63,004 bases of DNA. It comes from a virus. Positions 1 through 63,004 of this stretch are shown one piece after another. The stretch lies in the IMG/VR virus record IMGVR_UViG_3300010354_000089, positions 1 through 63,004 of that record, one strand, 5' to 3'. A program made the translations under genes and the position numbers. Under the pieces are notes generated by a model that was not told the origin of the DNA, made no database searches, and saw only the letters and a list, made by a program, of their open reading frames with translations. Positions within the stretch are counted from its first letter, which is position 1. Every line of letters starts with the position of its first letter.

Positions 1-104
1 AAAATTCCTACTGATGTAAGAAGAAGAATTGTTCCAAGAGTTAATCCTAGAATAAACTTTAATCTTGCATCAAGATCTGCTGGTGTTAATCTTTCTTTAG
101 CCAT
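1..104 (-). CDS. Small membrane protein, partial (3' end outside window)
   Basis: Reading down from an ATG at 104, the frame stays open to the window edge. It encodes a short charged N-terminus (MAKERLTPADLDARLKF) followed by a hydrophobic segment (about residues 18-34) that looks like a membrane helix. The ATG overlaps the end of the lipoprotein gene above it (stop at 97) by eight bases, the same ATGGCTAA-type overlap used elsewhere in this genome, which supports the start. Small one-helix proteins beside a lipoprotein and another small membrane protein could belong to a lysis or envelope module, but no function is demonstrable from 34 residues. Confidence 0.6.
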   Translation of the reverse strand, partial: MAKERLTPADLDARLKFILGLTLGTILLLTSVGI

Positions 105-318
105 TTTTTACCTTACTATTCTGGTATTTATTCCATATTTGTTCGCCAACAATATCTCTACTACATGTTCCTGTTGTCTCACATATTGGAGGATTGCACT
201 CTGCTTTATCCCAATTTGCCTGATCTTGGCAAGGATATCTAAAGCTACCCTGATAACCACAAGAACTTAGGGTTAAGGCTAGCATTAAACTTGACAATGA
301 GGCAACTATTTTTCTCAT
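97..318 (-). CDS. Small lipoprotein
   Basis: A 73-residue protein with a bacterial lipoprotein signal: MRKI, a hydrophobic stretch to about residue 18, then the lipobox LSSC with the lipidated cysteine at about residue 20. The mature part is short and polar and has five further cysteines (QDQ, ECNPPICETTGTCSRD region), suggesting disulfides outside the membrane. Phage lipoproteins anchored in the host envelope can act in superinfection exclusion or lysis; here this is only a suggestion from localisation. A -10 box sits six bases before the ATG, so the transcript may be leaderless. Confidence 0.75.
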   Translation of the reverse strand: MRKIVASLSSLMLALTLSSCGYQGSFRYPCQDQANWDKAECNPPICETTGTCSRDIVGEQIWNKYQNSKVKNG

Positions 319-324
319 AGCCCT

Positions 325-353
325 ATTATAGCATTTACTCTTCTTCTTTTCGA
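325..353 (-). promoter_or_regulatory. Promoter with extended -10, probably leaderless, for the lipoprotein gene
   Basis: On the minus strand TGCTATAAT has a perfect -10 hexamer at 330-325 and the TGn extension. A weak -35 (TCGAAA, 353-348) lies 17 bases upstream. Only six bases (AGGGCT) separate the -10 from the ATG at 318, so transcription would begin at or next to the start codon. Confidence 0.5.
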
Positions 354-532
354 AGTGGGATGGTTATAAGCCATATAATTGTAGCCAAAATAGTAGCTAT
401 TCCAACCACGTCCTGGGCTGTTCCAGTTAGGGTAAGCCAGGCAATAAAGAATCCAAGAAGGGTCCAAACCTGGGCTATACTTTCCTTAATGGCTTCCCAA
501 ATCCACTTTATAAAGCCTTTAATTATTTTCAT
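335..532 (-). CDS. Small membrane protein, holin-like
   Basis: A 65-residue protein starting at the ATG at 532 (MKIIKGFIKWIWEAIKES). The start is fixed by a strong Shine-Dalgarno sequence, AAGGAGG, just upstream; an upstream in-frame start lies in the previous gene and has no such signal. Two hydrophobic segments (about 19-36 and 39-58) are joined by a short polar turn, and the C-terminus is charged (RKEEE). Size and topology fit small phage holins, but there is no endolysin in the window to support this. The start overlaps the stop of the PA14 protein gene as TAATG, so the two are translationally coupled. Confidence 0.7.
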   Translation of the reverse strand: MKIIKGFIKWIWEAIKESIAQVWTLLGFFIAWLTLTGTAQDVVGIATILATIIWLITIPLRKEEE

Positions 533-2535
533 TATATCCTCCTTGTCATGGCTGCTGCCACAATATTTGCTGCGATTACTACTGGCACAATTACTTCCTG
601 CGCTTTTTCTCTTTGATCGTCGGTCATGTCTTTGCCCCATTCTGATGGGCTAAGTAATTTTTCAAAATCTATATCTGCAATTGCACCTATTGGGTCTGAT
701 AAAAATGCCTCTGTAGCTACTTCTGTTGTTGCATCAGCTAAAGTATATGGCATTGGTGCATTTATATTTTCTTTAATTCTATCACCAAATTCTTCTAAAG
801 CTTTTGCAATTGTTGGCTCTGACGCTGCTAAGGCCACTACTTTTAATAACTCTTCTGATTTAATTCCAAGCCCTTCTGCAACCGCTGCTTTTTGTTCTGG
901 GGTTAGTTTGGTCAAAGTATCTTTACTTGTTAAGTCTGCAATTAGATTTGCTGTTTCCTCTGTGATAGTATTAGTTTGTGATGGTTCTTCAGAAGGTTCA
1001 GCAGGAGTTGGCTCTGGTTCAGGAGTTGGCTCTTGATCTATATCCGTTGGCTGAGGTGAAGGCTCTTGTTCTGGCTCTGGAGAAGTCTCAGGCTCAGGGG
1101 TTGGTTCTGGTGTCGCCTCATCTGTGGTTTCAGGAGTTGGCTCTGGAGTGGGGTCGTGTGGTTGAGTTTGCTCAGGCGATGGCTCTGGAGAAGGTTCAGG
1201 CGTAGGGTCAACTGTTACATCTGGTGTTGGCTGTGGTTGATTTGCCATAGCTGCAGCAATAGCGGCAGCAACTCGTTGCTGTTCTTCAAATAAATAAGTT
1301 TCATTATATAAATCCCAAGCATCTTCTATTGCATCATTCATATCAATAATTGCTTGATCGTATACCGCAATTGCGTTATTTTTATTTGATAATGCTGTTG
1401 TTAGGTTTGATTGAGCAGTTATGAGGTTTTGCTCTTTTGTTGTGAGGTTTTGATTGGCAGTTGTTAGGTTTTGAACCTCTTGATTATATATAGATAATTT
1501 ATCATTACGTACTTCCAATTTAGTATTATAAGTTTGTTGAGCTGTATATTGTGCCTGTTGTGCAGCAGTTAAATTATCTATTTGCTGTTGTGTTGCACCA
1601 GATCCATAAGAAAATGTATTAAGGTTACAGCTAAATCCTACGCCCCAGCCACCAGTATAGGCACATCCTGCCGTTGTCCAGCCTCCAGGAATTGACCACC
1701 CAAGAAGGTAAGAACCTGGACCTCCGCCGTTGTACCACCATATCTCTACATCCAAACTTTTATCTTGGCTTACATCATATATTGGAGAGTATGGACTCCA
1801 TGTAGCACCCTGCTCAACCCAATTATTTATCGCAAGATTTCCATTTACATACATTCTAAATCCATCGTCTGTATATCCTGCAAAATAAACATTATTCCAA
1901 CTTGATGGCACTGTAATTTTTCCAGTAAATTTAACAATAATATCTGAATAGTGTCCACAAACTGGAAGGTTCATGGAAGCGGAATTCCAAACACCAGTGC
2001 ATATAATAGAGCCAGGTACTGCTACGTGCTGTCCATTAACATAGCCATCTCTTAATAAGTGGTAAACAGTATATTGTAGTCCTGCTGACCCAGCATTGTT
2101 TACTGCTTCTTGAGCTGTCTGAAGGTTTGAATTTGCTGTATTTAAATTAATTGTGGCTACATCTAACTCGTCTTGAGAATTATTTTTATGTGTAAGAGCA
2201 GTTGCAACTGTTACAGTTTGTCCATCTACTGCAGATTGTGCAGCAATCTTTTCAGATAATGCAGTAGCCTCTGCAGAAACTGCAGTATCATATTCCGCAT
2301 ATGCTGTGTCTCTTGCCTGTTTTGCAGCAACGGCTGCATCATATTTATCTTCTGCTATATCTATTAAGGCTCTAGTTTCAGCCTCTTCTGTAAGATTTAA
2401 TACTTTTTCGTTTAGTTCCGCTATTTCTTGAGCAGCAGCTGAAAGCGGATCATCGCTATAAGCAGGTGTTAGGAATAGCCAACCAAACCCTAAAATGGCT
2501 GCTAATGACAATCTCCATAATTTAGTCCTAGTCAA
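532..2535 (-). CDS. Secreted PA14-domain protein with coiled coils and Pro/Glu-rich linker
   Basis: A 667-residue protein with a signal peptide (about residues 1-27, ending near PAYS). An Ala-rich coiled coil spans about 30-150. A PA14-like beta domain follows at about 150-300, with the characteristic FAGYTDDGFRMYVNG strand-loop. A second coiled coil runs to about 430, then a TPEP/SPEP repeat linker (about 440-520) and a helical C-terminal domain with a last hydrophobic helix. PA14 domains bind glycans in many adhesins. The start is a TTG at 2535, seven bases after AAGGAG. It could be an exported or virion-surface adhesin; which is unknown. It is not near the tail genes, so a tail role is not favoured. 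Confidence 0.7.
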   Translation of the reverse strand: MTRTKLWRLSLAAILGFGWLFLTPAYSDDPLSAAAQEIAELNEKVLNLTEEAETRALIDIAEDKYDAAVAAKQARDTAYAEYDTAVSAEATALSEKIAAQSAVDGQTVTVATALTHKNNSQDELDVATINLNTANSNLQTAQEAVNNAGSAGLQYTVYHLLRDGYVNGQHVAVPGSIICTGVWNSASMNLPVCGHYSDIIVKFTGKITVPSSWNNVYFAGYTDDGFRMYVNGNLAINNWVEQGATWSPYSPIYDVSQDKSLDVEIWWYNGGGPGSYLLGWSIPGGWTTAGCAYTGGWGVGFSCNLNTFSYGSGATQQQIDNLTAAQQAQYTAQQTYNTKLEVRNDKLSIYNQEVQNLTTANQNLTTKEQNLITAQSNLTTALSNKNNAIAVYDQAIIDMNDAIEDAWDLYNETYLFEEQQRVAAAIAAAMANQPQPTPDVTVDPTPEPSPEPSPEQTQPHDPTPEPTPETTDEATPEPTPEPETSPEPEQEPSPQPTDIDQEPTPEPEPTPAEPSEEPSQTNTITEETANLIADLTSKDTLTKLTPEQKAAVAEGLGIKSEELLKVVALAASEPTIAKALEEFGDRIKENINAPMPYTLADATTEVATEAFLSDPIGAIADIDFEKLLSPSEWGKDMTDDQREKAQEVIVPVVIAANIVAAAMTRRI
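978..1212 (-). repeat. Degenerate tandem repeat encoding a TPEP/SPEP linker
   Basis: Imperfect 6-18 base units with the pattern GGCTCTGGTTCAGGAGTT on the plus strand repeat through this stretch. They encode alternating Thr/Ser-Pro-Glu-Pro in the PA14 protein, a rigid extended spacer between its coiled-coil and C-terminal parts. Copy number could vary by slippage. Confidence 0.7.
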
Positions 2536-2545
2536 CTAATAGCTC

Positions 2546-2568
2546 CTTGTTATAAATCTTATAACAAG
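2546..2568 (-). promoter_or_regulatory. Hairpin overlapping the Shine-Dalgarno of the PA14 gene
   Basis: A perfect nine-pair inverted repeat (CTTGTTATA / TATAACAAG, loop AGATT) whose right arm includes the AAG of the AAGGAG ribosome-binding site. It starts four bases after the -10 box, so it could act as an operator at +1 or as an RNA hairpin that limits ribosome access. Confidence 0.5.
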
Positions 2569-2571
2569 TTA

Positions 2572-2580
2572 ATTATATCA
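2572..2580 (-). promoter_or_regulatory. Extended -10 promoter for the PA14 gene
   Basis: Minus strand TGATATAAT: consensus -10 (2577-2572) with the TGn extension. No good -35 is seen at 17 bases (GATAAC). The expected start is near 2565. The same TGATATAAT string recurs before the Hsp20, ssDNA-binding and 28630 genes. Confidence 0.5.
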
Positions 2581-2585
2581 TTAAA

Positions 2586-2768
2586 TCATTTAGGGTTATC
2601 TGTTTTATAAAAGCCTGTACCCTTAAACTGAATTCCAAATGTTCCAAACTGCTTTACCATAGCAGCACCACATTTATCACAAAGCTCTGTCATACTAGAT
2701 TCACTAATTGGCTTGTTAACCTCTTTAGTGTGTTCACAAATTATACATTTATAATCATAAGCTGGCAC
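2586..2768 (-). CDS. FmdB-type zinc ribbon protein
   Basis: A 60-residue protein beginning MPAYDYKCIICEH with a second CDKCGA pair, the CxxC...CxxC layout and N-terminal PxYxYxC signature of the FmdB/CxxC zinc ribbon family. The C-terminus (FKGTGFYKTDNPK) is also typical: family members end in a GxGFY(x)TD motif. Family members are regulatory or of unknown function in bacteria. The gene overlaps the 3' end of the luciferase-like gene by 14 bases, so the two are co-translated. Whether they work together is unknown. Confidence 0.85.
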   Translation of the reverse strand: MPAYDYKCIICEHTKEVNKPISESSMTELCDKCGAAMVKQFGTFGIQFKGTGFYKTDNPK

Positions 2769-3534
2769 TTTGAATCTCCAAAAATCTTTTTGTCATAGCA
2801 TGTATTCTATACTCTTGATCGTCATCAGGATGTCTAGATATTAGAACATCTGTTATACCTAACATATTCATTTTTTTTATTTTATTTATTACTTCTTCTT
2901 CAGTACCAAAAATAGTAGAGTCTTTCATCATCTGACTTTGCTCTTCGGCAAACAGCTTTTTAGCCTCTTCATTTGAGTCTCTAACAATAACCCTACATGC
3001 AGCTATTTTTCTTTTTGTATTTACATTAAGTCCTTCAAGATAGCTTGACCTCATGGCAAGATGAGCATCAGCATATTTTTCTGAATTCTTTATAGTTTTT
3101 AAAGATGTACCGCTTACAACTATCTCTGGCTTATCGTTTAAATATGTTAAAGATGTAAATTTCTCTAGCCATTGAGATGTATAATCTACTCTTTTTTCAT
3201 ATGTATCTAGCAAATCTTTTATAGCCACAACGTCATTAACGCTAGTTTCTTCACTTTTTAAATCACCAGCAGCAACATTTAATATAACCCTATTTTTACT
3301 AATCATATCAAAAGCTTTGCACATCATTGCACAATATTCTGGGCTGACTGAGTATGTTCTAACTGCAAACATATACTTTAACTTATGCTCTTTATTAATA
3401 ATATTTGCAACTCTAACCATATAGTCTGGTATTAAAGAATGATAAACTAATAGAACAGACTCATATCCAGCATAATCTAAAACATTTGAAAGAATTCTTA
3501 GATTCTCTGGCGTATCGTCGCTATGCTGCCTCAT
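2755..3534 (-). CDS. Luciferase-like flavin-dependent monooxygenase
   Basis: A 259-residue protein from ATG 3534 that matches the bacterial luciferase-like monooxygenase barrel (SsuD/LLM type). An early strand (YESVLLVY) is followed by proximity to initiation-region residues, a middle motif SPEYCAMMCKAFDMISKNRVILNVAAGD equivalent to the family's P-x-x-x-A-K-x-x-x-x-D-x-x-S-x-G-R-x-x-L-x-x-G (here read in pieces, residues about 63-91), and GTEEEVINKIKKM, the usual C-terminal cofactor/helix segment. Such enzymes use FMN or F420 with long-chain or sulfur substrates; the substrate here is unknown. The ATG lacks a ribosome-binding site. An in-frame ATT at 3549 has AGATAGG seven bases upstream and would add KLHW, matching the expected first strand. 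Unusual cargo for a phage. Confidence 0.75.
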   Translation of the reverse strand: MRQHSDDTPENLRILSNVLDYAGYESVLLVYHSLIPDYMVRVANIINKEHKLKYMFAVRTYSVSPEYCAMMCKAFDMISKNRVILNVAAGDLKSEETSVNDVVAIKDLLDTYEKRVDYTSQWLEKFTSLTYLNDKPEIVVSGTSLKTIKNSEKYADAHLAMRSSYLEGLNVNTKRKIAACRVIVRDSNEEAKKLFAEEQSQMMKDSTIFGTEEEVINKIKKMNMLGITDVLISRHPDDDQEYRIHAMTKRFLEIQSASL

Positions 3535-3565
3535 CCAATGAAGTTTAATTTTTATACCTATCTAA

Positions 3566-3650
3566 TAATGGGAGCAGTTTAGCCACATGCTCAGGTGGAT
3601 CCTAGGCAACTATGCCCGCATCTGCGACTCCCCAGTGACGGGGTGCAGAC
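3566..3650 (-). ncRNA. GC-rich structured 5' leader, riboswitch-like, class unknown
   Basis: From about 3649 down to 3568 the minus strand has 49 G or C in 82 bases in an otherwise AT-rich genome. Two structural units are visible. The first is a 5' hairpin TCTGC-A-CCCC-GTCACT-GGGG-AGTC-GCAGA. The second pairs GGG and TAGTT with AACTG and CCC around an inner hairpin CCAC-CTGAGCAT-GTGG. The region begins at the predicted transcription start of the promoter at 3655-3683 and ends directly before the AGATAGG of the luciferase-like gene. Position and structure suggest a cis-regulatory RNA. I could not match it to FMN, TPP, cobalamin, SAM or other classes from memory. Confidence 0.55.
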
Positions 3651-3654
3651 TTCT

Positions 3655-3683
3655 ATTATACATTATTTAATTTTGATTGTCTT
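3655..3683 (-). promoter_or_regulatory. Promoter of the luciferase-like gene and its leader
   Basis: AAGACA (-35, 3683-3678), 17-base spacer, TATAAT (-10, 3660-3655) on the minus strand. The -35 lies inside the 3' end of the Hsp20 gene. Transcription is expected to start near 3648, exactly where the GC-rich structured leader begins. Confidence 0.55.
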
Positions 3684-4082
3684 CGGTTTCTTTTCTTCTG
3701 GGATGTTTCTTTCCACAAAGATATCAAGAATGCCGTCTGCCATTTCAGCACGATCAACCTCCATATACTCTCCAAGAGCAAAGGTGCGTGTGAATTTTCT
3801 GGCTGCGATACCTCTATGTAGTACTTCTTGAGAAGACTCTTCGGATTTCTCACCCTTGATTACTAAGCTTCCATTATCCACAGAAACCTCAACTTCACTC
3901 TTGCTAAATCCAGCAAGAGCTAAAGACAACTTGTAAGTATCATCATCAATCTTTACCAAGTTATATGGTGGATATGATTGATGAATTGACTCACGATGGA
4001 TATTTGAAAGACGGTCCAACTCTCTGTTGAAACCAATAAAAAACGGATCATTAAAAAGATCCAATGAAAAATGTGTTACCAT
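3663..4082 (-). CDS. hsp20: Small heat shock protein, Hsp20/alpha-crystallin family
   Basis: A 139-residue protein close in layout to IbpA-type small heat shock proteins. A short N-terminal arm (DPFFIGFNRELDRL) is followed by an alpha-crystallin beta-sandwich from about residue 38 (PPYNLVKIDDDTYKLSLALAG), with the ELxVxxxxGxLxIxGxK-type strand VDNGSLVIKGEK, the A-x-x-x-F arginine region (GIAARKFTRTF), and the C-terminal tail KPKTIKIK carrying the I-x-I anchor. These proteins hold unfolded proteins in an ATP-independent way. In a phage it may protect virion assembly intermediates, as proposed for cyanophage homologues. It has its own strong promoter and a good AAGGAGG ribosome-binding site. 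Confidence 0.9.
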   Translation of the reverse strand: MVTHFSLDLFNDPFFIGFNRELDRLSNIHRESIHQSYPPYNLVKIDDDTYKLSLALAGFSKSEVEVSVDNGSLVIKGEKSEESSQEVLHRGIAARKFTRTFALGEYMEVDRAEMADGILDIFVERNIPEEKKPKTIKIK

Positions 4083-4110
4083 TTTATTCCTCCTTTAAGC
4101 GAATAAATTA

Positions 4111-4141
4111 ATATACGGGCCCCGTTAGGCGACCCGTATAT
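4111..4141 (-). promoter_or_regulatory. Nine-pair dyad at the Hsp20 transcription start
   Basis: Inverted repeat ATATACGGG...CCCGTATAT around a 13-base loop, starting immediately after the -10 box and ending about 28 bases before the ATG. It could be an operator at +1, a terminator of incoming transcripts, or a temperature-sensitive leader. It lacks the long U tract of a standard terminator. Confidence 0.5.
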
Positions 4142-4170
4142 ATTATATCAAATGTATTAATTTTTGCCAA
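4142..4170 (-). promoter_or_regulatory. Strong sigma70-like promoter of hsp20
   Basis: TTGGCA (-35, 4170-4165), 17 bases, TATAAT (-10, 4147-4142), with the TGA extension just before the -10. The -35 is inside the last codons of the gene at 4157-4411. Confidence 0.65.
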
Positions 4171-4411
4171 ATATTTTTTTAACTTTTGGAACACAATTTG
4201 GGACACGCTTTCCGTCCTTTGTTTTCCATCCAATTTGCTCATAACCTTCCCAGCATGGGTTAGCCTTTTCAACTTCATTAGCGTACAAGGCTCTCATATG
4301 AGCTTTAGCTTTAGATTCGCTTTCGTGACACCCAACAAGCTCTCCAGTGTCTTCTTTTACAACTGCGTATCCGCTGCAACCTGCTGCCCCTCTTTTAATA
4401 TTCCAAGGCAT
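4157..4411 (-). CDS. Small conserved phage protein, GCH motif type
   Basis: An 84-residue protein with two recognisable parts. An N-terminal segment reads GCSGYAVVKEDTGELVGC, then HESESKAKAHMRALYANE; this G-x-x-VVK...G-x-x-x-GCH...KA-x-AH-x-x-ALYAN pattern is familiar from short segments attached to phage capsid-protease or portal-type proteins and from stand-alone phage proteins. The C-terminal part is basic and rich in aromatic residues (CWEGYEQIGWKTKDGKRVPNC). The function is not known. It follows the lysine-rich gene by two bases and is probably translated from the same message. Confidence 0.7.
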   Translation of the reverse strand: MPWNIKRGAAGCSGYAVVKEDTGELVGCHESESKAKAHMRALYANEVEKANPCWEGYEQIGWKTKDGKRVPNCVPKVKKIFGKN

Positions 4412-4413
4412 GA

Positions 4414-4617
4414 TTACTTCTTCTTTGTAGTTTTCTTAACTGTCTTCTTGGCTGCTGGCTTGGCTGCTGGTGCCTTAGTAGCTGGAGCCTTCTTTGTTAC
4501 CTTCTTCTTTGCTGGCATTATTTTTTCCTCCTTATCAATTTCTTCAATAAACGTATCAGCGCTTATTACTGGTTGTGGAAATCCAAACCATGTTTTAAAT
4601 CTTTTTCTTAATGACAT
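4414..4617 (-). CDS. Lys/Ala-rich histone-like basic protein, with nested in-frame start
   Basis: The long form (67 residues) starts at ATG 4617 with AAAGGAGG upstream. Its C-terminal half is a Lys-Ala-Pro repeat (MPAKKKVTKKAPATKAPAAK onward) like the tails of H1-type histone-like proteins, suited to nonspecific DNA or RNA binding. A second ATG at 4518, in frame, has its own perfect AAGGAGG eight bases upstream and would give a 34-residue peptide made only of the basic repeat. The N-terminal extension (FKTWFGFPQPVISADTFIEEI) has no visible domain. A -10 box with TGn extension precedes the long form. Confidence 0.7.
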   Translation of the reverse strand: MSLRKRFKTWFGFPQPVISADTFIEEIDKEEKIMPAKKKVTKKAPATKAPAAKPAAKKTVKKTTKKK

Positions 4618-4633
4618 TTTATCCTCCTTTCAT

Positions 4634-4642
4634 ATTATACCA
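4634..4642 (-). promoter_or_regulatory. Extended -10 promoter after the tRNA cluster
   Basis: TGGTATAAT on the minus strand (-10 at 4639-4634), placed between tRNA-Thr and the lysine-rich gene. The position of the -35 is inside the tRNA and is poor (TTCTGT). Confidence 0.45.
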
Positions 4643-4647
4643 TTGCG

Positions 4648-4720
4648 AGCCTCGTAACAGAATTGAACTGTTGACCTACGCATTACAAGTGCGTCGCTCT
4701 ACCATCTGAGCTAACAAGGC
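4648..4720 (-). tRNA. tRNA-Thr (anticodon TGT)
   Basis: A full cloverleaf: acceptor GCCTTGT/ACGAGGC, D stem GCTC/GAGC, anticodon stem ACGCA/TGCGT with loop CTTGTAA (TGT, reads ACA), variable AGGTC, T arm AACAG-TTCAATT-CTGTT. No 3' CCA is encoded, so the host must add it. It reads an A-ending codon that suits this AT-rich genome. Confidence 0.92.
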
Positions 4721-4721
4721 G

Positions 4722-4794
4722 TACCCCTAGTTGGATTCGAACCAACGCTGTCACGATTTTAAGTCGTGTGCCTCTACCACTGGGCTATAAGGGC
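4722..4794 (-). tRNA. tRNA-Leu (anticodon TAA) without a long variable arm
   Basis: Acceptor GCCCTTA/TAGGGGT, D arm GCC/GGC, anticodon stem CACGA/TCGTG with loop CTTAAAA (TAA, reads UUA), T arm GTTGG-TTCGAAT-CCAAC. The D and anticodon arm sequences look like bacterial tRNA-Leu, but the variable region is only five bases (ACAGC) where leucine tRNAs have a long arm. No encoded CCA. Confidence 0.85.
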
Positions 4795-4798
4795 AGAT

Positions 4799-4961
4799 GC
4801 CATTCATGCTATCACAGTTCTACTCGCTGTCCTTAAGCTAATGGCTGTTTATCCTAGTAGGTTAGCAGAGCAATCTCCTTCGGCCTGAACACCTTCGTAT
4901 GATGCGCCTACAGGGTAGGTTTCGGATAAACGATCTCCACATAAATTATTCAGATTTATGT
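4799..4961 (-). ncRNA. Unidentified structured RNA inside the tRNA cluster
   Basis: This stretch between tRNA-Asn and tRNA-Leu has no plausible reading frame but three consecutive stem domains on the transcribed strand. They are ACATAAAT/ATTTATGT (4961-4939, loop CTGAATA), a long-range stem GTTTATCC/GGATAAAC (4931-4924 with 4854-4847) enclosing small hairpins such as CCTAC-CCT-GTAGG, and GCCATT/AATGGC (4845-4840 with 4804-4799) enclosing ACAG/CTGT. It would be cut out with the flanking tRNAs. No T-loop or anticodon arm is present, so it is not a tRNA; it is too small for the large phage RNAs GOLLD or ROOL. Confidence 0.55.
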
Positions 4962-4967
4962 TTTGAG

Positions 4968-5040
4968 CTGGACCACCTGGACTCGAACCAGGGACCTAGA
5001 AGTTAACAGCTTCCCGCTCTGCCTGCTGAGCTATGGTCCA
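4968..5040 (-). tRNA. tRNA-Asn (anticodon GTT)
   Basis: Acceptor TGGACCA/TGGTCCA, D stem GCTC/GAGC, anticodon stem GGAAG/CTTCT (last pair G-T) with loop CTGTTAA (GTT), T arm CCTGG-TTCGAGT-CCAGG, discriminator G. No CCA is encoded. Confidence 0.93.
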
Positions 5041-5044
5041 ATTG

Positions 5045-5117
5045 CGCCTTTGGCAGGAGTCGAACCTGCGACCAAGACCTTAGAAGAGTCCTGCTCTGTC
5101 CTCTGAGCTACAAAGGC
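5045..5117 (-). tRNA. tRNA-Arg (anticodon TCT)
   Basis: Acceptor GCCTTTG/CAAAGGC, D stem GCTC/GAGC, anticodon stem GGACT/GGTCT with loop CTTCTAA (TCT, reads AGA), T arm GCAGG-TTCGACT-CCTGC. Its first base overlaps the TAG stop of the preceding gene, so the tRNAs are probably processed from that message. No CCA is encoded. Confidence 0.93.
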
Positions 5118-5410
5118 TAGTCGTCTTCTGGGATTAATCCCATTTCTTTTAATGCTTTTTCGCCTTCTTCTGATAATGAAATAGATGCATTAAGATCTTC
5201 ATCATATTCAACATTTAATAAACCTTTTTCTAATAAGGAAATAAGGCTATCGTCAATATGCTTTCTATGAGCTTCCCATAATTCTGGGGCTAAAAACTCT
5301 GCTTTTTCTGTAATCTTAAACAAAATTTCTCCGTCCTCGTCTACACCAGTAGCTTCTATAGCTCCAATTTCAAGATAGTAATCTATGCTTGGCAATTCAA
5401 AATCTTCCAT
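5117..5410 (-). CDS. Small acidic protein of unknown function
   Basis: A 97-residue, strongly acidic protein (MEDFELPSIDYYLEIGAIEA...). The order of short helices and the segment ISLSEEGEKALKEMG resemble a winged-helix end (a helix, then a beta wing, then L-T/S-x-x-G-x-x-x-L), so a DNA-binding or protein-interaction role is possible, but the net charge argues against DNA. It is the first gene of the tRNA transcription unit, has AGGAG before the ATG, and its promoter lies almost on top of the start. No family name can be given. Confidence 0.65.
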   Translation of the reverse strand: MEDFELPSIDYYLEIGAIEATGVDEDGEILFKITEKAEFLAPELWEAHRKHIDDSLISLLEKGLLNVEYDEDLNASISLSEEGEKALKEMGLIPEDD

Positions 5411-5421
5411 TTCATCTCCTA

Positions 5422-5450
5422 ATTATAATATACTAACCTGATCTAGTCAA
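5422..5450 (-). promoter_or_regulatory. Strong promoter of the tRNA transcription unit
   Basis: TTGACT (-35, 5450-5445), 17 bases, TATAAT (-10, 5427-5422). The expected start near 5415 is about five bases before the ATG at 5410, so the AGGAG in between would lie partly upstream of the transcript. The main product may be the tRNA and ncRNA precursor. Confidence 0.6.
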
Positions 5451-6483
5451 TATCTTTTACAAAATTTAATTCATTTATAATTTCTTCTATATTATTTGAA
5501 ACATTATGATAATCTATAAAATTAAAGTTTTTAAATTTATATATTTCTTTATAATTAAACCTATTTGTATAACCTGCTATTAAATTTAATTCAATTATAT
5601 TAGTATTTTCTTTTGCTGCTAATAAGTTGACCCAAGCACTACCATTTAGTCCTGCAATATGGGTTGCATTATAGAATAAGTTTAATTGGTCTAACAGTGG
5701 CATACCTTCTAAGCATACACTTTGATATCCTATTGAATTAAAATATTTTTCTATTGAATCCTCTTCATCAAAGACACGAATTATTGGATTGGCTAGTGGA
5801 TTATTTGTTGGACTCTGTTTTAATTCATTTTTATATCTTATATTATTTAGTTTTCTTGAAATATAAATTTTTTTAGGAAGGTTTTTTTCTTCACACAAAT
5901 TAGATAAATATTCAGACATAGACTTTATATCTCTATGCTTTGAGTAGTCTCTTCCAGCAAATGGAGTTGGTAAGTCTACAGCAACATAAAAGTTTTCAAA
6001 TAATAAATTATCAGATTCTATTGTATAGATTTGTCTATCAGGAGAAAAAATATTAACAAGTTCTCTTGTATATTCATGATAATTTATTTCATTATATTTC
6101 CTCATACCAAACGGATATCTATATAGATAGTCTAAATAAGTATCAACTGATCTATCTTCAAAATCATCTCTCCATATTGGACTTTTACCCATCATGGAAT
6201 TAAAGTAGCACTTTAAATCTGGGACATGTGACCTTATAAAAAAATATTCTCCCATCATATCTAGCATGCTGTGATGATAAAAGTAATGTAAGGTGGCTAG
6301 AAAACAATCTCCTTCAAATTTTATTTGTGGCTTTTTGCTATTTGGGTTGATTCTTAAATTCTTAAATTTAACTATATGAGATATTGAAGTTTCGTTTAAA
6401 CCTCTCTCTGCTCTACTATCTACAAAACCAACTTCTTGTATTTCTACTCCGTCAGCTTCCCATTTTATTCTTTTAGCTTCCAT
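5443..6483 (-). CDS. GT61-type glycosyltransferase (DUF563-like)
   Basis: A 346-residue protein from ATG 6483, chosen because GGAGG lies five bases upstream. The C-terminal half has the GT61/capsular polysaccharide pattern: KIYISRKLNNIRYKNE (ISR...R...NE), then a strand-turn with GYQSVCLEGMPLLDQLNLF, then NATHIAGLNGSAWVNLLAA, the GxxGxxxxN acceptor/nucleotide region. Such enzymes transfer a sugar from a nucleotide donor to a glycan or protein. It overlaps the carbamoyltransferase gene by 11 bases, so the two probably act on the same glycan. The acceptor (phage virion or host surface) is unknown. Confidence 0.7.
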   Translation of the reverse strand: MEAKRIKWEADGVEIQEVGFVDSRAERGLNETSISHIVKFKNLRINPNSKKPQIKFEGDCFLATLHYFYHHSMLDMMGEYFFIRSHVPDLKCYFNSMMGKSPIWRDDFEDRSVDTYLDYLYRYPFGMRKYNEINYHEYTRELVNIFSPDRQIYTIESDNLLFENFYVAVDLPTPFAGRDYSKHRDIKSMSEYLSNLCEEKNLPKKIYISRKLNNIRYKNELKQSPTNNPLANPIIRVFDEEDSIEKYFNSIGYQSVCLEGMPLLDQLNLFYNATHIAGLNGSAWVNLLAAKENTNIIELNLIAGYTNRFNYKEIYKFKNFNFIDYHNVSNNIEEIINELNFVKDID

Positions 6484-7957
6484 AGCTTCCTCCAATAATT
6501 TTTGTATTATACTCTTTTTCCCAATTAATTATATCCAGCTTATCATTTAATAAAGGCTGACCTTTTATATTTAAACTAGTATTTAGTAGGACTGGAACCC
6601 CTGTCATTGCATACCAATTCGCCAACACTTCATACAAACCTGGGTGTTGAATTTTATTTACAGTTTGAACTCTTGACGTACCGTCTTTGTGCACTACAGA
6701 TGGTATTTTGTCTGGCTGTAAGCATTCAACAGCATACTGCATGTACGGACTTGTAAAATTCATTTTAAACCATTTGTGTGCATACTCTTCCATAACCACT
6801 GGAGCAAATGGCCTAAAGAGTTCTCTTTTTTTAATAAGATTAACTTTATCTTTAATATTTGGATCTCTAGGGTCTGCCAATATGCTTCTGTTTCCTAATG
6901 CCCTTGGTCCGTATTCTGCTCTTCCAGTTGCAACCGCAGCTATTTTATTTTTTAATAGCTCAGTAATTATTTGTGTTACTGGATACGGTCCGCCAAGATC
7001 GTGACCAAGGTATGGGTTTTCCCACTCTACGTGTTTTCCATATAAAGCTGCAGCAGCTCCTAAAGAACTTCCAGCATCTCCTGGATTTGGCATTATCCAG
7101 ATGTCCTCATATATATCCCATAGTTTTGTATTTGCTGAACAGTTTAAAGCACACCCGCCCATAAAAACTAAATTTTTCTTTTTAGTTATAAGTTTTGCAT
7201 ATCTCATAAATTCTATAAGCCTTAATTGATATACTTTTTGAACTGCTGCTGCGAGATCAAATTTTCTTTGATCAAACCACTCTTTAACATAAGGCGTACC
7301 AATTTGTCCAACCATACAAGGCACCATGCCCCAATCAAAATCATGTATTCCTTTATGAAAATTATATTTTTGTTGATTAAAAACTGGGAAGTATTCATTT
7401 ACTTTATCAAAGTATCTATCTGGATTTCCATAAGCAGCCATCCCCATCATTATGTATTCTTCTTCATTTGGTTTTAAGCCAACAAGTTGCGTAAATGCTG
7501 AGTAAAACAATCCAAAACTTATTGGATATTTTTGACTATATACCTCTTTTATTTTTGATCCTTCTCCGACCCATATTGTAGAGGTATCCCACTCCCCAAT
7601 AGCATCTAGGACTACAATAACAGCGTCATTAAACTTGCTTGTATAGTAGCCAGCAGCGGCATGAGATTTATGATGTTTAAAATATTTTACTGGTACGTCA
7701 AATGGTATGTTTGGCTTCCAATCGCTTGCCCCACCTTTTAGCATTAGCCTAGATTTTTTTAGCAAAGGCTTTTCGTAATAGGCTATATGAGTAGGTGTGC
7801 CATAGTTAAGTACATCTAAATATATTTCTTTATTATTATACCAATCGTTTTTTTGTTTACTATATCTTTCAGCATGACTAGCAAACAAAACTTTTCCATC
7901 TTTAATTAAAGATACAGATGCATCGTGAGATGTTTCATTGATTCCTAAAATTATCAT
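6473..7957 (-). CDS. O-carbamoyltransferase, NodU/CmcH (TobZ) family
   Basis: A 494-residue protein covering both domains of the family. The N-terminal Kae1-like ATPase domain begins MIILGINETSHDASVSL and has HHKSHAAAGYYTS (metal-binding histidines), VLDAIGEWDTS and MGMAAYGNP. The middle segment GGCALNCSANTKLW and PNPGDAGSSLGAA is the nucleotide-binding end. The C-terminal YrdC-like part has RAEYGPRALGNRSILADPR, the strongest family signature. These enzymes use carbamoyl phosphate and ATP to carbamoylate a sugar hydroxyl. The gene is coupled to a tiny upstream gene by TAATG and to the glycosyltransferase downstream. Closely related genes occur in many phages of aquatic bacteria. Confidence 0.92.
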   Translation of the reverse strand: MIILGINETSHDASVSLIKDGKVLFASHAERYSKQKNDWYNNKEIYLDVLNYGTPTHIAYYEKPLLKKSRLMLKGGASDWKPNIPFDVPVKYFKHHKSHAAAGYYTSKFNDAVIVVLDAIGEWDTSTIWVGEGSKIKEVYSQKYPISFGLFYSAFTQLVGLKPNEEEYIMMGMAAYGNPDRYFDKVNEYFPVFNQQKYNFHKGIHDFDWGMVPCMVGQIGTPYVKEWFDQRKFDLAAAVQKVYQLRLIEFMRYAKLITKKKNLVFMGGCALNCSANTKLWDIYEDIWIMPNPGDAGSSLGAAAALYGKHVEWENPYLGHDLGGPYPVTQIITELLKNKIAAVATGRAEYGPRALGNRSILADPRDPNIKDKVNLIKKRELFRPFAPVVMEEYAHKWFKMNFTSPYMQYAVECLQPDKIPSVVHKDGTSRVQTVNKIQHPGLYEVLANWYAMTGVPVLLNTSLNIKGQPLLNDKLDIINWEKEYNTKIIGGSYGS

Positions 7958-8058
7958 TAATATACAAACCTATCCCAATCATCTTTTTTCTTTTTTTTAA
8001 ATTTGTTTTTAATTTTAATAATAATGTAATAAATATTTAAAAAAATATTTTTTATCAT
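7957..8058 (-). CDS. 33-residue Lys-rich micropeptide (copy 1)
   Basis: A short gene fitting exactly between its neighbours: its ATG (8058) overlaps the TGA of the SGNH gene as ATGA, and its TAA overlaps the carbamoyltransferase ATG as TAATG. The product has a hydrophobic N-terminal half (MIKNIFLNIYYIIIKI), a lysine run, and the ending DRFVY. A second peptide at 10062-10145 has the same three-part plan and the same FVY ending. Such a peptide would insert in or lie on the membrane. It may also serve mainly to couple translation. Function unknown. Confidence 0.5.
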   Translation of the reverse strand: MIKNIFLNIYYIIIKIKNKFKKKKKDDWDRFVY

Positions 8059-9053
8059 ATGCCCCAGTTTTCTTTCATATACTCTAAAACAATTTCTGCA
8101 ACATGAGCATTTCTATGTGTTCCCCAATGTGCAAATGCATCTGAGTCTACCCTGGTTCTCTTTCCATACTTAAATCTATCCATAGCTGCATCAAATATTA
8201 TTGGATACTCTTCTTTTAATTCCCTATGGCAATCTTCTCCAATTTTATCAATGTAATTTTCATAATCATATTTCCATTTTCTAAAAGGGATGTCAATAAA
8301 AGTTTTGTACCCTAGGCCTCTATTTTTTAAATCAATTATAGTATCTGGCATTCCGCTCCAAGTTGCCCAAGTAGACCAAGCAAAATTAATACCAACTGCT
8401 TCACAATATTGTTCTAGTATTAATAAACTTTGAGCTTGCCAAAAATGTATTGATTCTAAATTAATAACCTCTCCTGGAACAAATGGGGCCTTTTGTATTT
8501 TATCGTATTCCCCATTGTATGTTGCAACAAGTATTGGAGAAAATAAATCTCTATTTTTTGGATTAGCGTTTTTAATATCCTCTAATAAAAATCTTTCAAG
8601 ATCTGGGACAACCTCAAATCTTTCAAATGGAGGCATCATGCAATAAATGCTTTTAGGATTTCCAAACTGTTTTATATATGAAAAAATAAGCCTTACAATT
8701 CCACTTACTGAATTACCAGGAAATGCAATATTATGAACTGACTGTGTTGTATTATTTTGTATTAAATCAGAAAATCTATATTCTTTTGGTATGCCAACAC
8801 CCCAGGTTTGCGAACAACCTGATATTAAAATATCTGCACACTCTGTGAAGTCTTCATCTCTAAATCCGTAGTTATTGTATGTATACATTACTCCGTGAGA
8901 CTCAATGCTGGCTTTAGGATTCTTAAAATGATCTCCTTCATTTAAAGTTCTATTACCTTGAAATTTTTGATTCTTTAATAAATTTAAATACACAGACTCA
9001 ATCATATATTTATTATTGTTTCTGTCGTAGTCGTCGTAAAAAAATCTACCCAT
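8055..9053 (-). CDS. SGNH/GDSL-like hydrolase or acyltransferase (copy 2)
   Basis: A 332-residue protein from ATG 9053, which overlaps the upstream stop by eight bases (ATGGGTAG); a TTG further up is less likely. Block I of the SGNH fold is ILISGCSQTWGVGIP, with the nucleophile serine at about residue 81. A glycine block follows (NIAFPGNSVSGIV). The C-terminal block has HWGTHRNAHVAEIV in place of the usual DxxH, so the catalytic dyad is not standard. SGNH proteins esterify or de-esterify glycans. It is about the same length as, and clearly paralogous to, the next gene upstream, indicating tandem duplication with divergence. Confidence 0.65.
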   Translation of the reverse strand: MGRFFYDDYDRNNNKYMIESVYLNLLKNQKFQGNRTLNEGDHFKNPKASIESHGVMYTYNNYGFRDEDFTECADILISGCSQTWGVGIPKEYRFSDLIQNNTTQSVHNIAFPGNSVSGIVRLIFSYIKQFGNPKSIYCMMPPFERFEVVPDLERFLLEDIKNANPKNRDLFSPILVATYNGEYDKIQKAPFVPGEVINLESIHFWQAQSLLILEQYCEAVGINFAWSTWATWSGMPDTIIDLKNRGLGYKTFIDIPFRKWKYDYENYIDKIGEDCHRELKEEYPIIFDAAMDRFKYGKRTRVDSDAFAHWGTHRNAHVAEIVLEYMKENWGI

Positions 9054-10062
9054 TAAATACAGCTTTCTCAAATGCTTCTGCTATATGAATATGCTTATGA
9101 ACTCCTATATGAGCATTTCCTTTTAGTGGATTAAAGTCATTTGCTCTTTCCCAAAAAAATTCATTTTCATTATTTTTTTGATCTTCATGACAATAAGATT
9201 TATCCATATAATATTCTTTTCCATCATTAGGATTAAATATATGCCAATTATGAGGCTCTAGATCTACATAGTTTTTATAGTATCTTTTATCTACTACTTT
9301 GAAGAAATGATACGCACTTATATCCCATGTTCCATACTTTAAAGTAATTCCAGCGACTTCGCAATATTGCTCCAGCATTCTAATATACTGCAATGCCTGC
9401 CATATAGTTATCTCTCCAGTCATAACTTCTTCCATAAAGTAAGGAGTTTTAAAATATTTTGGTTTTTGTGAAAGTAATCTTGTTTCTCCTAAATTAGTGT
9501 TTGCAATCATAGGCTGATCTTTTTCAGGATATTCTGTTTCTACAAGAACATTTTTTGTATGCATTAGATTTGCAGTAGTTGGAAACATCATTCTATAAAG
9601 ATCTGGAAACGCTACAAAAACATATTTTGGATTTCCAATTTCTCTAAAATAGCAAAACAAAATCTCAACTATACCAGCAATAGATTTACCATAGTATGCA
9701 ACATTATGTAATGATTTATTAGTTTTTGCTTTTATAATTTGAGGCCAAATAAACTCATCTGGAATTCCAGAGCCCCATGTTTGAGAGCAACCAGCAGTAA
9801 CTATTTCTGCTGGCTCTGAACCAAATTCTTCTCCTCTGTATCCAAGTTCATTAATTGTATAATTTTTCCCAAAAGAGTTAATTGCTTCTGGAAATCTATT
9901 TCTTTGATTCTCATCCCAGAGTGTTGGCTTATGTATTCTGCTTGCAAAGGCACAATTTTTTAAAGTTGGATATAATAAAACAGAAGCATCTTTTTCTGTA
10001 TAGATGTACTGTCCTTCTTGAATTAAAGCATTATGAACTTCATAGTCTACATTTTTAGCCAT
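9046..10062 (-). CDS. SGNH/GDSL-like hydrolase or acyltransferase (copy 1)
   Basis: A 338-residue paralogue of the downstream gene. It shares block I EIVTAGCSQTWGSGIP (serine at about residue 93), HNVAYYGKSIAGIVEIL, and the ending HIGVHKHIHIAEAF, in which a His-rich segment replaces the canonical DxxH. Both copies also share a GNPK...MFP/MPP core strand and an aromatic central segment (ITIWQALQYIRMLEQYCEVAGI versus the equivalent in copy 2, LLILEQYCEAVGI). With the carbamoyltransferase and glycosyltransferase this suggests O-acylation or deacylation of a glycan. The start is coupled by TAATG to a 27-residue gene. Confidence 0.65.
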   Translation of the reverse strand: MAKNVDYEVHNALIQEGQYIYTEKDASVLLYPTLKNCAFASRIHKPTLWDENQRNRFPEAINSFGKNYTINELGYRGEEFGSEPAEIVTAGCSQTWGSGIPDEFIWPQIIKAKTNKSLHNVAYYGKSIAGIVEILFCYFREIGNPKYVFVAFPDLYRMMFPTTANLMHTKNVLVETEYPEKDQPMIANTNLGETRLLSQKPKYFKTPYFMEEVMTGEITIWQALQYIRMLEQYCEVAGITLKYGTWDISAYHFFKVVDKRYYKNYVDLEPHNWHIFNPNDGKEYYMDKSYCHEDQKNNENEFFWERANDFNPLKGNAHIGVHKHIHIAEAFEKAVFNG

Positions 10063-10145
10063 TAGTATACAAATCCCTTTGGTTTTCTTTTCTTATCTTT
10101 CTTTCTGTAAAAAAAGATATAAACTCTATAAAATATTTTTTTCAT
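10062..10145 (-). CDS. 27-residue Lys-rich micropeptide (copy 2)
   Basis: ATG at 10145 with GAGGAG ten bases upstream; the TAA overlaps the SGNH gene ATG as TAATG. The product is a hydrophobic start (MKKIFYRVYIFFY), then a basic stretch and the ending KGFVY, parallel to the peptide at 7957-8058. The gene overlaps the 3' end of the zinc protein by 20 bases. The last codons and the following start share the string TTTGTATA(C/T)TAATG in both copies, which could also be a regulatory signal. Confidence 0.45.
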   Translation of the reverse strand: MKKIFYRVYIFFYRKKDKKRKPKGFVY

Positions 10146-10371
10146 TAGATATAGACTCCTCTACTATTTGCTGCACATATTCAGAAAAATGTTTTCTTAT
10201 ACTTCCTGCTGGCCTTGATCCAGTGCTAGTCCACAACCTTTTATATTCATTTACATTTGCAAATGTTGTTGGACATAGTGATATTCCATTATATTCTTTG
10301 AGTATTGTTGGTAGCGGAACATGCTTACCACAACATTTACATTCCTTTGCTCTTTCTTGATAAACACTCAT
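10126..10371 (-). CDS. Small zinc-binding-like protein, conserved phage type
   Basis: An 81-residue protein with a compact cysteine group (KECKCCGKHVPLP) and a later LCPTT cysteine, consistent with a zinc knuckle of the CxxC...C type, followed by a basic and helical C-terminus (RKHFSEYVQQIVEES). It overlaps the terminase gene by four bases (ATGA-type) and is therefore co-translated with it. Small zinc proteins beside the terminase occur in many actinobacterial phages, sometimes as HNH-like or regulatory factors. The HNH residues are not present here. Confidence 0.6.
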   Translation of the reverse strand: MSVYQERAKECKCCGKHVPLPTILKEYNGISLCPTTFANVNEYKRLWTSTGSRPAGSIRKHFSEYVQQIVEESISNEKNIL

Positions 10372-12182
10372 ATTATTTGCATCCTATCTACCGCTTCTCT
10401 TAACTGTTCTGGCATATGTGGAGCCCTTATTAAATTAATGGCCTCTGGTCCTTTTTCTAAAGGATTGAAGTCGTTGTCATACGACATTGATTCATATGTA
10501 TGAACTTTGATTTCTTGATTTGAATCAAACCTAGTTCTGCTTATAGAGTTAAAAATAGATCCACAAACTGCATCCGCCAAGTCTTTAGATCCTTTTCTTG
10601 GGTGATCAACTTTATCACGCATTATTTTTAACTGCAATAGTTCATCAATTAATAAAGGTATGTGTGGGCCGTTTAACCTTTCTTCTAAAACAACCATTGC
10701 CATATCATCATAATGTTTCTTTGCAACTGATAATATTTCTGTATTAATTCCATAAGCTTTTAGCTGCTGCATCATGTCATGAGAATTCCAGCGATCAAAT
10801 GTACAAACTCTAATTTTAAATCCACGAGTTCTAAGAGATAGAATATAATCTTTTACTTCTGTAAAGTCAACAGATCTATCTGGTGTCGGTGTCCAATATC
10901 TAACAGCATCTACTTCAACAATTGGAGCTGGCTGAGAGTAGGTGTCAGTTACTTTTACGTTTACCCATCTTTGAACGTGTGCCATAGCAACTGCACAATG
11001 GTCATGTTTTTGTGCAAGGTCAACGTGTATAAAATATTCTTTATCTGGGTCTGGGGCAAACCAGTCTTCTAAACGTCCAAACTGATCCACGGCTAAAGTA
11101 GTTTTATTAAAAGCTTTTTCTACCTTTTCACGAGACTTAAAAAATGCATCTATCATTTCTGGTGGCATGCAGGCAAATCTTCCAAGTGCATCTAAAGAAT
11201 TTTTATAGAATGATGTTTTAAAATCATCTATACTTCTTGTTGGATTGACTTCCCATGTTGGTCTTTTTAAAGCGTATACTTTAGGAACCGAATATGATTT
11301 GATGTGGTCTTCTTCCCATTCAATTTCAAACTCATTTCCATCTGTGTTATCTGGAAGGTCTTCGTCCATTTTAAATTTATGAGACCTAATAATAACTTCT
11401 TTTTCTGCAATAGCTGAATCATAGAACTTTTGAATAGGATCGTTTTTAAAGCGTGGGAAAGACAGCAAAATAACCTTACCAAAGTCTGGAAAACGGGAAT
11501 CTACTGAGGCCCTATACATTTCATATATCGCATCTGCTGTCTTTGCCTGATCATGTCCAGTTGTATTTTCTATAGCAAATCCAGATATCTCATCAAGAAT
11601 AACTGCTATAACGTTATAGCCTTCCCAAGCTTCTCTTTCTGAGTGACCAGAATGAACTGTTACTGATTTATCAAATTTAATCTCTGAAGCTTTAGATTCA
11701 TACTTTCCAGCAAACCATGGAGACCTATCTATTCTTTGTTTAAACCCTTTAAAGAAAACATTGTTTGCCTGCTGTGCGTTAATAGCAATGTTCAAAATAT
11801 CTATTGAATCTCCAGGTGGCTTATTGTAATATGTGGCAGGATCTTTTAAACATAATAGTAAATATACTATATATGACACAGCAATGGTAGAACAATAATC
11901 TTTACCAGATCCTTTGCCAAGCTGAGCAATAACTTCAGTTGCTGTTTGCTTATATAGTCTTTGTCCTTCTTCTTCTCCAAATAATTTAATTAGAGTTGAC
12001 TCTTTGTATATTTGAGAACTTTTTTCAATCAAAGTATATTGTAAAGTAGATAGCGGAGGCAGTCCAAGATAGTCTGGATGGGTAACAAATGTTTTTAAAT
12101 CGACTGGTCTTTGATCAAATTCTTCGCCATCGAGTATATCTATAAAGTCATTAAAGTTAAGATCCACTGACCTGCTCTGCAT
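10368..12182 (-). CDS. terL: Terminase large subunit
   Basis: A 604-residue DNA-packaging motor. The ATPase domain has a Walker A at residues about 87-95 (AQLGKGSGKD) and a Walker B with catalytic Glu (IAVILDEISGF). The C-terminal RNase-H-like nuclease has an acidic residue in FIHVDLAQKHDH, a second in CTFDRWNSHD, and a third in KDLADAVCGS, the expected three-acid set. It cuts concatemeric DNA and pumps it into the prohead through the portal. It follows the putative small subunit with a 26-base overlap. Unlike most phage maps it lies well away from the portal gene, with the replication module between. Confidence 0.93.
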   Translation of the reverse strand: MQSRSVDLNFNDFIDILDGEEFDQRPVDLKTFVTHPDYLGLPPLSTLQYTLIEKSSQIYKESTLIKLFGEEEGQRLYKQTATEVIAQLGKGSGKDYCSTIAVSYIVYLLLCLKDPATYYNKPPGDSIDILNIAINAQQANNVFFKGFKQRIDRSPWFAGKYESKASEIKFDKSVTVHSGHSEREAWEGYNVIAVILDEISGFAIENTTGHDQAKTADAIYEMYRASVDSRFPDFGKVILLSFPRFKNDPIQKFYDSAIAEKEVIIRSHKFKMDEDLPDNTDGNEFEIEWEEDHIKSYSVPKVYALKRPTWEVNPTRSIDDFKTSFYKNSLDALGRFACMPPEMIDAFFKSREKVEKAFNKTTLAVDQFGRLEDWFAPDPDKEYFIHVDLAQKHDHCAVAMAHVQRWVNVKVTDTYSQPAPIVEVDAVRYWTPTPDRSVDFTEVKDYILSLRTRGFKIRVCTFDRWNSHDMMQQLKAYGINTEILSVAKKHYDDMAMVVLEERLNGPHIPLLIDELLQLKIMRDKVDHPRKGSKDLADAVCGSIFNSISRTRFDSNQEIKVHTYESMSYDNDFNPLEKGPEAINLIRAPHMPEQLREAVDRMQII

Positions 12183-12699
12183 CTATTACTACTGGCTCAA
12201 CTATACCAGTTATTTGAGACAATCTTTTTGCTACTTCTAATTTACATTTTGAACAAGTAGAAGTAACTTCTTTTAATATCCCAACAAGAATTTCTTGTTT
12301 TCTTTCCGCCTCTGCTACTTGACCAGCTATTTCATTATTTTCTAAAACGCCTACGGACTGCAGCATACCTATTCTTTTTGTTTCAATATCTGAAATTAAC
12401 TTAAGAGCATTTGCTTTTACATTAAGCTGCCCTGCTTGGTCAGCATCTTCTACAGTTTTCCATGCTTCTTTAATAAGCATTGCATAATGTTGATCCGCTC
12501 CAGAAACGGCTTCCTTAGCCCTTTCTCTCATATTAATATCATTATGGACAACAGACTTCCATTCGTCTATATATCCCAAAACTTCTTTACGAGAGAATCC
12601 AGTAAGGGTAGCAATTTGTGTAGCTGAGTTTCCTTTTAAAAGCTCCTCAACAACCTTATTCATTCTGTCAAAGTGGACAGCAGGCTCTAAATCAGACAT
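12157..12699 (-). CDS. Probable terminase small subunit
   Basis: A 180-residue protein directly upstream of the large subunit. The N-terminal third contains a helix-turn-helix (KGNSATQIATLTGFSRKEVLGYIDEW, residues about 22-47, read in two parts). A long helical middle (about 60-130) suits oligomerisation into a ring, and the C-terminal part has a CSKCK cysteine pair. This is the layout of DNA-recognition subunits of terminases. Position and structure support the call; sequence similarity cannot be checked here. A -10 box ends six bases before its ATG, so it is probably translated from a leaderless message. Confidence 0.7.
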   Translation of the reverse strand: MSDLEPAVHFDRMNKVVEELLKGNSATQIATLTGFSRKEVLGYIDEWKSVVHNDINMRERAKEAVSGADQHYAMLIKEAWKTVEDADQAGQLNVKANALKLISDIETKRIGMLQSVGVLENNEIAGQVAEAERKQEILVGILKEVTSTCSKCKLEVAKRLSQITGIVEPVVIDAEQVSGS

Positions 12700-12705
12700 A
12701 TATTA

Positions 12706-12711
12706 AGTATA
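12706..12711 (-). promoter_or_regulatory. Leaderless-type promoter of the terminase genes
   Basis: TATACT preceded by TGG (extended -10), with six bases (TAATAT) to the ATG at 12699. No ribosome-binding site precedes the gene. No clear -35 is visible. Confidence 0.45.
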
Positions 12712-12726
12712 CCACATTCTAGTTGA

Positions 12727-13050
12727 CTAAGACTGCTTTGCTATTTTTAATAGAATTAAATATCCAATTAGATCATCAATATCGTTATCTCCTGGATATT
12801 CTGTACCCTTCATTAGTCTGTTTAACTTATCATCAATACGAACATGTAGCTGCTCTCTAGGTCCCGCCTTTGAAAATATACGTACAGGGTCAAGGGCTGA
12901 ATTGCCGTAAGCAATATTTTTCTTGACAAGCATATGTGCAATTTCATGGCAGGTCTGTAGAATTTCTTTACCTGCTTCTGTACCTACTGTTAATAGATAT
13001 AAGTCATCGCATTCAAAATGATCTCTATCTGGAAATACTGGTTCAAGCAT
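12727..13050 (-). CDS. DUF1599/MazG-like nucleotide-related protein
   Basis: A 107-residue helical protein. Its core reads KKNIAYGNSALDPVRIFSKA, then RIDDKLNRLMKG and DIDDLIGYLILLKIA. The K-N-x-x-YGNS, R-x-x-DK-x-x-R and DNDxxDLIGYxxL pattern is that of the DUF1599 (nucleotide modification associated) proteins, which are all-alpha and related in fold to MazG-type NTP pyrophosphohydrolases; the acidic residues could hold metal. The substrate is unknown. It overlaps the nucleotidyltransferase gene by eight bases. Confidence 0.6.
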   Translation of the reverse strand: MLEPVFPDRDHFECDDLYLLTVGTEAGKEILQTCHEIAHMLVKKNIAYGNSALDPVRIFSKAGPREQLHVRIDDKLNRLMKGTEYPGDNDIDDLIGYLILLKIAKQS

Positions 13051-13708
13051 TATCCATCTCCTTGTATAATTGTTTTAATCCTTTTAACGTTCCAATATCC
13101 ATATATTGTCCGCCTGGTTTTACTGCCTTTATATTTATTTTATTATTTATCCATTCTTCTAATTGCTTACCTGGATGTTCTAGCTTTGGATCTATGTATT
13201 TTACCATATTGTTTCTGAATAGTATAGCCCCCCACATATCCATATAATTACAATTAATTGATTTATCTTGTGAACCAATTACCTTATCGTTAAATAAAAG
13301 TATTTGTCCCACTTTGCCCTTTAGATCTTCGGTACAGTCCCATGATCCAAGCACAATATCAGCGTCTTTTTCCTTTAACATTTCTTTATATGGGTTATTA
13401 ATAGAATTTAATATAAAGGTGTCTGGCATCCCAACCAATACATTTTCATCATCCCCAGCTACAAACTTAATTGCATCAGACATTGTTGATGGTTCACGAA
13501 TAATAATTTTAATATTCATATCCATATTTTGAATTATAGGAACCCATTCTGATCTTGTGGCGACACGAACTTCATCACAAACCTCTAACATTTTTTCAAC
13601 ATGCCATTGTATTAATGATCTTTCATCTGATATTGGTATGCAAAATTTTGGAATGCCTCCTATTCTGGAGGCTTTTCCTGAAGCTGGGAGTACGCCGACT
13701 ATGCTCAT
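13043..13708 (-). CDS. Sugar-phosphate nucleotidyltransferase
   Basis: A 221-residue GT-A fold enzyme of the RmlA/GlmU type. The N-terminal signature is VLPASGKASRIGGIPKFCIPI, equivalent to the LAAGxGxRxxxxxxPKxLxP nucleotide loop with the catalytic lysine. The active-site Asp is in VGMPDTF, and the C-terminus has GGQYMDIGTLKGL, the sugar-binding loop of this family. It makes a nucleoside-diphosphate sugar from a sugar 1-phosphate. It probably supplies the donor for the GT61 glycosyltransferase in the glycan cassette about 7 kb downstream. Its ATG overlaps the stop of a small HTH gene. Confidence 0.85.
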   Translation of the reverse strand: MSIVGVLPASGKASRIGGIPKFCIPISDERSLIQWHVEKMLEVCDEVRVATRSEWVPIIQNMDMNIKIIIREPSTMSDAIKFVAGDDENVLVGMPDTFILNSINNPYKEMLKEKDADIVLGSWDCTEDLKGKVGQILLFNDKVIGSQDKSINCNYMDMWGAILFRNNMVKYIDPKLEHPGKQLEEWINNKINIKAVKPGGQYMDIGTLKGLKQLYKEMDNA

Positions 13709-13851
13709 CTTTTTTTAATAAAACCAAACTTATCTAAATATCTTTGGATGGTCATAGCAGAAACACCACACTCTGTTCCAATTTCTGTGACTGTTTTCTT
13801 TTGGATTACATATCTTCTATATAACCAATCTTTATTTTGATATAGTTTCAT
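13705..13851 (-). CDS. 48-residue helix-turn-helix protein
   Basis: A gene too short for most ORF lists. Its ATG (13851) overlaps the TGA of the RuvC-like gene and its TGA overlaps the next ATG, both as ATGA. The product begins MKLYQNKDWLYRRYV and continues with a clear HTH: KKTVTEIGTECGVSAMTIQR, then YLDKFGFIKKR. The recognition helix SAMTIQRYLDKFG resembles small phage and resolvase-type HTH segments. It may bind DNA as a local regulator or as an accessory to the neighbouring nuclease. The RuvC gene ends exactly where it begins. Confidence 0.7.
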   Translation of the reverse strand: MKLYQNKDWLYRRYVIQKKTVTEIGTECGVSAMTIQRYLDKFGFIKKR

Positions 13852-14414
13852 CTTTCTGTCAGCACCTTATTTGCATAATGTGCAATACCAAAGCTATCTG
13901 CAACATCAAAATCAATTACCTTTAAATTATATTTATTATTAAAATAATCTGCCGTTCTTTGCTTTCTCATATTTCTTAATTTATTTTGATACCATGAATC
14001 AGCATATCCTGGATTTTGAACTCTGATGGCCTGCTTTTCTTCTTTAGTAGGATTTTTATTTCCAATGTAAGCTTGCCAAGATGAAGGGCTGACTGTTAAT
14101 ACTTTTGTTCCAGTTGCCATGAGTTCTGCAATAACAACGCCATAAACATAAGATAATTTAATTACAGCATCAGCTGATTTAACAAAAACTGCACCTTCTA
14201 TAGCAATGTAGTCTGCCTTTAGCTCATTAATCATTGCATGTGTTTTGACTTTAGCATCATATATTTTTTCATATATATCGTTACCAGTTAATTCTATCTT
14301 GCCCCATTTTACAGGAGCATCGTCTTCCATTAAGCAAAATGCAATAGACGAAGTAGATGCATCTATGCCAAGCACCTTGTTTGCTTTTGTTTTAACTAAA
14401 TCAGCTAACGTCAT
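13848..14414 (-). CDS. RuvC-like Holliday junction resolvase
   Basis: A 188-residue RNase-H-fold nuclease. The acidic residues match RuvC: D18 in VLGIDASTSSIAF, E73 in YIAIEGAVF, and D170/D173 in VIDFDVADSFGIAHYA. The order of strands and the length agree with bacterial RuvC (about 170). It would resolve branched replication or recombination intermediates before packaging, as T4 gp49 or T7 gp3 do with unrelated folds. It lies at the end of the recombination block (RecA, Cas4-like nuclease, PD-(D/E)XK protein). Confidence 0.85.
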   Translation of the reverse strand: MTLADLVKTKANKVLGIDASTSSIAFCLMEDDAPVKWGKIELTGNDIYEKIYDAKVKTHAMINELKADYIAIEGAVFVKSADAVIKLSYVYGVVIAELMATGTKVLTVSPSSWQAYIGNKNPTKEEKQAIRVQNPGYADSWYQNKLRNMRKQRTADYFNNKYNLKVIDFDVADSFGIAHYANKVLTER

Positions 14415-14679
14415 TAATCATCCCTAACATTTTATCTCTGTTTTTAAGACTACTATTTTTTTCACATGAAGAACACAAATTAGATTTATTGTATCTACTT
14501 AACTGAACGTTGCACTTTTTGCATGGCCTATATGCACCATTTCTAATTGCTTTCTTTTCATAATATTTTTCCATAATTCTTTTATTTGTAGCTACTCTGC
14601 AGCATTCATCTGAGCAGTACTTTTGATTATGGGTTTTAGGAGTAAAATCTTTTTTACATGACTCATTAGAACATATCAT
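14401..14679 (-). CDS. Double zinc-finger protein
   Basis: A 92-residue protein with two cysteine groups. The first, MICSNESCKKDFTPKTHNQKYCSDECC, is a CxxxxC...CxxxC finger of the MYM/FCS-like or HNH-associated type (read as two short parts). The second is RPCKKCNVQL...NLCSSC. It has no catalytic HNH triad. It overlaps the RuvC-like gene by 14 bases and the Cas4-like gene by four, so it belongs to the recombination block and probably binds DNA, RNA or one of those proteins. Confidence 0.6.
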   Translation of the reverse strand: MICSNESCKKDFTPKTHNQKYCSDECCRVATNKRIMEKYYEKKAIRNGAYRPCKKCNVQLSRYNKSNLCSSCEKNSSLKNRDKMLGMINDVS

Positions 14680-15461
14680 AACTGTGGAACCTTATATGAT
14701 TCAATCTGAACTGTCCCTAGCAGGCCAGCATAACATTCCTTTTTGACTGGACAGTAGGTGCAAGGCATTTTAGATTTAGTTGAACCTGCTGGTCGCATAG
14801 GAAGATCTCCATTTTGAAAATTATCCCAAACTTCTTGCATCCATATAAATAAGCCTTCTATAATCTCTTTATTTTTATCGTTCATAGATATTGGAATGAT
14901 TAGAAGCTCTTGTGTATTTTTATTTTCATAAACAAAGAATCCTTCTTTGGCATTTCTTAACTTCATATAGGTAAGCAATTGAAGCATATGATTTGCTGTT
15001 GGCTTCATCTCTGCTTGTCTTCCGTCCCATACTTCTTGCTTAGCCGTCTTTATTTCTCCAATAACCTCTTCATTGTCGTAAGACATAACAAGATCAATAA
15101 ACCCTCTAATTGGAGGATATTCATTTAATATTTCTACTTCAGTATCAACTAGCTCTGGCATAGTTCCAATAAGCTTTTGCAATCTTTCATGAGCCTGTGT
15201 TCCCTGAGCCATGTTTGCTACAGCAACGGAATCATTATCGTCAATAAAGACTGCCCCGCTAAATGCCATATACCAATACCTTGGACAGGTTCCATGGCCA
15301 TACCCTAGTGTGCTTGGGCTAAATGATTTCTTTGTCATTTCGCCGTCTGCTCTTTTAGTTTTTAAATATGCATCATCAATTAATGCAGCAAATTTTTCTG
15401 GGTCGAAAGACTTACCTTCATGCTTTTTAAACTTTAAATTTTTTACTATCTTTCTACCCAT
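14676..15461 (-). CDS. Cas4/RecB-like PD-(D/E)XK nuclease with iron-sulfur cysteines
   Basis: A 261-residue protein from ATG 15461 (MGRKIV; eight-base overlap with the upstream stop; an ATG at 15476 is also possible). The nuclease core is GFIDLVMS (Asp123), then EVIGEIKTAK with E136 and K138: the D...E-x-K set. One cysteine (C59, GTCPRYWY) and three near the C-terminus (C234, C237, C243; CTYCPVKKEC) are placed as in the 4Fe-4S cluster of Cas4 and AddB-type exonucleases. It likely resects DNA ends in recombination-dependent replication with the phage RecA. No CRISPR array or cas1 is present in the window. Confidence 0.8.
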   Translation of the reverse strand: MGRKIVKNLKFKKHEGKSFDPEKFAALIDDAYLKTKRADGEMTKKSFSPSTLGYGHGTCPRYWYMAFSGAVFIDDNDSVAVANMAQGTQAHERLQKLIGTMPELVDTEVEILNEYPPIRGFIDLVMSYDNEEVIGEIKTAKQEVWDGRQAEMKPTANHMLQLLTYMKLRNAKEGFFVYENKNTQELLIIPISMNDKNKEIIEGLFIWMQEVWDNFQNGDLPMRPAGSTKSKMPCTYCPVKKECYAGLLGTVQIESYKVPQL

Positions 15462-15789
15462 TGTAACGAACGACATACTTGAGAGCGTCTACAAGCTTGT
15501 CGATTGCCTCCTTTGCTGAATAATATATGTTCTTCTTATTGTTATTTACTGTACCTGCTTTATCTTTAGCAATTGTAGAATATACAGAAGCCATCATAGA
15601 AAATTTAGTAGACATCGCTTGCAATTCAATAATTAGATGCGGTGCCTTTGCTGCAGGAACATCTGGATTCATTAATAGTTTTACAACAATAGCTAATGCC
15701 TTGTCTAGCTGTTCATCTTTCATGTACTCATGAAGATCATTGAACTCTGTGATAGAGCTAATTAATTCTAAAGTGTTTTTATCTTCCAT
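15454..15789 (-). CDS. Helical protein of unknown function
   Basis: A 111-residue protein, almost entirely helical, from ATG 15789, chosen because it overlaps the XapX stop as TAATG and has GAGG upstream; a longer start in the previous gene is not supported. The sequence (ISSITEFNDLHEYMKDEQLD...KAPHLIIELQAMSTKFSMMA) has no recognised catalytic motif. It sits between nuclease-type genes in a coupled run and may be a small partner subunit. I cannot assign a family. Confidence 0.6.
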   Translation of the reverse strand: MEDKNTLELISSITEFNDLHEYMKDEQLDKALAIVVKLLMNPDVPAAKAPHLIIELQAMSTKFSMMASVYSTIAKDKAGTVNNNKKNIYYSAKEAIDKLVDALKYVVRYNG

Positions 15790-15944
15790 TAAATAAACCT
15801 CGTAACTATTGCATATCCTATCCATAAACCTACAATACCCATTAGGCCAGCAAATACTGGAGGAGCTGGTATCGGCAACTTAAATGCGCTAAATATTCCG
15901 CCTACAATTGCTCCAACAAATGTAGTCATTAAAATGTCTCTCAT
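15789..15944 (-). CDS. XapX-domain small membrane protein
   Basis: A 51-residue protein starting at ATG 15944 (ATGA overlap with the upstream stop). It matches the XapX domain: FVGAIVGGIFSAFKLPIPAP followed by PPVFAGLMGIVGLWIGY. Two glycine-rich hydrophobic helices flank a K/R-LPIPAPP turn, the family hallmark. XapX proteins are small inner membrane proteins of unknown role in bacteria. Their presence in a phage DNA-metabolism operon is unusual and suggests acquisition from the host. Confidence 0.8.
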   Translation of the reverse strand: MRDILMTTFVGAIVGGIFSAFKLPIPAPPVFAGLMGIVGLWIGYAIVTRFI

Positions 15945-16240
15945 TGTTCCCACTTTTCTATTAGTTGTTCCAGTAATGACCATTCAATTACTGCAAGCCT
16001 CGTTTTGCTATTGTCCTTGCCAAGGATGAGTTTGAGTACAGGATACTTATCCCTACTGACTTTAAAAGTATCTGTACAAACCTTAGCCCAAATACTTTGC
16101 GAGATAGAGATCGATTTTTCGTATTCTTTATAATCCACCACGAAAGATTTCCACGTAGCGTCACCCTTCTGATAATTACCACGTCCACTGTTTTTTTGCT
16201 GCTTGGCACCATCACGCTTCGCCTCCGATCTTTCTGACAT
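15941..16240 (-). CDS. Small PD-(D/E)XK-like nuclease or resolvase
   Basis: A 99-residue basic protein. The core GRGNYQKGDATWKSFVVDYK then EYEKSISIS has the outline of archaeal Holliday junction resolvase-type and VRR nucleases: basic N-terminus, GD (Asp27), a strand VVDYKE with Asp and Glu/Lys, then helix, and a final strand RLAVIEW. The acidic/Lys set (D27, D36, K38) is compatible with a one-metal nuclease. It follows a dioxygenase gene by one base and is coupled to XapX. It may act as an accessory nuclease in recombination. The call rests on motif pattern only. Confidence 0.55.
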   Translation of the reverse strand: MSERSEAKRDGAKQQKNSGRGNYQKGDATWKSFVVDYKEYEKSISISQSIWAKVCTDTFKVSRDKYPVLKLILGKDNSKTRLAVIEWSLLEQLIEKWEQ

Positions 16241-17067
16241 TATTTTATAATTTCTCCATCTAATCCTACTGAGTATATCTCAGCAGATACTGCAATAGTT
16301 TGCTTTTCATCTCTTAAATAATCATACATGTCTTGCTCATATGAGTCTGCACTACTCTCGTCTACCCATTCTTCTGGGTTATCGTAATTTATAAATGTTC
16401 TTAGAAAATGTCTGTCAAACTTATCGTATGATAATACTGCATGATAAAACGGTGATGTTGATGGCATCACAACAGCATCTCCTGGAGCAGGCTTATACTT
16501 ATAATTTTTGTTAGACAAAGAATCATAGGCACATATTTCTCCACCAGTATACTCATCATTTAAGTAATAATTAATTGTTATAACTTTTCTTTGATTTACC
16601 TTTTCATCTTTTACTGGAAATTCATCTACATGATAATCCATCATTAAACTTCCACTGTCAGGATAATTTTTACGCTTGCTCTCAATCATATAGTGGAAAT
16701 AATCAAAGCCATAATAGTTTTGAACTCTATCTAATTGATCCCAGTTTTTTATAAAGCTTGGCCAAATTCCTTTATCCCTACCGAACTCATTAAAATAGTC
16801 TTTATGAATAAAGTCTGTTGCTTCTGACAATTCTCTTATATAAGACTCTTCTTTTTGTAAGTATTCTGATCCTTTGCTTGGAATGGGATCATTCTTTAAA
16901 AACATAAAGTCTTTTCTTATTCCATTGCCATACCATGGTACTGACTTACTAAAGAGGGAGTGAGGATGATCTGTTTTTAATAAATTAATTAGTTCTTTGC
17001 TATGTTTAAAAATATTTCTATACACAACAATTTGTGGAGCAATAATAATTTTTTTTATGTCATTCAT
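16240..17067 (-). CDS. 2-oxoglutarate/Fe(II)-dependent dioxygenase, stand-alone
   Basis: A 275-residue protein of the prolyl 4-hydroxylase-like (double-stranded beta helix) type. The metal triad is H146 and D148 in MMDYHVDEF and H209 in SPFYHAV; a basic residue (R219 or R223) that would bind the 2-oxoglutarate carboxylate follows. The core strand NYYLNDEYTGGEICAYD shares the ND-x-Y-x-GGE hallmark with the five enzymes of the 58043-63004 array. The substrate is unknown. It lies in the replication and recombination block, next to a zinc ribbon and RecA, so DNA or protein hydroxylation are both possible. Confidence 0.85.
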   Translation of the reverse strand: MNDIKKIIIAPQIVVYRNIFKHSKELINLLKTDHPHSLFSKSVPWYGNGIRKDFMFLKNDPIPSKGSEYLQKEESYIRELSEATDFIHKDYFNEFGRDKGIWPSFIKNWDQLDRVQNYYGFDYFHYMIESKRKNYPDSGSLMMDYHVDEFPVKDEKVNQRKVITINYYLNDEYTGGEICAYDSLSNKNYKYKPAPGDAVVMPSTSPFYHAVLSYDKFDRHFLRTFINYDNPEEWVDESSADSYEQDMYDYLRDEKQTIAVSAEIYSVGLDGEIIK

Positions 17068-17253
17068 TTAGCTCATCCTATGTATTGTTTCATGACCCTT
17101 GGAACACTTCCAATACATCAATAGCTCCACTGGATCCCACTTAGCTCCATTAACATCCTCATCACATTTCAAGCATGCTCTAATGCCAGGAAGATCTTCT
17201 AAATCGTAATCCTTTGGATTATTGTTGTTTAAGAATTCGCTAAGATCTGGCAT
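17068..17253 (-). CDS. Small zinc ribbon protein
   Basis: A 61-residue protein with ACLKCDEDV and YWKCSKGHE (CxxC and C...H/C groups), a short zinc ribbon, preceded by an acidic N-terminus (DLSEFLNNNNPKDYDLEDL). It overlaps the RecA gene by 14 bases and ends one base before the dioxygenase gene. No function can be given beyond likely metal binding. Confidence 0.65.
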   Translation of the reverse strand: MPDLSEFLNNNNPKDYDLEDLPGIRACLKCDEDVNGAKWDPVELLMYWKCSKGHETIHRMS

Positions 17254-18244
17254 TTATTTCCTCAATAAGATTTAAAACTTCTTCTGGATTATCTCTGAGG
17301 TACTGTACTGCCTTGGCTCGTCCTTGAAAACGCTCTTTATTGATTGTATACCATGCTCCACCTTTTTCTACAATGCCACACATTTCTGCAACATCTAAAG
17401 TCTCTCCAACACGATCTACTCCGACGGCTTCTCCTTGGTAGTAGAAATCATATTGCCCAGATAAATTTGGTGGGGATACTTTGCTGTAATCAACAATCCA
17501 GTTAACTGGTCGCCCAACTCTTTGTTCAATAATTTTATCGCCAACCTTAATGCCAGCCTTGATAGCATTAGCCTCAGCTTCGGAAGACCAAAGCTTAATG
17601 ACTGTGGTAGAGAAGAATTTGACTGCCATTCCTCCCGTAGGTATGTGGCTGGCATGCATAGACCCAAATTGGTTTCTTTGTTGGGAAATGAGAACAAGTA
17701 ATGTATTTTTGTTTGCATAGTTTAACATCTTGACTGCGTGAGTCATATCCTTTGCTTCAGCGCCTATCTGCTTAGTGTCTTGTAAGTCTTTTAATTCATT
17801 GCCATCTTTTTCAAAATAAATAGCTGGTAGCAAAGCAGATATAGAGTCCACGACAATTAAATCAACTTCTGCTTCCATTAATTTAGTTGCAACATCAACC
17901 ATATCATTTACGGTTTTTGCTGGTGAGTAGATAAGTTTTTCTGAATCTACTCCTAGTTGTTCTGCCCATGCTGGATCATAAGAGGCTTCAGCGTCAATCC
18001 AAGCACAAACTTTTCCTTCTTTTTGTGCCATTGCAATCATCTGTAGGCAGAAAGAAGATTTTCCAGCAGACTTATTTCCCCAAACAAGAACTTGACGTCC
18101 ATATGGAAGACCTCCACGCAAAGCCATATTCAAGCCAATACTTGGTGTTGCCTGCTTATGTACTTGAACTTCTTGTGCTGACTGAACTCTTGCTCTTGTT
18201 TTTGGATCTAGTTTTGCTAATATATCATCTAATACAATTGTCAT
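17240..18244 (-). CDS. recA: RecA/UvsX-like recombinase
   Basis: A 334-residue strand-exchange protein, close in length to bacterial RecA (about 350). Walker A is GNKSAGKSS (residues 56-64); the Walker B strand is DLIVVDSISALLP; the loop after it includes the MAW-like polymer region and IGAEAKDM. QQRNQFG matches the L1 region after the strand VLISQQR, and IPTGGMAVKFFST the L2 DNA-binding loop. It drives recombination and recombination-dependent replication with the Cas4-like and RuvC-like nucleases. It has its own promoter with an extended -10 overlapping the mazG gene. Confidence 0.9.
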   Translation of the reverse strand: MTIVLDDILAKLDPKTRARVQSAQEVQVHKQATPSIGLNMALRGGLPYGRQVLVWGNKSAGKSSFCLQMIAMAQKEGKVCAWIDAEASYDPAWAEQLGVDSEKLIYSPAKTVNDMVDVATKLMEAEVDLIVVDSISALLPAIYFEKDGNELKDLQDTKQIGAEAKDMTHAVKMLNYANKNTLLVLISQQRNQFGSMHASHIPTGGMAVKFFSTTVIKLWSSEAEANAIKAGIKVGDKIIEQRVGRPVNWIVDYSKVSPPNLSGQYDFYYQGEAVGVDRVGETLDVAEMCGIVEKGGAWYTINKERFQGRAKAVQYLRDNPEEVLNLIEEINARS

Positions 18245-18268
18245 TTATTAATCTTTCTTCTTTCTCCT

Positions 18269-18297
18269 ATTATAGCATTAAAAACGGTTGCCGTGAA
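18269..18297 (-). promoter_or_regulatory. Promoter of the recA transcription unit
   Basis: TTCACG (-35, 18297-18292), 17 bases, TGCTATAAT (-10 at 18274-18269). The -35 is inside the 3' end of mazG. The leader carries a purine-rich AGAAAGA ribosome-binding site before the ATG at 18244. Confidence 0.55.
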
Positions 18298-18625
18298 GTC
18301 TTGATCTAGACTTATTTATATTAACCTTTTGTTCTAATATCTCATCTAGACTATCGTTTGTCCACCCATGATTTTGTAAAGCTGCGTAAAGATCTAACGT
18401 TCTAATCAATATGTCAGCCATTTCTTCTACAATCTCTATGGTTGGTTTATTCTTTCTTATTGCTTCTAGTACTTCTGTTACTTCAGAATGAACTAAAGCT
18501 AACTTTGTGCAAACAATGTTAGTATCAATTTCATTTGGCCAAAACCCTTTTTCAATTGCATTCTCATGCAACATTGCTGCTAGCGCATCCAAGCCATAAT
18601 CAGTTAGAATCTGGTTGCTGTTCAC
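18278..18625 (-). CDS. mazG: MazG-like NTP pyrophosphohydrolase
   Basis: A 115-residue all-helical protein with the MazG metal-binding pattern: KLALVHSEVTEVLEAIRK (E-V-x-E-x-x-E-A) followed by IVEEMADILIRTLDLYA (EExxD). The family hydrolyses noncanonical or signalling nucleotides, such as (p)ppGpp and oxidised dNTPs, and is common in phages of aquatic bacteria, where it is thought to keep host nucleotide pools available. It overlaps the following gene by 26 bases in the same operon as the polymerase. Its 3' end carries the recA promoter -35. Confidence 0.85.
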   Translation of the reverse strand: MNSNQILTDYGLDALAAMLHENAIEKGFWPNEIDTNIVCTKLALVHSEVTEVLEAIRKNKPTIEIVEEMADILIRTLDLYAALQNHGWTNDSLDEILEQKVNINKSRSRLHGNRF

Positions 18626-18827
18626 TGTTTACCTTTTCCTTTAATTGAAATCTGAAAGACTGTGTGTCTCCATTATAATCAATATTTAGCTCACGATTTT
18701 CCATGTCTAAATTAACAAATGTGTCTGTTGGCACATCTACATGCTTTATTGTTTCTAAGATAGATATTAGAACTCTTGTAGCGTTCATAGAGCTCATAAC
18801 ATCTTCTGGCTTTATGTTTTCTGTCAC
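18600..18827 (-). CDS. Small protein of unknown function
   Basis: A 75-residue acidic protein (MTENIKPEDVMSSMNATRVL...). An N-terminal helical half is followed by a beta half (TFVNLDMENRELNIDYNG). It overlaps the polymerase gene by four bases and mazG by 26 bases, so it is translated within the replication operon. No family recognised. Small proteins at this position in phage operons may be polymerase accessory factors, which remains a guess here. Confidence 0.55.
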   Translation of the reverse strand: MTENIKPEDVMSSMNATRVLISILETIKHVDVPTDTFVNLDMENRELNIDYNGDTQSFRFQLKEKVNSEQQPDSN

Positions 18828-21800
18828 TTTATTTCCTTTATCATTAATGTCCCATCATCTAATTTAGATAATACTGGCTTACATTTCATACCCTCACGCA
18901 TCTTGGCCAAGGTAAATTTATACATGCTTGGGAAAGCAATTGCTCTTGTTAACTCTTTATTTCTATTTGTCATAACTATATGGCTCATTGTTTTACCAGC
19001 TTTTGTAGTATATGGGGTAAAGTTAATTACCATATACTCGTCATCTTCTAGGTCATACTCTTTTCTATATAAGTAGTCAACAAATATATCAGACTTATTA
19101 GGATCGATTTCTGATACCTTTATATATCTAGCAATTCTATTATCACCTACAAGAACAAAGTACATCTGCCCAGTTTCTATTTGTGTTTGTTCGTTATGGA
19201 ATAAACCTATTGAACCAGTCTCATCTACCAATTCTACTCTTGCCCAGCCAGTTCCTCTTTTAATATTTTTAACCATACCAAACATTACAAATGATCCAAG
19301 CTCATCAAACTCTTCAATTGGTCTACACTGAGACTTAATTCTTGGTGGCAAATCTAAATTAAAAGTAGGTATGCCTAAGTATTCGTAGTATTTTTCTTTT
19401 TCTGTTCCTGTGCGTGGATTATCGTCAAAAGCAGCACCACCAATGGCATTGAGAGCAGAGACAGCCCTGCTGTTAATACCGCTACCTTTTTTAGACGACT
19501 TTTCAATAAAGTCTGCATAGCTTTTAAACGGCCTCTTTTCAATTATCTTGTTAGCTATACCATCAGAAATAAATTTTATTTCTGCTAAACCAAAAACAAT
19601 TTTATCTTTTTGTAATGAAAAATAAACATCTGATTCATTAATATGAGGCAAAGAAATTCTAAGACCTAGTCTTTTTGCTTCAATTAAATATTCTGTTCTA
19701 GCGTCTTTGTCGTTTTCGTTTTTAAGAATTGAAAACATAAACTCAAGAGGGTAATAAACCTTGAGCCAAGCTGTATAATAACTAAGCATGGAATAAGCAA
19801 TAGCATGAGAGCGATTAAAAGAATAACCTGCGTGAGCTTCAAACATATGCCAAAGGGTTTCTGCTTGTTTCTTAGAAATGTGCTTTGAAGCCCCATCAAC
19901 AAACTTATCTTTGAACTGGTCAAATTCTTTTGCATCTTTTTTCTTACCAATGATCTTTCGAACTTTGTCAGCCTCAGACCAAGTCATCCCTCCTAGGTAC
20001 ACGCATGCCTGCATGACCTGCTCCTGATATATAATAACACCATATGTGTTTTCTGTAAAAGGCTTCATGATTGGATGAATGTAGCTTACTGCTTCATTTC
20101 CATGCTTTCTTTTAATATATGATGCGCCAACAGTATTCATAGCACCAGGTCTTACAAGAGCATTAGAAGCAGCAAGATCTTCAAACTTGTCTACTCCCAT
20201 TTTAATTAATAAGTTAGTATATGGAGTCGCTTCTGCCTGAAACACTCCTTTTGTATAACCTTCGCTAAGGGTCTTATACACTGCTGGATCGTCTAGGGAC
20301 ATGGAAGATAAATCTATGACCTTGCCAGTTCTTTCCTTAATAGATTTAACTGTATCAGAAATCACAGATAAAGTTTTTAGGCCTAGAGCATCGAGCTTGA
20401 TTAGTCCAATATCTGCAACAGTATCCATGTCATAAGCAACAACTGGTATTCTTCCAGAGACTTTATCCTGAGCATCTTCTCGTGACTCTACTGGAGCAAA
20501 GTTTCTTATGTCATCCTTTGCTACTACAACACCAGCAGCATGAACTCCAACAGATCTTATTCTTCCCCTTAAGCTTTCTGCTAGCCATAAAACTTCTGGG
20601 TACTTCATCCTAAATTCTTTTGTGTTAGGCGACTCCATAAAGTCTTCAAATGTATCAACTTGTTTTAATGCTTTATTTACGTCTCCTAGTGGGACCATAA
20701 AAACTCTTGAGGCGTCACGAATTACACCCTTATCTTTAAAATAAGTAAATGTAGAAATAGATGCAACGTGCTTAAACTTCTTCTTTAGATAATCTTTAAC
20801 TTCTTTGCGACGACGGTCTTCAAAGTCTGTATCGATATCTGGAAAATCGTTACGCTCTGGATTAATAAATCGGAAGAATAGAAGATCGTACTTAATTGGG
20901 TCAACGTCTGTAATTCCAAGAGCATAGCAAACTAAAGAGCCTGCTGCTGATCCACGACCTGGACCTACTAATATGCCTTCGCTCTTAGCCCAGTTAATCA
21001 TGTCTGCTACAACAAGAAAATATGAAGCAAAATTCTTATCTTTAATTATAGATAATTCTTCTTCAAGCCTGTCTACGTAGACCTTATCCTTATCCAGAGA
21101 TAGCCTTTTAAGGCCTTCAGAGGCCATTTGAGCCAGTTTCTGGTCTGCGTTAGTCTTCGGTACTGGCAACAAGTCTAACCCTCTATTGAACTCATATGGC
21201 TCAATTTGGTCAGATATCATTACAGTGTTATCAAATATATCAGTTCTATTTATGCCAGCTTTTTTAAAATCTGCCTCAATTTCTTCACGGCTTTGTATAA
21301 ATAAATTGTAATCTTGGAAAGTAATTCTTCTATCTGGATACAGGTAGTTTAGTCTTTCATTAATATCTTTAATGTTTCTAGACATCTCAAAGTCTGCTTC
21401 TTTATCTGCCTTTGGTGAGGTTGATAAAATAAGCATAGCTTCTTCTAGAACCCTGTCTTTTTCTTTTGCAAAATGTGCATCTCCAGTAGCAACTGCTTTT
21501 ATTTTAAATTCATCAGCTAACTTTAATAAAGTTTCATTTACTTCTTTTGGGTTATGAGCTTGAACTTCAACATATAAATTTTTGCCAAAGGTTTTACTAA
21601 AATCTTTGAGTAGAAGTTTGGCATCCGATAAATCGCCACGTTCGATACACTTACTAATAAGCCCATTAAGACATCCAGTAAGTACAATAATATCTTCCGC
21701 ATATTCTTTTAAAACCTCTCTATCAATTCTTGGCTTATGATAAAAGCCTTCGTTCCATGCAATTTCTTGAAGAGCATGAATATTCTTTAGCCCATTTTGA

Positions 21801-22090
21801 TTTTTTGCTAAAAGAATAATATGGTTGTAAGCCTGAATAGATTTGTCTGTTGAGGAAGATCTATCAAATCTATCTGTTGGAGAAATGTATGCCTCTACTC
21901 CAAGTATTGGTTTAATTCCAACTTCTTTGCAGGATAACTGAAATTCTCTATGTGAACTTAATGTGCCGTGGTCTGTTATTGCTATTGCATTTTGTCCAGC
22001 ATCTTTTGCTGCCTGTGCAAGCTCTAGTGGGGAATTTAGTCCGTCCATCAAAGAATAATATGAGTGGACATGTAGATGTGTAAATGACAT
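18824..22090 (-). CDS. dnaE: DNA polymerase III alpha subunit (DnaE type)
   Basis: A 1088-residue family C replicative polymerase from ATG 22090, chosen for AGGAGG six bases upstream and the TAATG overlap. The N-terminal PHP domain begins FTHLHVHSYYSLMDG and keeps HGTLSS and later GDAHF histidine motifs. The palm carries VGPGRGSAAGSLVCYALGI and the catalytic PDIDTDF (D418, D420, D422), with a third acid expected in IKLDALGL. The fingers region AHAGYSFNRSHAIAYSMLSYY and an OB-fold end follow. No DnaQ-type exonuclease is seen in the window. Together with the DnaB and DnaG-like genes it gives the phage a bacterial-style replisome. Confidence 0.95.
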   Translation of the reverse strand: MSFTHLHVHSYYSLMDGLNSPLELAQAAKDAGQNAIAITDHGTLSSHREFQLSCKEVGIKPILGVEAYISPTDRFDRSSSTDKSIQAYNHIILLAKNQNGLKNIHALQEIAWNEGFYHKPRIDREVLKEYAEDIIVLTGCLNGLISKCIERGDLSDAKLLLKDFSKTFGKNLYVEVQAHNPKEVNETLLKLADEFKIKAVATGDAHFAKEKDRVLEEAMLILSTSPKADKEADFEMSRNIKDINERLNYLYPDRRITFQDYNLFIQSREEIEADFKKAGINRTDIFDNTVMISDQIEPYEFNRGLDLLPVPKTNADQKLAQMASEGLKRLSLDKDKVYVDRLEEELSIIKDKNFASYFLVVADMINWAKSEGILVGPGRGSAAGSLVCYALGITDVDPIKYDLLFFRFINPERNDFPDIDTDFEDRRRKEVKDYLKKKFKHVASISTFTYFKDKGVIRDASRVFMVPLGDVNKALKQVDTFEDFMESPNTKEFRMKYPEVLWLAESLRGRIRSVGVHAAGVVVAKDDIRNFAPVESREDAQDKVSGRIPVVAYDMDTVADIGLIKLDALGLKTLSVISDTVKSIKERTGKVIDLSSMSLDDPAVYKTLSEGYTKGVFQAEATPYTNLLIKMGVDKFEDLAASNALVRPGAMNTVGASYIKRKHGNEAVSYIHPIMKPFTENTYGVIIYQEQVMQACVYLGGMTWSEADKVRKIIGKKKDAKEFDQFKDKFVDGASKHISKKQAETLWHMFEAHAGYSFNRSHAIAYSMLSYYTAWLKVYYPLEFMFSILKNENDKDARTEYLIEAKRLGLRISLPHINESDVYFSLQKDKIVFGLAEIKFISDGIANKIIEKRPFKSYADFIEKSSKKGSGINSRAVSALNAIGGAAFDDNPRTGTEKEKYYEYLGIPTFNLDLPPRIKSQCRPIEEFDELGSFVMFGMVKNIKRGTGWARVELVDETGSIGLFHNEQTQIETGQMYFVLVGDNRIARYIKVSEIDPNKSDIFVDYLYRKEYDLEDDEYMVINFTPYTTKAGKTMSHIVMTNRNKELTRAIAFPSMYKFTLAKMREGMKCKPVLSKLDDGTLMIKEIK

Positions 22091-22290
22091 TAGTATCCTC
22101 CTAAGCAAATGTTTCTTGTATGAAATAGTCTTGTAGACTTTAAAGTTTTTCTAGTAGGGGCATATATGTCTTCCTGACAACATCCACACTTCATGTGCCA
22201 TTCACGAGCAAAACGATTGTAAGTAACATATCTTTTTCTCTTAGAGACAAAAGCTGTAAATGGGTCTGGTATTTCTAAATTATATTTCAT
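22090..22290 (-). CDS. Small cysteine-containing basic protein
   Basis: A 66-residue basic protein. CGCCQEDIYAPTRKTLKSTR includes a CxCC group, and a later ICLGGY adds one cysteine, a possible zinc site. It overlaps the dnaE start as TAATG and so feeds ribosomes to the polymerase. A strong terminator lies just upstream, so this gene begins the polymerase transcription unit. Its ATG is preceded by AAGGCGG. A TAGAAT box lies nine bases before the ATG and may be the promoter. Confidence 0.55.
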   Translation of the reverse strand: MKYNLEIPDPFTAFVSKRKRYVTYNRFAREWHMKCGCCQEDIYAPTRKTLKSTRLFHTRNICLGGY

Positions 22291-22315
22291 ATCCGCCTTA
22301 TTCTACTAAATAACC

Positions 22316-22340
22316 TGGGGCCAGTCAATGACTGGCCCCA
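22316..22340 (-). terminator. Terminator after the ssDNA-binding protein gene
   Basis: A ten-pair GC-rich hairpin (TGGGGCCAGT / ACTGGCCCCA, loop CATTG on the minus strand) placed eight bases after the stop codon. The following sequence (GGTTATTTAG) has a weak U tract, so it may be partly leaky or also protect the transcript end. Confidence 0.7.
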
Positions 22341-22348
22341 AGTTTATA

Positions 22349-23020
22349 TTACCAATCTAAGCTACTCGCTGTAGCGGATTGCTCTTCTGTTTTTTCTGCA
22401 TCCCCTAAATAAAATGCTTCTTGTTCAGCATAAGGGACTTGTCTAACCGCAACCTTTTCAAGTTCAAACAATTCAAAGGATGATGAGTCGAAAGGGGTCT
22501 CGTCCTTTGCTAGAGGGATGATTGTATAACTTGTATCGGTCTTTGCACCATTACGCTTGATTCTCCACATCAAATTTGTAATGGAACCCATTTCTCCAGC
22601 GTATTCAATTAAGGTAGGAGTAATTGTTTTACCACTGGTTCCTTGTGAAAGAATGGCTACAAATGGCTCTTCTTTGCCATCATCCACTAGGACGTTTGTA
22701 TAAAGTCTGGTTCTTGCTTTCCAGCCAGCCTTTGGTTCTTTACGGTGATTTTCACAACCATAGCACTTGCCCTGATCTTCCATAGAGCAAAGAGCTTTTC
22801 GTCTGTAATCTTTAGGATTGGTGTGTTCTAATGCAATAAATCCACAACCAAGCTTATCATTATAATTTGGTGAGTCTGGGTCTAACTCTTGTAGAAAACG
22901 AATCTTGACGCTTTCTCCATCTTCAATCTTTAGCCAGCGACCCTTGTTTTCATCTCCGCCGTTATATGCAGGCTTGTCTAGTGCCTTGTTTAGGTCCTTT
23001 AGACCTTTTACTATACTCAT
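22349..23020 (-). CDS. gp32-like single-stranded DNA-binding protein
   Basis: A 223-residue protein. The early part GRWLKIEDGESVKIRFLQEL matches the gp32-type pattern W-x-x-x-x-x-G-x-x-x-x-R-F-L. It continues with a cysteine group (CGFIALEH, CSMEDQGKCYGCENHRK) that would bind zinc in the OB fold, then YTNVLVDDG and FVAILSQGTSG. The C-terminus ends in an acidic, hydroxyl-rich tail (EEQSATASSLDW), as used by SSBs for protein contacts. It binds ssDNA for the DnaE/DnaB/DnaG-like machinery. It has its own promoter and a strong terminator, so it is likely made in large amounts. Confidence 0.75.
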   Translation of the reverse strand: MSIVKGLKDLNKALDKPAYNGGDENKGRWLKIEDGESVKIRFLQELDPDSPNYNDKLGCGFIALEHTNPKDYRRKALCSMEDQGKCYGCENHRKEPKAGWKARTRLYTNVLVDDGKEEPFVAILSQGTSGKTITPTLIEYAGEMGSITNLMWRIKRNGAKTDTSYTIIPLAKDETPFDSSSFELFELEKVAVRQVPYAEQEAFYLGDAEKTEEQSATASSLDW

Positions 23021-23066
23021 TTATATTCTCCTTTATAGTTGACGGTATAGATCCGTCTGTATTTTT

Positions 23067-23075
23067 ATTATATCA
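23067..23075 (-). promoter_or_regulatory. Extended -10 promoter of the ssDNA-binding protein gene
   Basis: TGATATAAT on the minus strand (-10 at 23072-23067). The TGA of the extension is also the primase stop codon. A weak -35 (AATACA) lies 17 bases upstream. The leader forms GACGG-ATCTATA-CCGTC before the AAAGGAG ribosome-binding site. Confidence 0.5.
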
Positions 23076-24071
23076 CGAGTTCCAAGATCTGTATTCAATA
23101 TCTGAAACAGAGTTCTTAATACAAGCTTTTATTTCCTCATCGGTCAAATCGCCAGCATCTTTTGCATCATGTTGGTATATCTTACCATATTCATATGAAG
23201 CCCACAAGAGGGTTTTGTTAAAAAGTTTTGAGCATATACGCTTTCCTAGCTCTCTACCAGCAGAATCCGCATCAGTCATTATTGTAATTTTATTAAAATA
23301 TCTATTTAATAATTTAATGTTGTCATCAGATATATGACCGCCAAGAGTAGCCACAACGTTTGGGAATCCAGCTTGATGAACACGTATTGCATCAAAATTA
23401 GATTCAACAATAATTACATGGTCTCCAATTCTTTTTGCCCTGTGTATATTAAACATGGTTTTATTTTTTGGCAAGTTTGTACTATTCTTAAAAGACTTGC
23501 CTTCAATAGATCTGCCAACAATTCCTACCGCTATTCCGTCTGGGCTGTGTACAGGGGTAACGACCATGTTCATTTTATCAGAATATCCTAATTTAAAATA
23601 ATGCATAGAGTCTTCTGTTATTCCACGAGATATTAAATATTCCCTAGCCTTTTCTGATGATCCAAGACCGTTGTATAAATTATCCAACACATCTTTTGGG
23701 AACTCAATAAAGTCAGGCTTATCTGCAAACATTTCATTTAAAGTATCTTCAAATGCATCATATGTTTGAAATTCATCTGACATTATGTATCTCATTGCTT
23801 GAAAATCATTTTTATCAAGAATCTTTTTTACCATATCTGTCAGTGTTCCAGTTTCTCCACAGGACGGATTAAAGCATATCCAGACACCAGAAGATTTATT
23901 TATGCTACAGCTTGGACTATTTGTATTGTTATGAAAAGGACAATAAAACCCTATCTCAATATTTGTTTCGTGAGATATACTAACTCCAATTGATTTCAAT
24001 ACAGATTTTACTTGGTTGGGTGCAAATTGCGTGGTATCAATTTGTTTTGTGATATTCCTTCCACCTGACAT
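23073..24071 (-). CDS. DNA primase (DnaG-like, zinc finger plus TOPRIM)
   Basis: A 332-residue primase from ATG 24071, chosen because AAGGAGG precedes it. The CHC2-type zinc finger is CPFHNNTNSPSC with WICFNPSCGETG. The TOPRIM domain has IIVESNFDAIRVHQAG (catalytic Glu), VATLGGHISDD and ITIMTDADSAGRELG (DxD). It lacks the C-terminal helicase-binding domain of full DnaG (about 580 residues), as usual in phages. It makes RNA primers for the lagging strand with the DnaB-like helicase encoded just upstream. The gene overlaps the preceding one by 64 bases. Confidence 0.88.
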   Translation of the reverse strand: MSGGRNITKQIDTTQFAPNQVKSVLKSIGVSISHETNIEIGFYCPFHNNTNSPSCSINKSSGVWICFNPSCGETGTLTDMVKKILDKNDFQAMRYIMSDEFQTYDAFEDTLNEMFADKPDFIEFPKDVLDNLYNGLGSSEKAREYLISRGITEDSMHYFKLGYSDKMNMVVTPVHSPDGIAVGIVGRSIEGKSFKNSTNLPKNKTMFNIHRAKRIGDHVIIVESNFDAIRVHQAGFPNVVATLGGHISDDNIKLLNRYFNKITIMTDADSAGRELGKRICSKLFNKTLLWASYEYGKIYQHDAKDAGDLTDEEIKACIKNSVSDIEYRSWNS

Positions 24072-24301
24072 GCCTTCCTCCTTCCAACATATACTCCATG
24101 AATAGTCATTAAAAACTTCCATGTCTCACCAGTAAATTCTACTGAAAAAGCTGGGTCTATGTCAAGAACTCTGACATAACCTTTTGATCTCATCTGCTGT
24201 GTTAACAAACTTTCATATTGAGCTTTTAATCTTATCATATCTGAATCGTCTAAAAACTCTACATCAATTTGAAACCTTTTAATTCTTTTGTGTGTCGTCA
24301 T
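24008..24301 (-). CDS. Small protein of unknown function between helicase and primase
   Basis: A 97-residue basic protein (MTTHKRIKRFQIDVEFLDDSDMI...). A beta-alpha-alpha-beta order is suggested, with two hydrophobic strands (YVRVLDIDPAF and WKFLMTIHGVYVG). It overlaps the helicase gene by 23 bases and the primase gene by 64, a long overlap that supports real co-translation but also constrains its C-terminus. It has no recognised motif. Helicase-primase spacer genes of this kind may adapt the two proteins to each other; this is a guess. Confidence 0.55.
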   Translation of the reverse strand: MTTHKRIKRFQIDVEFLDDSDMIRLKAQYESLLTQQMRSKGYVRVLDIDPAFSVEFTGETWKFLMTIHGVYVGRRKACQVEGISQNKLIPRNLHPTK

Positions 24302-25532
24302 TCTTCATGTTGGGAAGATTTTCGTAAATTTCTTTTACGATACCTCTATTTATATCCCAGTCAAGATAGAAGTCAAATTCATGTCCATGACGATTTTTAC
24401 GACTTACCACTTCAATCATGTTTGTATTTGGATATCTATGAATAGCCATAGCCATGTCAGCATCATACTCAATAGCTTTAGACCAAGCAACCTGAGACAT
24501 CATTGGAGGATCATCTTGGTCAGAGATGTCATCTGCTGTTGCTGCAGTAATATCAATTACTGGAATATTGTTTGCAACAGCAAGGAGCTTGAACTCACGA
24601 GAAATATTTCTATTTCTCTCAACCTCAGAGTTGCTTCTTTTATTATCATTAAAAAGCTGATGGTAGTCTAAAATAACTAGGTCTGGCTTGTGCTGGTCAA
24701 TCTTTCCTTGAACTGTTGCTGGTGTGACTTCCGCAGTGCCTTCATTAGAAATAAGGACAAACGAGTTCTTCCCTTCAAATTTTTTCTTTCCCCATGATTT
24801 GAAATCATCTAAATTAATATCTCCTTTTGATAAATCGCTTGCTCTAAATAATCCAGAACCAAGCATTGTATAAATACGGTCACGCATATTCTCTGGTGAC
24901 ATTTCCAAAGAAATAATCATTGGCTTAAATCCCTGCTCCCATGCTTTACATGCAAGGTATGAGGTAAACCATGTCTTACCTTTTCCTGGCCAACCAATAG
25001 CAACTATAAGGTGTCCTGGTGCCATTCCAGTAGGATATGCTTTATCAATAGCATCAAACCCAGTTAAGATTCCTGGACTTCCGCCCATTGCAATTGATCT
25101 TTCCTTAACAGACTGATAGTGTCTTTCTGCAGATTCTAGGTCTGTAACATCTACGTCTCTTACGTTATTAGTAAATTTTGCAAGTGTTGCTAACTTGCTT
25201 TGCATTTCTGCCAAGACTCTGCTTGCTGCATTTTCTTTTAACAAAGATCCAGATTGCAAAATAACATTTTTTAGTCTGGCTGTTAAGTACTCATTTTTTA
25301 GTTTGTCTAGGTAGTAGCCTGTCTCAGCTTTAGTCTCAACTGGATCAAAGTCCTTGTGCCTTTCCATAAGCACACCAATATCTGGAACTGCTTTAAACTT
25401 ATAATAATATGATTTAAGGCTATCCCAAATATCTTTATGGGAAGTAAATATTTCATCTACATTATCAGCAAGCAAAGTGCTTATATCTTTGTTTTTACAT
25501 ACTGCAGATATTAATTCTGCTTCTGTGTTCAT
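24279..25532 (-). CDS. dnaB: DnaB-like replicative helicase
   Basis: A 417-residue RecA-fold helicase. A short N-terminal helical domain is followed by the linker and ATPase domain: GILTGFDAIDKAYPTG, Walker A GWPGKGKT (residues 180-187), PMIISLEMSPENMRDR (the SLEM motif), Walker B DLVILDYHQLF, and ITAATADDISDQDDPPMMSQ near the arginine-finger region. The family forms a hexamer that unwinds DNA ahead of the DnaE-type polymerase. The next upstream gene may be its loader. Confidence 0.9.
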   Translation of the reverse strand: MNTEAELISAVCKNKDISTLLADNVDEIFTSHKDIWDSLKSYYYKFKAVPDIGVLMERHKDFDPVETKAETGYYLDKLKNEYLTARLKNVILQSGSLLKENAASRVLAEMQSKLATLAKFTNNVRDVDVTDLESAERHYQSVKERSIAMGGSPGILTGFDAIDKAYPTGMAPGHLIVAIGWPGKGKTWFTSYLACKAWEQGFKPMIISLEMSPENMRDRIYTMLGSGLFRASDLSKGDINLDDFKSWGKKKFEGKNSFVLISNEGTAEVTPATVQGKIDQHKPDLVILDYHQLFNDNKRSNSEVERNRNISREFKLLAVANNIPVIDITAATADDISDQDDPPMMSQVAWSKAIEYDADMAMAIHRYPNTNMIEVVSRKNRHGHEFDFYLDWDINRGIVKEIYENLPNMKNDDTQKN

Positions 25533-25846
25533 TCTCCGCCCTCCACAAGCTTCTTTGTTTCTTCACGTAGGTGTTCCCTATGAATCCTATCATTTTCTAT
25601 ATCTCTTTGCATCTTATCAATTCTATCAAAATTATAAAAAAAGAACTGAAGTGGGTGATTAAACTTAGTTGTTTTAAAATAATATTCAATCAACTCTTTT
25701 GCTCTTTCAAATCCAACACTGTCTATAACATCTTGCATAGCCCACTTTTCACGAAACTTATTAAGCTTAGGCTTTTTATTATACTTTTCAACATACAATG
25801 TTTCGTAGAGGGATATCAGAATGTATGGACCTTTATTGTTTGCCAC
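25529..25846 (-). CDS. Helical protein, possible helicase loader
   Basis: A 105-residue basic, helical protein (LNKFREKWAMQDVIDSVGFE, then RAKELIEYYFKTTKFNHPLQ...). The segment ELIEYYFKT...HPLQFFFYNFD resembles the C-terminal part of small phage replication proteins that pair with DnaB-type helicases. It overlaps the helicase ATG by four bases (ATGA), which fits a loader or partner. The family cannot be confirmed. Confidence 0.5.
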   Translation of the reverse strand: MANNKGPYILISLYETLYVEKYNKKPKLNKFREKWAMQDVIDSVGFERAKELIEYYFKTTKFNHPLQFFFYNFDRIDKMQRDIENDRIHREHLREETKKLVEGGE

Positions 25847-26039
25847 TCTTTAGTTCCTCTTCAACCTCACGAGTCTTTTCAATAAGCTTTGACTCAACAA
25901 ATTTATATACTCTTTCAGTTGCAGCATTAACGTTTTCATTAGACCTGACGTCGTCTTCTACTCCGATGCCTATTTTAATTGATTCGTAATTTCCAAGATT
26001 ACGTGTAAAAGAAAGATCAACCTTTACTCTAGTTGTCAC
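25833..26039 (-). CDS. Small protein of unknown function
   Basis: A 68-residue protein starting at a GTG (26039). The GTGA overlap with the stop of the next upstream gene confirms the start. A beta-rich N-terminus (TTRVKVDLSFTRNLGNYESIKIGIGVE) is followed by a C-terminal amphipathic helix (VYKFVESKLIEKTREVEEELK). The order looks like a small dimerising domain. It has no motif for catalysis and is part of the coupled replication operon. Confidence 0.55.
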   Translation of the reverse strand: MTTRVKVDLSFTRNLGNYESIKIGIGVEDDVRSNENVNAATERVYKFVESKLIEKTREVEEELKSGKQ

Positions 26040-26146
26040 TTATGCTCCGCCTTTCTGTGTCTGGATAATGTATCATGACCGAATATGCCCCAACGTAATT
26101 CCATTTCCTTGTTGCATATTTCACATACAACAACTCTACTAGACAT
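26036..26146 (-). CDS. 36-residue C2H2 zinc finger peptide
   Basis: An ATG at 26146 overlaps the previous stop as TAATG and the TGA at 26036 overlaps the next GTG as GTGA. The product MSSRVVVCEICNKEMELRWG, then IFGHDTLSRHRKAEHK, has CEIC and a later H...H (GHDTLSRHRKAEH), the spacing of a single classical C2H2 finger. Single fingers in bacteria and phages can bind DNA or proteins weakly. It is shorter than normal ORF cut-offs but is held in place by coupling at both ends. Confidence 0.65.
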   Translation of the reverse strand: MSSRVVVCEICNKEMELRWGIFGHDTLSRHRKAEHK

Positions 26147-26628
26147 TAGTCCGCCTTCCATACTGGTACGAATCCGCTATCGGTCTTAGTATACAATATA
26201 ATGTTGTGTTTGAAAAGAGCTAGCAATTCCGCCTTAGACGGAATATCTTTAGAATGTCCTGAATCTAATATATGTTCATGAATGTCCAATATGTCCTTTT
26301 CACTAAACAGATACTTTGACCATTTTGTATTTTCTGGATTACTGATTGGATAAATTTTTTGAGGGACACGAACCTTGCCCTCTAATATATAATCCTCAAT
26401 TGTAATCTTATGCTTATTTAAAAGCTCTGCAACCTCATTAATAGTGTATGCTCTAGACATATACTTTTCAACCTGTGCATAAGAATACAACATTCTTTTT
26501 TTATCTGGGTAGCACCAAGCAATTAGTTCATCCTTTGCTCTTGAGCCTCTCAGAACCTTATGTATTTTTTCGTTTAAGAAGAAATACCGTATGTTTTTGA
26601 GTTTGTTTGCTCTTGGTCGTTTAGCCAT
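26146..26628 (-). CDS. Protein with MerR-like helix-turn-helix
   Basis: A 160-residue basic protein. The central segment RAYTINEVAELLNKHKITIE, then DYILEGKVRVPQKIYP, is a winged-helix HTH of the MerR/excisionase type (helix TINEVAELL, turn, recognition helix ITIEDYI). The N-terminal third is very basic (MAKRPRANKLKNIRYFF). The C-terminal part has another amphipathic region (SKAELLALFKHNIILY). It could be a transcription regulator or a replication-origin binding factor. It overlaps the zinc ribbon gene upstream by 55 bases. Confidence 0.65.
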   Translation of the reverse strand: MAKRPRANKLKNIRYFFLNEKIHKVLRGSRAKDELIAWCYPDKKRMLYSYAQVEKYMSRAYTINEVAELLNKHKITIEDYILEGKVRVPQKIYPISNPENTKWSKYLFSEKDILDIHEHILDSGHSKDIPSKAELLALFKHNIILYTKTDSGFVPVWKAD

Positions 26629-26762
26629 TTACCGAACCTATTGCTTTCTTTATTGATCATCCATCTCTTTCCACATAGAATACAGAATAGCTCTATATGC
26701 AGTTTTTGAGAAAAAACTCTATCAACAAAAACTCTACCATTACACCTTTGGCACTTCATCAT
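26574..26762 (-). CDS. Small zinc ribbon protein
   Basis: A 62-residue protein with CQRCNGRVF and LFCILCGKRW, two CxxC knuckles of a zinc ribbon. ATG at 26762 and the next ATG are adjacent codons, so the exact start is uncertain by one residue. It overlaps the metallophosphoesterase stop by four bases and the HTH gene by 55 bases. Likely a nucleic-acid or RNA-polymerase interacting ribbon, not further assignable. Confidence 0.6.
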   Translation of the reverse strand: MMKCQRCNGRVFVDRVFSQKLHIELFCILCGKRWMINKESNRFGKWLNDQEQTNSKTYGISS

Positions 26763-27559
26763 AACTTAAACACCTTCCCATCTACAACACAAGAATAATC
26801 TGGGGCTACGTGAATCATTTGAATATGAGGGTAGTCATTTACAATATGAGCAATTGCAAATCCCTTTTGCCAATCATGATGTTGTGTATACTTCATGCCT
26901 GGGCCTTTTTCATCACACATGTGACCGATTTCGTAGCCACGAAGAGTTTCTCCATCTCCATTATTTCTTAATTCATAAGTTACAAGGTGAGATGCAATTC
27001 TATGAGAATGTCCACGAATTAAAGATACCTGTAAGTCTTCCATATCTTTACGAACAGACCCAGTTGCAGCAATTGAAATTCCATGATGAACATGGATGTC
27101 CCCAAAGCGACGCTTAGGAAGTTCATTATAATAAATATATTCATATCCCAATGAGTCTAATGACCAAAGAGATTCTGGTGTTACCTCGTTTATATAGTCT
27201 GGAAGCTTTGCATCCACATAATTAAAAATTCTTACGTCATGGTTTCCGAGTGCTGAAAATAACTGTGCGTCGGGAAGCATCTCACGAGTCTTTGCATAAA
27301 AATCTCTTGCGCCTTTTGCTTCATGTCGCATCATTGGAACAATAAGATCTTTACTGTCAGTCTTATGTAAATTTAAAAATTCTGCAGAACGACCTTCAGT
27401 ATACTTGCTATAGCATGCTTGATCATCTGTATCTCCAAGATAATCTACAACGTCTGGCTTAAACCACTTCATTACCTTAAACCAAAGCTCAATCATCTTG
27501 TCATCTTGATATGGGAATTGCTGATCGGATGATAGCATCCACTTTAAATCGTTGCTCAT
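26759..27559 (-). CDS. Calcineurin-like metallophosphoesterase
   Basis: A 266-residue protein with all blocks of the superfamily in order: SSDQQFP (first Asp of the metal site), VDYLGDTDDQ (GDxxD), SALGNHD (GNHD), IHVHHG (H), and RGHSHR (GHxH). The full set implies a dinuclear metal site. Substrates in the superfamily include nucleic acids, nucleotides and phosphoproteins; phage members often act in DNA repair or end processing. It begins the replication operon, after a terminator that separates it from the virion genes. Confidence 0.88.
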   Translation of the reverse strand: MSNDLKWMLSSDQQFPYQDDKMIELWFKVMKWFKPDVVDYLGDTDDQACYSKYTEGRSAEFLNLHKTDSKDLIVPMMRHEAKGARDFYAKTREMLPDAQLFSALGNHDVRIFNYVDAKLPDYINEVTPESLWSLDSLGYEYIYYNELPKRRFGDIHVHHGISIAATGSVRKDMEDLQVSLIRGHSHRIASHLVTYELRNNGDGETLRGYEIGHMCDEKGPGMKYTQHHDWQKGFAIAHIVNDYPHIQMIHVAPDYSCVVDGKVFKL

Positions 27560-27572
27560 TAGTTACCTTAAT

Positions 27573-27621
27573 ATTAAAAAAGTCACGGTGCGTGACTTTA
27601 ATGCTACAGGAATTGTAGCAT
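27573..27621 (-). terminator. Double-hairpin terminator at the end of the virion gene region
   Basis: Two hairpins on the minus strand: ATGCTACA-ATTCC-TGTAGCAT (27621-27601) and then AAAGTCAC-GCACC-GTGACTTT (27599-27579) followed by a run of U (TTTTTT). The second is a classic rho-independent terminator. It ends the tail/fibre transcript before the metallophosphoesterase gene. Confidence 0.8.
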
Positions 27622-27641
27622 ATAGTTTTGGGTTGTCAATA

Positions 27642-28088
27642 CTATACAGAAGCTATAGCAAAGTAATGTAATTTAACTCCAGTAAAAGTTCTTAAAGATG
27701 TAGCAACTGAAGTCTTTTCTGTTCCTGCAACTCTATTAAAAGCAAAAGTAAATCCAGTATTACTATACCCTGGCTTTAAATATCCAATTAGATCTGCGTC
27801 GCCATAACTTGTCTCAATCGTACAGATAATTGCTGCTGGTGTGCTTGTTAGAGGGTTTTTAAATGTTACTGATTTTGTTATTTCTTTATCTACAATATTT
27901 AAGTTTCCAATATTTGCTATGCCTGCGGTCATTCTTTGTGCAATTGCAGTATTTGCTAAATTGCTGTACTGACTTGGAAGTGTTAATGTTTCAGCATTAA
28001 TTTGATTTAAATATGTTACTAATTGATTTAATTTAGTAGCATCAAGCGGTGCGCCTGGATCAAATGTTAGATTTATTGGGGTAGGCAT
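27642..28088 (-). CDS. Putative tail fibre tip or lectin-like structural protein
   Basis: A 148-residue protein. The N-terminal part has a coiled-coil-like LDATKLNQLVTYLNQINAET. The C-terminal domain has KSVTFKNPLTSTPAAIICTI then GYSNTGFTFAFNRV. The order F-x-x-P-x-x...P-x-x...tGF resembles H-type lectin-like tail-tip domains of phage fibres, which bind glycans as trimers. It is the last gene before the virion-region terminator and starts after GAAGGAGATG. A receptor-binding role is suggested but not proven. Confidence 0.45.
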   Translation of the reverse strand: MPTPINLTFDPGAPLDATKLNQLVTYLNQINAETLTLPSQYSNLANTAIAQRMTAGIANIGNLNIVDKEITKSVTFKNPLTSTPAAIICTIETSYGDADLIGYLKPGYSNTGFTFAFNRVAGTEKTSVATSLRTFTGVKLHYFAIASV

Positions 28089-28480
28089 AGTTCATCTCCT
28101 TCATCATGCATTGCTGCATCAACCTTACTTACTTCTATAATCTTAGATCTATCAAGACCATATCTTACGAATACTTCTGGGTCCGTAATGTGCCTTCTTT
28201 TATTCTGAGATATCAAATACAGTTTACCATCTGATATATCTTTAATCAAAGTGCCATCCCTAAACCCTAATTTACCAGCCAATTTAAAATTTTTAATAGC
28301 TGAGTCTGTTGCATTTACCGTAGGAAAGCTCCATGAGGTTGCTGCTTTATCAGATATTAACTTAAACCTTTTACCGTCTTTAATCCAATAAGTTCCGCTT
28401 TCAGTTCTTATTGCAAGACCAGATGGGAAATTAGTTGGTGACGTTATTAAGGGACTGGGAGTACTCTTGAATAGCCTCAT
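28073..28480 (-). CDS. Small structural protein of unknown function
   Basis: A 135-residue protein from ATG 28480, preferred to the ATG at 28498 because AAAAGG lies six bases upstream. It contains repeats of a short beta motif: SGTYWIKDGKRFKLIS and DGKLYLISQNKRRHI, i.e. (G)-x-x-x-Y-x-I-x-x-x-K-R-x-I, seen in beta-rich phage virion proteins. It overlaps its upstream neighbour by 50 bases and the next gene by 16. No enzyme motifs. Confidence 0.5.
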   Translation of the reverse strand: MRLFKSTPSPLITSPTNFPSGLAIRTESGTYWIKDGKRFKLISDKAATSWSFPTVNATDSAIKNFKLAGKLGFRDGTLIKDISDGKLYLISQNKRRHITDPEVFVRYGLDRSKIIEVSKVDAAMHDEGDELCLPQ

Positions 28481-28613
28481 CTTTAGCCTTTTTTTCATCT
28501 ATAAGCTGTGTAATCTCTGCTCGCAATATAGCAATTTGGACTTCGTAGTTTGAAACTAGTTCTCCAATTTTTTGCTGCAGCGCTGCCACAACTAGTTCTG
28601 CTTTGTCTGCCAA
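28431..28613 (-). CDS. Short coiled-coil protein
   Basis: A 60-residue protein that begins with TTG (28613) and is one continuous amphipathic helix (AALQQKIGELVSNYEVQIAIL then RAEITQLIDEKKAKDEAI). Short coiled-coil proteins in this position may trimerise a fibre or act as chaperones. A TAGAAT box ten bases before the start may be a promoter. Real coding is supported by its position between related genes. Confidence 0.5.
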   Translation of the reverse strand: MADKAELVVAALQQKIGELVSNYEVQIAILRAEITQLIDEKKAKDEAIQEYSQSLNNVTN

Positions 28614-28629
28614 AATAGTCTCTATTCTA

Positions 28630-28848
28630 TTATGCTTCTAGCTCAGCCTTTGCTGCAAGAAGTGCATTCTTTTTTGTTGTTACAGCAGTAACCTTAGCTT
28701 GTACGCTAGAGATTACAGCTTGGTCTACTGGTGTTACAGCATTAGCTTCAATTAAATCTAACTCATAATTAAATAATGAGTATTCAACTGTCTTTAAATG
28801 CTGATCAATGATAGCAATTTTTTCTTCTGGTGTTAACTCTACTGTCAT
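28630..28848 (-). CDS. Small coiled-coil protein, paralogue A
   Basis: A 72-residue protein (MTVELTPEEKIAIIDQHLKT, then a second helix with AKVTAVTTKKNALLAAKAEL). It forms a helix-turn-helix hairpin of two amphipathic helices. It is paralogous to the gene at 28880-29110, which has the same start (M[T/S]xELTxE[E/D]K), the same YN-Y-[E/D]LDL segment and a similar second helix. It has its own promoter, so it may be made in quantity. Possibly a fibre chaperone or structural trimer. Confidence 0.6.
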   Translation of the reverse strand: MTVELTPEEKIAIIDQHLKTVEYSLFNYELDLIEANAVTPVDQAVISSVQAKVTAVTTKKNALLAAKAELEA

Positions 28849-28865
28849 GTCTACCCTCCTTCTGT

Positions 28866-28894
28866 ATTATATCAGTATCTTAGCTATTTGACAA
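28866..28894 (-). promoter_or_regulatory. Promoter of coiled-coil paralogue A
   Basis: TTGTCA (-35, 28894-28889), 17 bases, TGATATAAT (-10 at 28871-28866). The -35 lies inside the 3' end of paralogue B. The leader of about ten bases still contains GGAGG. Confidence 0.6.
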
Positions 28895-29110
28895 TAGCTG
28901 GTCTTTTTCAGCCTGTAAAAAAGCTAATTTAAGCAAAGCATTTGATTTATATAACTGTATATTCTGTACTGGCTCTCTATCAGGATCCACCCCTTGCTCT
29001 AAGGCGAACATTTGAAGGTCTAGGTCATAGTTATATATAGTTTCATTCAAGAATCTAATTTTAGAATCAAGAATAAATAATTTATCTTCTAGTGTCAGCT
29101 CTGTGCTCAT
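28880..29110 (-). CDS. Small coiled-coil protein, paralogue B
   Basis: A 76-residue protein (MSTELTLEDKLFILDSKIRF, then YNYDLDLQMFALEQGVDPDREP and a final helix KSNALLKLAFLQAEKDQLL). It matches paralogue A in length, order and the ELTxEDK/YxYDLDL landmarks, so the two arose by tandem duplication. Its own promoter (29129-29157) and AAGGAG site precede it. Likely small virion or assembly protein near the fibres; function unknown. Confidence 0.6.
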   Translation of the reverse strand: MSTELTLEDKLFILDSKIRFLNETIYNYDLDLQMFALEQGVDPDREPVQNIQLYKSNALLKLAFLQAEKDQLLSNS

Positions 29111-29128
29111 TTAATCTCCTTTTGATTA

Positions 29129-29157
29129 AGTATATCATTTTAAATTCCAGCTGTCCA
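29129..29157 (-). promoter_or_regulatory. Promoter of coiled-coil paralogue B
   Basis: TGGACA (-35, 29157-29152), 17 bases, TGATATACT (-10 at 29134-29129). It overlaps the 3' end of the large fibre gene. The spacing and extended -10 match the promoter of paralogue A. Confidence 0.55.
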
Positions 29158-32100
29158 TGGGCCAGTATATTCGTTTCCGTCTGTTCCAAATTGATATGGC
29201 TGGATGCTTCCATATCTTGCAGCTGTGCTATATGTTACATCTCCTCTGAGAGAGGACACAAGGTACGGTCTAAATACTCCCTGGACTGAGGTATATGTAT
29301 CATTTGTTGTTGTATAGCTTCTAAATGTGCTAGTTGTTCTGGCAGTTCCTGCTGCTAACTGAGTTGAGTTTGGACCATTAAAATTCCATCCTCTACTAGT
29401 TCCAATACTTCCACTAAAGCTAAATGTTCCATTTGTCCATCCCCACTTATAGTTAGCAGTTCCAGTTGTTATTCTTTGGAAGTTAGATCCTGCAGTCCAT
29501 CCAGGCATAGTTCCGTTCCACTGTGGAGTAACAAATACAGCATTCCAAATAGCTGTAGCTGTGGCATTTGCAGATCCAAATGTATATGATCCTCCACCAG
29601 AATATGTAACACCACCAATATTCCATCCTCCAAAAGTAAATCCAGAACGAGTTCCAGCTCCAGATGCCAAAGTAATTGTTTGACCTGCTGTTCCAGTTTG
29701 TGACGTTGGTGTGGTGCTTCCTCCATTAGCGCTATATGTTAATGTATATGTTGTAACAGTTAATGCTGTTCCGCTTGCGGTTGCTTGAACTGTTTGATAT
29801 CCAGATAAAGCTTTTGAAACTGTTACTGTTGAAGAAGCTCCCGAACCTAAACCACTTGCTGTAATTGCTCCGCTTGTAGAGTTTACTGTAGCTGACCCAG
29901 CTGTTGCAGATACAAAGCTATATGTTGCACCAGTTTGTGCACCAGAATTAATAGAAGCAGTCCACCCTCCAGCTGCAGATGTAGACGTACCATAAGTAAA
30001 AGCTACTCCATCAGCAAATGCAGATGTTATTTGATTACTATAAAAGTAATAAGTTGTTCCATTTGTTCCTACTACAGTATCTCTAACCGCAAAAATATAC
30101 GGAGATCCTGCTGGGTCTGCTGTTGATATTGCGTATGGGTTTGCTGTCCTAGTTGCAGTATTAGTATTTCCACCAGGGGCTTGTACGTTTGCTGCCGAAG
30201 TTGAGTATACCAAAACAGATGTTACGCTTGAAGCATTTGTATAAGTTCCTCCTCCCCAAGTTATGCTATCTAAATACTTAACAGTTGTTGTTGAATTTGT
30301 AGCAGTTGCTCTTGCAAATGGAGAAGTTGTTTGTGATGGAGCTGGTATGACAACACCTACTGCAGATGGGGATCTTGTCCATCCAGACCAAGTGCTTCCT
30401 CCATTTGATGCAGATACAAAAAAGAAATAAGTTGATCCACTTGCAGGCTGAGATCCATTTTTATCAGGATCTCCTGGGCCCCAATCCCAAGAGCCAGAAG
30501 TAGATGTTATTGTTGAACCATTTACTAATTTTTCCTCATCAAATGTTGTTGCAGCAGACCCTGGGGTAGTACCACTTGTATTCCAATAAATTCTATATCT
30601 ATCAGCATTTGTTGCTCCTGACCAACTAGCAGTTATTGTTGTTGAACTTCCGTTATTAGCTGCGCTTACCGATGTTGGAGCAGTAGCAACAGCTGGAATA
30701 AATACAGAAACTCTAGTCGTACCATAAGAACTTACGTCAGACCCTATAGTATTTGATGTTGCTGTTAGGGCTGATCTAACCCAGAAATAATATGTTGTAT
30801 TAGGTGTAGGAGTAAATCCTGGGGTATATGTTATTGTTGTTGTGTTTTGCGTAGCAGTACCACTATCAAATCCAGTTCCATCTGCGGGATATGTTCCGCT
30901 TGTGTTGTACCAAGACTGGAACCATGGACCAGATCCTCCAGAATAAGTAATAATAAACGATGTTCCGTTCCAAACTACTGAACTAGGGGTTGGAGCGGTT
31001 AAGCTATTAACACCAACAGTAAAGCTTCCAGAACCATTTCTAGGTCTTGTATATCCAACTAAAGTTTTATTACCAGTAGTAGAATAAGATTTTGTCAGTG
31101 TTCTTGTAATTGGAGTTCCACTACCTGCAGTTATGCTTTGCCATCCACTGTCTGTGCCGTCTCCATAATATACTATAAATTCTCTTGGATATGCAACGTT
31201 TGGAGATGGGGAACCACCCAAGCTAACTGTAATTGTGGTGTTAGAATTTAATCCAACATTTGCTGGAGTTGCAGATAAAGATATTGTTGGAGCTGCCGAT
31301 ATATCGTAATCATGGTAGTAGGTAGTTGTTTGTCCACTTTTAATAGCAGAAACTTCTATTTCTAAGTTCCATCTAGGACTTCCGCCACTATATGTTGATC
31401 CATTAAATGTGGCATCTAGGCTAAATGTATCATATATTGTGGCAACTCCATTTGCTATAGTCACACTTGATATGTTTCCAGAACCACTTGCATTTGCTGT
31501 ATATGTTAGCCAAGCCCCAGTCCCTGCAGCATCTGTTGCAGTAACCGTTCCTGGATTCCAATATATACCAGTTTGCCAATTGTAAACCCTATACCTAACT
31601 CTATATGTGGTTAAGCTATTTACATTTTCTATTCTGGCATATGTTCTTAAAAATGTGCTTGTTGGAACTCTAAGAAGATTATCTAATCCATTTTCATAAT
31701 TTACATCTTGTATGTCTGAAGTTATTACTATTGCTCCACTAACAGGAGCACCTTCGCTAATTCCTTGAGAAGTATTTTCATTATAATACCTAGAGTATGA
31801 GTTTGTTGGCAAAACTTCAAAAACAATGTAAGATCCAATATCAGCACTTGTTATTGTATATGGATATGAACCGCTAATAGTTGTGCTATTATTTGTTGTA
31901 GCAGCGTCAAAAAATAAATCTTCTTTTAATAATACCCCACCTGGTGTTCCAGCAGAGGGAGACCTCCACCATCTAACTACAGAAAGCATCTGATCTGGTT
32001 TATTATACCAATAATTCTCAAACGCAAATCTTCCTTGTAAAGTATTTCCTACTGATGTTCCATTACCTGTAAAATCAAATTGAGTATTAACCATTTGTCT

Positions 32101-32607
32101 TTTAATCATATATACTGGATCAGATGTAGGCTTAATAAAATCTGAGTTATTTTCAACTTTCATTTCATAAAAAACATACATCTCGTCAGCCATCTCTTGA
32201 TTAGATTGTACATTTAAAATATCATCACCATAGCTACTTGTAGAGGTTTCTAAATCTATTCTTTCTCCAAGAGCTGTTGTTGCGTATGTCCATTTTCTAC
32301 CGCTTTTTATTGTCCAGTTTGTATATTCTCCGTCATGACCATATAGCGTAGTATTTATATATTGTGGGCTGGTGGCAACTGTTCCGTTGTAGCTTCCAAG
32401 CCTAATTGATATTACATCTGATGTTGGCTGTGGAAGATCTGCATTATAAAATATTTCTCTCCAAGCATTGGTTCCAGAAGCAGCAACTTTTGCCCACATT
32501 CTTGTAACCTTTTTCCAAATATTTTCTCCAGTTACTTTTACAAATATATTATCAACCTGGCTAAATTGTGTAGACGGGTTTGTTTTTACCCACATATTTC
32601 TAGACAT
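29140..32607 (-). CDS. Large minor tail/fibre protein with Ig/Fn3 domains and InlB-type repeat
   Basis: An 1155-residue Thr/Ser/Gly-rich protein. The N-terminal WVKTNPSTQFSQVDNIFVKV region probably attaches to the tail. Several beta-sandwich domains follow: fibronectin type III-like units carry NTTYYFWVRSA and DRYRIYWNTSG; an early unit has a YRVRY-x-VYNWQTG segment. About residues 990-1050 there is one Listeria-Bacteroides (InlB) type repeat: TYSANGGSTTPTSQTGTAGQ, then TFGGWN. The final part (WNGTMPGWTAGSNFQRI...) is likely the tip. Surface-exposed display or host adhesion is the expected role. Weakly biased, repetitive codon use is visible. Confidence 0.7.
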   Translation of the reverse strand: MSRNMWVKTNPSTQFSQVDNIFVKVTGENIWKKVTRMWAKVAASGTNAWREIFYNADLPQPTSDVISIRLGSYNGTVATSPQYINTTLYGHDGEYTNWTIKSGRKWTYATTALGERIDLETSTSSYGDDILNVQSNQEMADEMYVFYEMKVENNSDFIKPTSDPVYMIKRQMVNTQFDFTGNGTSVGNTLQGRFAFENYWYNKPDQMLSVVRWWRSPSAGTPGGVLLKEDLFFDAATTNNSTTISGSYPYTITSADIGSYIVFEVLPTNSYSRYYNENTSQGISEGAPVSGAIVITSDIQDVNYENGLDNLLRVPTSTFLRTYARIENVNSLTTYRVRYRVYNWQTGIYWNPGTVTATDAAGTGAWLTYTANASGSGNISSVTIANGVATIYDTFSLDATFNGSTYSGGSPRWNLEIEVSAIKSGQTTTYYHDYDISAAPTISLSATPANVGLNSNTTITVSLGGSPSPNVAYPREFIVYYGDGTDSGWQSITAGSGTPITRTLTKSYSTTGNKTLVGYTRPRNGSGSFTVGVNSLTAPTPSSVVWNGTSFIITYSGGSGPWFQSWYNTSGTYPADGTGFDSGTATQNTTTITYTPGFTPTPNTTYYFWVRSALTATSNTIGSDVSSYGTTRVSVFIPAVATAPTSVSAANNGSSTTITASWSGATNADRYRIYWNTSGTTPGSAATTFDEEKLVNGSTITSTSGSWDWGPGDPDKNGSQPASGSTYFFFVSASNGGSTWSGWTRSPSAVGVVIPAPSQTTSPFARATATNSTTTVKYLDSITWGGGTYTNASSVTSVLVYSTSAANVQAPGGNTNTATRTANPYAISTADPAGSPYIFAVRDTVVGTNGTTYYFYSNQITSAFADGVAFTYGTSTSAAGGWTASINSGAQTGATYSFVSATAGSATVNSTSGAITASGLGSGASSTVTVSKALSGYQTVQATASGTALTVTTYTLTYSANGGSTTPTSQTGTAGQTITLASGAGTRSGFTFGGWNIGGVTYSGGGSYTFGSANATATAIWNAVFVTPQWNGTMPGWTAGSNFQRITTGTANYKWGWTNGTFSFSGSIGTSRGWNFNGPNSTQLAAGTARTTSTFRSYTTTNDTYTSVQGVFRPYLVSSLRGDVTYSTAARYGSIQPYQFGTDGNEYTGPWTAGI

Positions 32608-35198
32608 TACGCCCAGCTAACCCAAAGATCTCCAGTACGACCAGTTGAAGCACCTGGGGCACTAGTTCTTTGTCCATAATAAACTCCCATTCCAAGAAGT
32701 GTCTGACCAGTAACTGGATCTTCTACAAGCATTCTTTGTCTTGGGACTCCACCTAATGGAGATGCATATCTATATGAAAATGGAGAATAGTCTGTCATGT
32801 CAATATCTCCTTGAGTTGGAATTCCATATATAGAAACTCCTGATGTTGCATCAATAATAATTTTTGCTCCGCCAGAATATGCTCTAACGTCAGACCAGTT
32901 ATTTATGTTAGTTGTTCTTCCTTGTAAAACTATATTTGATGTATTGGCTTGTAAATAAGTAGATGAAGCATTTCCAGCAAAGAATGTTCCATTAATGTCT
33001 GCTCCTGTTGCAAATAATTTACCAGTTGCATCAACTCTAAAATTTGCTCCTGATCTGCTTGCAATGCTTGTCTGTCCAGCCCATAAAACAATATCTGATG
33101 TTGAGGTAGGAGCATCAATTCCAGCAGAATATCCTAATGAATTTAATGTTGTTGATACGCTAACGTAACCTCCTGCAGAATCTAATATAATTCCGTTTTT
33201 TGTAATTTGGGTTCCAGTAACATCCCATCCAGCAATAGACCCTCTACTAAAAACAGCATTACCTGTATTGTTAGATATTGAAAATACTTCTGTTGCTCCA
33301 TCGTACCCAAATAAGCCATTTAATGTCATCTTAACACGACGGCCAGATCCAGAGTCTGCACCTGCAAATATTGAGGCTGATGCTCCAGTTACACCAAGTT
33401 CTCCAGTTGTAATGTAGCTACTTCCTGTTACAGTAAACCCTCCAGTTACAGCAAGAGTAGAGCCGTTCCATGTTAATTTGTCTCCTAAGCTAAACCTACC
33501 AACGCCAGAAGAGTTTGCTAAATAAACTGGAGTGTTTGCATTTGCATAAGTTCCAGTTCCTATATATATAGCTGGGTCTACTGCAGTTCCATCAATTACT
33601 ACTTTCCCAGATCCGCCAACATTTATTTTACCAGTTATAATGCTATTAGTTTTTAATCTATCTGCATCTAAAGTGTTAGCAATTATCTTATCACCAACAA
33701 TTGTATTTCCAGCAATAAGATCTCCAACAATAGTTCCGCTTGTAATTGCTGTTTGTGCATTTATTGTTCCAGGTGTAGCGCTTGCTATAGAAGAATAAGG
33801 TCCAACATTTCCAGAAGAATCTATTGCTCTTACTCGTACATAATATGTTGTTCCAGTTGTTAAGCCAGTAAATGTTGCAACTGTTCCAGTTATTGTTTGA
33901 TCTTGTATAATTGTGCTAAATAAATTAGAGGCAGATAACTGAAACTGATATGTTCCTCTTCCTAAATCAACATCTGATTCTAAATTTCTTGACCAATATG
34001 CAACTATATTATTAAATCCTGCTACAGCAACAAGTCCTGTCGGAGCAACTGGGGCAGTTGTATCTCCTGGAACTGTAACTGCAACTGGAGTAGCTGGAAT
34101 AAATCCACTGTCATTAACTCCATCATTTGCAGCAATTTGAAAATAATATGTTACTCCAGATCTTAAATTATCTAGTCTTCCAGATGTTCCATTAAATGTA
34201 ATATACGTACTTAAATCATTTGAAGCTCTACCAAATTTAACTGTATATGTTTTAACGTCTGGTGATGATGAAGCAGTCCATGAAAGAATTATGTACCCAG
34301 TATTTCCAGAAGGATCGCTTGAATCATTGTACCCAACTCCAGATAGTGTACCTGGTTCAGTTGGTGGGGTTACGTCACTAGCATCTGCGCTAGTTGGTTT
34401 TACAGAAACTATATTACTGTATGCAGATTGAGATCCGTTTGCATCAACAAAATATGCTCTTACCCACCGCTTTGATGTGTTTGCAGAAACAGTAATTGGA
34501 TTATCAATAGACTTCTTTTTAAAAGTATAACCTCCCGCAGGAGCAGTCATTGAATCGCTAATTACTTCTTCAATATAAACTCCTTCAAGAATATCCTCAT
34601 CTTGTGTGTTCCAAGATACGTTATAAGAATTCTCTCCAGGCGTTACAGATATGATTGGAGCTGAAAGCGGAGTTCCGTACATATCAGAAGTTATTGTTAC
34701 AGGTGTGCTTTCTGTATTATAAAAATCTATTGCTGTTACTGTTATAATAAATTGAGATTTAAATAAACCAAAATCCCTTTTATTTGTTAAAGAGTCTAGT
34801 TGCCACTCTTGGGTTGTAGTTGATTTATTTGCTACTTGAGTATATGTTTTTGATATACCTCCTGAAACTAAAACTATTCTGTAAGAGGAAACAAAAGTAT
34901 TATTAAAAGATCCACTATTTAATCCTGTATCATGTGTAAACGAAACCTTTAGTGCGCCTTTAGAAGTCCATGTTCCAGTAAGATTTGTAACTGAACTAGG
35001 TTTTGCTCTTCCTGCAGTTGTAAACTTATATATATTTGACCAGTTGTTTCCTACTTTAGTATTTAAAGCAGCATCAGCAAAAATCCATTGAAATTGCAGA
35101 TTATATTCTGTTGCAGGCAGCAAATTTGATACCGTTAGATTATAATAATTCTTATCTGACGGATCTACTGAGCCTGTAAAAGATAAATCTGCTGACAT
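32607..35198 (-). CDS. Minor tail protein with Fn3 domains and fibre-like C-terminus
   Basis: An 863-residue virion protein. The first half contains fibronectin type III-like domains, seen from repeated landmarks: ATEYNLQFQWIF, VTYYFQIAAND and GTTYYVRVRAIDSSGNVGPY. The second half is a trimeric fibre region: TAITSGTIVGDLIAGNTIVG, then GKINVGGSGKVVIDGTAVDP and repeated G-x-x-x-V-T-G-stretches. A C-terminal QRMLVEDPVTGQTLLGMGVYYG segment may be the tip. The layout resembles central tail-fibre/receptor proteins of siphoviruses. It overlaps both neighbours as TAATG. Confidence 0.75.
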   Translation of the reverse strand: MSADLSFTGSVDPSDKNYYNLTVSNLLPATEYNLQFQWIFADAALNTKVGNNWSNIYKFTTAGRAKPSSVTNLTGTWTSKGALKVSFTHDTGLNSGSFNNTFVSSYRIVLVSGGISKTYTQVANKSTTTQEWQLDSLTNKRDFGLFKSQFIITVTAIDFYNTESTPVTITSDMYGTPLSAPIISVTPGENSYNVSWNTQDEDILEGVYIEEVISDSMTAPAGGYTFKKKSIDNPITVSANTSKRWVRAYFVDANGSQSAYSNIVSVKPTSADASDVTPPTEPGTLSGVGYNDSSDPSGNTGYIILSWTASSSPDVKTYTVKFGRASNDLSTYITFNGTSGRLDNLRSGVTYYFQIAANDGVNDSGFIPATPVAVTVPGDTTAPVAPTGLVAVAGFNNIVAYWSRNLESDVDLGRGTYQFQLSASNLFSTIIQDQTITGTVATFTGLTTGTTYYVRVRAIDSSGNVGPYSSIASATPGTINAQTAITSGTIVGDLIAGNTIVGDKIIANTLDADRLKTNSIITGKINVGGSGKVVIDGTAVDPAIYIGTGTYANANTPVYLANSSGVGRFSLGDKLTWNGSTLAVTGGFTVTGSSYITTGELGVTGASASIFAGADSGSGRRVKMTLNGLFGYDGATEVFSISNNTGNAVFSRGSIAGWDVTGTQITKNGIILDSAGGYVSVSTTLNSLGYSAGIDAPTSTSDIVLWAGQTSIASRSGANFRVDATGKLFATGADINGTFFAGNASSTYLQANTSNIVLQGRTTNINNWSDVRAYSGGAKIIIDATSGVSIYGIPTQGDIDMTDYSPFSYRYASPLGGVPRQRMLVEDPVTGQTLLGMGVYYGQRTSAPGASTGRTGDLWVSWA

Positions 35199-36094
35199 TA
35201 TGAGAAGTTAATTCCTATCCTGTACTCTATGTCCACTGGTCTACCTGCTGGTTTTTCTAGTGGTGTAGTTAAAACAGATCTTGATATTAAACCAAACTTA
35301 GGATCAAATGTATCTTCGTCATTAATTCTTAATCCATCAAAGTATACGGATGAAGACCCTGAGCTTTTTGCATTTATTTCTATTCCAATTTTTGTGATAA
35401 TTGATGTAGGAGATCCAGATGTTTGTATAGTAGACAAAGATCTGTTTAAAATTTTATTTCCTGTTCCTGTGTTTATATCGGTACCACTAAATGTAATGTA
35501 ATGATAAGCAGTGTCTGAGCTATAGAACTTTACAGTAATGCTATTTAAATTTAAATCTTCTTGATTAAAAGCTAAGCTTAAAGAATCATTGCTACTATAT
35601 CCTGATATATCAAAGTTTGCTATTTGAGCAATATACTCTTTTGATGTACTTGCTGCTGCTGTTGATTTAATTAAATAAGCTCCAACTCTTGGTAAAGTTA
35701 AATCTGTTGTAGTTTCAACTAAGGCTGGTCTTAATCCAGATGAATCCGCCCACAATAAATGATTTTCAAAATCAGAAAGAAACTTACTATCAAAATTATT
35801 TATAGATTCTCGTGACGAAGGGTACAAGCCAATTTCTCTAATTACACCAGCAACATCTTGAGGTAAAGTTGTTTTATAAATAACCCCATAAGTAGTATTG
35901 CCAAGACCATCTGTCTGTATGTCTATGCTTCCAAATGTAGCTGGAAGTCTATAAAACTCAAACCCTAGTCTTGTATCATTACCAGAAGAGTCTGGTGTTA
36001 TAGATGATATCCCTATAGCTAAATCTTGTTTTGGAAAAGAAACAAGCCCAGCTAAGTAGGATGTTAGAAATCTTTTTCCGAATTTTGTAATCAT
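35198..36094 (-). CDS. Minor tail protein
   Basis: A 298-residue protein starting MITKFGKRFLTSYLAGLVSF. The N-terminal part (FLTSYLAG...IAIGISS) has the pattern of phage proteins that join fibre components and of tail collar-type domains (a reactive-looking AIGxxxxxPxxSDxxL... layout). The rest is beta-rich, with a Concanavalin-like sandwich suggested by SLSLAFNQEDLNLNSITVKF and SSGSSSVYFDGLRI. It is part of the coupled minor-tail run. Function assigned by position only. Confidence 0.6.
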   Translation of the reverse strand: MITKFGKRFLTSYLAGLVSFPKQDLAIGISSITPDSSGNDTRLGFEFYRLPATFGSIDIQTDGLGNTTYGVIYKTTLPQDVAGVIREIGLYPSSRESINNFDSKFLSDFENHLLWADSSGLRPALVETTTDLTLPRVGAYLIKSTAAASTSKEYIAQIANFDISGYSSNDSLSLAFNQEDLNLNSITVKFYSSDTAYHYITFSGTDINTGTGNKILNRSLSTIQTSGSPTSIITKIGIEINAKSSGSSSVYFDGLRINDEDTFDPKFGLISRSVLTTPLEKPAGRPVDIEYRIGINFS

Positions 36095-36465
36095 GATGGT
36101 TTCTTGCCTTTCATACCTACGATAGTTTTACCAGTAGAGTTTTTAATTTTTAACACAACAGTAACTGTTGGTGGGTTTGTATTATAGTTTACAGTTTGAG
36201 ATTTAATTGTTATATCTCCAAGCTGCGGCAGCAATGCTGCTATTTCGCCAGGAAGCTCTGGATCTTCTGGCGGTATATAAATAACGTCTGTATCCTGGTT
36301 TCCGAAGCTTGTTGAGTATCCATATAGCTGTTTAAATTTATCTACAACTTCGCCTTGTATTGGCCTAACAATACTTAGGTCTGCGTCCTGTATTGCCTTA
36401 TCCCCTGGGAGTAAGAACAGGACATCATTTTTATCAATTTGCGATGAGGATATTTTTTCTTTCAT
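36091..36465 (-). CDS. Small virion-region protein
   Basis: A 124-residue protein. N-terminal half DKNDVLFLLPGDKAIQDADLS suggests an acidic helix-loop; a Pro-rich centre (YIPPEDPELPGEIAALLPQL) follows; the C-terminal half is a beta strand set (VNYNTNPPTVTVVLKIKN). It lies between minor tail genes and overlaps the next by four bases. The -10 box TGGTATAAT ends exactly six bases (AAAAAA) before its ATG, so it has a leaderless-type promoter. Unknown function. Confidence 0.55.
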   Translation of the reverse strand: MKEKISSSQIDKNDVLFLLPGDKAIQDADLSIVRPIQGEVVDKFKQLYGYSTSFGNQDTDVIYIPPEDPELPGEIAALLPQLGDITIKSQTVNYNTNPPTVTVVLKIKNSTGKTIVGMKGKKPS

Positions 36466-36471
36466 TTTTTT

Positions 36472-36480
36472 ATTATACCA
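36472..36480 (-). promoter_or_regulatory. Leaderless-type extended -10 promoter
   Basis: TGGTATAAT on the minus strand (-10 at 36477-36472), then AAAAAA and the ATG at 36465. Spacing of six bases matches the boxes before the lipoprotein and terminase genes. No strong -35 is visible. Confidence 0.5.
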
Positions 36481-36484
36481 TTTA

Positions 36485-38224
36485 TTAGCTATAAATTGAT
36501 CTAGCCTGTATAGTGGTTTCTAATCCTCCGTCCCATGATTGATTTACATTTGTTACCAAAAACTTTTCAGTTCCAGAAAGCTCGCTTAAAGAATGAGATA
36601 TTGATATAACATCTCCTACTGATATTAATGGGTTTCCAAAAACATTTATCAAAACCTTTAATTGTTGATTTTTAAGCTGACCCTTAATCCATGTTGATAA
36701 ATTTTTTGCATCATCATATTTTTGTATCCATTTTGAATTAAATGTAATTGGTTCTTGTGTTACATATTGATTAATTTCTTCGTCCATATATTCTAACGGA
36801 CTACTTTGGTCAATAGAGTTTCCTAATATACTTACGGTAGTTTTAGTATCACTGTTTAATGGAATATAGGTTCCAGCATTATTTAATAAATACATTTCTG
36901 CATTAAAAGAAGACAAGTTAGTTCCTAATATTTTTACAAACTTATTTGCTGCTGTTGTTGGGTACTTTGGAAAAGCAGGGGTTGTTGAATATCTAAACTG
37001 AATATTTCTAATTTCCCTAGCTACTGGACCAAACTCCTGAATAAATGGCTTGTCTGATCCAACATTTGTATTTGCTAAACCAGTTATAAATAAATCTCCA
37101 TAAGCAATAGAACTTGTAGCAGATGCAAAGTCGTCATCATATATATTTACTAATTCTGAATTATTATATTTATCTGCAGTTATGGGCATTGCATAAACGT
37201 AATCAAAATTAGTAGTTCCTAAAGATGCGTACAAAGCTATATTAGATGTTCTTGGCAATATGTCGTTAACAATAGACGAAGGATTTTTTTGCGTGTCTGA
37301 GGCGGTTATCTTAAATCCATTAACAAAAATAATAAAGCTAATTTTTGAATCTGTTACCTTAACATTTATGTCTATTTTATATGACTGTGGTCCATAAATT
37401 CCTTTTATCTGACTTGCTGTATTGAGAACCTGCGAGTCTGGAATATTTATGTTGTTTCCTTTATTTACTTTAATTAGTTTAACTTCTGTGTCTCCACGAG
37501 TACTTGCTGTTTCTGTTGTTCTAATATTTAAAAAGTATCCAGTATTTCCAGTCTGATTAACAAAAAACCCTATCCCTCCGCTTTGTTTTGATTCTGCTGT
37601 TGTGGCTTTAAAAAACATTGTGGTGCCAAATGCATAATGCGCTGGCTTGCTTCCAGAAACATTGATATTTGTATTTTTAATAGCCATTGATATTGTTTGA
37701 GGATCTTCATTGTTTTTGCTAATTGTAAGTAATGATTTTGATACGGTTCCAGCATTTCCTATAGTAATCCCAGTATCTATCTCCTTTAAATCTTCTTGCT
37801 CTTGCTGCTGATTATTTGCCGCTGCATTTTGAAGCAATGTGTTTAGAGTAGCTCTTGTCATAGCATCTTCTGTTCCATTGTAAGAATACGTGCTTGTATT
37901 GCCTTGAGAAATAAGAGAGTTTGTAACAACTGGAACATACACAGAAAAGTATTGATAAGCCCCTCCAGTACCTGACCCGTTAGAGCCAGAATAAGCTTTA
38001 GTTCTTATGCTGTATATTCCTCCTGGAGCAAGATTTGATGCTATATACGAACCTTGACCATTTGTTAAGTTAACAGTGGTTTCAGCATAAGATCCATTAA
38101 ATGGATAAGAAAGCCTTCCAACAACAACACTCTGTGTATCTGTTGATGCAACTATTGCTATAGTACCAGATGTTTGAGAATCTATATCTAATTCAAAACC
38201 TATTGCAGATACTGTAAGAGTCAT
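36485..38224 (-). CDS. Minor tail protein with glucanase-like beta-sandwich
   Basis: A 579-residue protein starting at ATG 38224 (MTLTVSAIGF; ATGA overlap with the upstream stop). An N-terminal Ig-like domain (about 1-100; AIVASTDTQSVVVGRL, GGIYSIRTKAYSGSNG) is followed by a concanavalin-like domain (about 190-350; TGYFLNIRTTETASTRGD and YKIDINVKVTDSKISFIIFV) and a C-terminal virion domain ending GLETTIQARSIYS. The last part (GDVISISHSLSELSGTEKFL) resembles phage tail hub/baseplate C-terminal domains. Probably part of the tail tip. Confidence 0.65.
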   Translation of the reverse strand: MTLTVSAIGFELDIDSQTSGTIAIVASTDTQSVVVGRLSYPFNGSYAETTVNLTNGQGSYIASNLAPGGIYSIRTKAYSGSNGSGTGGAYQYFSVYVPVVTNSLISQGNTSTYSYNGTEDAMTRATLNTLLQNAAANNQQQEQEDLKEIDTGITIGNAGTVSKSLLTISKNNEDPQTISMAIKNTNINVSGSKPAHYAFGTTMFFKATTAESKQSGGIGFFVNQTGNTGYFLNIRTTETASTRGDTEVKLIKVNKGNNINIPDSQVLNTASQIKGIYGPQSYKIDINVKVTDSKISFIIFVNGFKITASDTQKNPSSIVNDILPRTSNIALYASLGTTNFDYVYAMPITADKYNNSELVNIYDDDFASATSSIAYGDLFITGLANTNVGSDKPFIQEFGPVAREIRNIQFRYSTTPAFPKYPTTAANKFVKILGTNLSSFNAEMYLLNNAGTYIPLNSDTKTTVSILGNSIDQSSPLEYMDEEINQYVTQEPITFNSKWIQKYDDAKNLSTWIKGQLKNQQLKVLINVFGNPLISVGDVISISHSLSELSGTEKFLVTNVNQSWDGGLETTIQARSIYS

Positions 38225-40239
38225 GTTGTAGCCCACCTAACATTTATTTTTCCAATCCAACCATCAAGAGAATCTACAGAGCTAACGTAGTGACTTGTTT
38301 TAGTTGTTCCTAAAGCCCCTCTTGTTTTAACTCTGTATCTGCCAGTTGGCTTTATTGATGGTACATATGCTGTGCCGTCTGGTGTTTGATTTACAAAAGC
38401 ATCACCTTTATATTTTAATAAATCGCTTGGACCAGTTATGTCTACATACTTTGTTTGAAAAGTATTTACCTGTGTATAAGAGTATTCTATTGCATCATAT
38501 TCTACAATTTCTGAGTTAATTAAAATATAACCAGAAAAACTATACAAAACATCATCTTTATTAATAGCATTTTCATATAAATCTATTGGCTCTAATGTCA
38601 TATAATGCTTAGAGTTTGGCGTGATAGCTGGGTCTGCGGTTGCCAATAAATTATCTTTTAGCGATGCTGCAGCCAGCCAAGTATCTCCAGAATCCCAAAT
38701 TTTATGACTGCTATTTTCATATGTCGATATTGCAGTTGTATAGTATATTACTTTTACTTGATTTGCTGTAGGCAAAACTTCTTTTTGTAACTTTACTATG
38801 TTTGCTAACTCTGATCCATTATTTGTATTTCTAAAAGTCCAGTCTATTGCTCTTGCATTATCGTATAAATAATCTCTTGTATAAAATTGCAATACGTTGT
38901 TCTCGTCCACAACTGCGCTTATTTGAGCATCTCTACATAACTCTTGTATGTTAGACCAAACTGTTTGAGTGCTATCGCTCCACCAATAATTTGGAGATAT
39001 AATAGAGGTGTCAGAAATATTTCCAGCAGATATCTTATAGTTAAAATTATAATTTACAAATCCAACAGAATCAAGCATTTGTCTGAGGATGGCAGCCGAA
39101 GAATACTTTTCACAAACCATGTCTGGGCAAATTGTATCTTGCAATATCTTAGCAGAATCTAAAGCAAATATTTGTGTTTCTCCATATTCACCAATTGACC
39201 AACTGTCTAGTAAGAATGTGCCTTGATTTACTTTGAAATACTTTCCAGCAGAATCTTGTAGATTCCCTTGTGAATCATAAATTTTAATAAAAGATTTTAT
39301 TTCAGCTCCTTTTAACAAGTATATTCTGTCTGCCGATATTGTGTCTGTGTTTAAGTATGTTTTAAATTTTATTGTATTTTGTTGATAAGCGTTTAAGTCA
39401 ACAGTACATGAGTTTGCTGTTACAGTTCCAACTGGAAGCAAATCTTCTGTGCTAGATGAACTTTCTTTGTTAATCTGCATAGACACTAGATGGGTAGAAA
39501 GATCTTGAACCCAGTGTGGTGCTATCTCAACAACTCCAATATATCCGCCTGGATTTGTTGCAGAAAGAGATATGTTATTAAATGATTTTGTTGCTGAAAG
39601 ATTTAGAGTAGACTCGTCTGTAGACCAAGTAGTTCCATTATAATATAAAGATAATGTTCCAGCCTCATATTGATTTGATGTAAAGCTTACTATCTGTGAG
39701 GATGTTCCAGAAGCAACTGACTGACCGTCCAAAGAAACCGTCCAGGCAGAAGGTGTTGCATGTGATATTTCAAACTTAATTACAATTTTATTTGCTAAAA
39801 CATTTTTTGCAGAAGCGTTTGCATTTTTGTAAGATATTGTTATTCCAGCATTTGTATTTAAAGGGGTAATCCAATATTTATAGTACACATCTGCTGATGG
39901 ATAATACACTCTATACTTAGTATTTAGCTTAGGGTTATATGTTAAATTTTTTGGATCAGTCCATGTACCTGCTGGAATATCTCCATCTATAGCGTACTTA
40001 ACTCCAGCACCTGTTGGTCGATAGCTTTTAACTATGGTGTCTAGTGGGAAAAGCTTTTTAAAAGGCTGACGTCCGTTGATTGTTGTGTAATTACTTGTAC
40101 TTGTAATTGTTGAATAATTAAAGTCAACCATTGAATTAATGTTAATGTCATACAAACAACCAATGTTTGAGCTTACGCTAACATTATTTTTTAATATAGT
40201 TTGTACTCTATTTGTAGAGTCTCCTGGAACGGTGATCAT
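38221..40239 (-). CDS. Tail tip/hub-associated minor tail protein
   Basis: A 672-residue protein with many beta strands. It begins MITVPGDSTNRVQTILKNN. The middle has a Thr/Ser-rich beta region (ATKSFNNISLSATNPGGYIG), and the segment FAQ-like YSSAAILRQMLDSVGF... with NVLQFYTRDYLYDNARAIDW matches tail-hub proteins that contain a split phage base plate domain. It follows the distal tail-like gene and overlaps the next as ATGA. It is the probable Dit/Tal-equivalent centre of the tip. A GGAAGAGG site precedes the ATG. Confidence 0.65.
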   Translation of the reverse strand: MITVPGDSTNRVQTILKNNVSVSSNIGCLYDININSMVDFNYSTITSTSNYTTINGRQPFKKLFPLDTIVKSYRPTGAGVKYAIDGDIPAGTWTDPKNLTYNPKLNTKYRVYYPSADVYYKYWITPLNTNAGITISYKNANASAKNVLANKIVIKFEISHATPSAWTVSLDGQSVASGTSSQIVSFTSNQYEAGTLSLYYNGTTWSTDESTLNLSATKSFNNISLSATNPGGYIGVVEIAPHWVQDLSTHLVSMQINKESSSSTEDLLPVGTVTANSCTVDLNAYQQNTIKFKTYLNTDTISADRIYLLKGAEIKSFIKIYDSQGNLQDSAGKYFKVNQGTFLLDSWSIGEYGETQIFALDSAKILQDTICPDMVCEKYSSAAILRQMLDSVGFVNYNFNYKISAGNISDTSIISPNYWWSDSTQTVWSNIQELCRDAQISAVVDENNVLQFYTRDYLYDNARAIDWTFRNTNNGSELANIVKLQKEVLPTANQVKVIYYTTAISTYENSSHKIWDSGDTWLAAASLKDNLLATADPAITPNSKHYMTLEPIDLYENAINKDDVLYSFSGYILINSEIVEYDAIEYSYTQVNTFQTKYVDITGPSDLLKYKGDAFVNQTPDGTAYVPSIKPTGRYRVKTRGALGTTKTSHYVSSVDSLDGWIGKINVRWATT

Positions 40240-40710
40240 TTACACCTCTTCCATTGTTAATGAAACATCCCAGAATGGTTGTGTTCCACGCTTTACAACA
40301 CTAAAAGAACAATCTGTAAATGAAACTGAATACTCCTCATAACCTGAAGATTCTTGACTCTGTCCAGTTTTTGCAAGATTTACTCTTATTAAAAAAGAAC
40401 CTTGACCTTCTACGCTGTCATAGAAAGATCTTAAATCTTCTGCTCCCCATGCTCCGTCTACTGTAAACGTTCTGTATGATGGAAGCATTGTCCAAGATAG
40501 ATTAAATCTATTTTTATCAGCAACAAAATATTTTCTTAAATTGCCATTAGACATTCTTTGAGATTTTTCAAATCTTATTGGGTCTATGCTAAATTCTTTT
40601 CTATTATGTTCTGTTACTTTATTCCAAACTAATGTGGTGCCAGCAGGAGTTGCAAGCAAGTCTTTTGCTTGTATTAATAATATAGAACCTCTTGGTAGTG
40701 ATCCTGGCAT
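40240..40710 (-). CDS. Distal-tail-like minor tail protein
   Basis: A 156-residue protein directly after the tape measure in transcription order. WGAEDLRSFYDSVEGQGSFL followed by IRVNLAKTGQ and a final SFSVVKRGTQPFWDVSLTMEEV is the style of short siphovirus distal-tail domains, in which the last strands describe a Dit-like beta sandwich. It overlaps the tape measure stop as TAATG. Function is inferred from position and size. Confidence 0.6.
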   Translation of the reverse strand: MPGSLPRGSILLIQAKDLLATPAGTTLVWNKVTEHNRKEFSIDPIRFEKSQRMSNGNLRKYFVADKNRFNLSWTMLPSYRTFTVDGAWGAEDLRSFYDSVEGQGSFLIRVNLAKTGQSQESSGYEEYSVSFTDCSFSVVKRGTQPFWDVSLTMEEV

Positions 40711-43700
40711 TATGCATTTCCTCCATAAGATATATTTGCTCCGCCTTGTCTAATAGACCTTGCAGTTTTTGTTTCAATCATATTAACAGCAATTGTTGCT
40801 ATCTCTCTTGCATCTTGACCTGGCTGTGCATATACAGACATATTGTTTACAATATTGACTGGGCCTGATGATGAGTCTGGCATTCCGCTAAAATTAATTT
40901 TTGATTTTGTTGGGACATCAAATGCTGGCATACCCATTCTACCAAGTTTATGTAAAAATTCAAGATTGTCATAGCCAATATTTCTTGCCGCTAACTCGCT
41001 AAACATATATTCGCCATTAGAAGCCATAATAGGAATACTATCTGATGTCCCTGTTCCTGGGCCTTTTATCAGACCAGCAGTTGCATACTTCTTTCTTCCA
41101 ATAAGCCCGCCCATTGCAAAGCCGCCCATCTTTGTTTCTACAAGCATTATATTGCCATCTGGCTGAACTCTAAATTTATATTCTTTGTATGTCTTATCTG
41201 ACTTATTTCCAGAAGCTAGCGTGAAGTGATCTCCAGACATAAAGCCTTGTCTTTCAGCATATTTTTTAATTTGCTCTCTTGTGCTATTCATTCCAACTCC
41301 ACCAAATGGTGTCTGCCAGCTCTGCGGAGAAAGACCTGCAACTCTACCCATTGCAAAAGGCTTTGCGCTTGTTCCATCACCAGTAAGATTATTTCTAGCA
41401 AATTTATCAACAGCATTAACAAATTTATCCACTGCAGAGCTAAATGCTCCTGACTCAGCTTTATCTGATGTGAGGTTAATTAAAGACTGGAGTAACTTAA
41501 ATTGTCCAGTTACGCTTCCCTTACCATCAATTCCAAACTGCTTTTTAATTCTTTCAGCTTCTGCCTTTGCAACTCCGCCAGCATCAATTAATGCTTTAAG
41601 TGCTCTATCAACAGCACCAGCAATTTCTTGTGAAGCATTTTTATCTTTCATTTTAGCAGCAAGAGTTTTTGGAGTTTCTCCAGCTAATATTCCAGAAATA
41701 GTAGTTCTAAATGTTCCCAGTGCTGCTTGTGCTGCTGCATTATTTTGAGCAGCTGTATTTTGATTTGTTGCTGCTAACTGTGCACCACTAGCCTTATCTG
41801 ACAAAGCCTCTCTCTGCTTTTCAAGCTTCTTCAATTCAGCATCAGACTTATCAATTATAGCTTGACGAGCAAGCTCTCTTGCTCTATCATCCATAAGCTT
41901 TTGAATATTAAGTTTAGCTCTTGCAGCAGCGGCCATATCTCCAACTGCAACAGCTTGCTGATACTCAATTTGTGCATCTTGAATTTCTTTTTCAATGTCA
42001 GCATTCTTTTGCTGTACATCTAATGCCTTTAATCTAGCGTCTGTTTCTTCTTTAATCTTTTTAATTAATCTATCAATAGCTTTTATTTGATCATCGATGC
42101 TCTTTGTATTTGATAAATTCTTTGCAGCTGTAGTAGCATTTTTAATTGATGTTGTAAGGTCATTATACTTTTTATTTAATGACGACAATGGACCCTTTAC
42201 GTCTTCTGTTGCTGCTGTGGCCGCTGATCCCCATGCCTGCATACCGCTTGCAATATCTGCTGCTGTATTTGAATCCATATTAGATAGATTTAATTTTCCA
42301 CCAAATCCATTTAATAAAAGTTGTGCTTTTGCATATACGCCAAGCAAAGTTTCATTCTTATTAAGAACAGATCCCAGTACAAGATTTTGAGATTTAATTT
42401 GATCTACAGTTTTTTCATCAAGCTTTAGATTGCTTCCCTTTATTCCTCTAATTTTATCAAGAGTAATCTGGACAGCCTTTGTTTGAGTTATTAACTCATT
42501 GTTTTTATCTTTTGTTCCAACTAGCGATTGCTGGTATGACATCAATGCATTTAGCATGTTATCTATTCCCATTGCTAATTCTTCTGCATTAAAACTCTTT
42601 TTGTCAGATAATGTCTTTATTAGAAGTTCTACTTGATATTGTGCAGCACTAGCTTTATCTGTAATTGCTGTAAATGCTTCTGATGTTATAGCACCTATTG
42701 CATAAGCTCCCTTATTAGATGCTTTAATTAAAGCATAAATTTTATTTGTAGCTTCTTCTACGCTCATTCCAGCAGAAATATATTGTTGCTTCAATGAAGC
42801 TGCTAGTCTTAGAACATCTTGTCTTCCACTTAACTTATTAAAGTTTTGAATGGTATCTTTTGCAATTTCTTTTGCATCAGCAATTGCTTCATTCAATTCT
42901 TTAATAGTAAGAGTTAAGCCGCTAACCCCAGTTTTATTTAAAGCTTGGAATGCAGAAATATTAGCTTCTCTTGTAAGCTTTAATTGATCTTGTACCTCTT
43001 TTAACTTATCTGTAAACGATACATATGTAAGCCCAACCTCAGACATTGTTTTTTCAGTTGGAGCAAATGCTGCTCTATTTGCTTTACCCACATCTTCATA
43101 ATGCTTCTTTAGCTTCATTAAGCCTGCGCCAACACCAAGAATTGTTGTTATAACTGCTACTGGTGGTGCGAGTCTTCCTAATAATCCAGCAATAGACTTT
43201 AAAGCACTTCCGCTTGAAGCAATACCTTTTATTGCAGAAAATACTCTATGTATTGGAAGGAATGATGCTGCTAGCCCAGCCATTTGGATTGCCTGTCCTG
43301 TTTGTCCACCAACCATTGAACCAGCAACTGTTGCACCTAAACCTATTCCAATTTGTGCACCAACGCCAGAGCCCATTCCAGAAGCTGCAGAACCAAAGCT
43401 AGTCATTCTTCTAGTAGAGTATCTTGCGTTTGCCATAAAGCCTTCGCTTGCTGCTGGCCTTACTAGATCTCCGTCTTGCAAATACTGAACTCCCTTTACC
43501 ATTCCGCCATTATTAAATCTAACTCTTCTAGGCATTGGGGCTCTTGAAAGCTTAGCTTGAAGTGTTTTTAATAATAAATTGTATCTTGAAGGAGCAATCT
43601 TTGGACCAATATGGCCACGCTCAGATCCAAAAACCTGAGTTATAGTTGATCCTCTTCCAAGTGGACCAGTATATCTATTTGCAGGAGTTTCATCATAAAG

Positions 43701-46700
43701 CTCTTGAGCTAAATTAAAATGAGTTAAATTTTGTCCGCCAGAGAATCCACTACCAGTTCCTACTAAATGTCTTGGCATTGTTACATTATCAAATCCTACA
43801 TTTCTTAAGGAGCCTTTAAGAATTCCCTTTCCAGATTCATTTCTCTGGTGTCCCATCATTAAAAGCTCTTCTGCGAATCTAACTCTTCTTCCTAGAGTAG
43901 GACTTACTCTTGAAACACCCTTAAGATATTTCATTGCAATTCCGCCTGCTACTTTTTCAAAATACTTATTATTTACCTTAACATTTCCTTTAGCAGAAAA
44001 TGTTCTAACTATATCTCTGTAGGCTAACTTTAATGCTCTTTGCAAATCTGTTTTATCATAACCAAGTCTTAATCCTTGTTCATAAAACATTGCCATTGGA
44101 TGCAAGCCTCTTGCATGCAACTGCTGTAAATCATCTGCTAAAAATGCACCAGTTAAATTAATTGATGGTCTGTTTCCAGCTAAAGCTTGGTTTGCTTCTC
44201 TTCCCTGATGTATCATCATTGCTGGCATAAATCCGCTTCCGCCTTCATTGATTGCTCTTAAAAGTGGAAGTGTTGTTTGATTAACTGCATCTTTTCTAAC
44301 AACGAATTCTCCTGGGGTAAGCATTGCTGGAACCTTGTCTGTATTTCCAGATCCAGGAACAATGTCTCCAGTAGCAAATCTCTTTGGTCTTGTAGTTTCA
44401 ATACTGTATGGTGCACCAAATGTTTTGACTCCTAAACCTCTAGCAATTTTATTTAGTAGGTCTCTTGTTCTTCCTGGTCTAGCCAGCTCTTTCATGTTAG
44501 ACTTACCTTCTGGATTTACAATTGGCTGATTTAAAAGAGGAACAGAAGTCATGTTTATTGTTCTTCCTTGTTGAGCAGCAATATCTGCAGCGCTTTGAGC
44601 AATCATCATTTCTATTTGTTTGTTTAAAGCAATAATCTTTGCTCTTGCTTGATCTACTGTTATTTTGCCAGCTTGTAATTGAGCAACAATTGCTGCTGAT
44701 TCTTGAGCTGCCTTTTGAGTTAATGTAGTCATAGAAGGCAATAAAGCTTGATAAGAATCAGAAAGTTCTGCTGTTATCAATCCTGTTGTTGCTACTTCTT
44801 TCTTTAGCTTTGCTATTTCTGCTTGTGATTGCATTGCTAAAGCACCAGTCATTGCATGCCACTTTGCCGCTTCTTCTGCAACTATACCTGTAGAAACTCC
44901 CTTTATTGATGTTAGTCCTGGAACCTTTGGTAAATCTCCTTGCATGTATATCTGCGGGTTTGCACCAATTCTTTGATTTACTTTAGGTGCACCAGGAACA
45001 ACACCAAATATAGTTTGAGCCAATCTTTCGTCCTGGGTCATTCCAGCAACAGGATTTAAATGAGACATAGACCTTGTGTCCTGTGCGCTAATTAATGGAT
45101 GGTTTGGATCAACTACTCTTGAACCAATCAAAGGATTTCCAGCCATAGTAGTAAATGCTGGTGCTAGTGATATTGCTCCACTTTTTGCCTTTTGCTCAAG
45201 TAAAGTAAATTCTGCAATTAATGCCTCTATAGATGTTTTTAAAACAGATGCTGCTTTTGCATCACTATAAAATGTTTTTTCTACTAGGCTGCCAGCTTTT
45301 TCTGCAGCAAGTATTTCTGGGGTAAGCATGCGCCAACCTTCGCCGCCTTTAAACAATGCTTTAAAATGAGCAACTCCTTTAATTATATATCCAAAGAAGT
45401 TTGCTAAAACACCAGTTAACATAATTACTGGTCCTATGATTGCAGTAAGTCCTCCAGCAAATGTTAATATTTGTTTAATTGGTCCAGGTAAATTATTAAC
45501 AAATTTAACAATACTATCTGTTACATTAATAAAGAATGTCTGTACCTTTAAAAATTCTTCGCCAATTTCTGCAAGGTTGGCTCTTAGAGACTCAATTGCT
45601 CTATTATATTTACCAGCCGCAGACTCTGTAACTGCTTTTAATTCTCGATCAGCGATTGCTCCTAGTTCTTGAGTACTGGCTTTCATTAGCTCTAATACTT
45701 GTAAAGTCTGGCTTCCCTCTTTTCCTAAATTATTAAATAAAGCATTTAGTCTTGAAAACTGGAATTTTCCAAACAACTGCTCAATAGCCTGTTGCTTTTG
45801 TAGCGGATCTAGTTTATCTAGCGCTGCTTGTAGCTCTAATAGTGTTGCTGTTAAGTTTCCAGCATTATTTGTTACAATCCCCTTTAGATCAATTCCAAGC
45901 TCTGCAAACTTTTCTGTTGCAACTTTTGTTGGATTAATTAAAGAAGCAAGTGATGACTTTAATGCGTTAGCGCCTTCTGTTGCATTTACTCCACCTTCAC
46001 GCATAGCTGTTAGGTATAATGCTAAATCTTGTACGCTTCCACCAAGACCTTGAATAACTGGTCCAGCTTTAGGAATAGCTTCTACTAAATCTGCTAGAGT
46101 TGTTGATGTCTGGTTTTCAACTGCGTTAAGGAAGTTAATTGAGTCAGAAAGTTGATCTGTATTTTGCTTAAATGCACTTTGAACTGCAAGTGTTGCTTTC
46201 ATGGCTTCTTGTCTATCTACTTCACCAAGAACTGCAAGCCTACTTGTTTCTTTTAATGAGCCTAGTAATTCAGTACCTTCTTTTCCAGTTGCTGCAATAT
46301 CTGCAGCAAGAGAAATACTTTCTTTAAATGATACACCGTAACCAGCAGACAATTCTTTTGCGGTTGCAGCTACATCTTCTCTAATTCTAGCTAGTTCCTC
46401 AGAAGATGTTCTTGCTAGACCACCGTAGACCTTTGTTAATCTTGTTAATTCTGCATCTGCTTCTCTAAATGCTTTTGCTGCTGCAACGCCAAATGCGGCA
46501 AGCGGTACAGTTAAACCAACAGTAAGCTGACGACCTGCCCACTGAGTGTTCTTACCCCAGTTAATTAATTGAACTCCGCCATCTTGAATTACTCTATTCA
46601 TGATAGCTAGTTCTTGTCTAGCTAAAGCTGTTTTATTTTTAACTTCATTTAAGCCTTGTGGGATATGCACGTTATACTGCATAAGTCCCTCAGCATTTTT

Positions 46701-47081
46701 ACCAAGTGGCTGAATAACTGCATTTTGTAAAGCAACTTGCTGTTTTGCAAGCTCTCTAATTAACCCGCCAGATGTTTTAGTATGCTCTTGAAATGTTCTG
46801 AAATAGTCTCTTAACTTTAATTTTCCGCCATCAAGATTTTTACCAAACTTTTCTACGTCTGATGTTAGTGTTACGAAGTGTGTAGAGAACTGTCCAGTTC
46901 TTCTTAAGCTTTCAGCAAAGGATCTATTAACTAATGCAACCTGATTAGTTAACTTAACATCAGATTGTATAATTTGTTGCTGTAATTTAGATAGCGACGC
47001 TGTAACCCTATTGACATTTGCAATAAGGTCTGAGAAGTCGGCATTAGCGACTATATTCGTAACTATTCTTTCATCAGCCAT
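40710..47081 (-). CDS. Tail tape measure protein
   Basis: A 2123-residue protein, the longest in the window, which sets tail length. The N-terminal half is helical and coiled (VNRVTASLSKLQQQIIQSDV). The early segment GRQLTVGLTVPLAAFGVAAA and the TMP core ESISLAADIAATGKEGTELL match the phage_TMP domain. Hydrophobic segments include LTFAGGLTAIIGPVIMLTGV. A cysteine-free region with GDIVPGSGNTDKVPAMLTPGEFVVRK, repeated near the C-terminus as GTGTSDSIPIMASNGEYMFS, is a recurrent loop in tape measures of this group. It is preceded by the frameshifted chaperone genes. Predicted tail length, if 1.5 angstrom per residue held over the helical part, would be of the order of 300 nm. Confidence 0.92.
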   Translation of the reverse strand: MADERIVTNIVANADFSDLIANVNRVTASLSKLQQQIIQSDVKLTNQVALVNRSFAESLRRTGQFSTHFVTLTSDVEKFGKNLDGGKLKLRDYFRTFQEHTKTSGGLIRELAKQQVALQNAVIQPLGKNAEGLMQYNVHIPQGLNEVKNKTALARQELAIMNRVIQDGGVQLINWGKNTQWAGRQLTVGLTVPLAAFGVAAAKAFREADAELTRLTKVYGGLARTSSEELARIREDVAATAKELSAGYGVSFKESISLAADIAATGKEGTELLGSLKETSRLAVLGEVDRQEAMKATLAVQSAFKQNTDQLSDSINFLNAVENQTSTTLADLVEAIPKAGPVIQGLGGSVQDLALYLTAMREGGVNATEGANALKSSLASLINPTKVATEKFAELGIDLKGIVTNNAGNLTATLLELQAALDKLDPLQKQQAIEQLFGKFQFSRLNALFNNLGKEGSQTLQVLELMKASTQELGAIADRELKAVTESAAGKYNRAIESLRANLAEIGEEFLKVQTFFINVTDSIVKFVNNLPGPIKQILTFAGGLTAIIGPVIMLTGVLANFFGYIIKGVAHFKALFKGGEGWRMLTPEILAAEKAGSLVEKTFYSDAKAASVLKTSIEALIAEFTLLEQKAKSGAISLAPAFTTMAGNPLIGSRVVDPNHPLISAQDTRSMSHLNPVAGMTQDERLAQTIFGVVPGAPKVNQRIGANPQIYMQGDLPKVPGLTSIKGVSTGIVAEEAAKWHAMTGALAMQSQAEIAKLKKEVATTGLITAELSDSYQALLPSMTTLTQKAAQESAAIVAQLQAGKITVDQARAKIIALNKQIEMMIAQSAADIAAQQGRTINMTSVPLLNQPIVNPEGKSNMKELARPGRTRDLLNKIARGLGVKTFGAPYSIETTRPKRFATGDIVPGSGNTDKVPAMLTPGEFVVRKDAVNQTTLPLLRAINEGGSGFMPAMMIHQGREANQALAGNRPSINLTGAFLADDLQQLHARGLHPMAMFYEQGLRLGYDKTDLQRALKLAYRDIVRTFSAKGNVKVNNKYFEKVAGGIAMKYLKGVSRVSPTLGRRVRFAEELLMMGHQRNESGKGILKGSLRNVGFDNVTMPRHLVGTGSGFSGGQNLTHFNLAQELYDETPANRYTGPLGRGSTITQVFGSERGHIGPKIAPSRYNLLLKTLQAKLSRAPMPRRVRFNNGGMVKGVQYLQDGDLVRPAASEGFMANARYSTRRMTSFGSAASGMGSGVGAQIGIGLGATVAGSMVGGQTGQAIQMAGLAASFLPIHRVFSAIKGIASSGSALKSIAGLLGRLAPPVAVITTILGVGAGLMKLKKHYEDVGKANRAAFAPTEKTMSEVGLTYVSFTDKLKEVQDQLKLTREANISAFQALNKTGVSGLTLTIKELNEAIADAKEIAKDTIQNFNKLSGRQDVLRLAASLKQQYISAGMSVEEATNKIYALIKASNKGAYAIGAITSEAFTAITDKASAAQYQVELLIKTLSDKKSFNAEELAMGIDNMLNALMSYQQSLVGTKDKNNELITQTKAVQITLDKIRGIKGSNLKLDEKTVDQIKSQNLVLGSVLNKNETLLGVYAKAQLLLNGFGGKLNLSNMDSNTAADIASGMQAWGSAATAATEDVKGPLSSLNKKYNDLTTSIKNATTAAKNLSNTKSIDDQIKAIDRLIKKIKEETDARLKALDVQQKNADIEKEIQDAQIEYQQAVAVGDMAAAARAKLNIQKLMDDRARELARQAIIDKSDAELKKLEKQREALSDKASGAQLAATNQNTAAQNNAAAQAALGTFRTTISGILAGETPKTLAAKMKDKNASQEIAGAVDRALKALIDAGGVAKAEAERIKKQFGIDGKGSVTGQFKLLQSLINLTSDKAESGAFSSAVDKFVNAVDKFARNNLTGDGTSAKPFAMGRVAGLSPQSWQTPFGGVGMNSTREQIKKYAERQGFMSGDHFTLASGNKSDKTYKEYKFRVQPDGNIMLVETKMGGFAMGGLIGRKKYATAGLIKGPGTGTSDSIPIMASNGEYMFSELAARNIGYDNLEFLHKLGRMGMPAFDVPTKSKINFSGMPDSSSGPVNIVNNMSVYAQPGQDAREIATIAVNMIETKTARSIRQGGANISYGGNA

Positions 47082-47091
47082 TTATAGACGA

Positions 47092-47463
47092 TTACTCCTT
47101 GCTGTATCCTAATCCCATTCCAATTCCAAATCCAGCATTCTGTGCTAAACCTCCTTGCAATGATACTACGTCATCACTGCTAGTATTTATACCTAATGCC
47201 CGTCTTTGAATATCTTCAAAGGAAGGACCTTCTTTTTCTTCTTCTTCATCTTCCATCTTAATTCCTTTAAGACTTGCTAAGAACTTTCTATCCTCGTGTT
47301 CCTTTTTCTTAAAGGCTTTCAATGTTTGAATAAGTTCTGGCATTGAAAGATTTTCTTCTAGCTCTTCGTAATTTTTCCAATTACCTAAAAGAAAAACTTC
47401 TCCTTCTAAAGCGGCTAGATCTAGTTCTGACCAGCCAGAACTGCTGCCGCTAGTAGGTTTGGG
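47092..47463 (-). CDS. Tail assembly chaperone, frameshifted C-terminal part (gpT-like)
   Basis: The open frame that continues after a -1 shift at 47457-47463. It has no usable start of its own before the overlap; TTG 47487 lacks a ribosome-binding site. From the shift it encodes PTSGSSSGWSELDLAALEGE (start of the extension), then a helical acidic region (NWKNYEELEENLSMPELIQTL, KEEEEK-type) and a glycine-rich end (GFGIGMGLGY). This matches the gpG-T type of siphovirus chaperones that bind the tape measure. The fused product would run from 47753 to 47092. Confidence 0.8.
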   Translation of the reverse strand, partial: PKPTSGSSSGWSELDLAALEGEVFLLGNWKNYEELEENLSMPELIQTLKAFKKKEHEDRKFLASLKGIKMEDEEEEKEGPSFEDIQRRALGINTSSDDVVSLQGGLAQNAGFGIGMGLGYSKE

Positions 47464-47753
47464 TCGTCTAGTTTGATTCCCCCGCAAACTTCAAGAATGC
47501 GATTAATAGTTGGTACATCAAGTGCGTCTTCTAATGCATCTCTATTGCTGACTAATTCTGGCAATTGCTTTTCTAAAGCTACTGCACAAGCGTCAATTAA
47601 TATTGTTAGAGTTTCTTCTTCAGAAGTAATTTCTGCTGTCTTTTGAATTACCACCATGAACTTTCTAAGCTCTTTAATGGTAAGCGGTTTTAATTTAACA
47701 ACTGCTCCATTTTGTAGGGTAATTTCTTCTATGTTATATACCGTATTGGCCAA
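47421..47753 (-). CDS. Tail assembly chaperone (gpG-like)
   Basis: A 110-residue protein from TTG 47753 (MANTVYNIEEITLQNG), chosen because AGGAGG lies six bases upstream; a longer reading from TTG 47780 runs through that site and is rejected. Helices with EETLTILIDACAVALEKQLP and EDALDVPTINRILEVCGG fit the gpG-type chaperones which coat the tape measure during tail assembly. It stops at 47421, but a slippery heptamer near its end lets some ribosomes continue in the -1 frame. Confidence 0.8.
   Translation of the reverse strand: MANTVYNIEEITLQNGAVVKLKPLTIKELRKFMVVIQKTAEITSEEETLTILIDACAVALEKQLPELVSNRDALEDALDVPTINRILEVCGGIKLDDPNLLAAAVLAGQN
47423..47463 (-). promoter_or_regulatory. Programmed -1 ribosomal frameshift signal
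   Basis: Minus strand CCCAAAC (47463-47457) in the 0-frame as C CCA AAC, the canonical X XXY YYZ heptamer, at codons DD-P-N. A perfect seven-pair hairpin AGTTCTG-GCTGGT-CAGAACT (47442-47423) starts 14 bases downstream. Shifting gives CCC AAA then the frame of the downstream chaperone part. Confidence 0.8.
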
Positions 47754-47782
47754 TTTAATCCTCCTAGGATCTAGTCTCAATT

Positions 47783-47791
47783 ATTATAACA
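47783..47791 (-). promoter_or_regulatory. Extended -10 promoter of the chaperone/tape measure genes
   Basis: TGTTATAAT on the minus strand (-10 at 47788-47783), with a poor -35 (TTGTAG) 17 bases upstream. It sits directly after the terminator of the tail tube gene. The leader contains the short dyad CTAG-ATC-CTAG before AGGAGG. Confidence 0.5.
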
Positions 47792-47811
47792 TATAGGTTT
47801 TAATACTACAA

Positions 47812-47842
47812 GCAAAAAGCCCTCAATATTATATTGAGGGCC
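47812..47842 (-). terminator. Terminator after the major tail protein gene
   Basis: A ten-pair hairpin GCCCTCAATA-TAA-TATTGAGGGC followed by TTTTTGCTTG on the minus strand, 19 bases after the stop. A clear rho-independent terminator that isolates the highly expressed tail tube gene. Confidence 0.85.
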
Positions 47843-47859
47843 TTGCTCACTTAATTAAA

Positions 47860-48543
47860 TTAAGCTGGGGTCCATGTACGGTCGATAATCTTTCCGTACT
47901 CTGATCCTGAGTAATTCGAATCTGCAAGCAGACGGAATGTTACTGGGAATGTTGTTGGGGTATTACGTGCAAGTGAGAATTGTGACTGTTGTACAGACAA
48001 TACACGACGTGCATAATAAATACGCTCTGATGTAGAAGATGTTACAGTTGGAGCCTGTCCAATTGCAATCAACTGACGCTCTGTTGGCTGAACACCAAGA
48101 GCACCTGCTTCTAGTCCCAAAGTGCTTCCTGATAGAGTTGATTGACCCTGTCCGAAAACAACTAGAACGTTTTCTAGTGTACCTTCGGCCATTTCTGTTG
48201 CAATCATAACTTCCATCGCAGACTTGAACAGCTTAGCTGTATCAAGTAACTGGTCAACAGTAACGGAATCGTATGTTGGGTTATATGTGATCTGAAGACC
48301 ATTGTTTGTATAACCTACGTTACGGTATGCGTTCTCTGTGTCATTTTGTCCTGCATCAAGAGTTACACGATAAGATGCTGCAGCATTGTAAGCTGGAACT
48401 TTGTCCTTCTTACCTGTTGCGCCTGCTCGTGATACGCCTGGCTCCATATTTTCAACATAGTTTGCACCTGCTGTTGAATCAGCATTTGTAATATAGAGAG
48501 GTGATGCACCGACAAGAATATTTTTGGCTGAGTTAAATGCCAT
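47860..48543 (-). CDS. Major tail tube protein
   Basis: A 227-residue protein in the classical place between the tail terminator and chaperone genes. MAFNSAKNILVGASPLYITN starts a beta-rich fold; the middle VGYTNNGLQITYNPTYDSVT strand and the ending FRLLADSNYSGSEYGKIIDR are typical of tube proteins in actinophages. Its own terminator, and G/C-ending codons more frequent than in neighbouring genes, indicate high expression. About 100 hexameric rings would form the tail. Gene symbol not assigned. Confidence 0.85.
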   Translation of the reverse strand: MAFNSAKNILVGASPLYITNADSTAGANYVENMEPGVSRAGATGKKDKVPAYNAAASYRVTLDAGQNDTENAYRNVGYTNNGLQITYNPTYDSVTVDQLLDTAKLFKSAMEVMIATEMAEGTLENVLVVFGQGQSTLSGSTLGLEAGALGVQPTERQLIAIGQAPTVTSSTSERIYYARRVLSVQQSQFSLARNTPTTFPVTFRLLADSNYSGSEYGKIIDRTWTPA

Positions 48544-48565
48544 TATTTCTTACCTCCTGTTTTCA

Positions 48566-48593
48566 AGAATATATATATATATTATTGTTTCAA
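48566..48593 (-). promoter_or_regulatory. Possible promoter of the major tail gene
   Basis: TTGAAA (48593-48588), 16 bases of mostly alternating TA, then TATTCT (48571-48566). The -10 is imperfect; an alternating (TA)n run makes the exact box uncertain. A good AGGAGG follows before the ATG at 48543. Confidence 0.3.
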
Positions 48594-48663
48594 TCTTTCG
48601 ATCTTGGCTGGCTAGGCCCTTTCCTCTAGGATAATTTTAATGTATAATCTGCCCCAAGGCAAA

Positions 48664-49176
48664 TCATAAAAATCTGCCGTCTGTGCCTACGTGCCTTGAG
48701 TATTTGACCTCTAAAACTATGTCTGATGAGAAAAACCCAGCTAGCTCTTCAGATGGGGAGGTCTCTGAAATGTCTGCTATGAATATACTGTAGAATTTAA
48801 ACTTATTGGAAATGCCAGAAAATCTATTTGTGTCTGCTGCTGACTCGTCCATTCTTCTATATTGATCCGTTATAAAGTTCCTAATTTCTGCTATCTCAGA
48901 ATAGTCTGTAGCATAAATTGTTAGTAGTATCTGCTCGCAACATATAACCCAGTTCTCTTCATATGACATTCCTATCTTGTCATATATGATGTGCTTTTTA
49001 CCACTTAAAAATTGGTCAAGCTCTGGCTGCTGCTGGACTGGAAGTATGGGGACGATATTAGCATTTAAATTTTCGCTATAATAATCTTCCTCGTTAAATA
49101 TATTAGCACTAGTAAGTCCGCTCCACAAATGCTTTCTTAAATCAGACATCATATCTATTTTATAATCTATTGTCAT
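48664..49176 (-). CDS. Tail terminator/completion protein
   Basis: A 170-residue protein between the head-tail connector gene and the tail tube gene. The sequence DKIGMSYEENWVICCEQILL then TIYATDYSEIAEIRNFITDQ has the alpha/beta order of gpU-like terminators, with a beta-strand Y-x-x-F in KFYSIFIADISETSPSEEL. It would cap the growing tube and attach it to the head. Function is inferred from order and length. Confidence 0.7.
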   Translation of the reverse strand: MTIDYKIDMMSDLRKHLWSGLTSANIFNEEDYYSENLNANIVPILPVQQQPELDQFLSGKKHIIYDKIGMSYEENWVICCEQILLTIYATDYSEIAEIRNFITDQYRRMDESAADTNRFSGISNKFKFYSIFIADISETSPSEELAGFFSSDIVLEVKYSRHVGTDGRFL

Positions 49177-49177
49177 T

Positions 49178-49954
49178 TTATCCTCCGAATGCCATCTTTA
49201 ATGCAGTATCTGATTGAACATTTAAACTATTTGCAGAAAAAGAATATTTAACTTTTTTTACATCAAATGGCAACTTTAATGCCTTTCCAAGATTTGATGA
49301 AAATATTTGCTGGAATCCAGATCTTTTAATAGAAAGACTTACTAGGTTACCTGTAAAGAATCTTGCATAGGCGATTTGAAATCTTCCTGAAGCTTTGCCT
49401 CCACCTGGCTTTCTAACAGTAACAGATCTTCCTTCTGGCATAAATACAATATCATCATCTATTTTAAATACTAATCTTTTTGCATTGCGTGGTCTAATAA
49501 CAATAGGATTGCCTGCTTCCATTACGCTTGCCTTGTTTGCAAATACATATCTAGATTTTCCAATAGAAGATGGAACCATACTTTTTGATAAAAGAAAATC
49601 TGCTTTTATTGAAAATGAAAGACCTTCTGCAGAGTTTACTACTAGCTTAAACAATCTGCTATTGCTTTGTCCTACCCTTTTCCATTCATACATATGATGT
49701 AAAGATTTAGGATTTGATCTTGCCTGTGCATCTATATATTCAGAAAAATCTTTTTCTATTTGTTTAAATAAAATAGTTCTAAACTTTTCTTGAAAACCTT
49801 TATTTGTAGTAACCTTTGCTATTGTTGTTGCTTGATAATATATTGCAGCAGATATTTGGGCTACGGTACTATCTTTTAAAACCGTTCCCTTTGCGCCAGA
49901 TAAATTTCTTTGCAATCCGCTGGCAGCTTGTACTAATAATGGGCTAGTATCCAA
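49178..49954 (-). CDS. Head-tail connector or tail-completion-region protein
   Basis: A 258-residue basic protein with helices at the start (SGLQRNLSGAKGTVLKDSTVA) and a beta-rich second half (FKIDDDIVFMPEGRSVTVRK; RFQIAYARFFTGNLVSLSIK). Proteins of this class lie between the head-closure and tail-terminator genes in siphoviruses and adjust the neck. It overlaps the head closure gene by 11 bases and ends one base before the terminator-protein gene. No catalytic motif. Confidence 0.6.
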   Translation of the reverse strand: MDTSPLLVQAASGLQRNLSGAKGTVLKDSTVAQISAAIYYQATTIAKVTTNKGFQEKFRTILFKQIEKDFSEYIDAQARSNPKSLHHMYEWKRVGQSNSRLFKLVVNSAEGLSFSIKADFLLSKSMVPSSIGKSRYVFANKASVMEAGNPIVIRPRNAKRLVFKIDDDIVFMPEGRSVTVRKPGGGKASGRFQIAYARFFTGNLVSLSIKRSGFQQIFSSNLGKALKLPFDVKKVKYSFSANSLNVQSDTALKMAFGG

Positions 49955-50375
49955 TTTTCTGATTTTCCGATCTCATTATTGTATTGTTATATCCCACAAC
50001 ATTTCCAAAAGGGTCTGTCATTGGTGTTATTCCTATAATTTCAAATACTGTAGGGCTTTCTGTTGGAAAATTTATTTCTGACCAAATAACGTTACCTGCT
50101 GAATCTTTTATGTTAGTTATTTTAATTCTATAAGTTAATCTTTCATTTGTTCTAACTTGTAAAATTTGCTCGTTATTATACTTTGCTCCAAATGATTGTT
50201 GATTTCCAGATCTAGCTGTTGATGAAGTATTACTTATATTACCTTTTGCATGGCAAGGTATTGTTTTATAATAAGTCCATTCTTTTTTTATTTCACCAGT
50301 GTCTTCATTTTGACTATTTGTCTGTCTGTATATATCCATAGACATGGTAAGAATTGAATCAACAATATCATACAT
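49944..50375 (-). CDS. Head closure protein
   Basis: A 143-residue protein. SMDIYRQTNSQNEDTGEIKK is the start of an oligonucleotide-binding-like barrel of SPP1 gp16-type closures, with ERLTYRIKITNIKDSAGNVIW in the middle and FEIIGITPMTDPFGNVVGY near the end, the typical turn of the family. It overlaps both neighbours by one base (stop/start) or 11 bases. It seals the portal after DNA packaging. Confidence 0.7.
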   Translation of the reverse strand: MYDIVDSILTMSMDIYRQTNSQNEDTGEIKKEWTYYKTIPCHAKGNISNTSSTARSGNQQSFGAKYNNEQILQVRTNERLTYRIKITNIKDSAGNVIWSEINFPTESPTVFEIIGITPMTDPFGNVVGYNNTIMRSENQKIGY

Positions 50376-51358
50376 TACACTATAACCATCTGAGTTAAGA
50401 CATACGATTCTAGGAGTTTGTCTACGTAGTTATTTCCTGTTCCGCTAAACGTATCCGCTCCGTATTTAAAACTCCAGTCAAATGATTGAACAGACTCTAG
50501 GTATTTATTTCTCCATACTTTATCTTTAGAAAAATAATCCTTCATCAATTCAATACACGCTAGCTCAATTTCGTCTGGTATTTCTTCCCACCCAAAACGG
50601 CCATGCACTTTATACTGAACACCTTCTCTAAATACTCCAGCAGAGTCATGAATTGTTGGAGGAACCATTCCGTTAGCAACATATACAGTATTGTCTAACA
50701 TACTGGCACGATTAATTCTTATTCCAAAACCACTTTCTGAAATAATCGTATCGTATCCCCAATTATTTATTGCTGGTGTGGCTATGTTATCTACCATTAA
50801 TAAATCATTAGCATAAACATCATATATTCTATCTATCTTTTGAGGAAGAGGCAAAATATCTGTACCGTTTCCATAAACTACATAAGTGTCCTCATATAGA
50901 TAAAAATTTTGCCCAGTAAAATTTTCTATAACTTTTCTTGCATATCTTTCTGCAGCCAACAAATCCTTATATGATTTCCAGTTTGGATCAGAAGGATCTG
51001 AGCCGAAGCCTAGGTCATCTATAGCTTGCTGAACATCCGTGTATGGGGTAACAACATAAAGCTTATGAGTTTTATTTACTTGTTGTCCTTGAACAGAATA
51101 TGCCCATGACAATTTAAGATCTCTACTTTTTGAAGTTGCATCAATTGGAAGAAATACTTGATATACACCTATATCTGTTTCTACTTTTTCAGCAGTTAAT
51201 GTGTATAAAACAGAATTTACTGGAATTGGTGGAACAGTTAGAGGATCTAAAGTAACATCGTAAACTGTAACAATTGGCATGGCATCAGCATCAACGGACT
51301 CTCCTCGCCAAAATACCTTGTGTTCAATCCCTGGGTTTGTACCTACTAATAGTTCCAT
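50375..51358 (-). CDS. Head-tail adaptor
   Basis: A 327-residue protein. Its second half has the SPP1 gp15/HK97 gp6-like helical signature: DLLAAERYARKVIENFTGQN and a final CIELMKDYFSKDKVWRNKYL followed by SFDWSF. The first part is a beta domain (TVPPIPVNSVLYTLTAEKVE) that is not present in short adaptors, so this is a fusion of an Ig-like domain with the adaptor. It attaches below the portal. Confidence 0.75.
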   Translation of the reverse strand: MELLVGTNPGIEHKVFWRGESVDADAMPIVTVYDVTLDPLTVPPIPVNSVLYTLTAEKVETDIGVYQVFLPIDATSKSRDLKLSWAYSVQGQQVNKTHKLYVVTPYTDVQQAIDDLGFGSDPSDPNWKSYKDLLAAERYARKVIENFTGQNFYLYEDTYVVYGNGTDILPLPQKIDRIYDVYANDLLMVDNIATPAINNWGYDTIISESGFGIRINRASMLDNTVYVANGMVPPTIHDSAGVFREGVQYKVHGRFGWEEIPDEIELACIELMKDYFSKDKVWRNKYLESVQSFDWSFKYGADTFSGTGNNYVDKLLESYVLTQMVIV

Positions 51359-51367
51359 TTAAATGGA

Positions 51368-51769
51368 TTAAGAGTAATACTCCTGTACTTCCTTTGGAGT
51401 AGCTAATCTAAATCCTTCCTCCTTGTCAAAAATTTCCTGAGCCTTTTCTTCAGACATAGCAACAAATGGATGATCTTTTGTAAAAGTATATCCCATTATG
51501 TCATATCTAAAGTTTTCTCTAGTCATTCTTACTAATACTTCATCTTTAGCAATTTCTTTTTTTGAATCAAATCTTGGAAGGATTTCATCTGCTACGTCTT
51601 CTGCTTCTTCTAAATCTTTTTGAGTTTTTTGGTAAACAGACCAAGTAACTCCTTCTTCTGATAGGGCAGCAATTATGTCCGCTTTGTTTTTTAATCCTTC
51701 TACTTCAACCGCAAAATCTTCTGCAATTTGCTTTAGCTCTGCGACCTTTAACGCTTCAAAAGACATATA
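51368..51769 (-). CDS. SAP/Rho-N-like small head-region protein
   Basis: A 133-residue protein from ATG 51769, chosen because AAAGGAG lies upstream. The N-terminal MSFEALKVAELKQIAEDFAV then EVEGLKNKADIIAALSEEG is a helix-extended-helix SAP/Rho-N-like nucleic-acid domain of the kind added to small phage head proteins. The rest is acidic (EEAEDVADEILPRF) with an EVQEYYS end. It follows the capsid gene in transcription order and has its own promoter. It may bind DNA or act as a capsid accessory protein. Confidence 0.65.
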   Translation of the reverse strand, partial: YMSFEALKVAELKQIAEDFAVEVEGLKNKADIIAALSEEGVTWSVYQKTQKDLEEAEDVADEILPRFDSKKEIAKDEVLVRMTRENFRYDIMGYTFTKDHPFVAMSEEKAQEIFDKEEGFRLATPKEVQEYYS

Positions 51770-51792
51770 ATCTCCTTTGTCTAGGTTATTCA

Positions 51793-51821
51793 ATTATAGC
51801 ATTGATAAATTTAAATGAAAA
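51793..51821 (-). promoter_or_regulatory. Promoter of the head-tail connector genes
   Basis: TTTTCA (-35, 51821-51816), 17 bases, TGCTATAAT (-10 at 51798-51793). The -35 is formed by the U tract of the capsid terminator just upstream. The same TGCTATAAT box occurs before recA and the lipoprotein gene. Confidence 0.55.
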
Positions 51822-51845
51822 GCCCCTAATAAAAATTAGGGGCCT
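51817..51845 (-). terminator. Terminator after the major capsid gene
   Basis: A nine-pair hairpin GCCCCTAAT-TTTT-ATTAGGGGC followed by TTTTCATTT on the minus strand, about 30 bases after the capsid stop. A rho-independent terminator that probably raises capsid mRNA stability. Confidence 0.85.
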
Positions 51846-51873
51846 TTCTTGCAAATCTACTTCAAAAATTAAA

Positions 51874-52923
51874 TTATGAAGCGACCTTAACGTTCTTAAC
51901 GACTACCCAAGCGTCAGCCTGCTCGATTTGTACGCCTACACGTGTGTATAGAGTGTACTCGATGCTGTCCTTGCGTGGCCAGAAGAAGCGGTAAACAGTT
52001 ACGTCACGCTTGATACCAATAACTACGTTATTTGGGAATGTCAAGTGGATATCACCGTGTGAACCAGCTGCTCCTGAGTATGAACCAGTTTGTGTCTCTG
52101 GAAGAAGTGGAACTTCAACAATTGGAATACCGAAAGCATATGGTGCTACGTATCCTGCTGGACCTCCAAGAACTGGGACATCACCACGGATAATGCCAGA
52201 AGCAATATCTTGTGGGTTAACATTTTGAATGTTTTGTGAAGTTGCATATAGATAATCCTGAATCAAGTTTGAACCTGAAAGGAATCTAAGATCTGTACGG
52301 CGCTGCTTGTACTTACGAGGAAGTGCCTTTAGCGCTGAGTTGAATACTGCACGGGAGATATTAGCTCCTGCTGCATCAACTACGTGTGCACTGGTCTTTG
52401 CCTTCTTTACAACACCATTAAATGACTTGTAAAGTGCATCACCTGTGAGGGCTGTGTCACCGTTAAGAATAACATCTTCGATGTCATTTCCTGCCTGTGT
52501 TGCCATCAAACGTGCAATATGATCTTCTAGATCAGCACCTTCAATATTGTCTTCAAGAGACTCTGTTGAAAGTTCCCAATCCATGCGAAGCTTCTTTGTT
52601 GTGAGAGAGATCTTTGAGAAAGTTACTGCTGAGTTAGCAGCATCATTATCTCCTTCGGTTGCAAGCTTCATAAGCTTCTCACCAACGGACATACGATCAA
52701 TCTCGGTTGTGTCTGCCTTCATTCGAACTGTACGTGCTACTTTACCGATAACGGTTGCATCGAACATGTAATCAAGGAAGCGAGCAGACTGTTCTGGGTT
52801 TAGGAGACCGCCGTTGCCAGCTTCGCTAGCTACGTGTACTCCAGTACCACCAGTTGTAGAGGCAAATGTACCAGTGGCTGTTGTGCCAGCGGCAATTGCT
52901 TTCTCTAATGTTTCATTGCTCAT
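51874..52923 (-). CDS. Major capsid protein (HK97 fold)
   Basis: A 349-residue protein. GNGGLLNPEQSARFLDYMFD begins the N-arm; VRMKADTTEIDRMSVGEKLM then KISLTTKKLRMDWELSTESL is the E-loop/P-domain; EDHIARLMATQAGNDIEDVI is the spine helix; FLSGSNLIQDYLYATSQNIQ and GIPIVEVPLLPETQTG the A domain; YTRVGVQIEQADAWVVVKNV the end. The order is that of HK97-like capsids of actinobacteria. Codons use G/C at third positions much more than neighbouring genes, as expected for the most expressed virion protein. It follows the scaffold and has a strong terminator. Confidence 0.92.
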   Translation of the reverse strand: MSNETLEKAIAAGTTATGTFASTTGGTGVHVASEAGNGGLLNPEQSARFLDYMFDATVIGKVARTVRMKADTTEIDRMSVGEKLMKLATEGDNDAANSAVTFSKISLTTKKLRMDWELSTESLEDNIEGADLEDHIARLMATQAGNDIEDVILNGDTALTGDALYKSFNGVVKKAKTSAHVVDAAGANISRAVFNSALKALPRKYKQRRTDLRFLSGSNLIQDYLYATSQNIQNVNPQDIASGIIRGDVPVLGGPAGYVAPYAFGIPIVEVPLLPETQTGSYSGAAGSHGDIHLTFPNNVVIGIKRDVTVYRFFWPRKDSIEYTLYTRVGVQIEQADAWVVVKNVKVAS

Positions 52924-52944
52924 TTATTTTTCACCTACCTTATT

Positions 52945-53466
52945 TTAGTTGAATATATCATTCACGGAACCGAGGAAAGAACCGTTCCATTTGGATTTCT
53001 TGATTGTTACTTCCTGAGACCCGCCAAGGTCCGAGGACTTCTTAATTGCAGTCTCTGATTCTACTGCATCGACACGCTTTTGTACACCATCAATCGTGTT
53101 CTTGATGTCATTTACAGCATTTGATAATGCTGTGTGTTGTTCTGCCAACTCTGAAATTCTTACATCAACGCTCTTGCTGAATGTTTCTACTGTTTCTTTA
53201 ATAGCGGAAACCTGAGCAGCATTTGCTTCTGATGCCTTTGTAAGAGTGTCTGAGAAAAAGCCTTTAAGATCGCCTAACATCTTTGCAAAATCAGGTTCAT
53301 CAACCTCAACTTCTGATACGTCGGCTGCTTTTTCCAGAGTTTCGGCAGAAGCGTCTGCTACTGCTTCAGCAGGAGCTTCAGCTACTACTTCTGCAGCAAC
53401 TGGTGTTTCTTCTGCAGCTACAGCTGTTTCTTCAACTGCTGCTACTGCTTCTGTATTTTCTGACAC
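52945..53466 (-). CDS. Nested in-frame scaffold protein
   Basis: A GTG at 53466, in frame with the protease gene (codon 263), has AAGGAGG seven bases upstream: AAGGAGG-TAACGAA-GTG. It would give a 173-residue product made of the acidic linker and coiled-coil scaffold without the protease domain, analogous to the C/Nu3 arrangement of phage lambda. The spacing is textbook. Independent expression would give extra scaffold per protease. Confidence 0.7.
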   Translation of the reverse strand: MSENTEAVAAVEETAVAAEETPVAAEVVAEAPAEAVADASAETLEKAADVSEVEVDEPDFAKMLGDLKGFFSDTLTKASEANAAQVSAIKETVETFSKSVDVRISELAEQHTALSNAVNDIKNTIDGVQKRVDAVESETAIKKSSDLGGSQEVTIKKSKWNGSFLGSVNDIFN

Positions 53467-54252
53467 TTCGTTACCTCCTTCTGCGTTTGCCTGTTTTGCT
53501 AATTGTGTATCAGGCAACGTAAATCTTGATTGCTTATGTGCATCAAGAATCTTTTGTATTTCTTTTGCTTTATTGACATCTGTTTTTTCAACCCAACCTA
53601 TTAGCTCTGCTGGCTTTCCAGATACTGGTGACTCAAATGTTTTTTCTGTTGAAAGAAAAACTGAATCGCTGTCTTCGCAATAAAAAATATTTTCTGTTAT
53701 TGTCTCTGCAGCAATCCCTTTAAATAAAAGTTGACCATTCATTTTTTGAATGGAAAGAATGTTACAAAGCTCATTTGCTGGTGAGTCTACTACTGACAAC
53801 TCCATCAATGCATAATCTTTAATAAATCTTACTGTTTGACCTGTAGACTTATTTACTTCATTATCTGATTCGATAATTTTTCCGCCAATAGAAAATCCTG
53901 ATAGTGTGCCGTCAAGAATCTTTTCCCATGTGTCTTGTGCGCCTTTTGAAATATATGCATCGACATATACTCCATTATAAAATTCTCCGCTCTTTGGATC
54001 ATAAAATGTTTCTGGTTTAAATGAAACCATCTTACCAACTGCATTAGATCCATGCATCTCACGAATATTGCCACGGAAATTTTCAAATGCTTTTAAAGAA
54101 GCTTCGGCTGTAACCATATCTCCAGTTTGATCAACGTTGTCTAACGTTGCAAATCCAGACACAGTTCTCTTTTCACGGTTGACCTTAGTAAAAGGCACAG
54201 ACAAGCTAATGTTGTCGCCGTGGCTAGACCATAAAGATTTCTCAATATTCAT
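52945..54252 (-). CDS. Prohead protease with C-terminal scaffold domain (XkdF-like)
   Basis: A 435-residue protein. Residues about 20-170 form a prohead protease domain of the XkdF/U35-like kind: GFATLDNVDQTGD, the His in IREMHGSNAVGKMV, Ser in GTLSGFSIGGKI, and KDYALMELSVVDSPANE, as in HK97-type proteases. An acidic Ala/Glu/Val-rich linker (about 263-310) leads to a coiled-coil scaffold end (ETFSKSVDVRISELAEQHTA). Protease and scaffold are thus one polypeptide, cut during maturation. A nested start at 53466 is described separately. A TAAAAT box seven bases before the ATG may be a leaderless-type promoter. Confidence 0.82.
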   Translation of the reverse strand: MNIEKSLWSSHGDNISLSVPFTKVNREKRTVSGFATLDNVDQTGDMVTAEASLKAFENFRGNIREMHGSNAVGKMVSFKPETFYDPKSGEFYNGVYVDAYISKGAQDTWEKILDGTLSGFSIGGKIIESDNEVNKSTGQTVRFIKDYALMELSVVDSPANELCNILSIQKMNGQLLFKGIAAETITENIFYCEDSDSVFLSTEKTFESPVSGKPAELIGWVEKTDVNKAKEIQKILDAHKQSRFTLPDTQLAKQANAEGGNEVSENTEAVAAVEETAVAAEETPVAAEVVAEAPAEAVADASAETLEKAADVSEVEVDEPDFAKMLGDLKGFFSDTLTKASEANAAQVSAIKETVETFSKSVDVRISELAEQHTALSNAVNDIKNTIDGVQKRVDAVESETAIKKSSDLGGSQEVTIKKSKWNGSFLGSVNDIFN

Positions 54253-54305
54253 ATGCTTTATTTTATACTTTTATATATCATAACGCAAATAATAGTTAAC
54301 TAGGT

Positions 54306-55883
54306 CTAGTCGACTTGCCGTCCGTCGCCCTTGGCATTTCGGCCTTCTCCAGAAACATCTGGGGCATTTGCCTCTCTATCCTGAGACCTTTGTCTACTAT
54401 TCATGGCTTGAGCTTTAATTTCTGCTGCCTGGGCTTGAAGGTCTACAACCTTATCCCCGCCCTCTAAAGGAATCATACCCTTTCTAATTCTAACTTCATT
54501 AGGGGTAATTACCTGCATTCTTAAATATCTTTCGTCAATCTTGGACTGAGTATCTTCATCTGTCAAGGTCAATTCATTGAATTTAAGTACTAGGGCATCT
54601 GTTTTTTCTTCAAATATCTTATTTATTTTCTTTTCAAGAATTAATTGTGCTGGTCTGCATACCTGCTCTTTAAACATCTTATCTGCGTCTCTGGCTGATG
54701 CAAGACTAACTCCCTCTGGAACTCCAATTTTATTTATTGGAACTCTGTGGGCTAACAATATTTCATCTCTATTTGATTTACGATATTTTTCAAACGAGCC
54801 TTCTTGATTTCCTGCTTCAATTGGCTCCATCTTAAATTCAACTTTTGAATCTTGGGTATCAGCTGGAAGCGGAACATACAAAGATCTATGGTTTTTGCCT
54901 TTTAGACCAACCTGGAAGAATTCTAATAATTTACGCTCAGACTCTGGGGAAAGCTTTGCACCCTTAACAGTAATAATATATCTTGGAACAGCTTTATTTT
55001 CAAAATAGTCTAAGTTGTATCTTCCCGAAAGCTCATTTCCAGTAAGAGCAATTTGTGAAGCTATGATATCTGGAATACCATAGTAGTTGTTCATTGGGGT
55101 ATACTTCTTTAAATGTATAATTTCATTAGGTCTATCTTCTTGCCCAGCAATAGGATTCTCAGTATCAGAATCTCCAAAGTTTCTAAAGAACACCGCCTTG
55201 CCGTAAAGAAGCTGGACAAACCCATCTCTTAATCTACGAACTCTCATAGTTTTTGCTGGGATGTGTCCAATATATCCTATGTTGCCTGTTGCTGTTCTGC
55301 CAATTTCAATAAAACCATTTCCAGTAGCTTCTAAGTCAGTATATACCTTAATTAAAGTTTGAGTAAATGTATCTTCATCATTAGTTTCATCTAGCCAGTT
55401 GTGTAGATCCTGTCTTAATTTATTTAACTTTCTACGTGCTCTTTCTAGCTGCTTTTCATCTGTAATGGAGTCAAATGCATCATTTGTTTTCTTTGTTTCA
55501 ATAAAATCGTAACCAAGTCCTACAATATTTGCAACCTTAGCATTAATTGCTGCATAGTTGTATGTAGAAATTTCATAAACTTTTGATAAATATTCAAGGT
55601 TATATGGAGGCTCAATAAGATCAAACATTGCATAACCAGTAATTGCTTGTGCCAAAAGATTTTGTTGTGTCTTAGCACCTTCTTGACCAGTAAGAGCTTT
55701 TGAAAAATCTCTATTTACTTTTCTTCTAAATGAGGCCCCAAGTCCTTTTACCTTTTTTAATTCATCTAGGCCTACAGCAAATGGATCAGAAGTAACTTCC
55801 TCTTTTTTAAAAGAGAACCAGTCTGATGTGTTTGTTATATCAATTATATTTTGGTTATTGTCGTCTTCTTCAATAGAGATCAT
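54306..55883 (-). CDS. Portal protein
   Basis: A 525-residue protein from ATG 55883, which overlaps the upstream stop as ATGA; a GTG at 55895 is a weaker choice. It has the HK97-like portal pattern: NLEYLSKVYEISTYNYAAIN, VYTDLEATGNGFIEIGRTAT, and IIHLKKYTPMNNYYGIPDII, the typical TPxxxYYGxP region before the clip. LYVPLPADTQDSKVEFKMEP and REANAPDVSGEGRNAKG end the wing and C-terminus. A dodecamer would form the DNA entry channel. Confidence 0.92.
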   Translation of the reverse strand: MISIEEDDNNQNIIDITNTSDWFSFKKEEVTSDPFAVGLDELKKVKGLGASFRRKVNRDFSKALTGQEGAKTQQNLLAQAITGYAMFDLIEPPYNLEYLSKVYEISTYNYAAINAKVANIVGLGYDFIETKKTNDAFDSITDEKQLERARRKLNKLRQDLHNWLDETNDEDTFTQTLIKVYTDLEATGNGFIEIGRTATGNIGYIGHIPAKTMRVRRLRDGFVQLLYGKAVFFRNFGDSDTENPIAGQEDRPNEIIHLKKYTPMNNYYGIPDIIASQIALTGNELSGRYNLDYFENKAVPRYIITVKGAKLSPESERKLLEFFQVGLKGKNHRSLYVPLPADTQDSKVEFKMEPIEAGNQEGSFEKYRKSNRDEILLAHRVPINKIGVPEGVSLASARDADKMFKEQVCRPAQLILEKKINKIFEEKTDALVLKFNELTLTDEDTQSKIDERYLRMQVITPNEVRIRKGMIPLEGGDKVVDLQAQAAEIKAQAMNSRQRSQDREANAPDVSGEGRNAKGDGRQVD

Positions 55884-56218
55884 TTCTTGCCCCACTTTTT
55901 CATTTCATCTTTATAGTTGCCAATATCCAATGGATCTGGAACTAGGCCCCACTCAAGTCTTTGCTTTTGATGCTCAAACTCTTCGTCATCAATCTTTCTT
56001 CTTCCTGACAAAAATTTTGGCTGACCGTCGTGAATACCGTAAGATCTAACTTCTCTAGCTAAGGCATCTATGCGGGACCTGTTTCCCTTTTTAGATGTTA
56101 TTGATAAGAAGTTCCCATCGTCGTCGCCTATCCATCTTCCATCAGGCATCTCCCAGACATATATGCCTAGTGTGCTCTCTTCGTCAAGAACTTTTGTACT
56201 TAATTTGTTAAGGTCCAT
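55880..56218 (-). CDS. Conserved small protein upstream of the portal
   Basis: A 112-residue protein. LGIYVWEMPDGRWIGDDDGN then FLSITSKKGNRSRIDALARE is a recurring short protein beside portal genes of actinobacterial phages. A basic C-terminus (KFLSGRRKIDDEEFEHQKQR) is followed by DPLDIGNYKDEMKKWGKK. It is co-translated with the portal gene (ATGA). Function unknown. Confidence 0.65.
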   Translation of the reverse strand: MDLNKLSTKVLDEESTLGIYVWEMPDGRWIGDDDGNFLSITSKKGNRSRIDALAREVRSYGIHDGQPKFLSGRRKIDDEEFEHQKQRLEWGLVPDPLDIGNYKDEMKKWGKK

Positions 56219-56226
56219 AGGATATC

Positions 56227-56255
56227 ATTCTACCATCTTATATGACCAAAGTCCA
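56227..56255 (-). promoter_or_regulatory. Promoter of the portal operon
   Basis: TGGACT (-35, 56255-56250), 17 bases, TGGTAGAAT (extended -10, hexamer 56232-56227). The expected start is one or two bases before the ATG at 56218, so the message is leaderless or nearly so. Confidence 0.5.
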
Positions 56256-56280
56256 TATTTTGGTACAAGAATGTGACAAA

Positions 56281-58020
56281 TTATATTGTTGAAAACACAA
56301 CCCAGTCATTATTATAGTATTCAGGAGCCGATTCTGTAATCGTAAGTGACGTATCTTCTGATCTAACCCCTGGCCTTTCAATATAAAGATTAAAATGGCC
56401 TAAAGCTTTAGACACGGTCAGTTCTGTTTGATATACTGCTATACAGTTATAAAGATTTGACGGTCCAGAGCTATTAAAAGAAATATCCCCAGAAACGGGA
56501 TTTGAAAATACTAATACAATATGACTCATATTGTCAACATTTAATAGATTAGATATATTTGTTTGTGCTGTTTTATCTACTCCATTTATGTATATTTTTG
56601 ATATATTAGTTTTAGATATTGCCCCAGAACCGTTCCAAGATAGGTTAGAAGCCGCATATGACCCGTTTGCGACAGTTGATATTAATGTTGTAGCAGATAG
56701 TGCAGAAGGTGTTAAAAACATCTCTATTGACCTTACAGCCTCATCTACGGGTATTTTAAAACCTCCCGTGGAAGAAGTTTTTAAGCCATTAGTTAAATGT
56801 CTTGAAAGTACTGGGAAATTAAAAGACCCTAAATCATATTCTTTATCTGAAGTTATTTTAAATCCATAGTTATCAGCGTAAACATCTTTACTAGCGTAAA
56901 ATCTAATTCTAAATAAAGATAACTTTGGTAGATATTTAGATGCGTCAGATGTTGACATTGTAATTTTAATATAAAGTGGTCCTGGGGTTATTGCTGATTC
57001 TTTGGTATATCCTGGAACAGCTGCTCCGTTCACACATGGACTATAGGTAATTCCATCTGAGCTTACCTCTACAGATATACCATTGTTGCCACGCCATTCT
57101 ATTTTAGACGAAGATATTGGTAGCTGTAGGGGAACCATTAATATATCATTAATGATAAATTCTTTTGTTTGAGCGTCGTCTGTTCTATAAAATGAAATAT
57201 AGTTTTGCTCATTATTATAATATACATCTTCTGTAATTAATTTTCTAAATTTATTTTCAGTATATTCATATTTAAAAAGGACATCCATATTTTCATCATT
57301 TAATGTAAATAGCTTACCCCCATCTGGCTTTACTACGTGAAGAGGATTTATGCTTGAAGATCCGTTTTTAAAATGATCAAGGCATTGAATTAGATTTAAT
57401 CCATACCTATAAATAGCTGGTGCGTCTGCTATAAAGTAGTCTGTAGAAATTGTTGTGGGGCCTAATGATGGAGAGAACGAGCTATTAGTAAATTTAAAAT
57501 CCTCTAATGTTTTTGAAGCAACTGGGTACCCGTCAACATATAAAGTCATTGAAGAGGTAGAGTATACTCCAATTAAATGAACTGCTTTGTCTAAATAATT
57601 TAGTGTATAGTATAACTCTTCATTTTGAAGTTTAAATACAATTGATCCTTTTTCATAGTAAAGACCTATTCCATTTGAATTATCTGCAAAAATAATTGTT
57701 CTTGAGGATGAGGATATCTTAGGATACACCCAGACTTCAATAGAAAAATCATTGTCTGAAGATCCTGATTTTGCCATACCTCCGCCTACCGATACTCCAT
57801 AATAATTTTTATTTACATTAAAATTAACATAAGAAGTATTTGTAATCTTTGTTCCTACAGATCCACCAGAAACTAAAGGCAGTATATCTTGAGATATTGC
57901 TCCTACGTAAGTCCCATTATTTTGGCATCCAGAGTAATCGACAGCAGTGGTTCCAGAGGTTTCATCTAGATGCCAGAAACCTACTGGATTGTCTTTAATT
58001 ACTTTTAGCTGATAGGACAT
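56281..58020 (-). CDS. LamG/concanavalin-like virion protein
   Basis: A 579-residue protein. It opens VIKDNPVGFWHLDETSGTTA, a LamG-type concanavalin A-like domain with SYVNFNVNKNYYGVSVGGG, FSIEVWVYPKISSSSRTIIF and FKLQNEELYYTLNYLDKAVH strands and a YVDGYPVASKTLE loop. A second beta-rich half includes another glycan-binding-like SSTGGFKIPVDEAVRSIEMF. Such proteins decorate capsids or tails. It lies between the dioxygenase array and the portal, outside the tail operon, so a head-decoration or neck-fibre role is possible. A TATAAT box ends seven bases before the ATG. Confidence 0.65.
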   Translation of the reverse strand: MSYQLKVIKDNPVGFWHLDETSGTTAVDYSGCQNNGTYVGAISQDILPLVSGGSVGTKITNTSYVNFNVNKNYYGVSVGGGMAKSGSSDNDFSIEVWVYPKISSSSRTIIFADNSNGIGLYYEKGSIVFKLQNEELYYTLNYLDKAVHLIGVYSTSSMTLYVDGYPVASKTLEDFKFTNSSFSPSLGPTTISTDYFIADAPAIYRYGLNLIQCLDHFKNGSSSINPLHVVKPDGGKLFTLNDENMDVLFKYEYTENKFRKLITEDVYYNNEQNYISFYRTDDAQTKEFIINDILMVPLQLPISSSKIEWRGNNGISVEVSSDGITYSPCVNGAAVPGYTKESAITPGPLYIKITMSTSDASKYLPKLSLFRIRFYASKDVYADNYGFKITSDKEYDLGSFNFPVLSRHLTNGLKTSSTGGFKIPVDEAVRSIEMFLTPSALSATTLISTVANGSYAASNLSWNGSGAISKTNISKIYINGVDKTAQTNISNLLNVDNMSHIVLVFSNPVSGDISFNSSGPSNLYNCIAVYQTELTVSKALGHFNLYIERPGVRSEDTSLTITESAPEYYNNDWVVFSTI

Positions 58021-58027
58021 ATTTAAT

Positions 58028-58036
58028 ATTATATAC
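58028..58036 (-). promoter_or_regulatory. Leaderless-type promoter of the LamG gene
   Basis: TGGTATATAAT on the minus strand gives either TATAAT at 58033-58028, seven bases before the ATG at 58020, or TATATA with the TGG extension. The -35 is poor. Confidence 0.4.
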
Positions 58037-58042
58037 CATTAT

Positions 58043-58639
58043 TTATCTTGTAAAGAAAAACAACGGAATCATATACTTGGTTCCAGAAGTAGTAGGTTTT
58101 GGATCATGTAAACATCCAACTGATGGGAAAACTACTGCGCTGCCTGCCTCTGGCTTGATTGATATGCCATGGTCTGGGAACTCAATTTCTCCTCCTTCAT
58201 ATTCGTCATTTAAATAGATTACCATTGAAACAGAAGACTTGTCATCTGCGCCGTACCCAGAATCAACATGAGGGCCCATATATACGCCAACATCGTATTT
58301 ATTTATTCCAAAATAAACTGGTAGATATCCTAGATCCATATCGTGATCTTTTGCATATTCTTCTGCCATAGTCAAAGCAAGATATGACACCATTGAGCAA
58401 ACTTTTGAGTTATGTCTGTCTACGTCATTGTTGTTTGCAAATAGATTTAGATATGCTCTCTTAACTTTTCCATAAATTACATCTGGACTTGAATGAGGTG
58501 TCCAAGTTTCCCATTTAGATATTTGAGACCCAAAAGACTGATTAGAGTCCATGTCTTCAATTTCTTTTATTAATTCATTAACATTAGGAATAATGTTAGT
58601 GTAGTAATATATGTCTGGGTGTAGGACTTGTTTATTCAT
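58043..58639 (-). CDS. 2-oxoglutarate/Fe(II) dioxygenase, array member 5
   Basis: A 198-residue prolyl 4-hydroxylase-like enzyme. Metal triad: H124 and D126 in MGPHVDSGYGADD and H178 in VGCLHDP; K188 in SGTKY probably binds 2-oxoglutarate. The core strand is IYLNDEYEGGEIEFPDH. The N-terminal part is helical (NVNELIKEIEDMDSNQ) with a YYYTNIIP start, as in other array members. Short for the family (about 200-300), so it is the core domain only. It hydroxylates an unknown protein, nucleic acid or glycan. Stop and next start overlap by eight bases. Confidence 0.88.
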   Translation of the reverse strand: MNKQVLHPDIYYYTNIIPNVNELIKEIEDMDSNQSFGSQISKWETWTPHSSPDVIYGKVKRAYLNLFANNNDVDRHNSKVCSMVSYLALTMAEEYAKDHDMDLGYLPVYFGINKYDVGVYMGPHVDSGYGADDKSSVSMVIYLNDEYEGGEIEFPDHGISIKPEAGSAVVFPSVGCLHDPKPTTSGTKYMIPLFFFTR

Positions 58640-59345
58640 ACTTACCCTTATATTGTGGAATCAAACCTTTCTTAGTGTTTTCTTCCCACTCTTTATAGGT
58701 TTCTTCTTGCTCTGCTCTAGTCTGCTTTAATTCGGCTTCCCATTCTGCAATTTGTTCTGGTGTGTATACAGCGTCTGCGTTATCCCAAAAAGAACCTACA
58801 GTATATCTTTCGCCATTTTTAACTGTTGTTACCTCATGCTCATTTCCATGACCACCCTTAAAAAATGCTAGTCTTCCTGGCTTTGCTTTTATTGTAATCT
58901 CATGATGTTTAAAGTTTAAAAATCCACCATCAAAATTATCATTTAAATACAAAAATCCAGCATACTTACTTTTATAAAAAGCGGAAGGGCTACCGTCTTC
59001 ATGAGTATTATCTGAGTGGAATCCAGCAAATGCTCCTTCTACCCACTTTTGAGCGTGATAACTTACCTCGGACAACTCCCTACCAAAACACTCTTCTCCA
59101 GCCTTTTTAATTTTTTCTTTTAATTGTGAAAAGTAATCTCTTGGTAATCCAAATAAAAGAAGGTTGTCATCGTATGGCCAATATCCCATAGCAAATGATC
59201 CATAAAATGAAATTTGATTCCAGTCTAGGTAGCCAGCTTCAACTATCTTATCAAGATAAGCTATGATAGCCTTGCACTCTTGATCAGTAATTAGATTGTC
59301 TACTACAAATACATCATCTTTTAAAGATACAATTTCCATTAGCAT
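58632..59345 (-). CDS. 2-oxoglutarate/Fe(II) dioxygenase, array member 4
   Basis: A 237-residue enzyme. Metal triad: H110 and D112 in GFHSDNTHEDG and H170 in GNEHEVTTV; R180 in NGERYTVGSF for 2-oxoglutarate. The core strand reads LYLNDNFDGGFLNFKHHE, in which Glu of the ND-x-Y-x-GGE motif is replaced by Phe, the most divergent member. A C-terminal Glu/Lys-rich coiled helix (EQIAEWEAELKQTRAEQEET) is unique to it. Two nearby ATGs (59345, 59339) are possible starts; the second gives a TAATG overlap. Confidence 0.87.
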   Translation of the reverse strand: MLMEIVSLKDDVFVVDNLITDQECKAIIAYLDKIVEAGYLDWNQISFYGSFAMGYWPYDDNLLLFGLPRDYFSQLKEKIKKAGEECFGRELSEVSYHAQKWVEGAFAGFHSDNTHEDGSPSAFYKSKYAGFLYLNDNFDGGFLNFKHHEITIKAKPGRLAFFKGGHGNEHEVTTVKNGERYTVGSFWDNADAVYTPEQIAEWEAELKQTRAEQEETYKEWEENTKKGLIPQYKGKYE

Positions 59346-60181
59346 TCAGTCTTTTCTTTTTCAGCAAGATAGTCCATATGAATATCAATCTCTTCTTTAG
59401 TTGGCTCTACCTTTACTCCATTTCTAAATACAAGGTTTCCACCATAAATATCTGCGTCTACTCTTTTCTTTTCCATCTCTAACCACTTTATGGCTCCATA
59501 CTCTATTTGATTAGCAAGCCATTCTGGTGAACCTGGATATGGATAGATCATAAAGTTTCTGATTAGGTACTTGTTGCCTTTAGTTGCTGTTCTCACTCCA
59601 TGATAATATGGTTCTCCAGAAGGGAATACCATAATATCTCCAGCTTCTGGCTTATAGGCTGGAACAAATTCTCCATCTACATAGAACTCAATTTCTCCAC
59701 CTTCGTAATCATCGTTTATGTAAACTGTGCATGTTAAGAAAAACTGTCTACCAGGCATGTCTTTTTCGCTTTGCTTAAAGTCTGTATGATATTGCATAGT
59801 TAGATTATTTTTTAAGGTATCTACGTTTGTATCATATTTACAAAATGAAGAAGATCCAAGCTCGCACTTTTCTGGCAACTCTACATTATATTTTGCAATA
59901 TAGTCTTTTATTGCAACATTATATGCATCATAAACAGTTTCTGCTGCCCAGTATTCCTTATCAAATGTTTCATTTTTACCCAGTTGATCTTGAACTGCAC
60001 CTTTAAATTTTGTACTAGCGTATGTACCAAAAGCACTCCATCTAGTCCATTCATTAAAATAATGCTCTCCAGTACCATTTTCAGTTGATTTAATAACTTC
60101 AAAAATTTCTTTGTGGTCTGGCAGCAATCCCTTATATACCTCTATTCTAGGGTATAAAGTTTTTGTTGTGTAGTCTGGCAT
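59339..60181 (-). CDS. 2-oxoglutarate/Fe(II) dioxygenase, array member 3
   Basis: A 280-residue enzyme from ATG 60181, chosen for GGAAGGA upstream and the TAATG overlap; a longer reading of 13 residues is rejected. Metal triad: H132 and D134 in MQYHTDFKQSEKD and H194 in PYYHGVRTAT, with K204 or R208 for 2-oxoglutarate. The core strand is VYINDDYEGGEIEFYVDG. The start (TLYPRIEVYKGLLPDHK) shares the YP-x-I-x-VY-(R/K)-x pattern with the enzyme at 62281-63004, so the two are close paralogues. Confidence 0.9.
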   Translation of the reverse strand: MPDYTTKTLYPRIEVYKGLLPDHKEIFEVIKSTENGTGEHYFNEWTRWSAFGTYASTKFKGAVQDQLGKNETFDKEYWAAETVYDAYNVAIKDYIAKYNVELPEKCELGSSSFCKYDTNVDTLKNNLTMQYHTDFKQSEKDMPGRQFFLTCTVYINDDYEGGEIEFYVDGEFVPAYKPEAGDIMVFPSGEPYYHGVRTATKGNKYLIRNFMIYPYPGSPEWLANQIEYGAIKWLEMEKKRVDADIYGGNLVFRNGVKVEPTKEEIDIHMDYLAEKEKTEC

Positions 60182-60849
60182 TATTTGTTCCTTCCTAATT
60201 TTGTAATCGTCCAAAACCAAGGGGATGTATATCTTACTCCACTTGTAATTACATCTACTCCATGAATATAATTTAAGTCTCCTGGGAAAAAGTAAGCAGC
60301 TTTTTTCTTAGGTCTAATTGCAACATCTTGTTTTGGAAAATGTAGTCTGCCACCTTCGTAATCATCATTTAAATAAAATATTGTTCCAAGGTCATACCAT
60401 GGGAAGTTTCCAGGCTTTCCAGCATCAGGACCTTCATGCAACTCTTTATCTGCATGTGGCCACTGCATAGATCCTACTGGCCATCTTACTAAACATGGCC
60501 CTGTTGGCAAAACTTCTACATCAAAATGATCCTCAATAATTGGTCTAAGTCTTTCAATAATTTCTTCTAGCATAGTTACAACTTTTGGATCACCTTTTTC
60601 TAAAGATGCTTTTGTAGCTACACGATCTTTCCAAACGTTATGCTGATAGATAATAGTACCGTTTTCATTATAAACATCTTCTCCGCCATCCCAAATAGTA
60701 TTATTCTTTGTATAGTTTAATAAATACTCACACTCTTCATCTGTTAAAAAATTCTCTACTTCAACAATATGTTCTTTACCTGAACCAAAATACCCAGATG
60801 GAGTTATTGATGTTCTATGATCTCTTACGTCTGATATACTCTTATGCAT
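60181..60849 (-). CDS. 2-oxoglutarate/Fe(II) dioxygenase, array member 2
   Basis: A 222-residue enzyme. Metal triad: H132 and D134 in MQWPHADKELHEG and H196 in NYIHGVDVITSG, with R206 for 2-oxoglutarate. The core strand is FYLNDDYEGGRLHFPKQD. The N-terminal lid has the family's VENFLTDEECEYLLNYTK pattern (entry helix), closer to classical P4H/EGL-9-type enzymes than the others. It is preceded by a spacer of eight bases after the DUF6065-like gene and followed by a TAATG overlap. Confidence 0.88.
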   Translation of the reverse strand: MHKSISDVRDHRTSITPSGYFGSGKEHIVEVENFLTDEECEYLLNYTKNNTIWDGGEDVYNENGTIIYQHNVWKDRVATKASLEKGDPKVVTMLEEIIERLRPIIEDHFDVEVLPTGPCLVRWPVGSMQWPHADKELHEGPDAGKPGNFPWYDLGTIFYLNDDYEGGRLHFPKQDVAIRPKKKAAYFFPGDLNYIHGVDVITSGVRYTSPWFWTITKLGRNK

Positions 60850-60857
60850 TTTTTCTC

Positions 60858-61571
60858 CTATTCATATTTTTTTGGAACCCAAGTTTCTCTTTTATAGACT
60901 CCACCTTCTATTGTTCTATAAATTGCTGTGTGCGCCTCATGCCTTTTTATCATTTCTTCTTCAGTAAAAAGGTTAAATTCAGATGTCCAAGTTTCTCTCT
61001 TATATGGGATAACCTGAACATACGGGGTTCCCTTTTTAATAATCCCAGTAAAACCCTCACGAATGAAAAACGGTATAAGACCTGGTGCCCCATACTTATC
61101 ACTATCAATTATACCTGCTGTTGTTAAAAAAGGTAACTCAAAGTGATTTATAGGCTGAACCACAAGTGCGCTATATCCTTCTGGCAAAGTAAATCCCCAA
61201 TTTGGATACCAATGATAACCAAATTTATAATACCCCTCTGGGTAATGGAACTCACCCATATGAGGCCTTATCTCACAAAATCCTTCAAACCCTAATTCAG
61301 GTTGAGCATAAACAACACCTTCATATTCAAACACGCTAATATCACAAGGAGTTGTAAACATATAGCCAGAAGTAAATATATCATGTAAAGCTGGGCAAGA
61401 TTTAAATCCTGGACCTTTTTCGTTTTCTGGTGGCATCTTAATTGGTATACCATTTTCATCAGTCCAATATTTACTTGCATTCTTAAACCATTCTGGAGTT
61501 GTTTTTTTAGCAGGCTTAGGGACTGTGTCTTCTGTGTTATATGATCTATTAGAATTAAAAGTTATTTTCAT
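60858..61571 (-). CDS. DUF6065-like jelly-roll protein, copy 2
   Basis: A 237-residue aromatic-rich protein. FTTPCDISVFEYEGVVYAQP, then YHWYPNWGFTLPEGYSALVV and GTPYVQVIPYKRETW have the order of the DUF6065 family (strand, W-G-x-x-x-P, then strand with Q-x-x-P). A central P-rich start (MPPENEKGPGFKSCPALHD) is unique. The paralogue next upstream has the same length and overlaps by one base. A double-stranded beta-helix fold is suggested, so it may be a partner or substrate-presenting protein of the dioxygenases. Not known experimentally. Confidence 0.6.
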   Translation of the reverse strand: MKITFNSNRSYNTEDTVPKPAKKTTPEWFKNASKYWTDENGIPIKMPPENEKGPGFKSCPALHDIFTSGYMFTTPCDISVFEYEGVVYAQPELGFEGFCEIRPHMGEFHYPEGYYKFGYHWYPNWGFTLPEGYSALVVQPINHFELPFLTTAGIIDSDKYGAPGLIPFFIREGFTGIIKKGTPYVQVIPYKRETWTSEFNLFTEEEMIKRHEAHTAIYRTIEGGVYKRETWVPKKYE

Positions 61572-62284
61572 TAAAATTTCTTTTCTACATTTAGTCTAAT
61601 TGCCTTTACTTCGTGCTCTCCAAGCTTATTACCCATATAGTCAACAGCATCCCTATAGTAATCTGTCCATTCTCCAGCAGCATTAGCCTTTGCTGCTGCC
61701 TCCATAGCTCCCTCCATTGTAAGAGGAATTTCTCTTTCAATTGTAGGAGCCATATGACCTGGATACATATTTGCTGTTGAGTTATTTAACTCTGTCAAAG
61801 ATATTGGCATTACTGCAATAAATGGTTCATTAGCTTTAATTGTTATTGGAGAAAATGGCTTTGTAATTTTCCATGCAACAGTTAGTGGACCTTCAAAAAA
61901 AGATGAACTTAATAATGTTGTTACTGCTTGAGCACCGTCAACAAATTGATTTGGCACAGGAAATGAAAGCAATGTATAGTTTGGATCAGTCCTAAATATT
62001 AAATCAGTTTCAAAATTAATTACTGCATGCCCTCTGCTTGTTTTACAATATTTTTCTCCTGCCAAAACTTTAACATTATCTGGATAAGTTGTTATCTGAC
62101 CATCCCACATAAACGTAATATCTTCTGGAAAAGAAAGGCCCCATCCCAATTGATTGCTTAATGTAAGAGGAAAACATCTATATGCATGCTTTTCTGCAGT
62201 AGCGTCCATCCAATCACGTTTTGCAGAAAGAGGAGCTATGTTCGCTGAGTTATCAGAAACCTTATAGACATTTAAATTTATCAT
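61571..62284 (-). CDS. DUF6065-like jelly-roll protein, copy 1
   Basis: A 237-residue protein closer to the family consensus: HAYRCFPLTLSNQLGWGLSF is the family's FPLxxSNxxGWxL motif, with HAVINFETDLIFRTDPNYTL and WKITKPFSPITIKANEPFIA as further landmarks. The ending (GHMAPTIEREIPLTMEGAME) is helical. The family is reported mainly in phages and bacteria beside oxygenase and sugar genes. It overlaps the dioxygenase gene above it by four bases (ATGA), so it is translated with that enzyme. Confidence 0.65.
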   Translation of the reverse strand: MINLNVYKVSDNSANIAPLSAKRDWMDATAEKHAYRCFPLTLSNQLGWGLSFPEDITFMWDGQITTYPDNVKVLAGEKYCKTSRGHAVINFETDLIFRTDPNYTLLSFPVPNQFVDGAQAVTTLLSSSFFEGPLTVAWKITKPFSPITIKANEPFIAVMPISLTELNNSTANMYPGHMAPTIEREIPLTMEGAMEAAAKANAAGEWTDYYRDAVDYMGNKLGEHEVKAIRLNVEKKF

Positions 62285-63004
62285 GAAGATCTCTGTTCTG
62301 CTGGTACAAACTTCTTTCCTTCTGTTATATGGTTGTACTCATAGCTTGCCTCTATTTCTCTATACAAAGGTGTATGAGGTGCTTCTTGATAATCCAACAT
62401 TGTAACTACAGAATACTTTACCCCAGATTTTACTGGCATGGCTGCATGTGAATAGATAAATGATGATGGGAATAAATACAGGTCTCCAGCTTTTGGCTTT
62501 ACATTAACTCCTAATTTATCAAAAAATAGTTCTCCGCCCTCATAGTCATCATTAATATATCCTACTGAAGATAGCACACACACATAGGAATAACCATGGT
62601 CTGAGTGTACCTGAAAATGTTGATCTTTTGCATATTTAATAAAATTAAAAGACTCCCAGTAATTTAATGGTGGGATCTGAAACATTTTCATGTAATCTTC
62701 TACTGCTGCTAGCTGCAAACCTTTTGCTTCTCTCCAAATTTGTCTTAATTCTATTTCGTCTTCAGTAAAATCTTCTGGATCTACATGTATGCCATTTCCT
62801 AACATTAAAGATCCGCCATTATTTTCTTTAATTTTAAAATCCCAAGCATCCCTATAATCTTTATTTAAGTTATCATATCCGACCTGAGCTAGGTTCCAAT
62901 GCTTCTTTCCTTCTGTTTTTGAAAGAACAGCCTCTAGCCTTTCAGCAAATCTATATTCTTTTGGGAAAACATTGCGATAAACAATAATTCCAGGATATAT
63001 GGTT
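62281..63004 (-). CDS. 2-oxoglutarate/Fe(II) dioxygenase, array member 1, 5' end outside window
   Basis: The frame is open from the window edge (63004) to the stop at 62281. The ATG at 62805 is internal: upstream codons encode TIYPGIIVYRNVFPKEYRFA and a helical region, matching the YP-x-I-x-VY start of the member at 59339-60181. Metal ligands: His and Asp in FQVHSDHGYSYV and His in YSHAAMPVKSG, with K/R in GVKYSV. The core strand is YINDDYEGGELFFDKLG. At least 240 residues are present, so little is missing. A member upstream of the window is possible. Confidence 0.88.
   Translation of the reverse strand, partial: TIYPGIIVYRNVFPKEYRFAERLEAVLSKTEGKKHWNLAQVGYDNLNKDYRDAWDFKIKENNGGSLMLGNGIHVDPEDFTEDEIELRQIWREAKGLQLAAVEDYMKMFQIPPLNYWESFNFIKYAKDQHFQVHSDHGYSYVCVLSSVGYINDDYEGGELFFDKLGVNVKPKAGDLYLFPSSFIYSHAAMPVKSGVKYSVVTMLDYQEAPHTPLYREIEASYEYNHITEGKKFVPAEQRSS

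Follow-up and report, generated by a model that had tools for sequence, protein, structure and literature searches.

Several described RNAs come close to the phage element reported here. Coremin exonuclease-resistant RNAs (xrRNA_C; GUCCGAAGACGUUAAACUAC), found in beny-, cucumo- and other plant RNA viruses (PMC10520033), appear to resemble it in possessing a short hairpin closed by GUC/GAC with a UUAAACU spacer directly 3', and in occupying untranslated or intergenic sites either singly or as repeats (PMC10520033). The coremin spacer GUUAAACUAC and the element consensus NNUAAACUGC have UAAACU in common, but UAAAC and UG were themselves part of our search patterns. The coremin hairpin-1 loop follows the consensus YGAD/YGNNAD, whereas almost every copy of the phage element carries CUGAGCAU or CUNNNCAU there, and because of this departure the element is not a member of xrRNA_C. 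Coremin also has a separate second hairpin; none is required in the phage element, whose 8-nt loop CUNNNCAU is paired with the 3' strand and so forms a pseudoknot. Finally, coremin belongs to plant RNA viruses, while the phage element belongs to bacterial DNA phages. A flaviviral xrRNA stops bacterial RNase J1 in vitro without specific contacts (PMC5760640), and the xrRNAs of this group share with the element the idea of a pseudoknotted roadblock and the use of tandem copies, but their three-way-junction fold is larger and their sequence unrelated. The leader of T4/T2 gene 32 likewise contains an H-type pseudoknot in a phage mRNA (PMC3014915); it is, however, a gp32 operator of other sequence, tied to one gene in T-even phages, and unlike the phage element it does not form a family spread over gene gaps. 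In the STAXI motif (RF01728), too, pseudoknots are repeated close to ssb and other DNA genes, but that motif is found in Enterobacteriales only, carries UUCG loops and needs tandem repeats (PMC2864571). Four element-bearing records gave no significant match to STAXI (best E 4.4, below the cut-off).

Frameshift pseudoknots of the luteovirus type are very small H-type folds with a 2-nt loop 1 and an A-rich loop 3, and the phage element resembles them in size and loops, but its place is 3' of stop codons and its spacing shows no frame periodicity. Compact pseudoknots are also a common riboswitch fold, the preQ1-I and SAM-II riboswitches being small H-type examples; these differ from the element in their conserved nucleotides, and the element has neither a gene theme nor a match in Rfam. 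In fact, gathering and permissive searches with the Rfam 15 covariance models returned no family that matches it, in agreement with a first-pass annotation of this DNA that could assign no known class, and the nearest listing was an IRES at chance level (E 2.8), on the other strand and beside the element. We found no description of the motif in the open-access literature searched, and a 2023 catalogue, reportedly of over ten thousand candidate structured RNAs of viruses and phages, might hold parts of it.

The window (the whole stretch of DNA analysed) is a single virus record, 63,004 bases long and with 35.7% GC, in which genes for RecA, DNA polymerase, portal, capsid and tape-measure proteins are all present. 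The first-pass annotation had placed a sigma70-like promoter, AAGACA-N17-TATAAT, before a GC-rich leader, and it is present at 3655-3683 on the minus strand, with the -35-like AAGACA at 3683-3678, a 17-nt spacer and TATAAT at 3660-3655. It spans the 3' end of the upstream gene, which encodes an Hsp20 small heat-shock protein (3663-4082, minus strand; PF00011, E=7e-20), and the gap beyond. Promoter-like sites are not enriched in the region (6 found, 10 expected in shuffles); TATAAT is nevertheless kept at a fixed place in 17 leaders from related phages, even in those that lack the adjoining hairpin. The 82 nt at 3648-3567 contain 48 G/C rather than the 49 first claimed, and the patch is the most GC-rich in the window: 82-nt stretches with 49 G/C occur only twice in 63 kb, both within the leader patch. 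Its folding energy is unremarkable for its composition (z about -1), and energy alone therefore lends no support to structure. We rejected a plus-strand reading of the patch, which folds no better and has no gene to serve.

Two hairpins fold within the leader, hairpin A (GUCUGCACCCC...GGGG..GCAGAU; 3620-3650, minus strand), which starts at the predicted 5' end of the transcript or very close to it, and hairpin B (GGGCA-UAGU-UGCCU; 3604-3617, minus strand). The two nested stem systems described at first pass overlook the pseudoknot, which forms the conserved part. Since hairpins A and B start at this predicted 5' end or close to it, the transcript of the window would open with structured RNA. 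An alignment of 17 leaders of the window's phage group, from TATAAT onward, shows TATAAT to be conserved, hairpin A optional or exchangeable, hairpin B variable and the 3' block nearly invariant. Hairpin A is missing in L001, L020 and L103 (L001 and L004 keep only the 3' part of the leader), is swapped for other hairpins in L016, L054, L055 and L128, and carries a C-G to U-A exchange in L058; the stem of hairpin B varies in sequence among relatives with its pairing retained (e.g. GGGUCGCUACCC and GGGCAUCGCUGCCC). The 3' half of the leader, GGGCATAGTTGCCTAGGATCCACCTGAGCATGTGGCTAAACTGC, recurs as an exact 44-mer in 6 IMG/VR contigs that are elsewhere only ~75% identical to the window. It is this comparison with relatives that lends structural support to the leader: hairpins A and B recur in some, change in others or vanish, and the pseudoknot at 3598-3572 is retained. 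In L060, L098 and L180 a leader of another type, like CAATGGGCAGTCTTTTTCCTTTCTCTTCTGCCC, precedes the knot and looks like a separate conserved hairpin leader.

As the first-pass annotation had it, the leader stops short of a luciferase-like monooxygenase gene (2755-3549, minus strand; PF00296, E=7e-11). The start of this gene is probably ATT at 3549-3547, a rare start codon, rather than ATG at 3534, as judged from the luciferase-like gene of L128, which has TTG at the same position (the frame was checked in the window); comparing the window with L128, we found no ATG with a Shine-Dalgarno that would fit the conserved N-terminus. A protein search of IMG/VR with the luciferase-like protein returned no match. 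An FmdB-like zinc ribbon gene lies at 2586-2768 (minus strand; PF09723). In relatives that lack the luciferase-like gene (L002, L003, L005, L006), FmdB comes directly after the pseudoknot, and across the close relatives that place is taken by the FmdB zinc ribbon, a nuclease, a luciferase-like or an opposite-strand gene. Because FmdB or a nuclease can stand there, the luciferase-like gene has no special tie to the pseudoknot. Elsewhere in the window, about 170 nt of non-coding, structured-looking sequence lie between the tRNA-Leu and tRNA-Asn genes (4795-4966, minus strand), with long-range pairing between GUUUAUCC and GGAUAAAC; this stretch has an ordinary fold energy (z -0.85) and no match in Rfam, and might be an unrecognised tRNA-cluster RNA.

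The retained block at the 3' end of the leader reads 5'-CCAC-CU-GAGCA-U-GUGG-CUAAAC-UGCUC (3572-3598, minus strand). Stem 1 pairs CCAC (3598-3595) with GUGG (3586-3583) and stem 2 pairs GAGCA (3592-3588) with UGCUC (3576-3572), the two being connected by loop 1 (CU, 3594-3593), a single U between the stems (3587) and loop 3 (CUAAAC, 3582-3577). The element is 26-27 nt long and occurs once in the window, with none expected in shuffles. When IMG/VR was searched with the pattern CTGAGCATNNNNNTAAACTGCTC, in which stem 2 and the loops are fixed and the flanks free, at least 120 matches were found against about 2 by chance (estimated from 18 fixed bases). Among the matches listed, the three stem-1 pairs form in 157, 156 and 155 of 157 distinct copies, with several pair types exchanged; in a larger set of 323 non-redundant copies among the matches listed they form in 98.5, 96.6 and 97.8%, compared with shuffle means of 80, 46 and 48%, and the pairing is lost on sliding by 1 or 2 bases. 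Stem 2 was probed by three scans, each of which barred the usual form of one pair and left that pair free, so that 3 of the 9 allowed combinations would be Watson-Crick by chance. Watson-Crick pairing was restored in 73/74 (an A:U to G:C exchange), 41/48 and 61/73 of the non-redundant copies among the matches listed. A relaxed finder returned 656 matches, as opposed to 34 in reversed sequence. Both stems are thus kept by compensatory change, which is decisive for an H-type RNA pseudoknot with two interleaved covarying stems, and covariation, proposed at first pass as the check on a structured cis-acting leader, bears that proposal out. The base-pair preferences and invariant loops further imply a defined three-dimensional fold. 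The ten bases 3' of the knot are G-poor and often U-rich.

On this comparative evidence the knot in the leader belongs to a widespread family of pseudoknot RNAs that occupy phage intergenic regions. The pseudoknot was found in at least several hundred viral contigs, some of which possess 3-7 copies, and tandem copies lie 42-75 nt apart. Its hosts span the Firmicutes, Actinobacteria, Cyanobacteria, Alphaproteobacteria, Bacteroidota and a few Gammaproteobacteria; named phages that carry it infect Staphylococcus (including the S. aureus phages phiETA, 80, phiMR11 and phiNM4), Lactobacillus, Streptococcus, Geobacillus, Mycobacterium, Arthrobacter, cyanobacteria (Synechococcus phage S-EIVl among them), roseobacters, Moraxella and Vibrio, and it is also present in a crAss-like phage and a microvirus. 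When named phages were searched by blastn, the block was recovered, with one compensatory exchange, from the roseophages SIO1, P12053L and ICBM1-3, where it sits between the genes for class II ribonucleotide reductase and glutaredoxin. The gammaproteobacterial cases are few, namely the Mcat phages of Moraxella, a single Vibrio phage group and a plasmid of Acinetobacter; pairing is intact in all of them, and the Moraxella copies keep a 6-nt spacing from the upstream stop codon. The plasmid copy, at 1501-1527 of the small A. baumannii plasmid p86G (L169), lies upstream of repM, where 2 kb carry no listed gene. A search of 5,426 E. coli genomes gave no match. Two bacterial matches, in Saprospira grandis (L141) and Oscillatoriaceae (L150), are CRISPR spacers that match the pseudoknot exactly.

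Placement was analysed for 357 copies with enough flank among the matches listed. Strictly intergenic positions account for 266 of these 357, compared with 297 of 2080 random sites, and both neighbouring genes run in the direction of the element in 209 cases as against 5 in which both are opposed. From the upstream stop codon to stem 1 the distance is 6 nt in 67 copies, 7 nt in 33 and 8 nt in 19, falls below 6 nt in 11, and has a tail beyond 100 nt. The median distance is 12 nt to the upstream stop and 37 nt to the downstream start; the next start codon mostly lies 20-40 nt beyond the knot, and the Shine-Dalgarno is outside it in most copies. From the stop spacing and the positions of the start and Shine-Dalgarno, it follows that the element fills the stretch of mRNA covered by neither the terminating nor the initiating ribosome. 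No three-base periodicity was seen in the stop-to-knot spacing, which argues against recoding, and with spacings running from 6 to more than 100 nt we rejected a stimulator of readthrough or frameshifting. An association with promoters as a general rule was rejected as well, since an upstream TATAAT occurs at background frequency over all copies. In L002 (5182-5200), L005 and relatives, a stretch after the knot such as CUCCUUAAAAUUUAAGGAG could mask the Shine-Dalgarno of FmdB and is in competition with stem 2 for the last bases of that stem; the window lacks it. In the Firmicute phages L166, L167, L171 and L154, a second conserved stretch, CTTATGCAA, stands 15-25 nt past the knot and before the scaffold gene, often followed by a hairpin.

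The genes that flank the element are diverse. Upstream we found Hsp20 (15 of 121 scanned), ribonucleotide reductase (12 or more), ssDNA-binding proteins and head genes, and downstream thioredoxin or glutaredoxin, head scaffolding proteins, nucleases, PhoH, FmdB, polymerase and primase. Copies precede scaffold or capsid genes in Staphylococcus B236, Lactobacillus phiEF-1.1, Lj771, the thermophile phage D6E, Streptococcus Javan383 and Anoxybacillus A403, and tRNA genes in phages Labelle, Molivia and NMeng1. Neither the upstream nor the downstream genes scanned share a metabolic theme, and a ligand-sensing riboswitch is therefore unlikely.

We tentatively favour, with confidence somewhat short of even, the possibility that the pseudoknot acts as an mRNA-decay roadblock, by analogy with viral exonuclease-resistant RNAs. 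The knot would pose a mechanical block to host ribonucleases that move from the 5' side, whether the RNase J exonuclease or 5'-tethered RNase E, so that decay starting upstream, or at the 5' terminus, would be stopped on reaching the knot, and either the downstream cistron or a short 3' RNA would gain stability. In the window, a short transcript made from the promoter at 3660 would have its 5' end protected by the knot along with hairpins A and B. Consistent with this are the covariation of both stems, the conserved loops, the co-directional intergenic placement, a position at the junction of cistrons that differ in expression, the tandem copies and, in the window's phage group, a promoter just before the knot. 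The element is also found repeatedly directly 5' of tRNA genes and of the genes for scaffold and major capsid protein, two products required in large amounts, and a spacing minimum of 6 nt is to be expected of a roadblock because the fold must survive translation.

RNase J scores above the family cut-off in 13 of 19 GTDB genomes that bear the element and just below it in 1 more, 4 of the 19 have no match, and a Bacteroidetes genome has distant matches only; this host bias fits a link to 5'-to-3' decay, though it is no proof. Against RNase J stand the copies in phages of hosts that appear to lack this enzyme (Moraxella, Vibrio, a crAss-like phage) and on the Acinetobacter plasmid, and because of these copies and the 4 genomes without a match we rejected RNase J as the sole target. 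The action of 5'-tethered RNase E/G could also be obstructed by a knot. Beta- and gammaproteobacteria depend almost wholly on RNase E/G (PMC3997798).

The main rival to the roadblock is a role at the 3' end of the upstream message, whereby the knot would guard that message from 3'-to-5' exonucleases or terminate transcription together with a U-rich tract. We consider it unlikely, but several observations suit it. The element sits closer to the upstream stop than to the downstream start; Hsp20 remains constant upstream while the downstream gene changes; some 30 copies (by crude gene calls) stand at gene ends with no co-directional gene after them, some between convergent genes; and a T-rich tract (at least 5 T in 8 nt) comes right after the element in 91 of 302 copies, compared with 16-19 in controls. 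The convergent cases and the T-rich tract also tell against a roadblock. That tract is nevertheless absent in 70%, and we rejected an intrinsic terminator, of which a U tract after the stem would be expected in most copies. Moreover, about 209-220 copies are found inside co-directional rows, often before scaffold or capsid genes where termination would be harmful, and the promoter of the window's group is just upstream of the knot.

The loop nucleotides are fixed in phages of distant hosts, as would be expected of a conserved partner, and the knot might instead be a site for RNA polymerase, the ribosome or a ribosomal protein, for example in put-like antitermination as in HK022, or in translation termination and re-initiation. 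By known ribosome geometry, a ribosome positioned on the stop codon would have the knot at its mRNA entry when the spacing is 6 nt. However, the spacing is long-tailed and not of one value, its lack of periodicity speaks against recoding, genomes with several copies and 3'-end positions ill suit put-like antitermination, and tertiary contacts would explain the loop conservation equally well; we hold this reading, too, to be improbable. Interleaved inverted repeats could in principle constitute a DNA site, be it for a protein, for replication or recombination, or for a fold of ssDNA, and some copies do lie near ssDNA-binding protein genes or in a microvirus; but orientation with the genes and avoidance of stop codons and ribosome-binding sites are signals at the mRNA level, and small loops with an A-rich loop 3 fit an RNA triplex pseudoknot, which makes a DNA-level role very improbable. 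A sensor of flavin or another small molecule, as conjectured at first pass, is the least probable of all, for despite a fold common among riboswitches and a 3' strand of stem 2 that could pair with the Shine-Dalgarno in L002 and L005 (a CUCCUUAAAUUUAAGGAG-like stretch), such pairing is absent in the window, no Rfam riboswitch matches, and the same element stands beside dozens of unrelated genes, mostly outside the ribosome-binding site, in up to 7 copies per contig and at the 3' ends of convergent genes.

Returning to the decay roadblock, and with rather more doubt than attaches to the roadblock itself, we suggest that the element could be the first exonuclease-resistant RNA of bacterial DNA phages, a very widespread and as yet unnamed class. 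Phages would thereby tune how stable single cistrons of a polycistronic message are, those for scaffold and capsid for instance, through 27-nt roadblock knots placed shortly past stop codons, and the strategy would be convergent with that of plant and animal RNA viruses. That one fold of 26-27 nt is shared across distant host phyla suggests that phages in general either counter or exploit some basic host machine, and its presence in Staphylococcus aureus phages and in roseophage SIO1 means that laboratory systems are already at hand. Should the knot act as a decay roadblock, this would account for phages obtaining more capsid than portal from one message, and the knot would offer a tiny, portable mRNA stabiliser for bacterial engineering.
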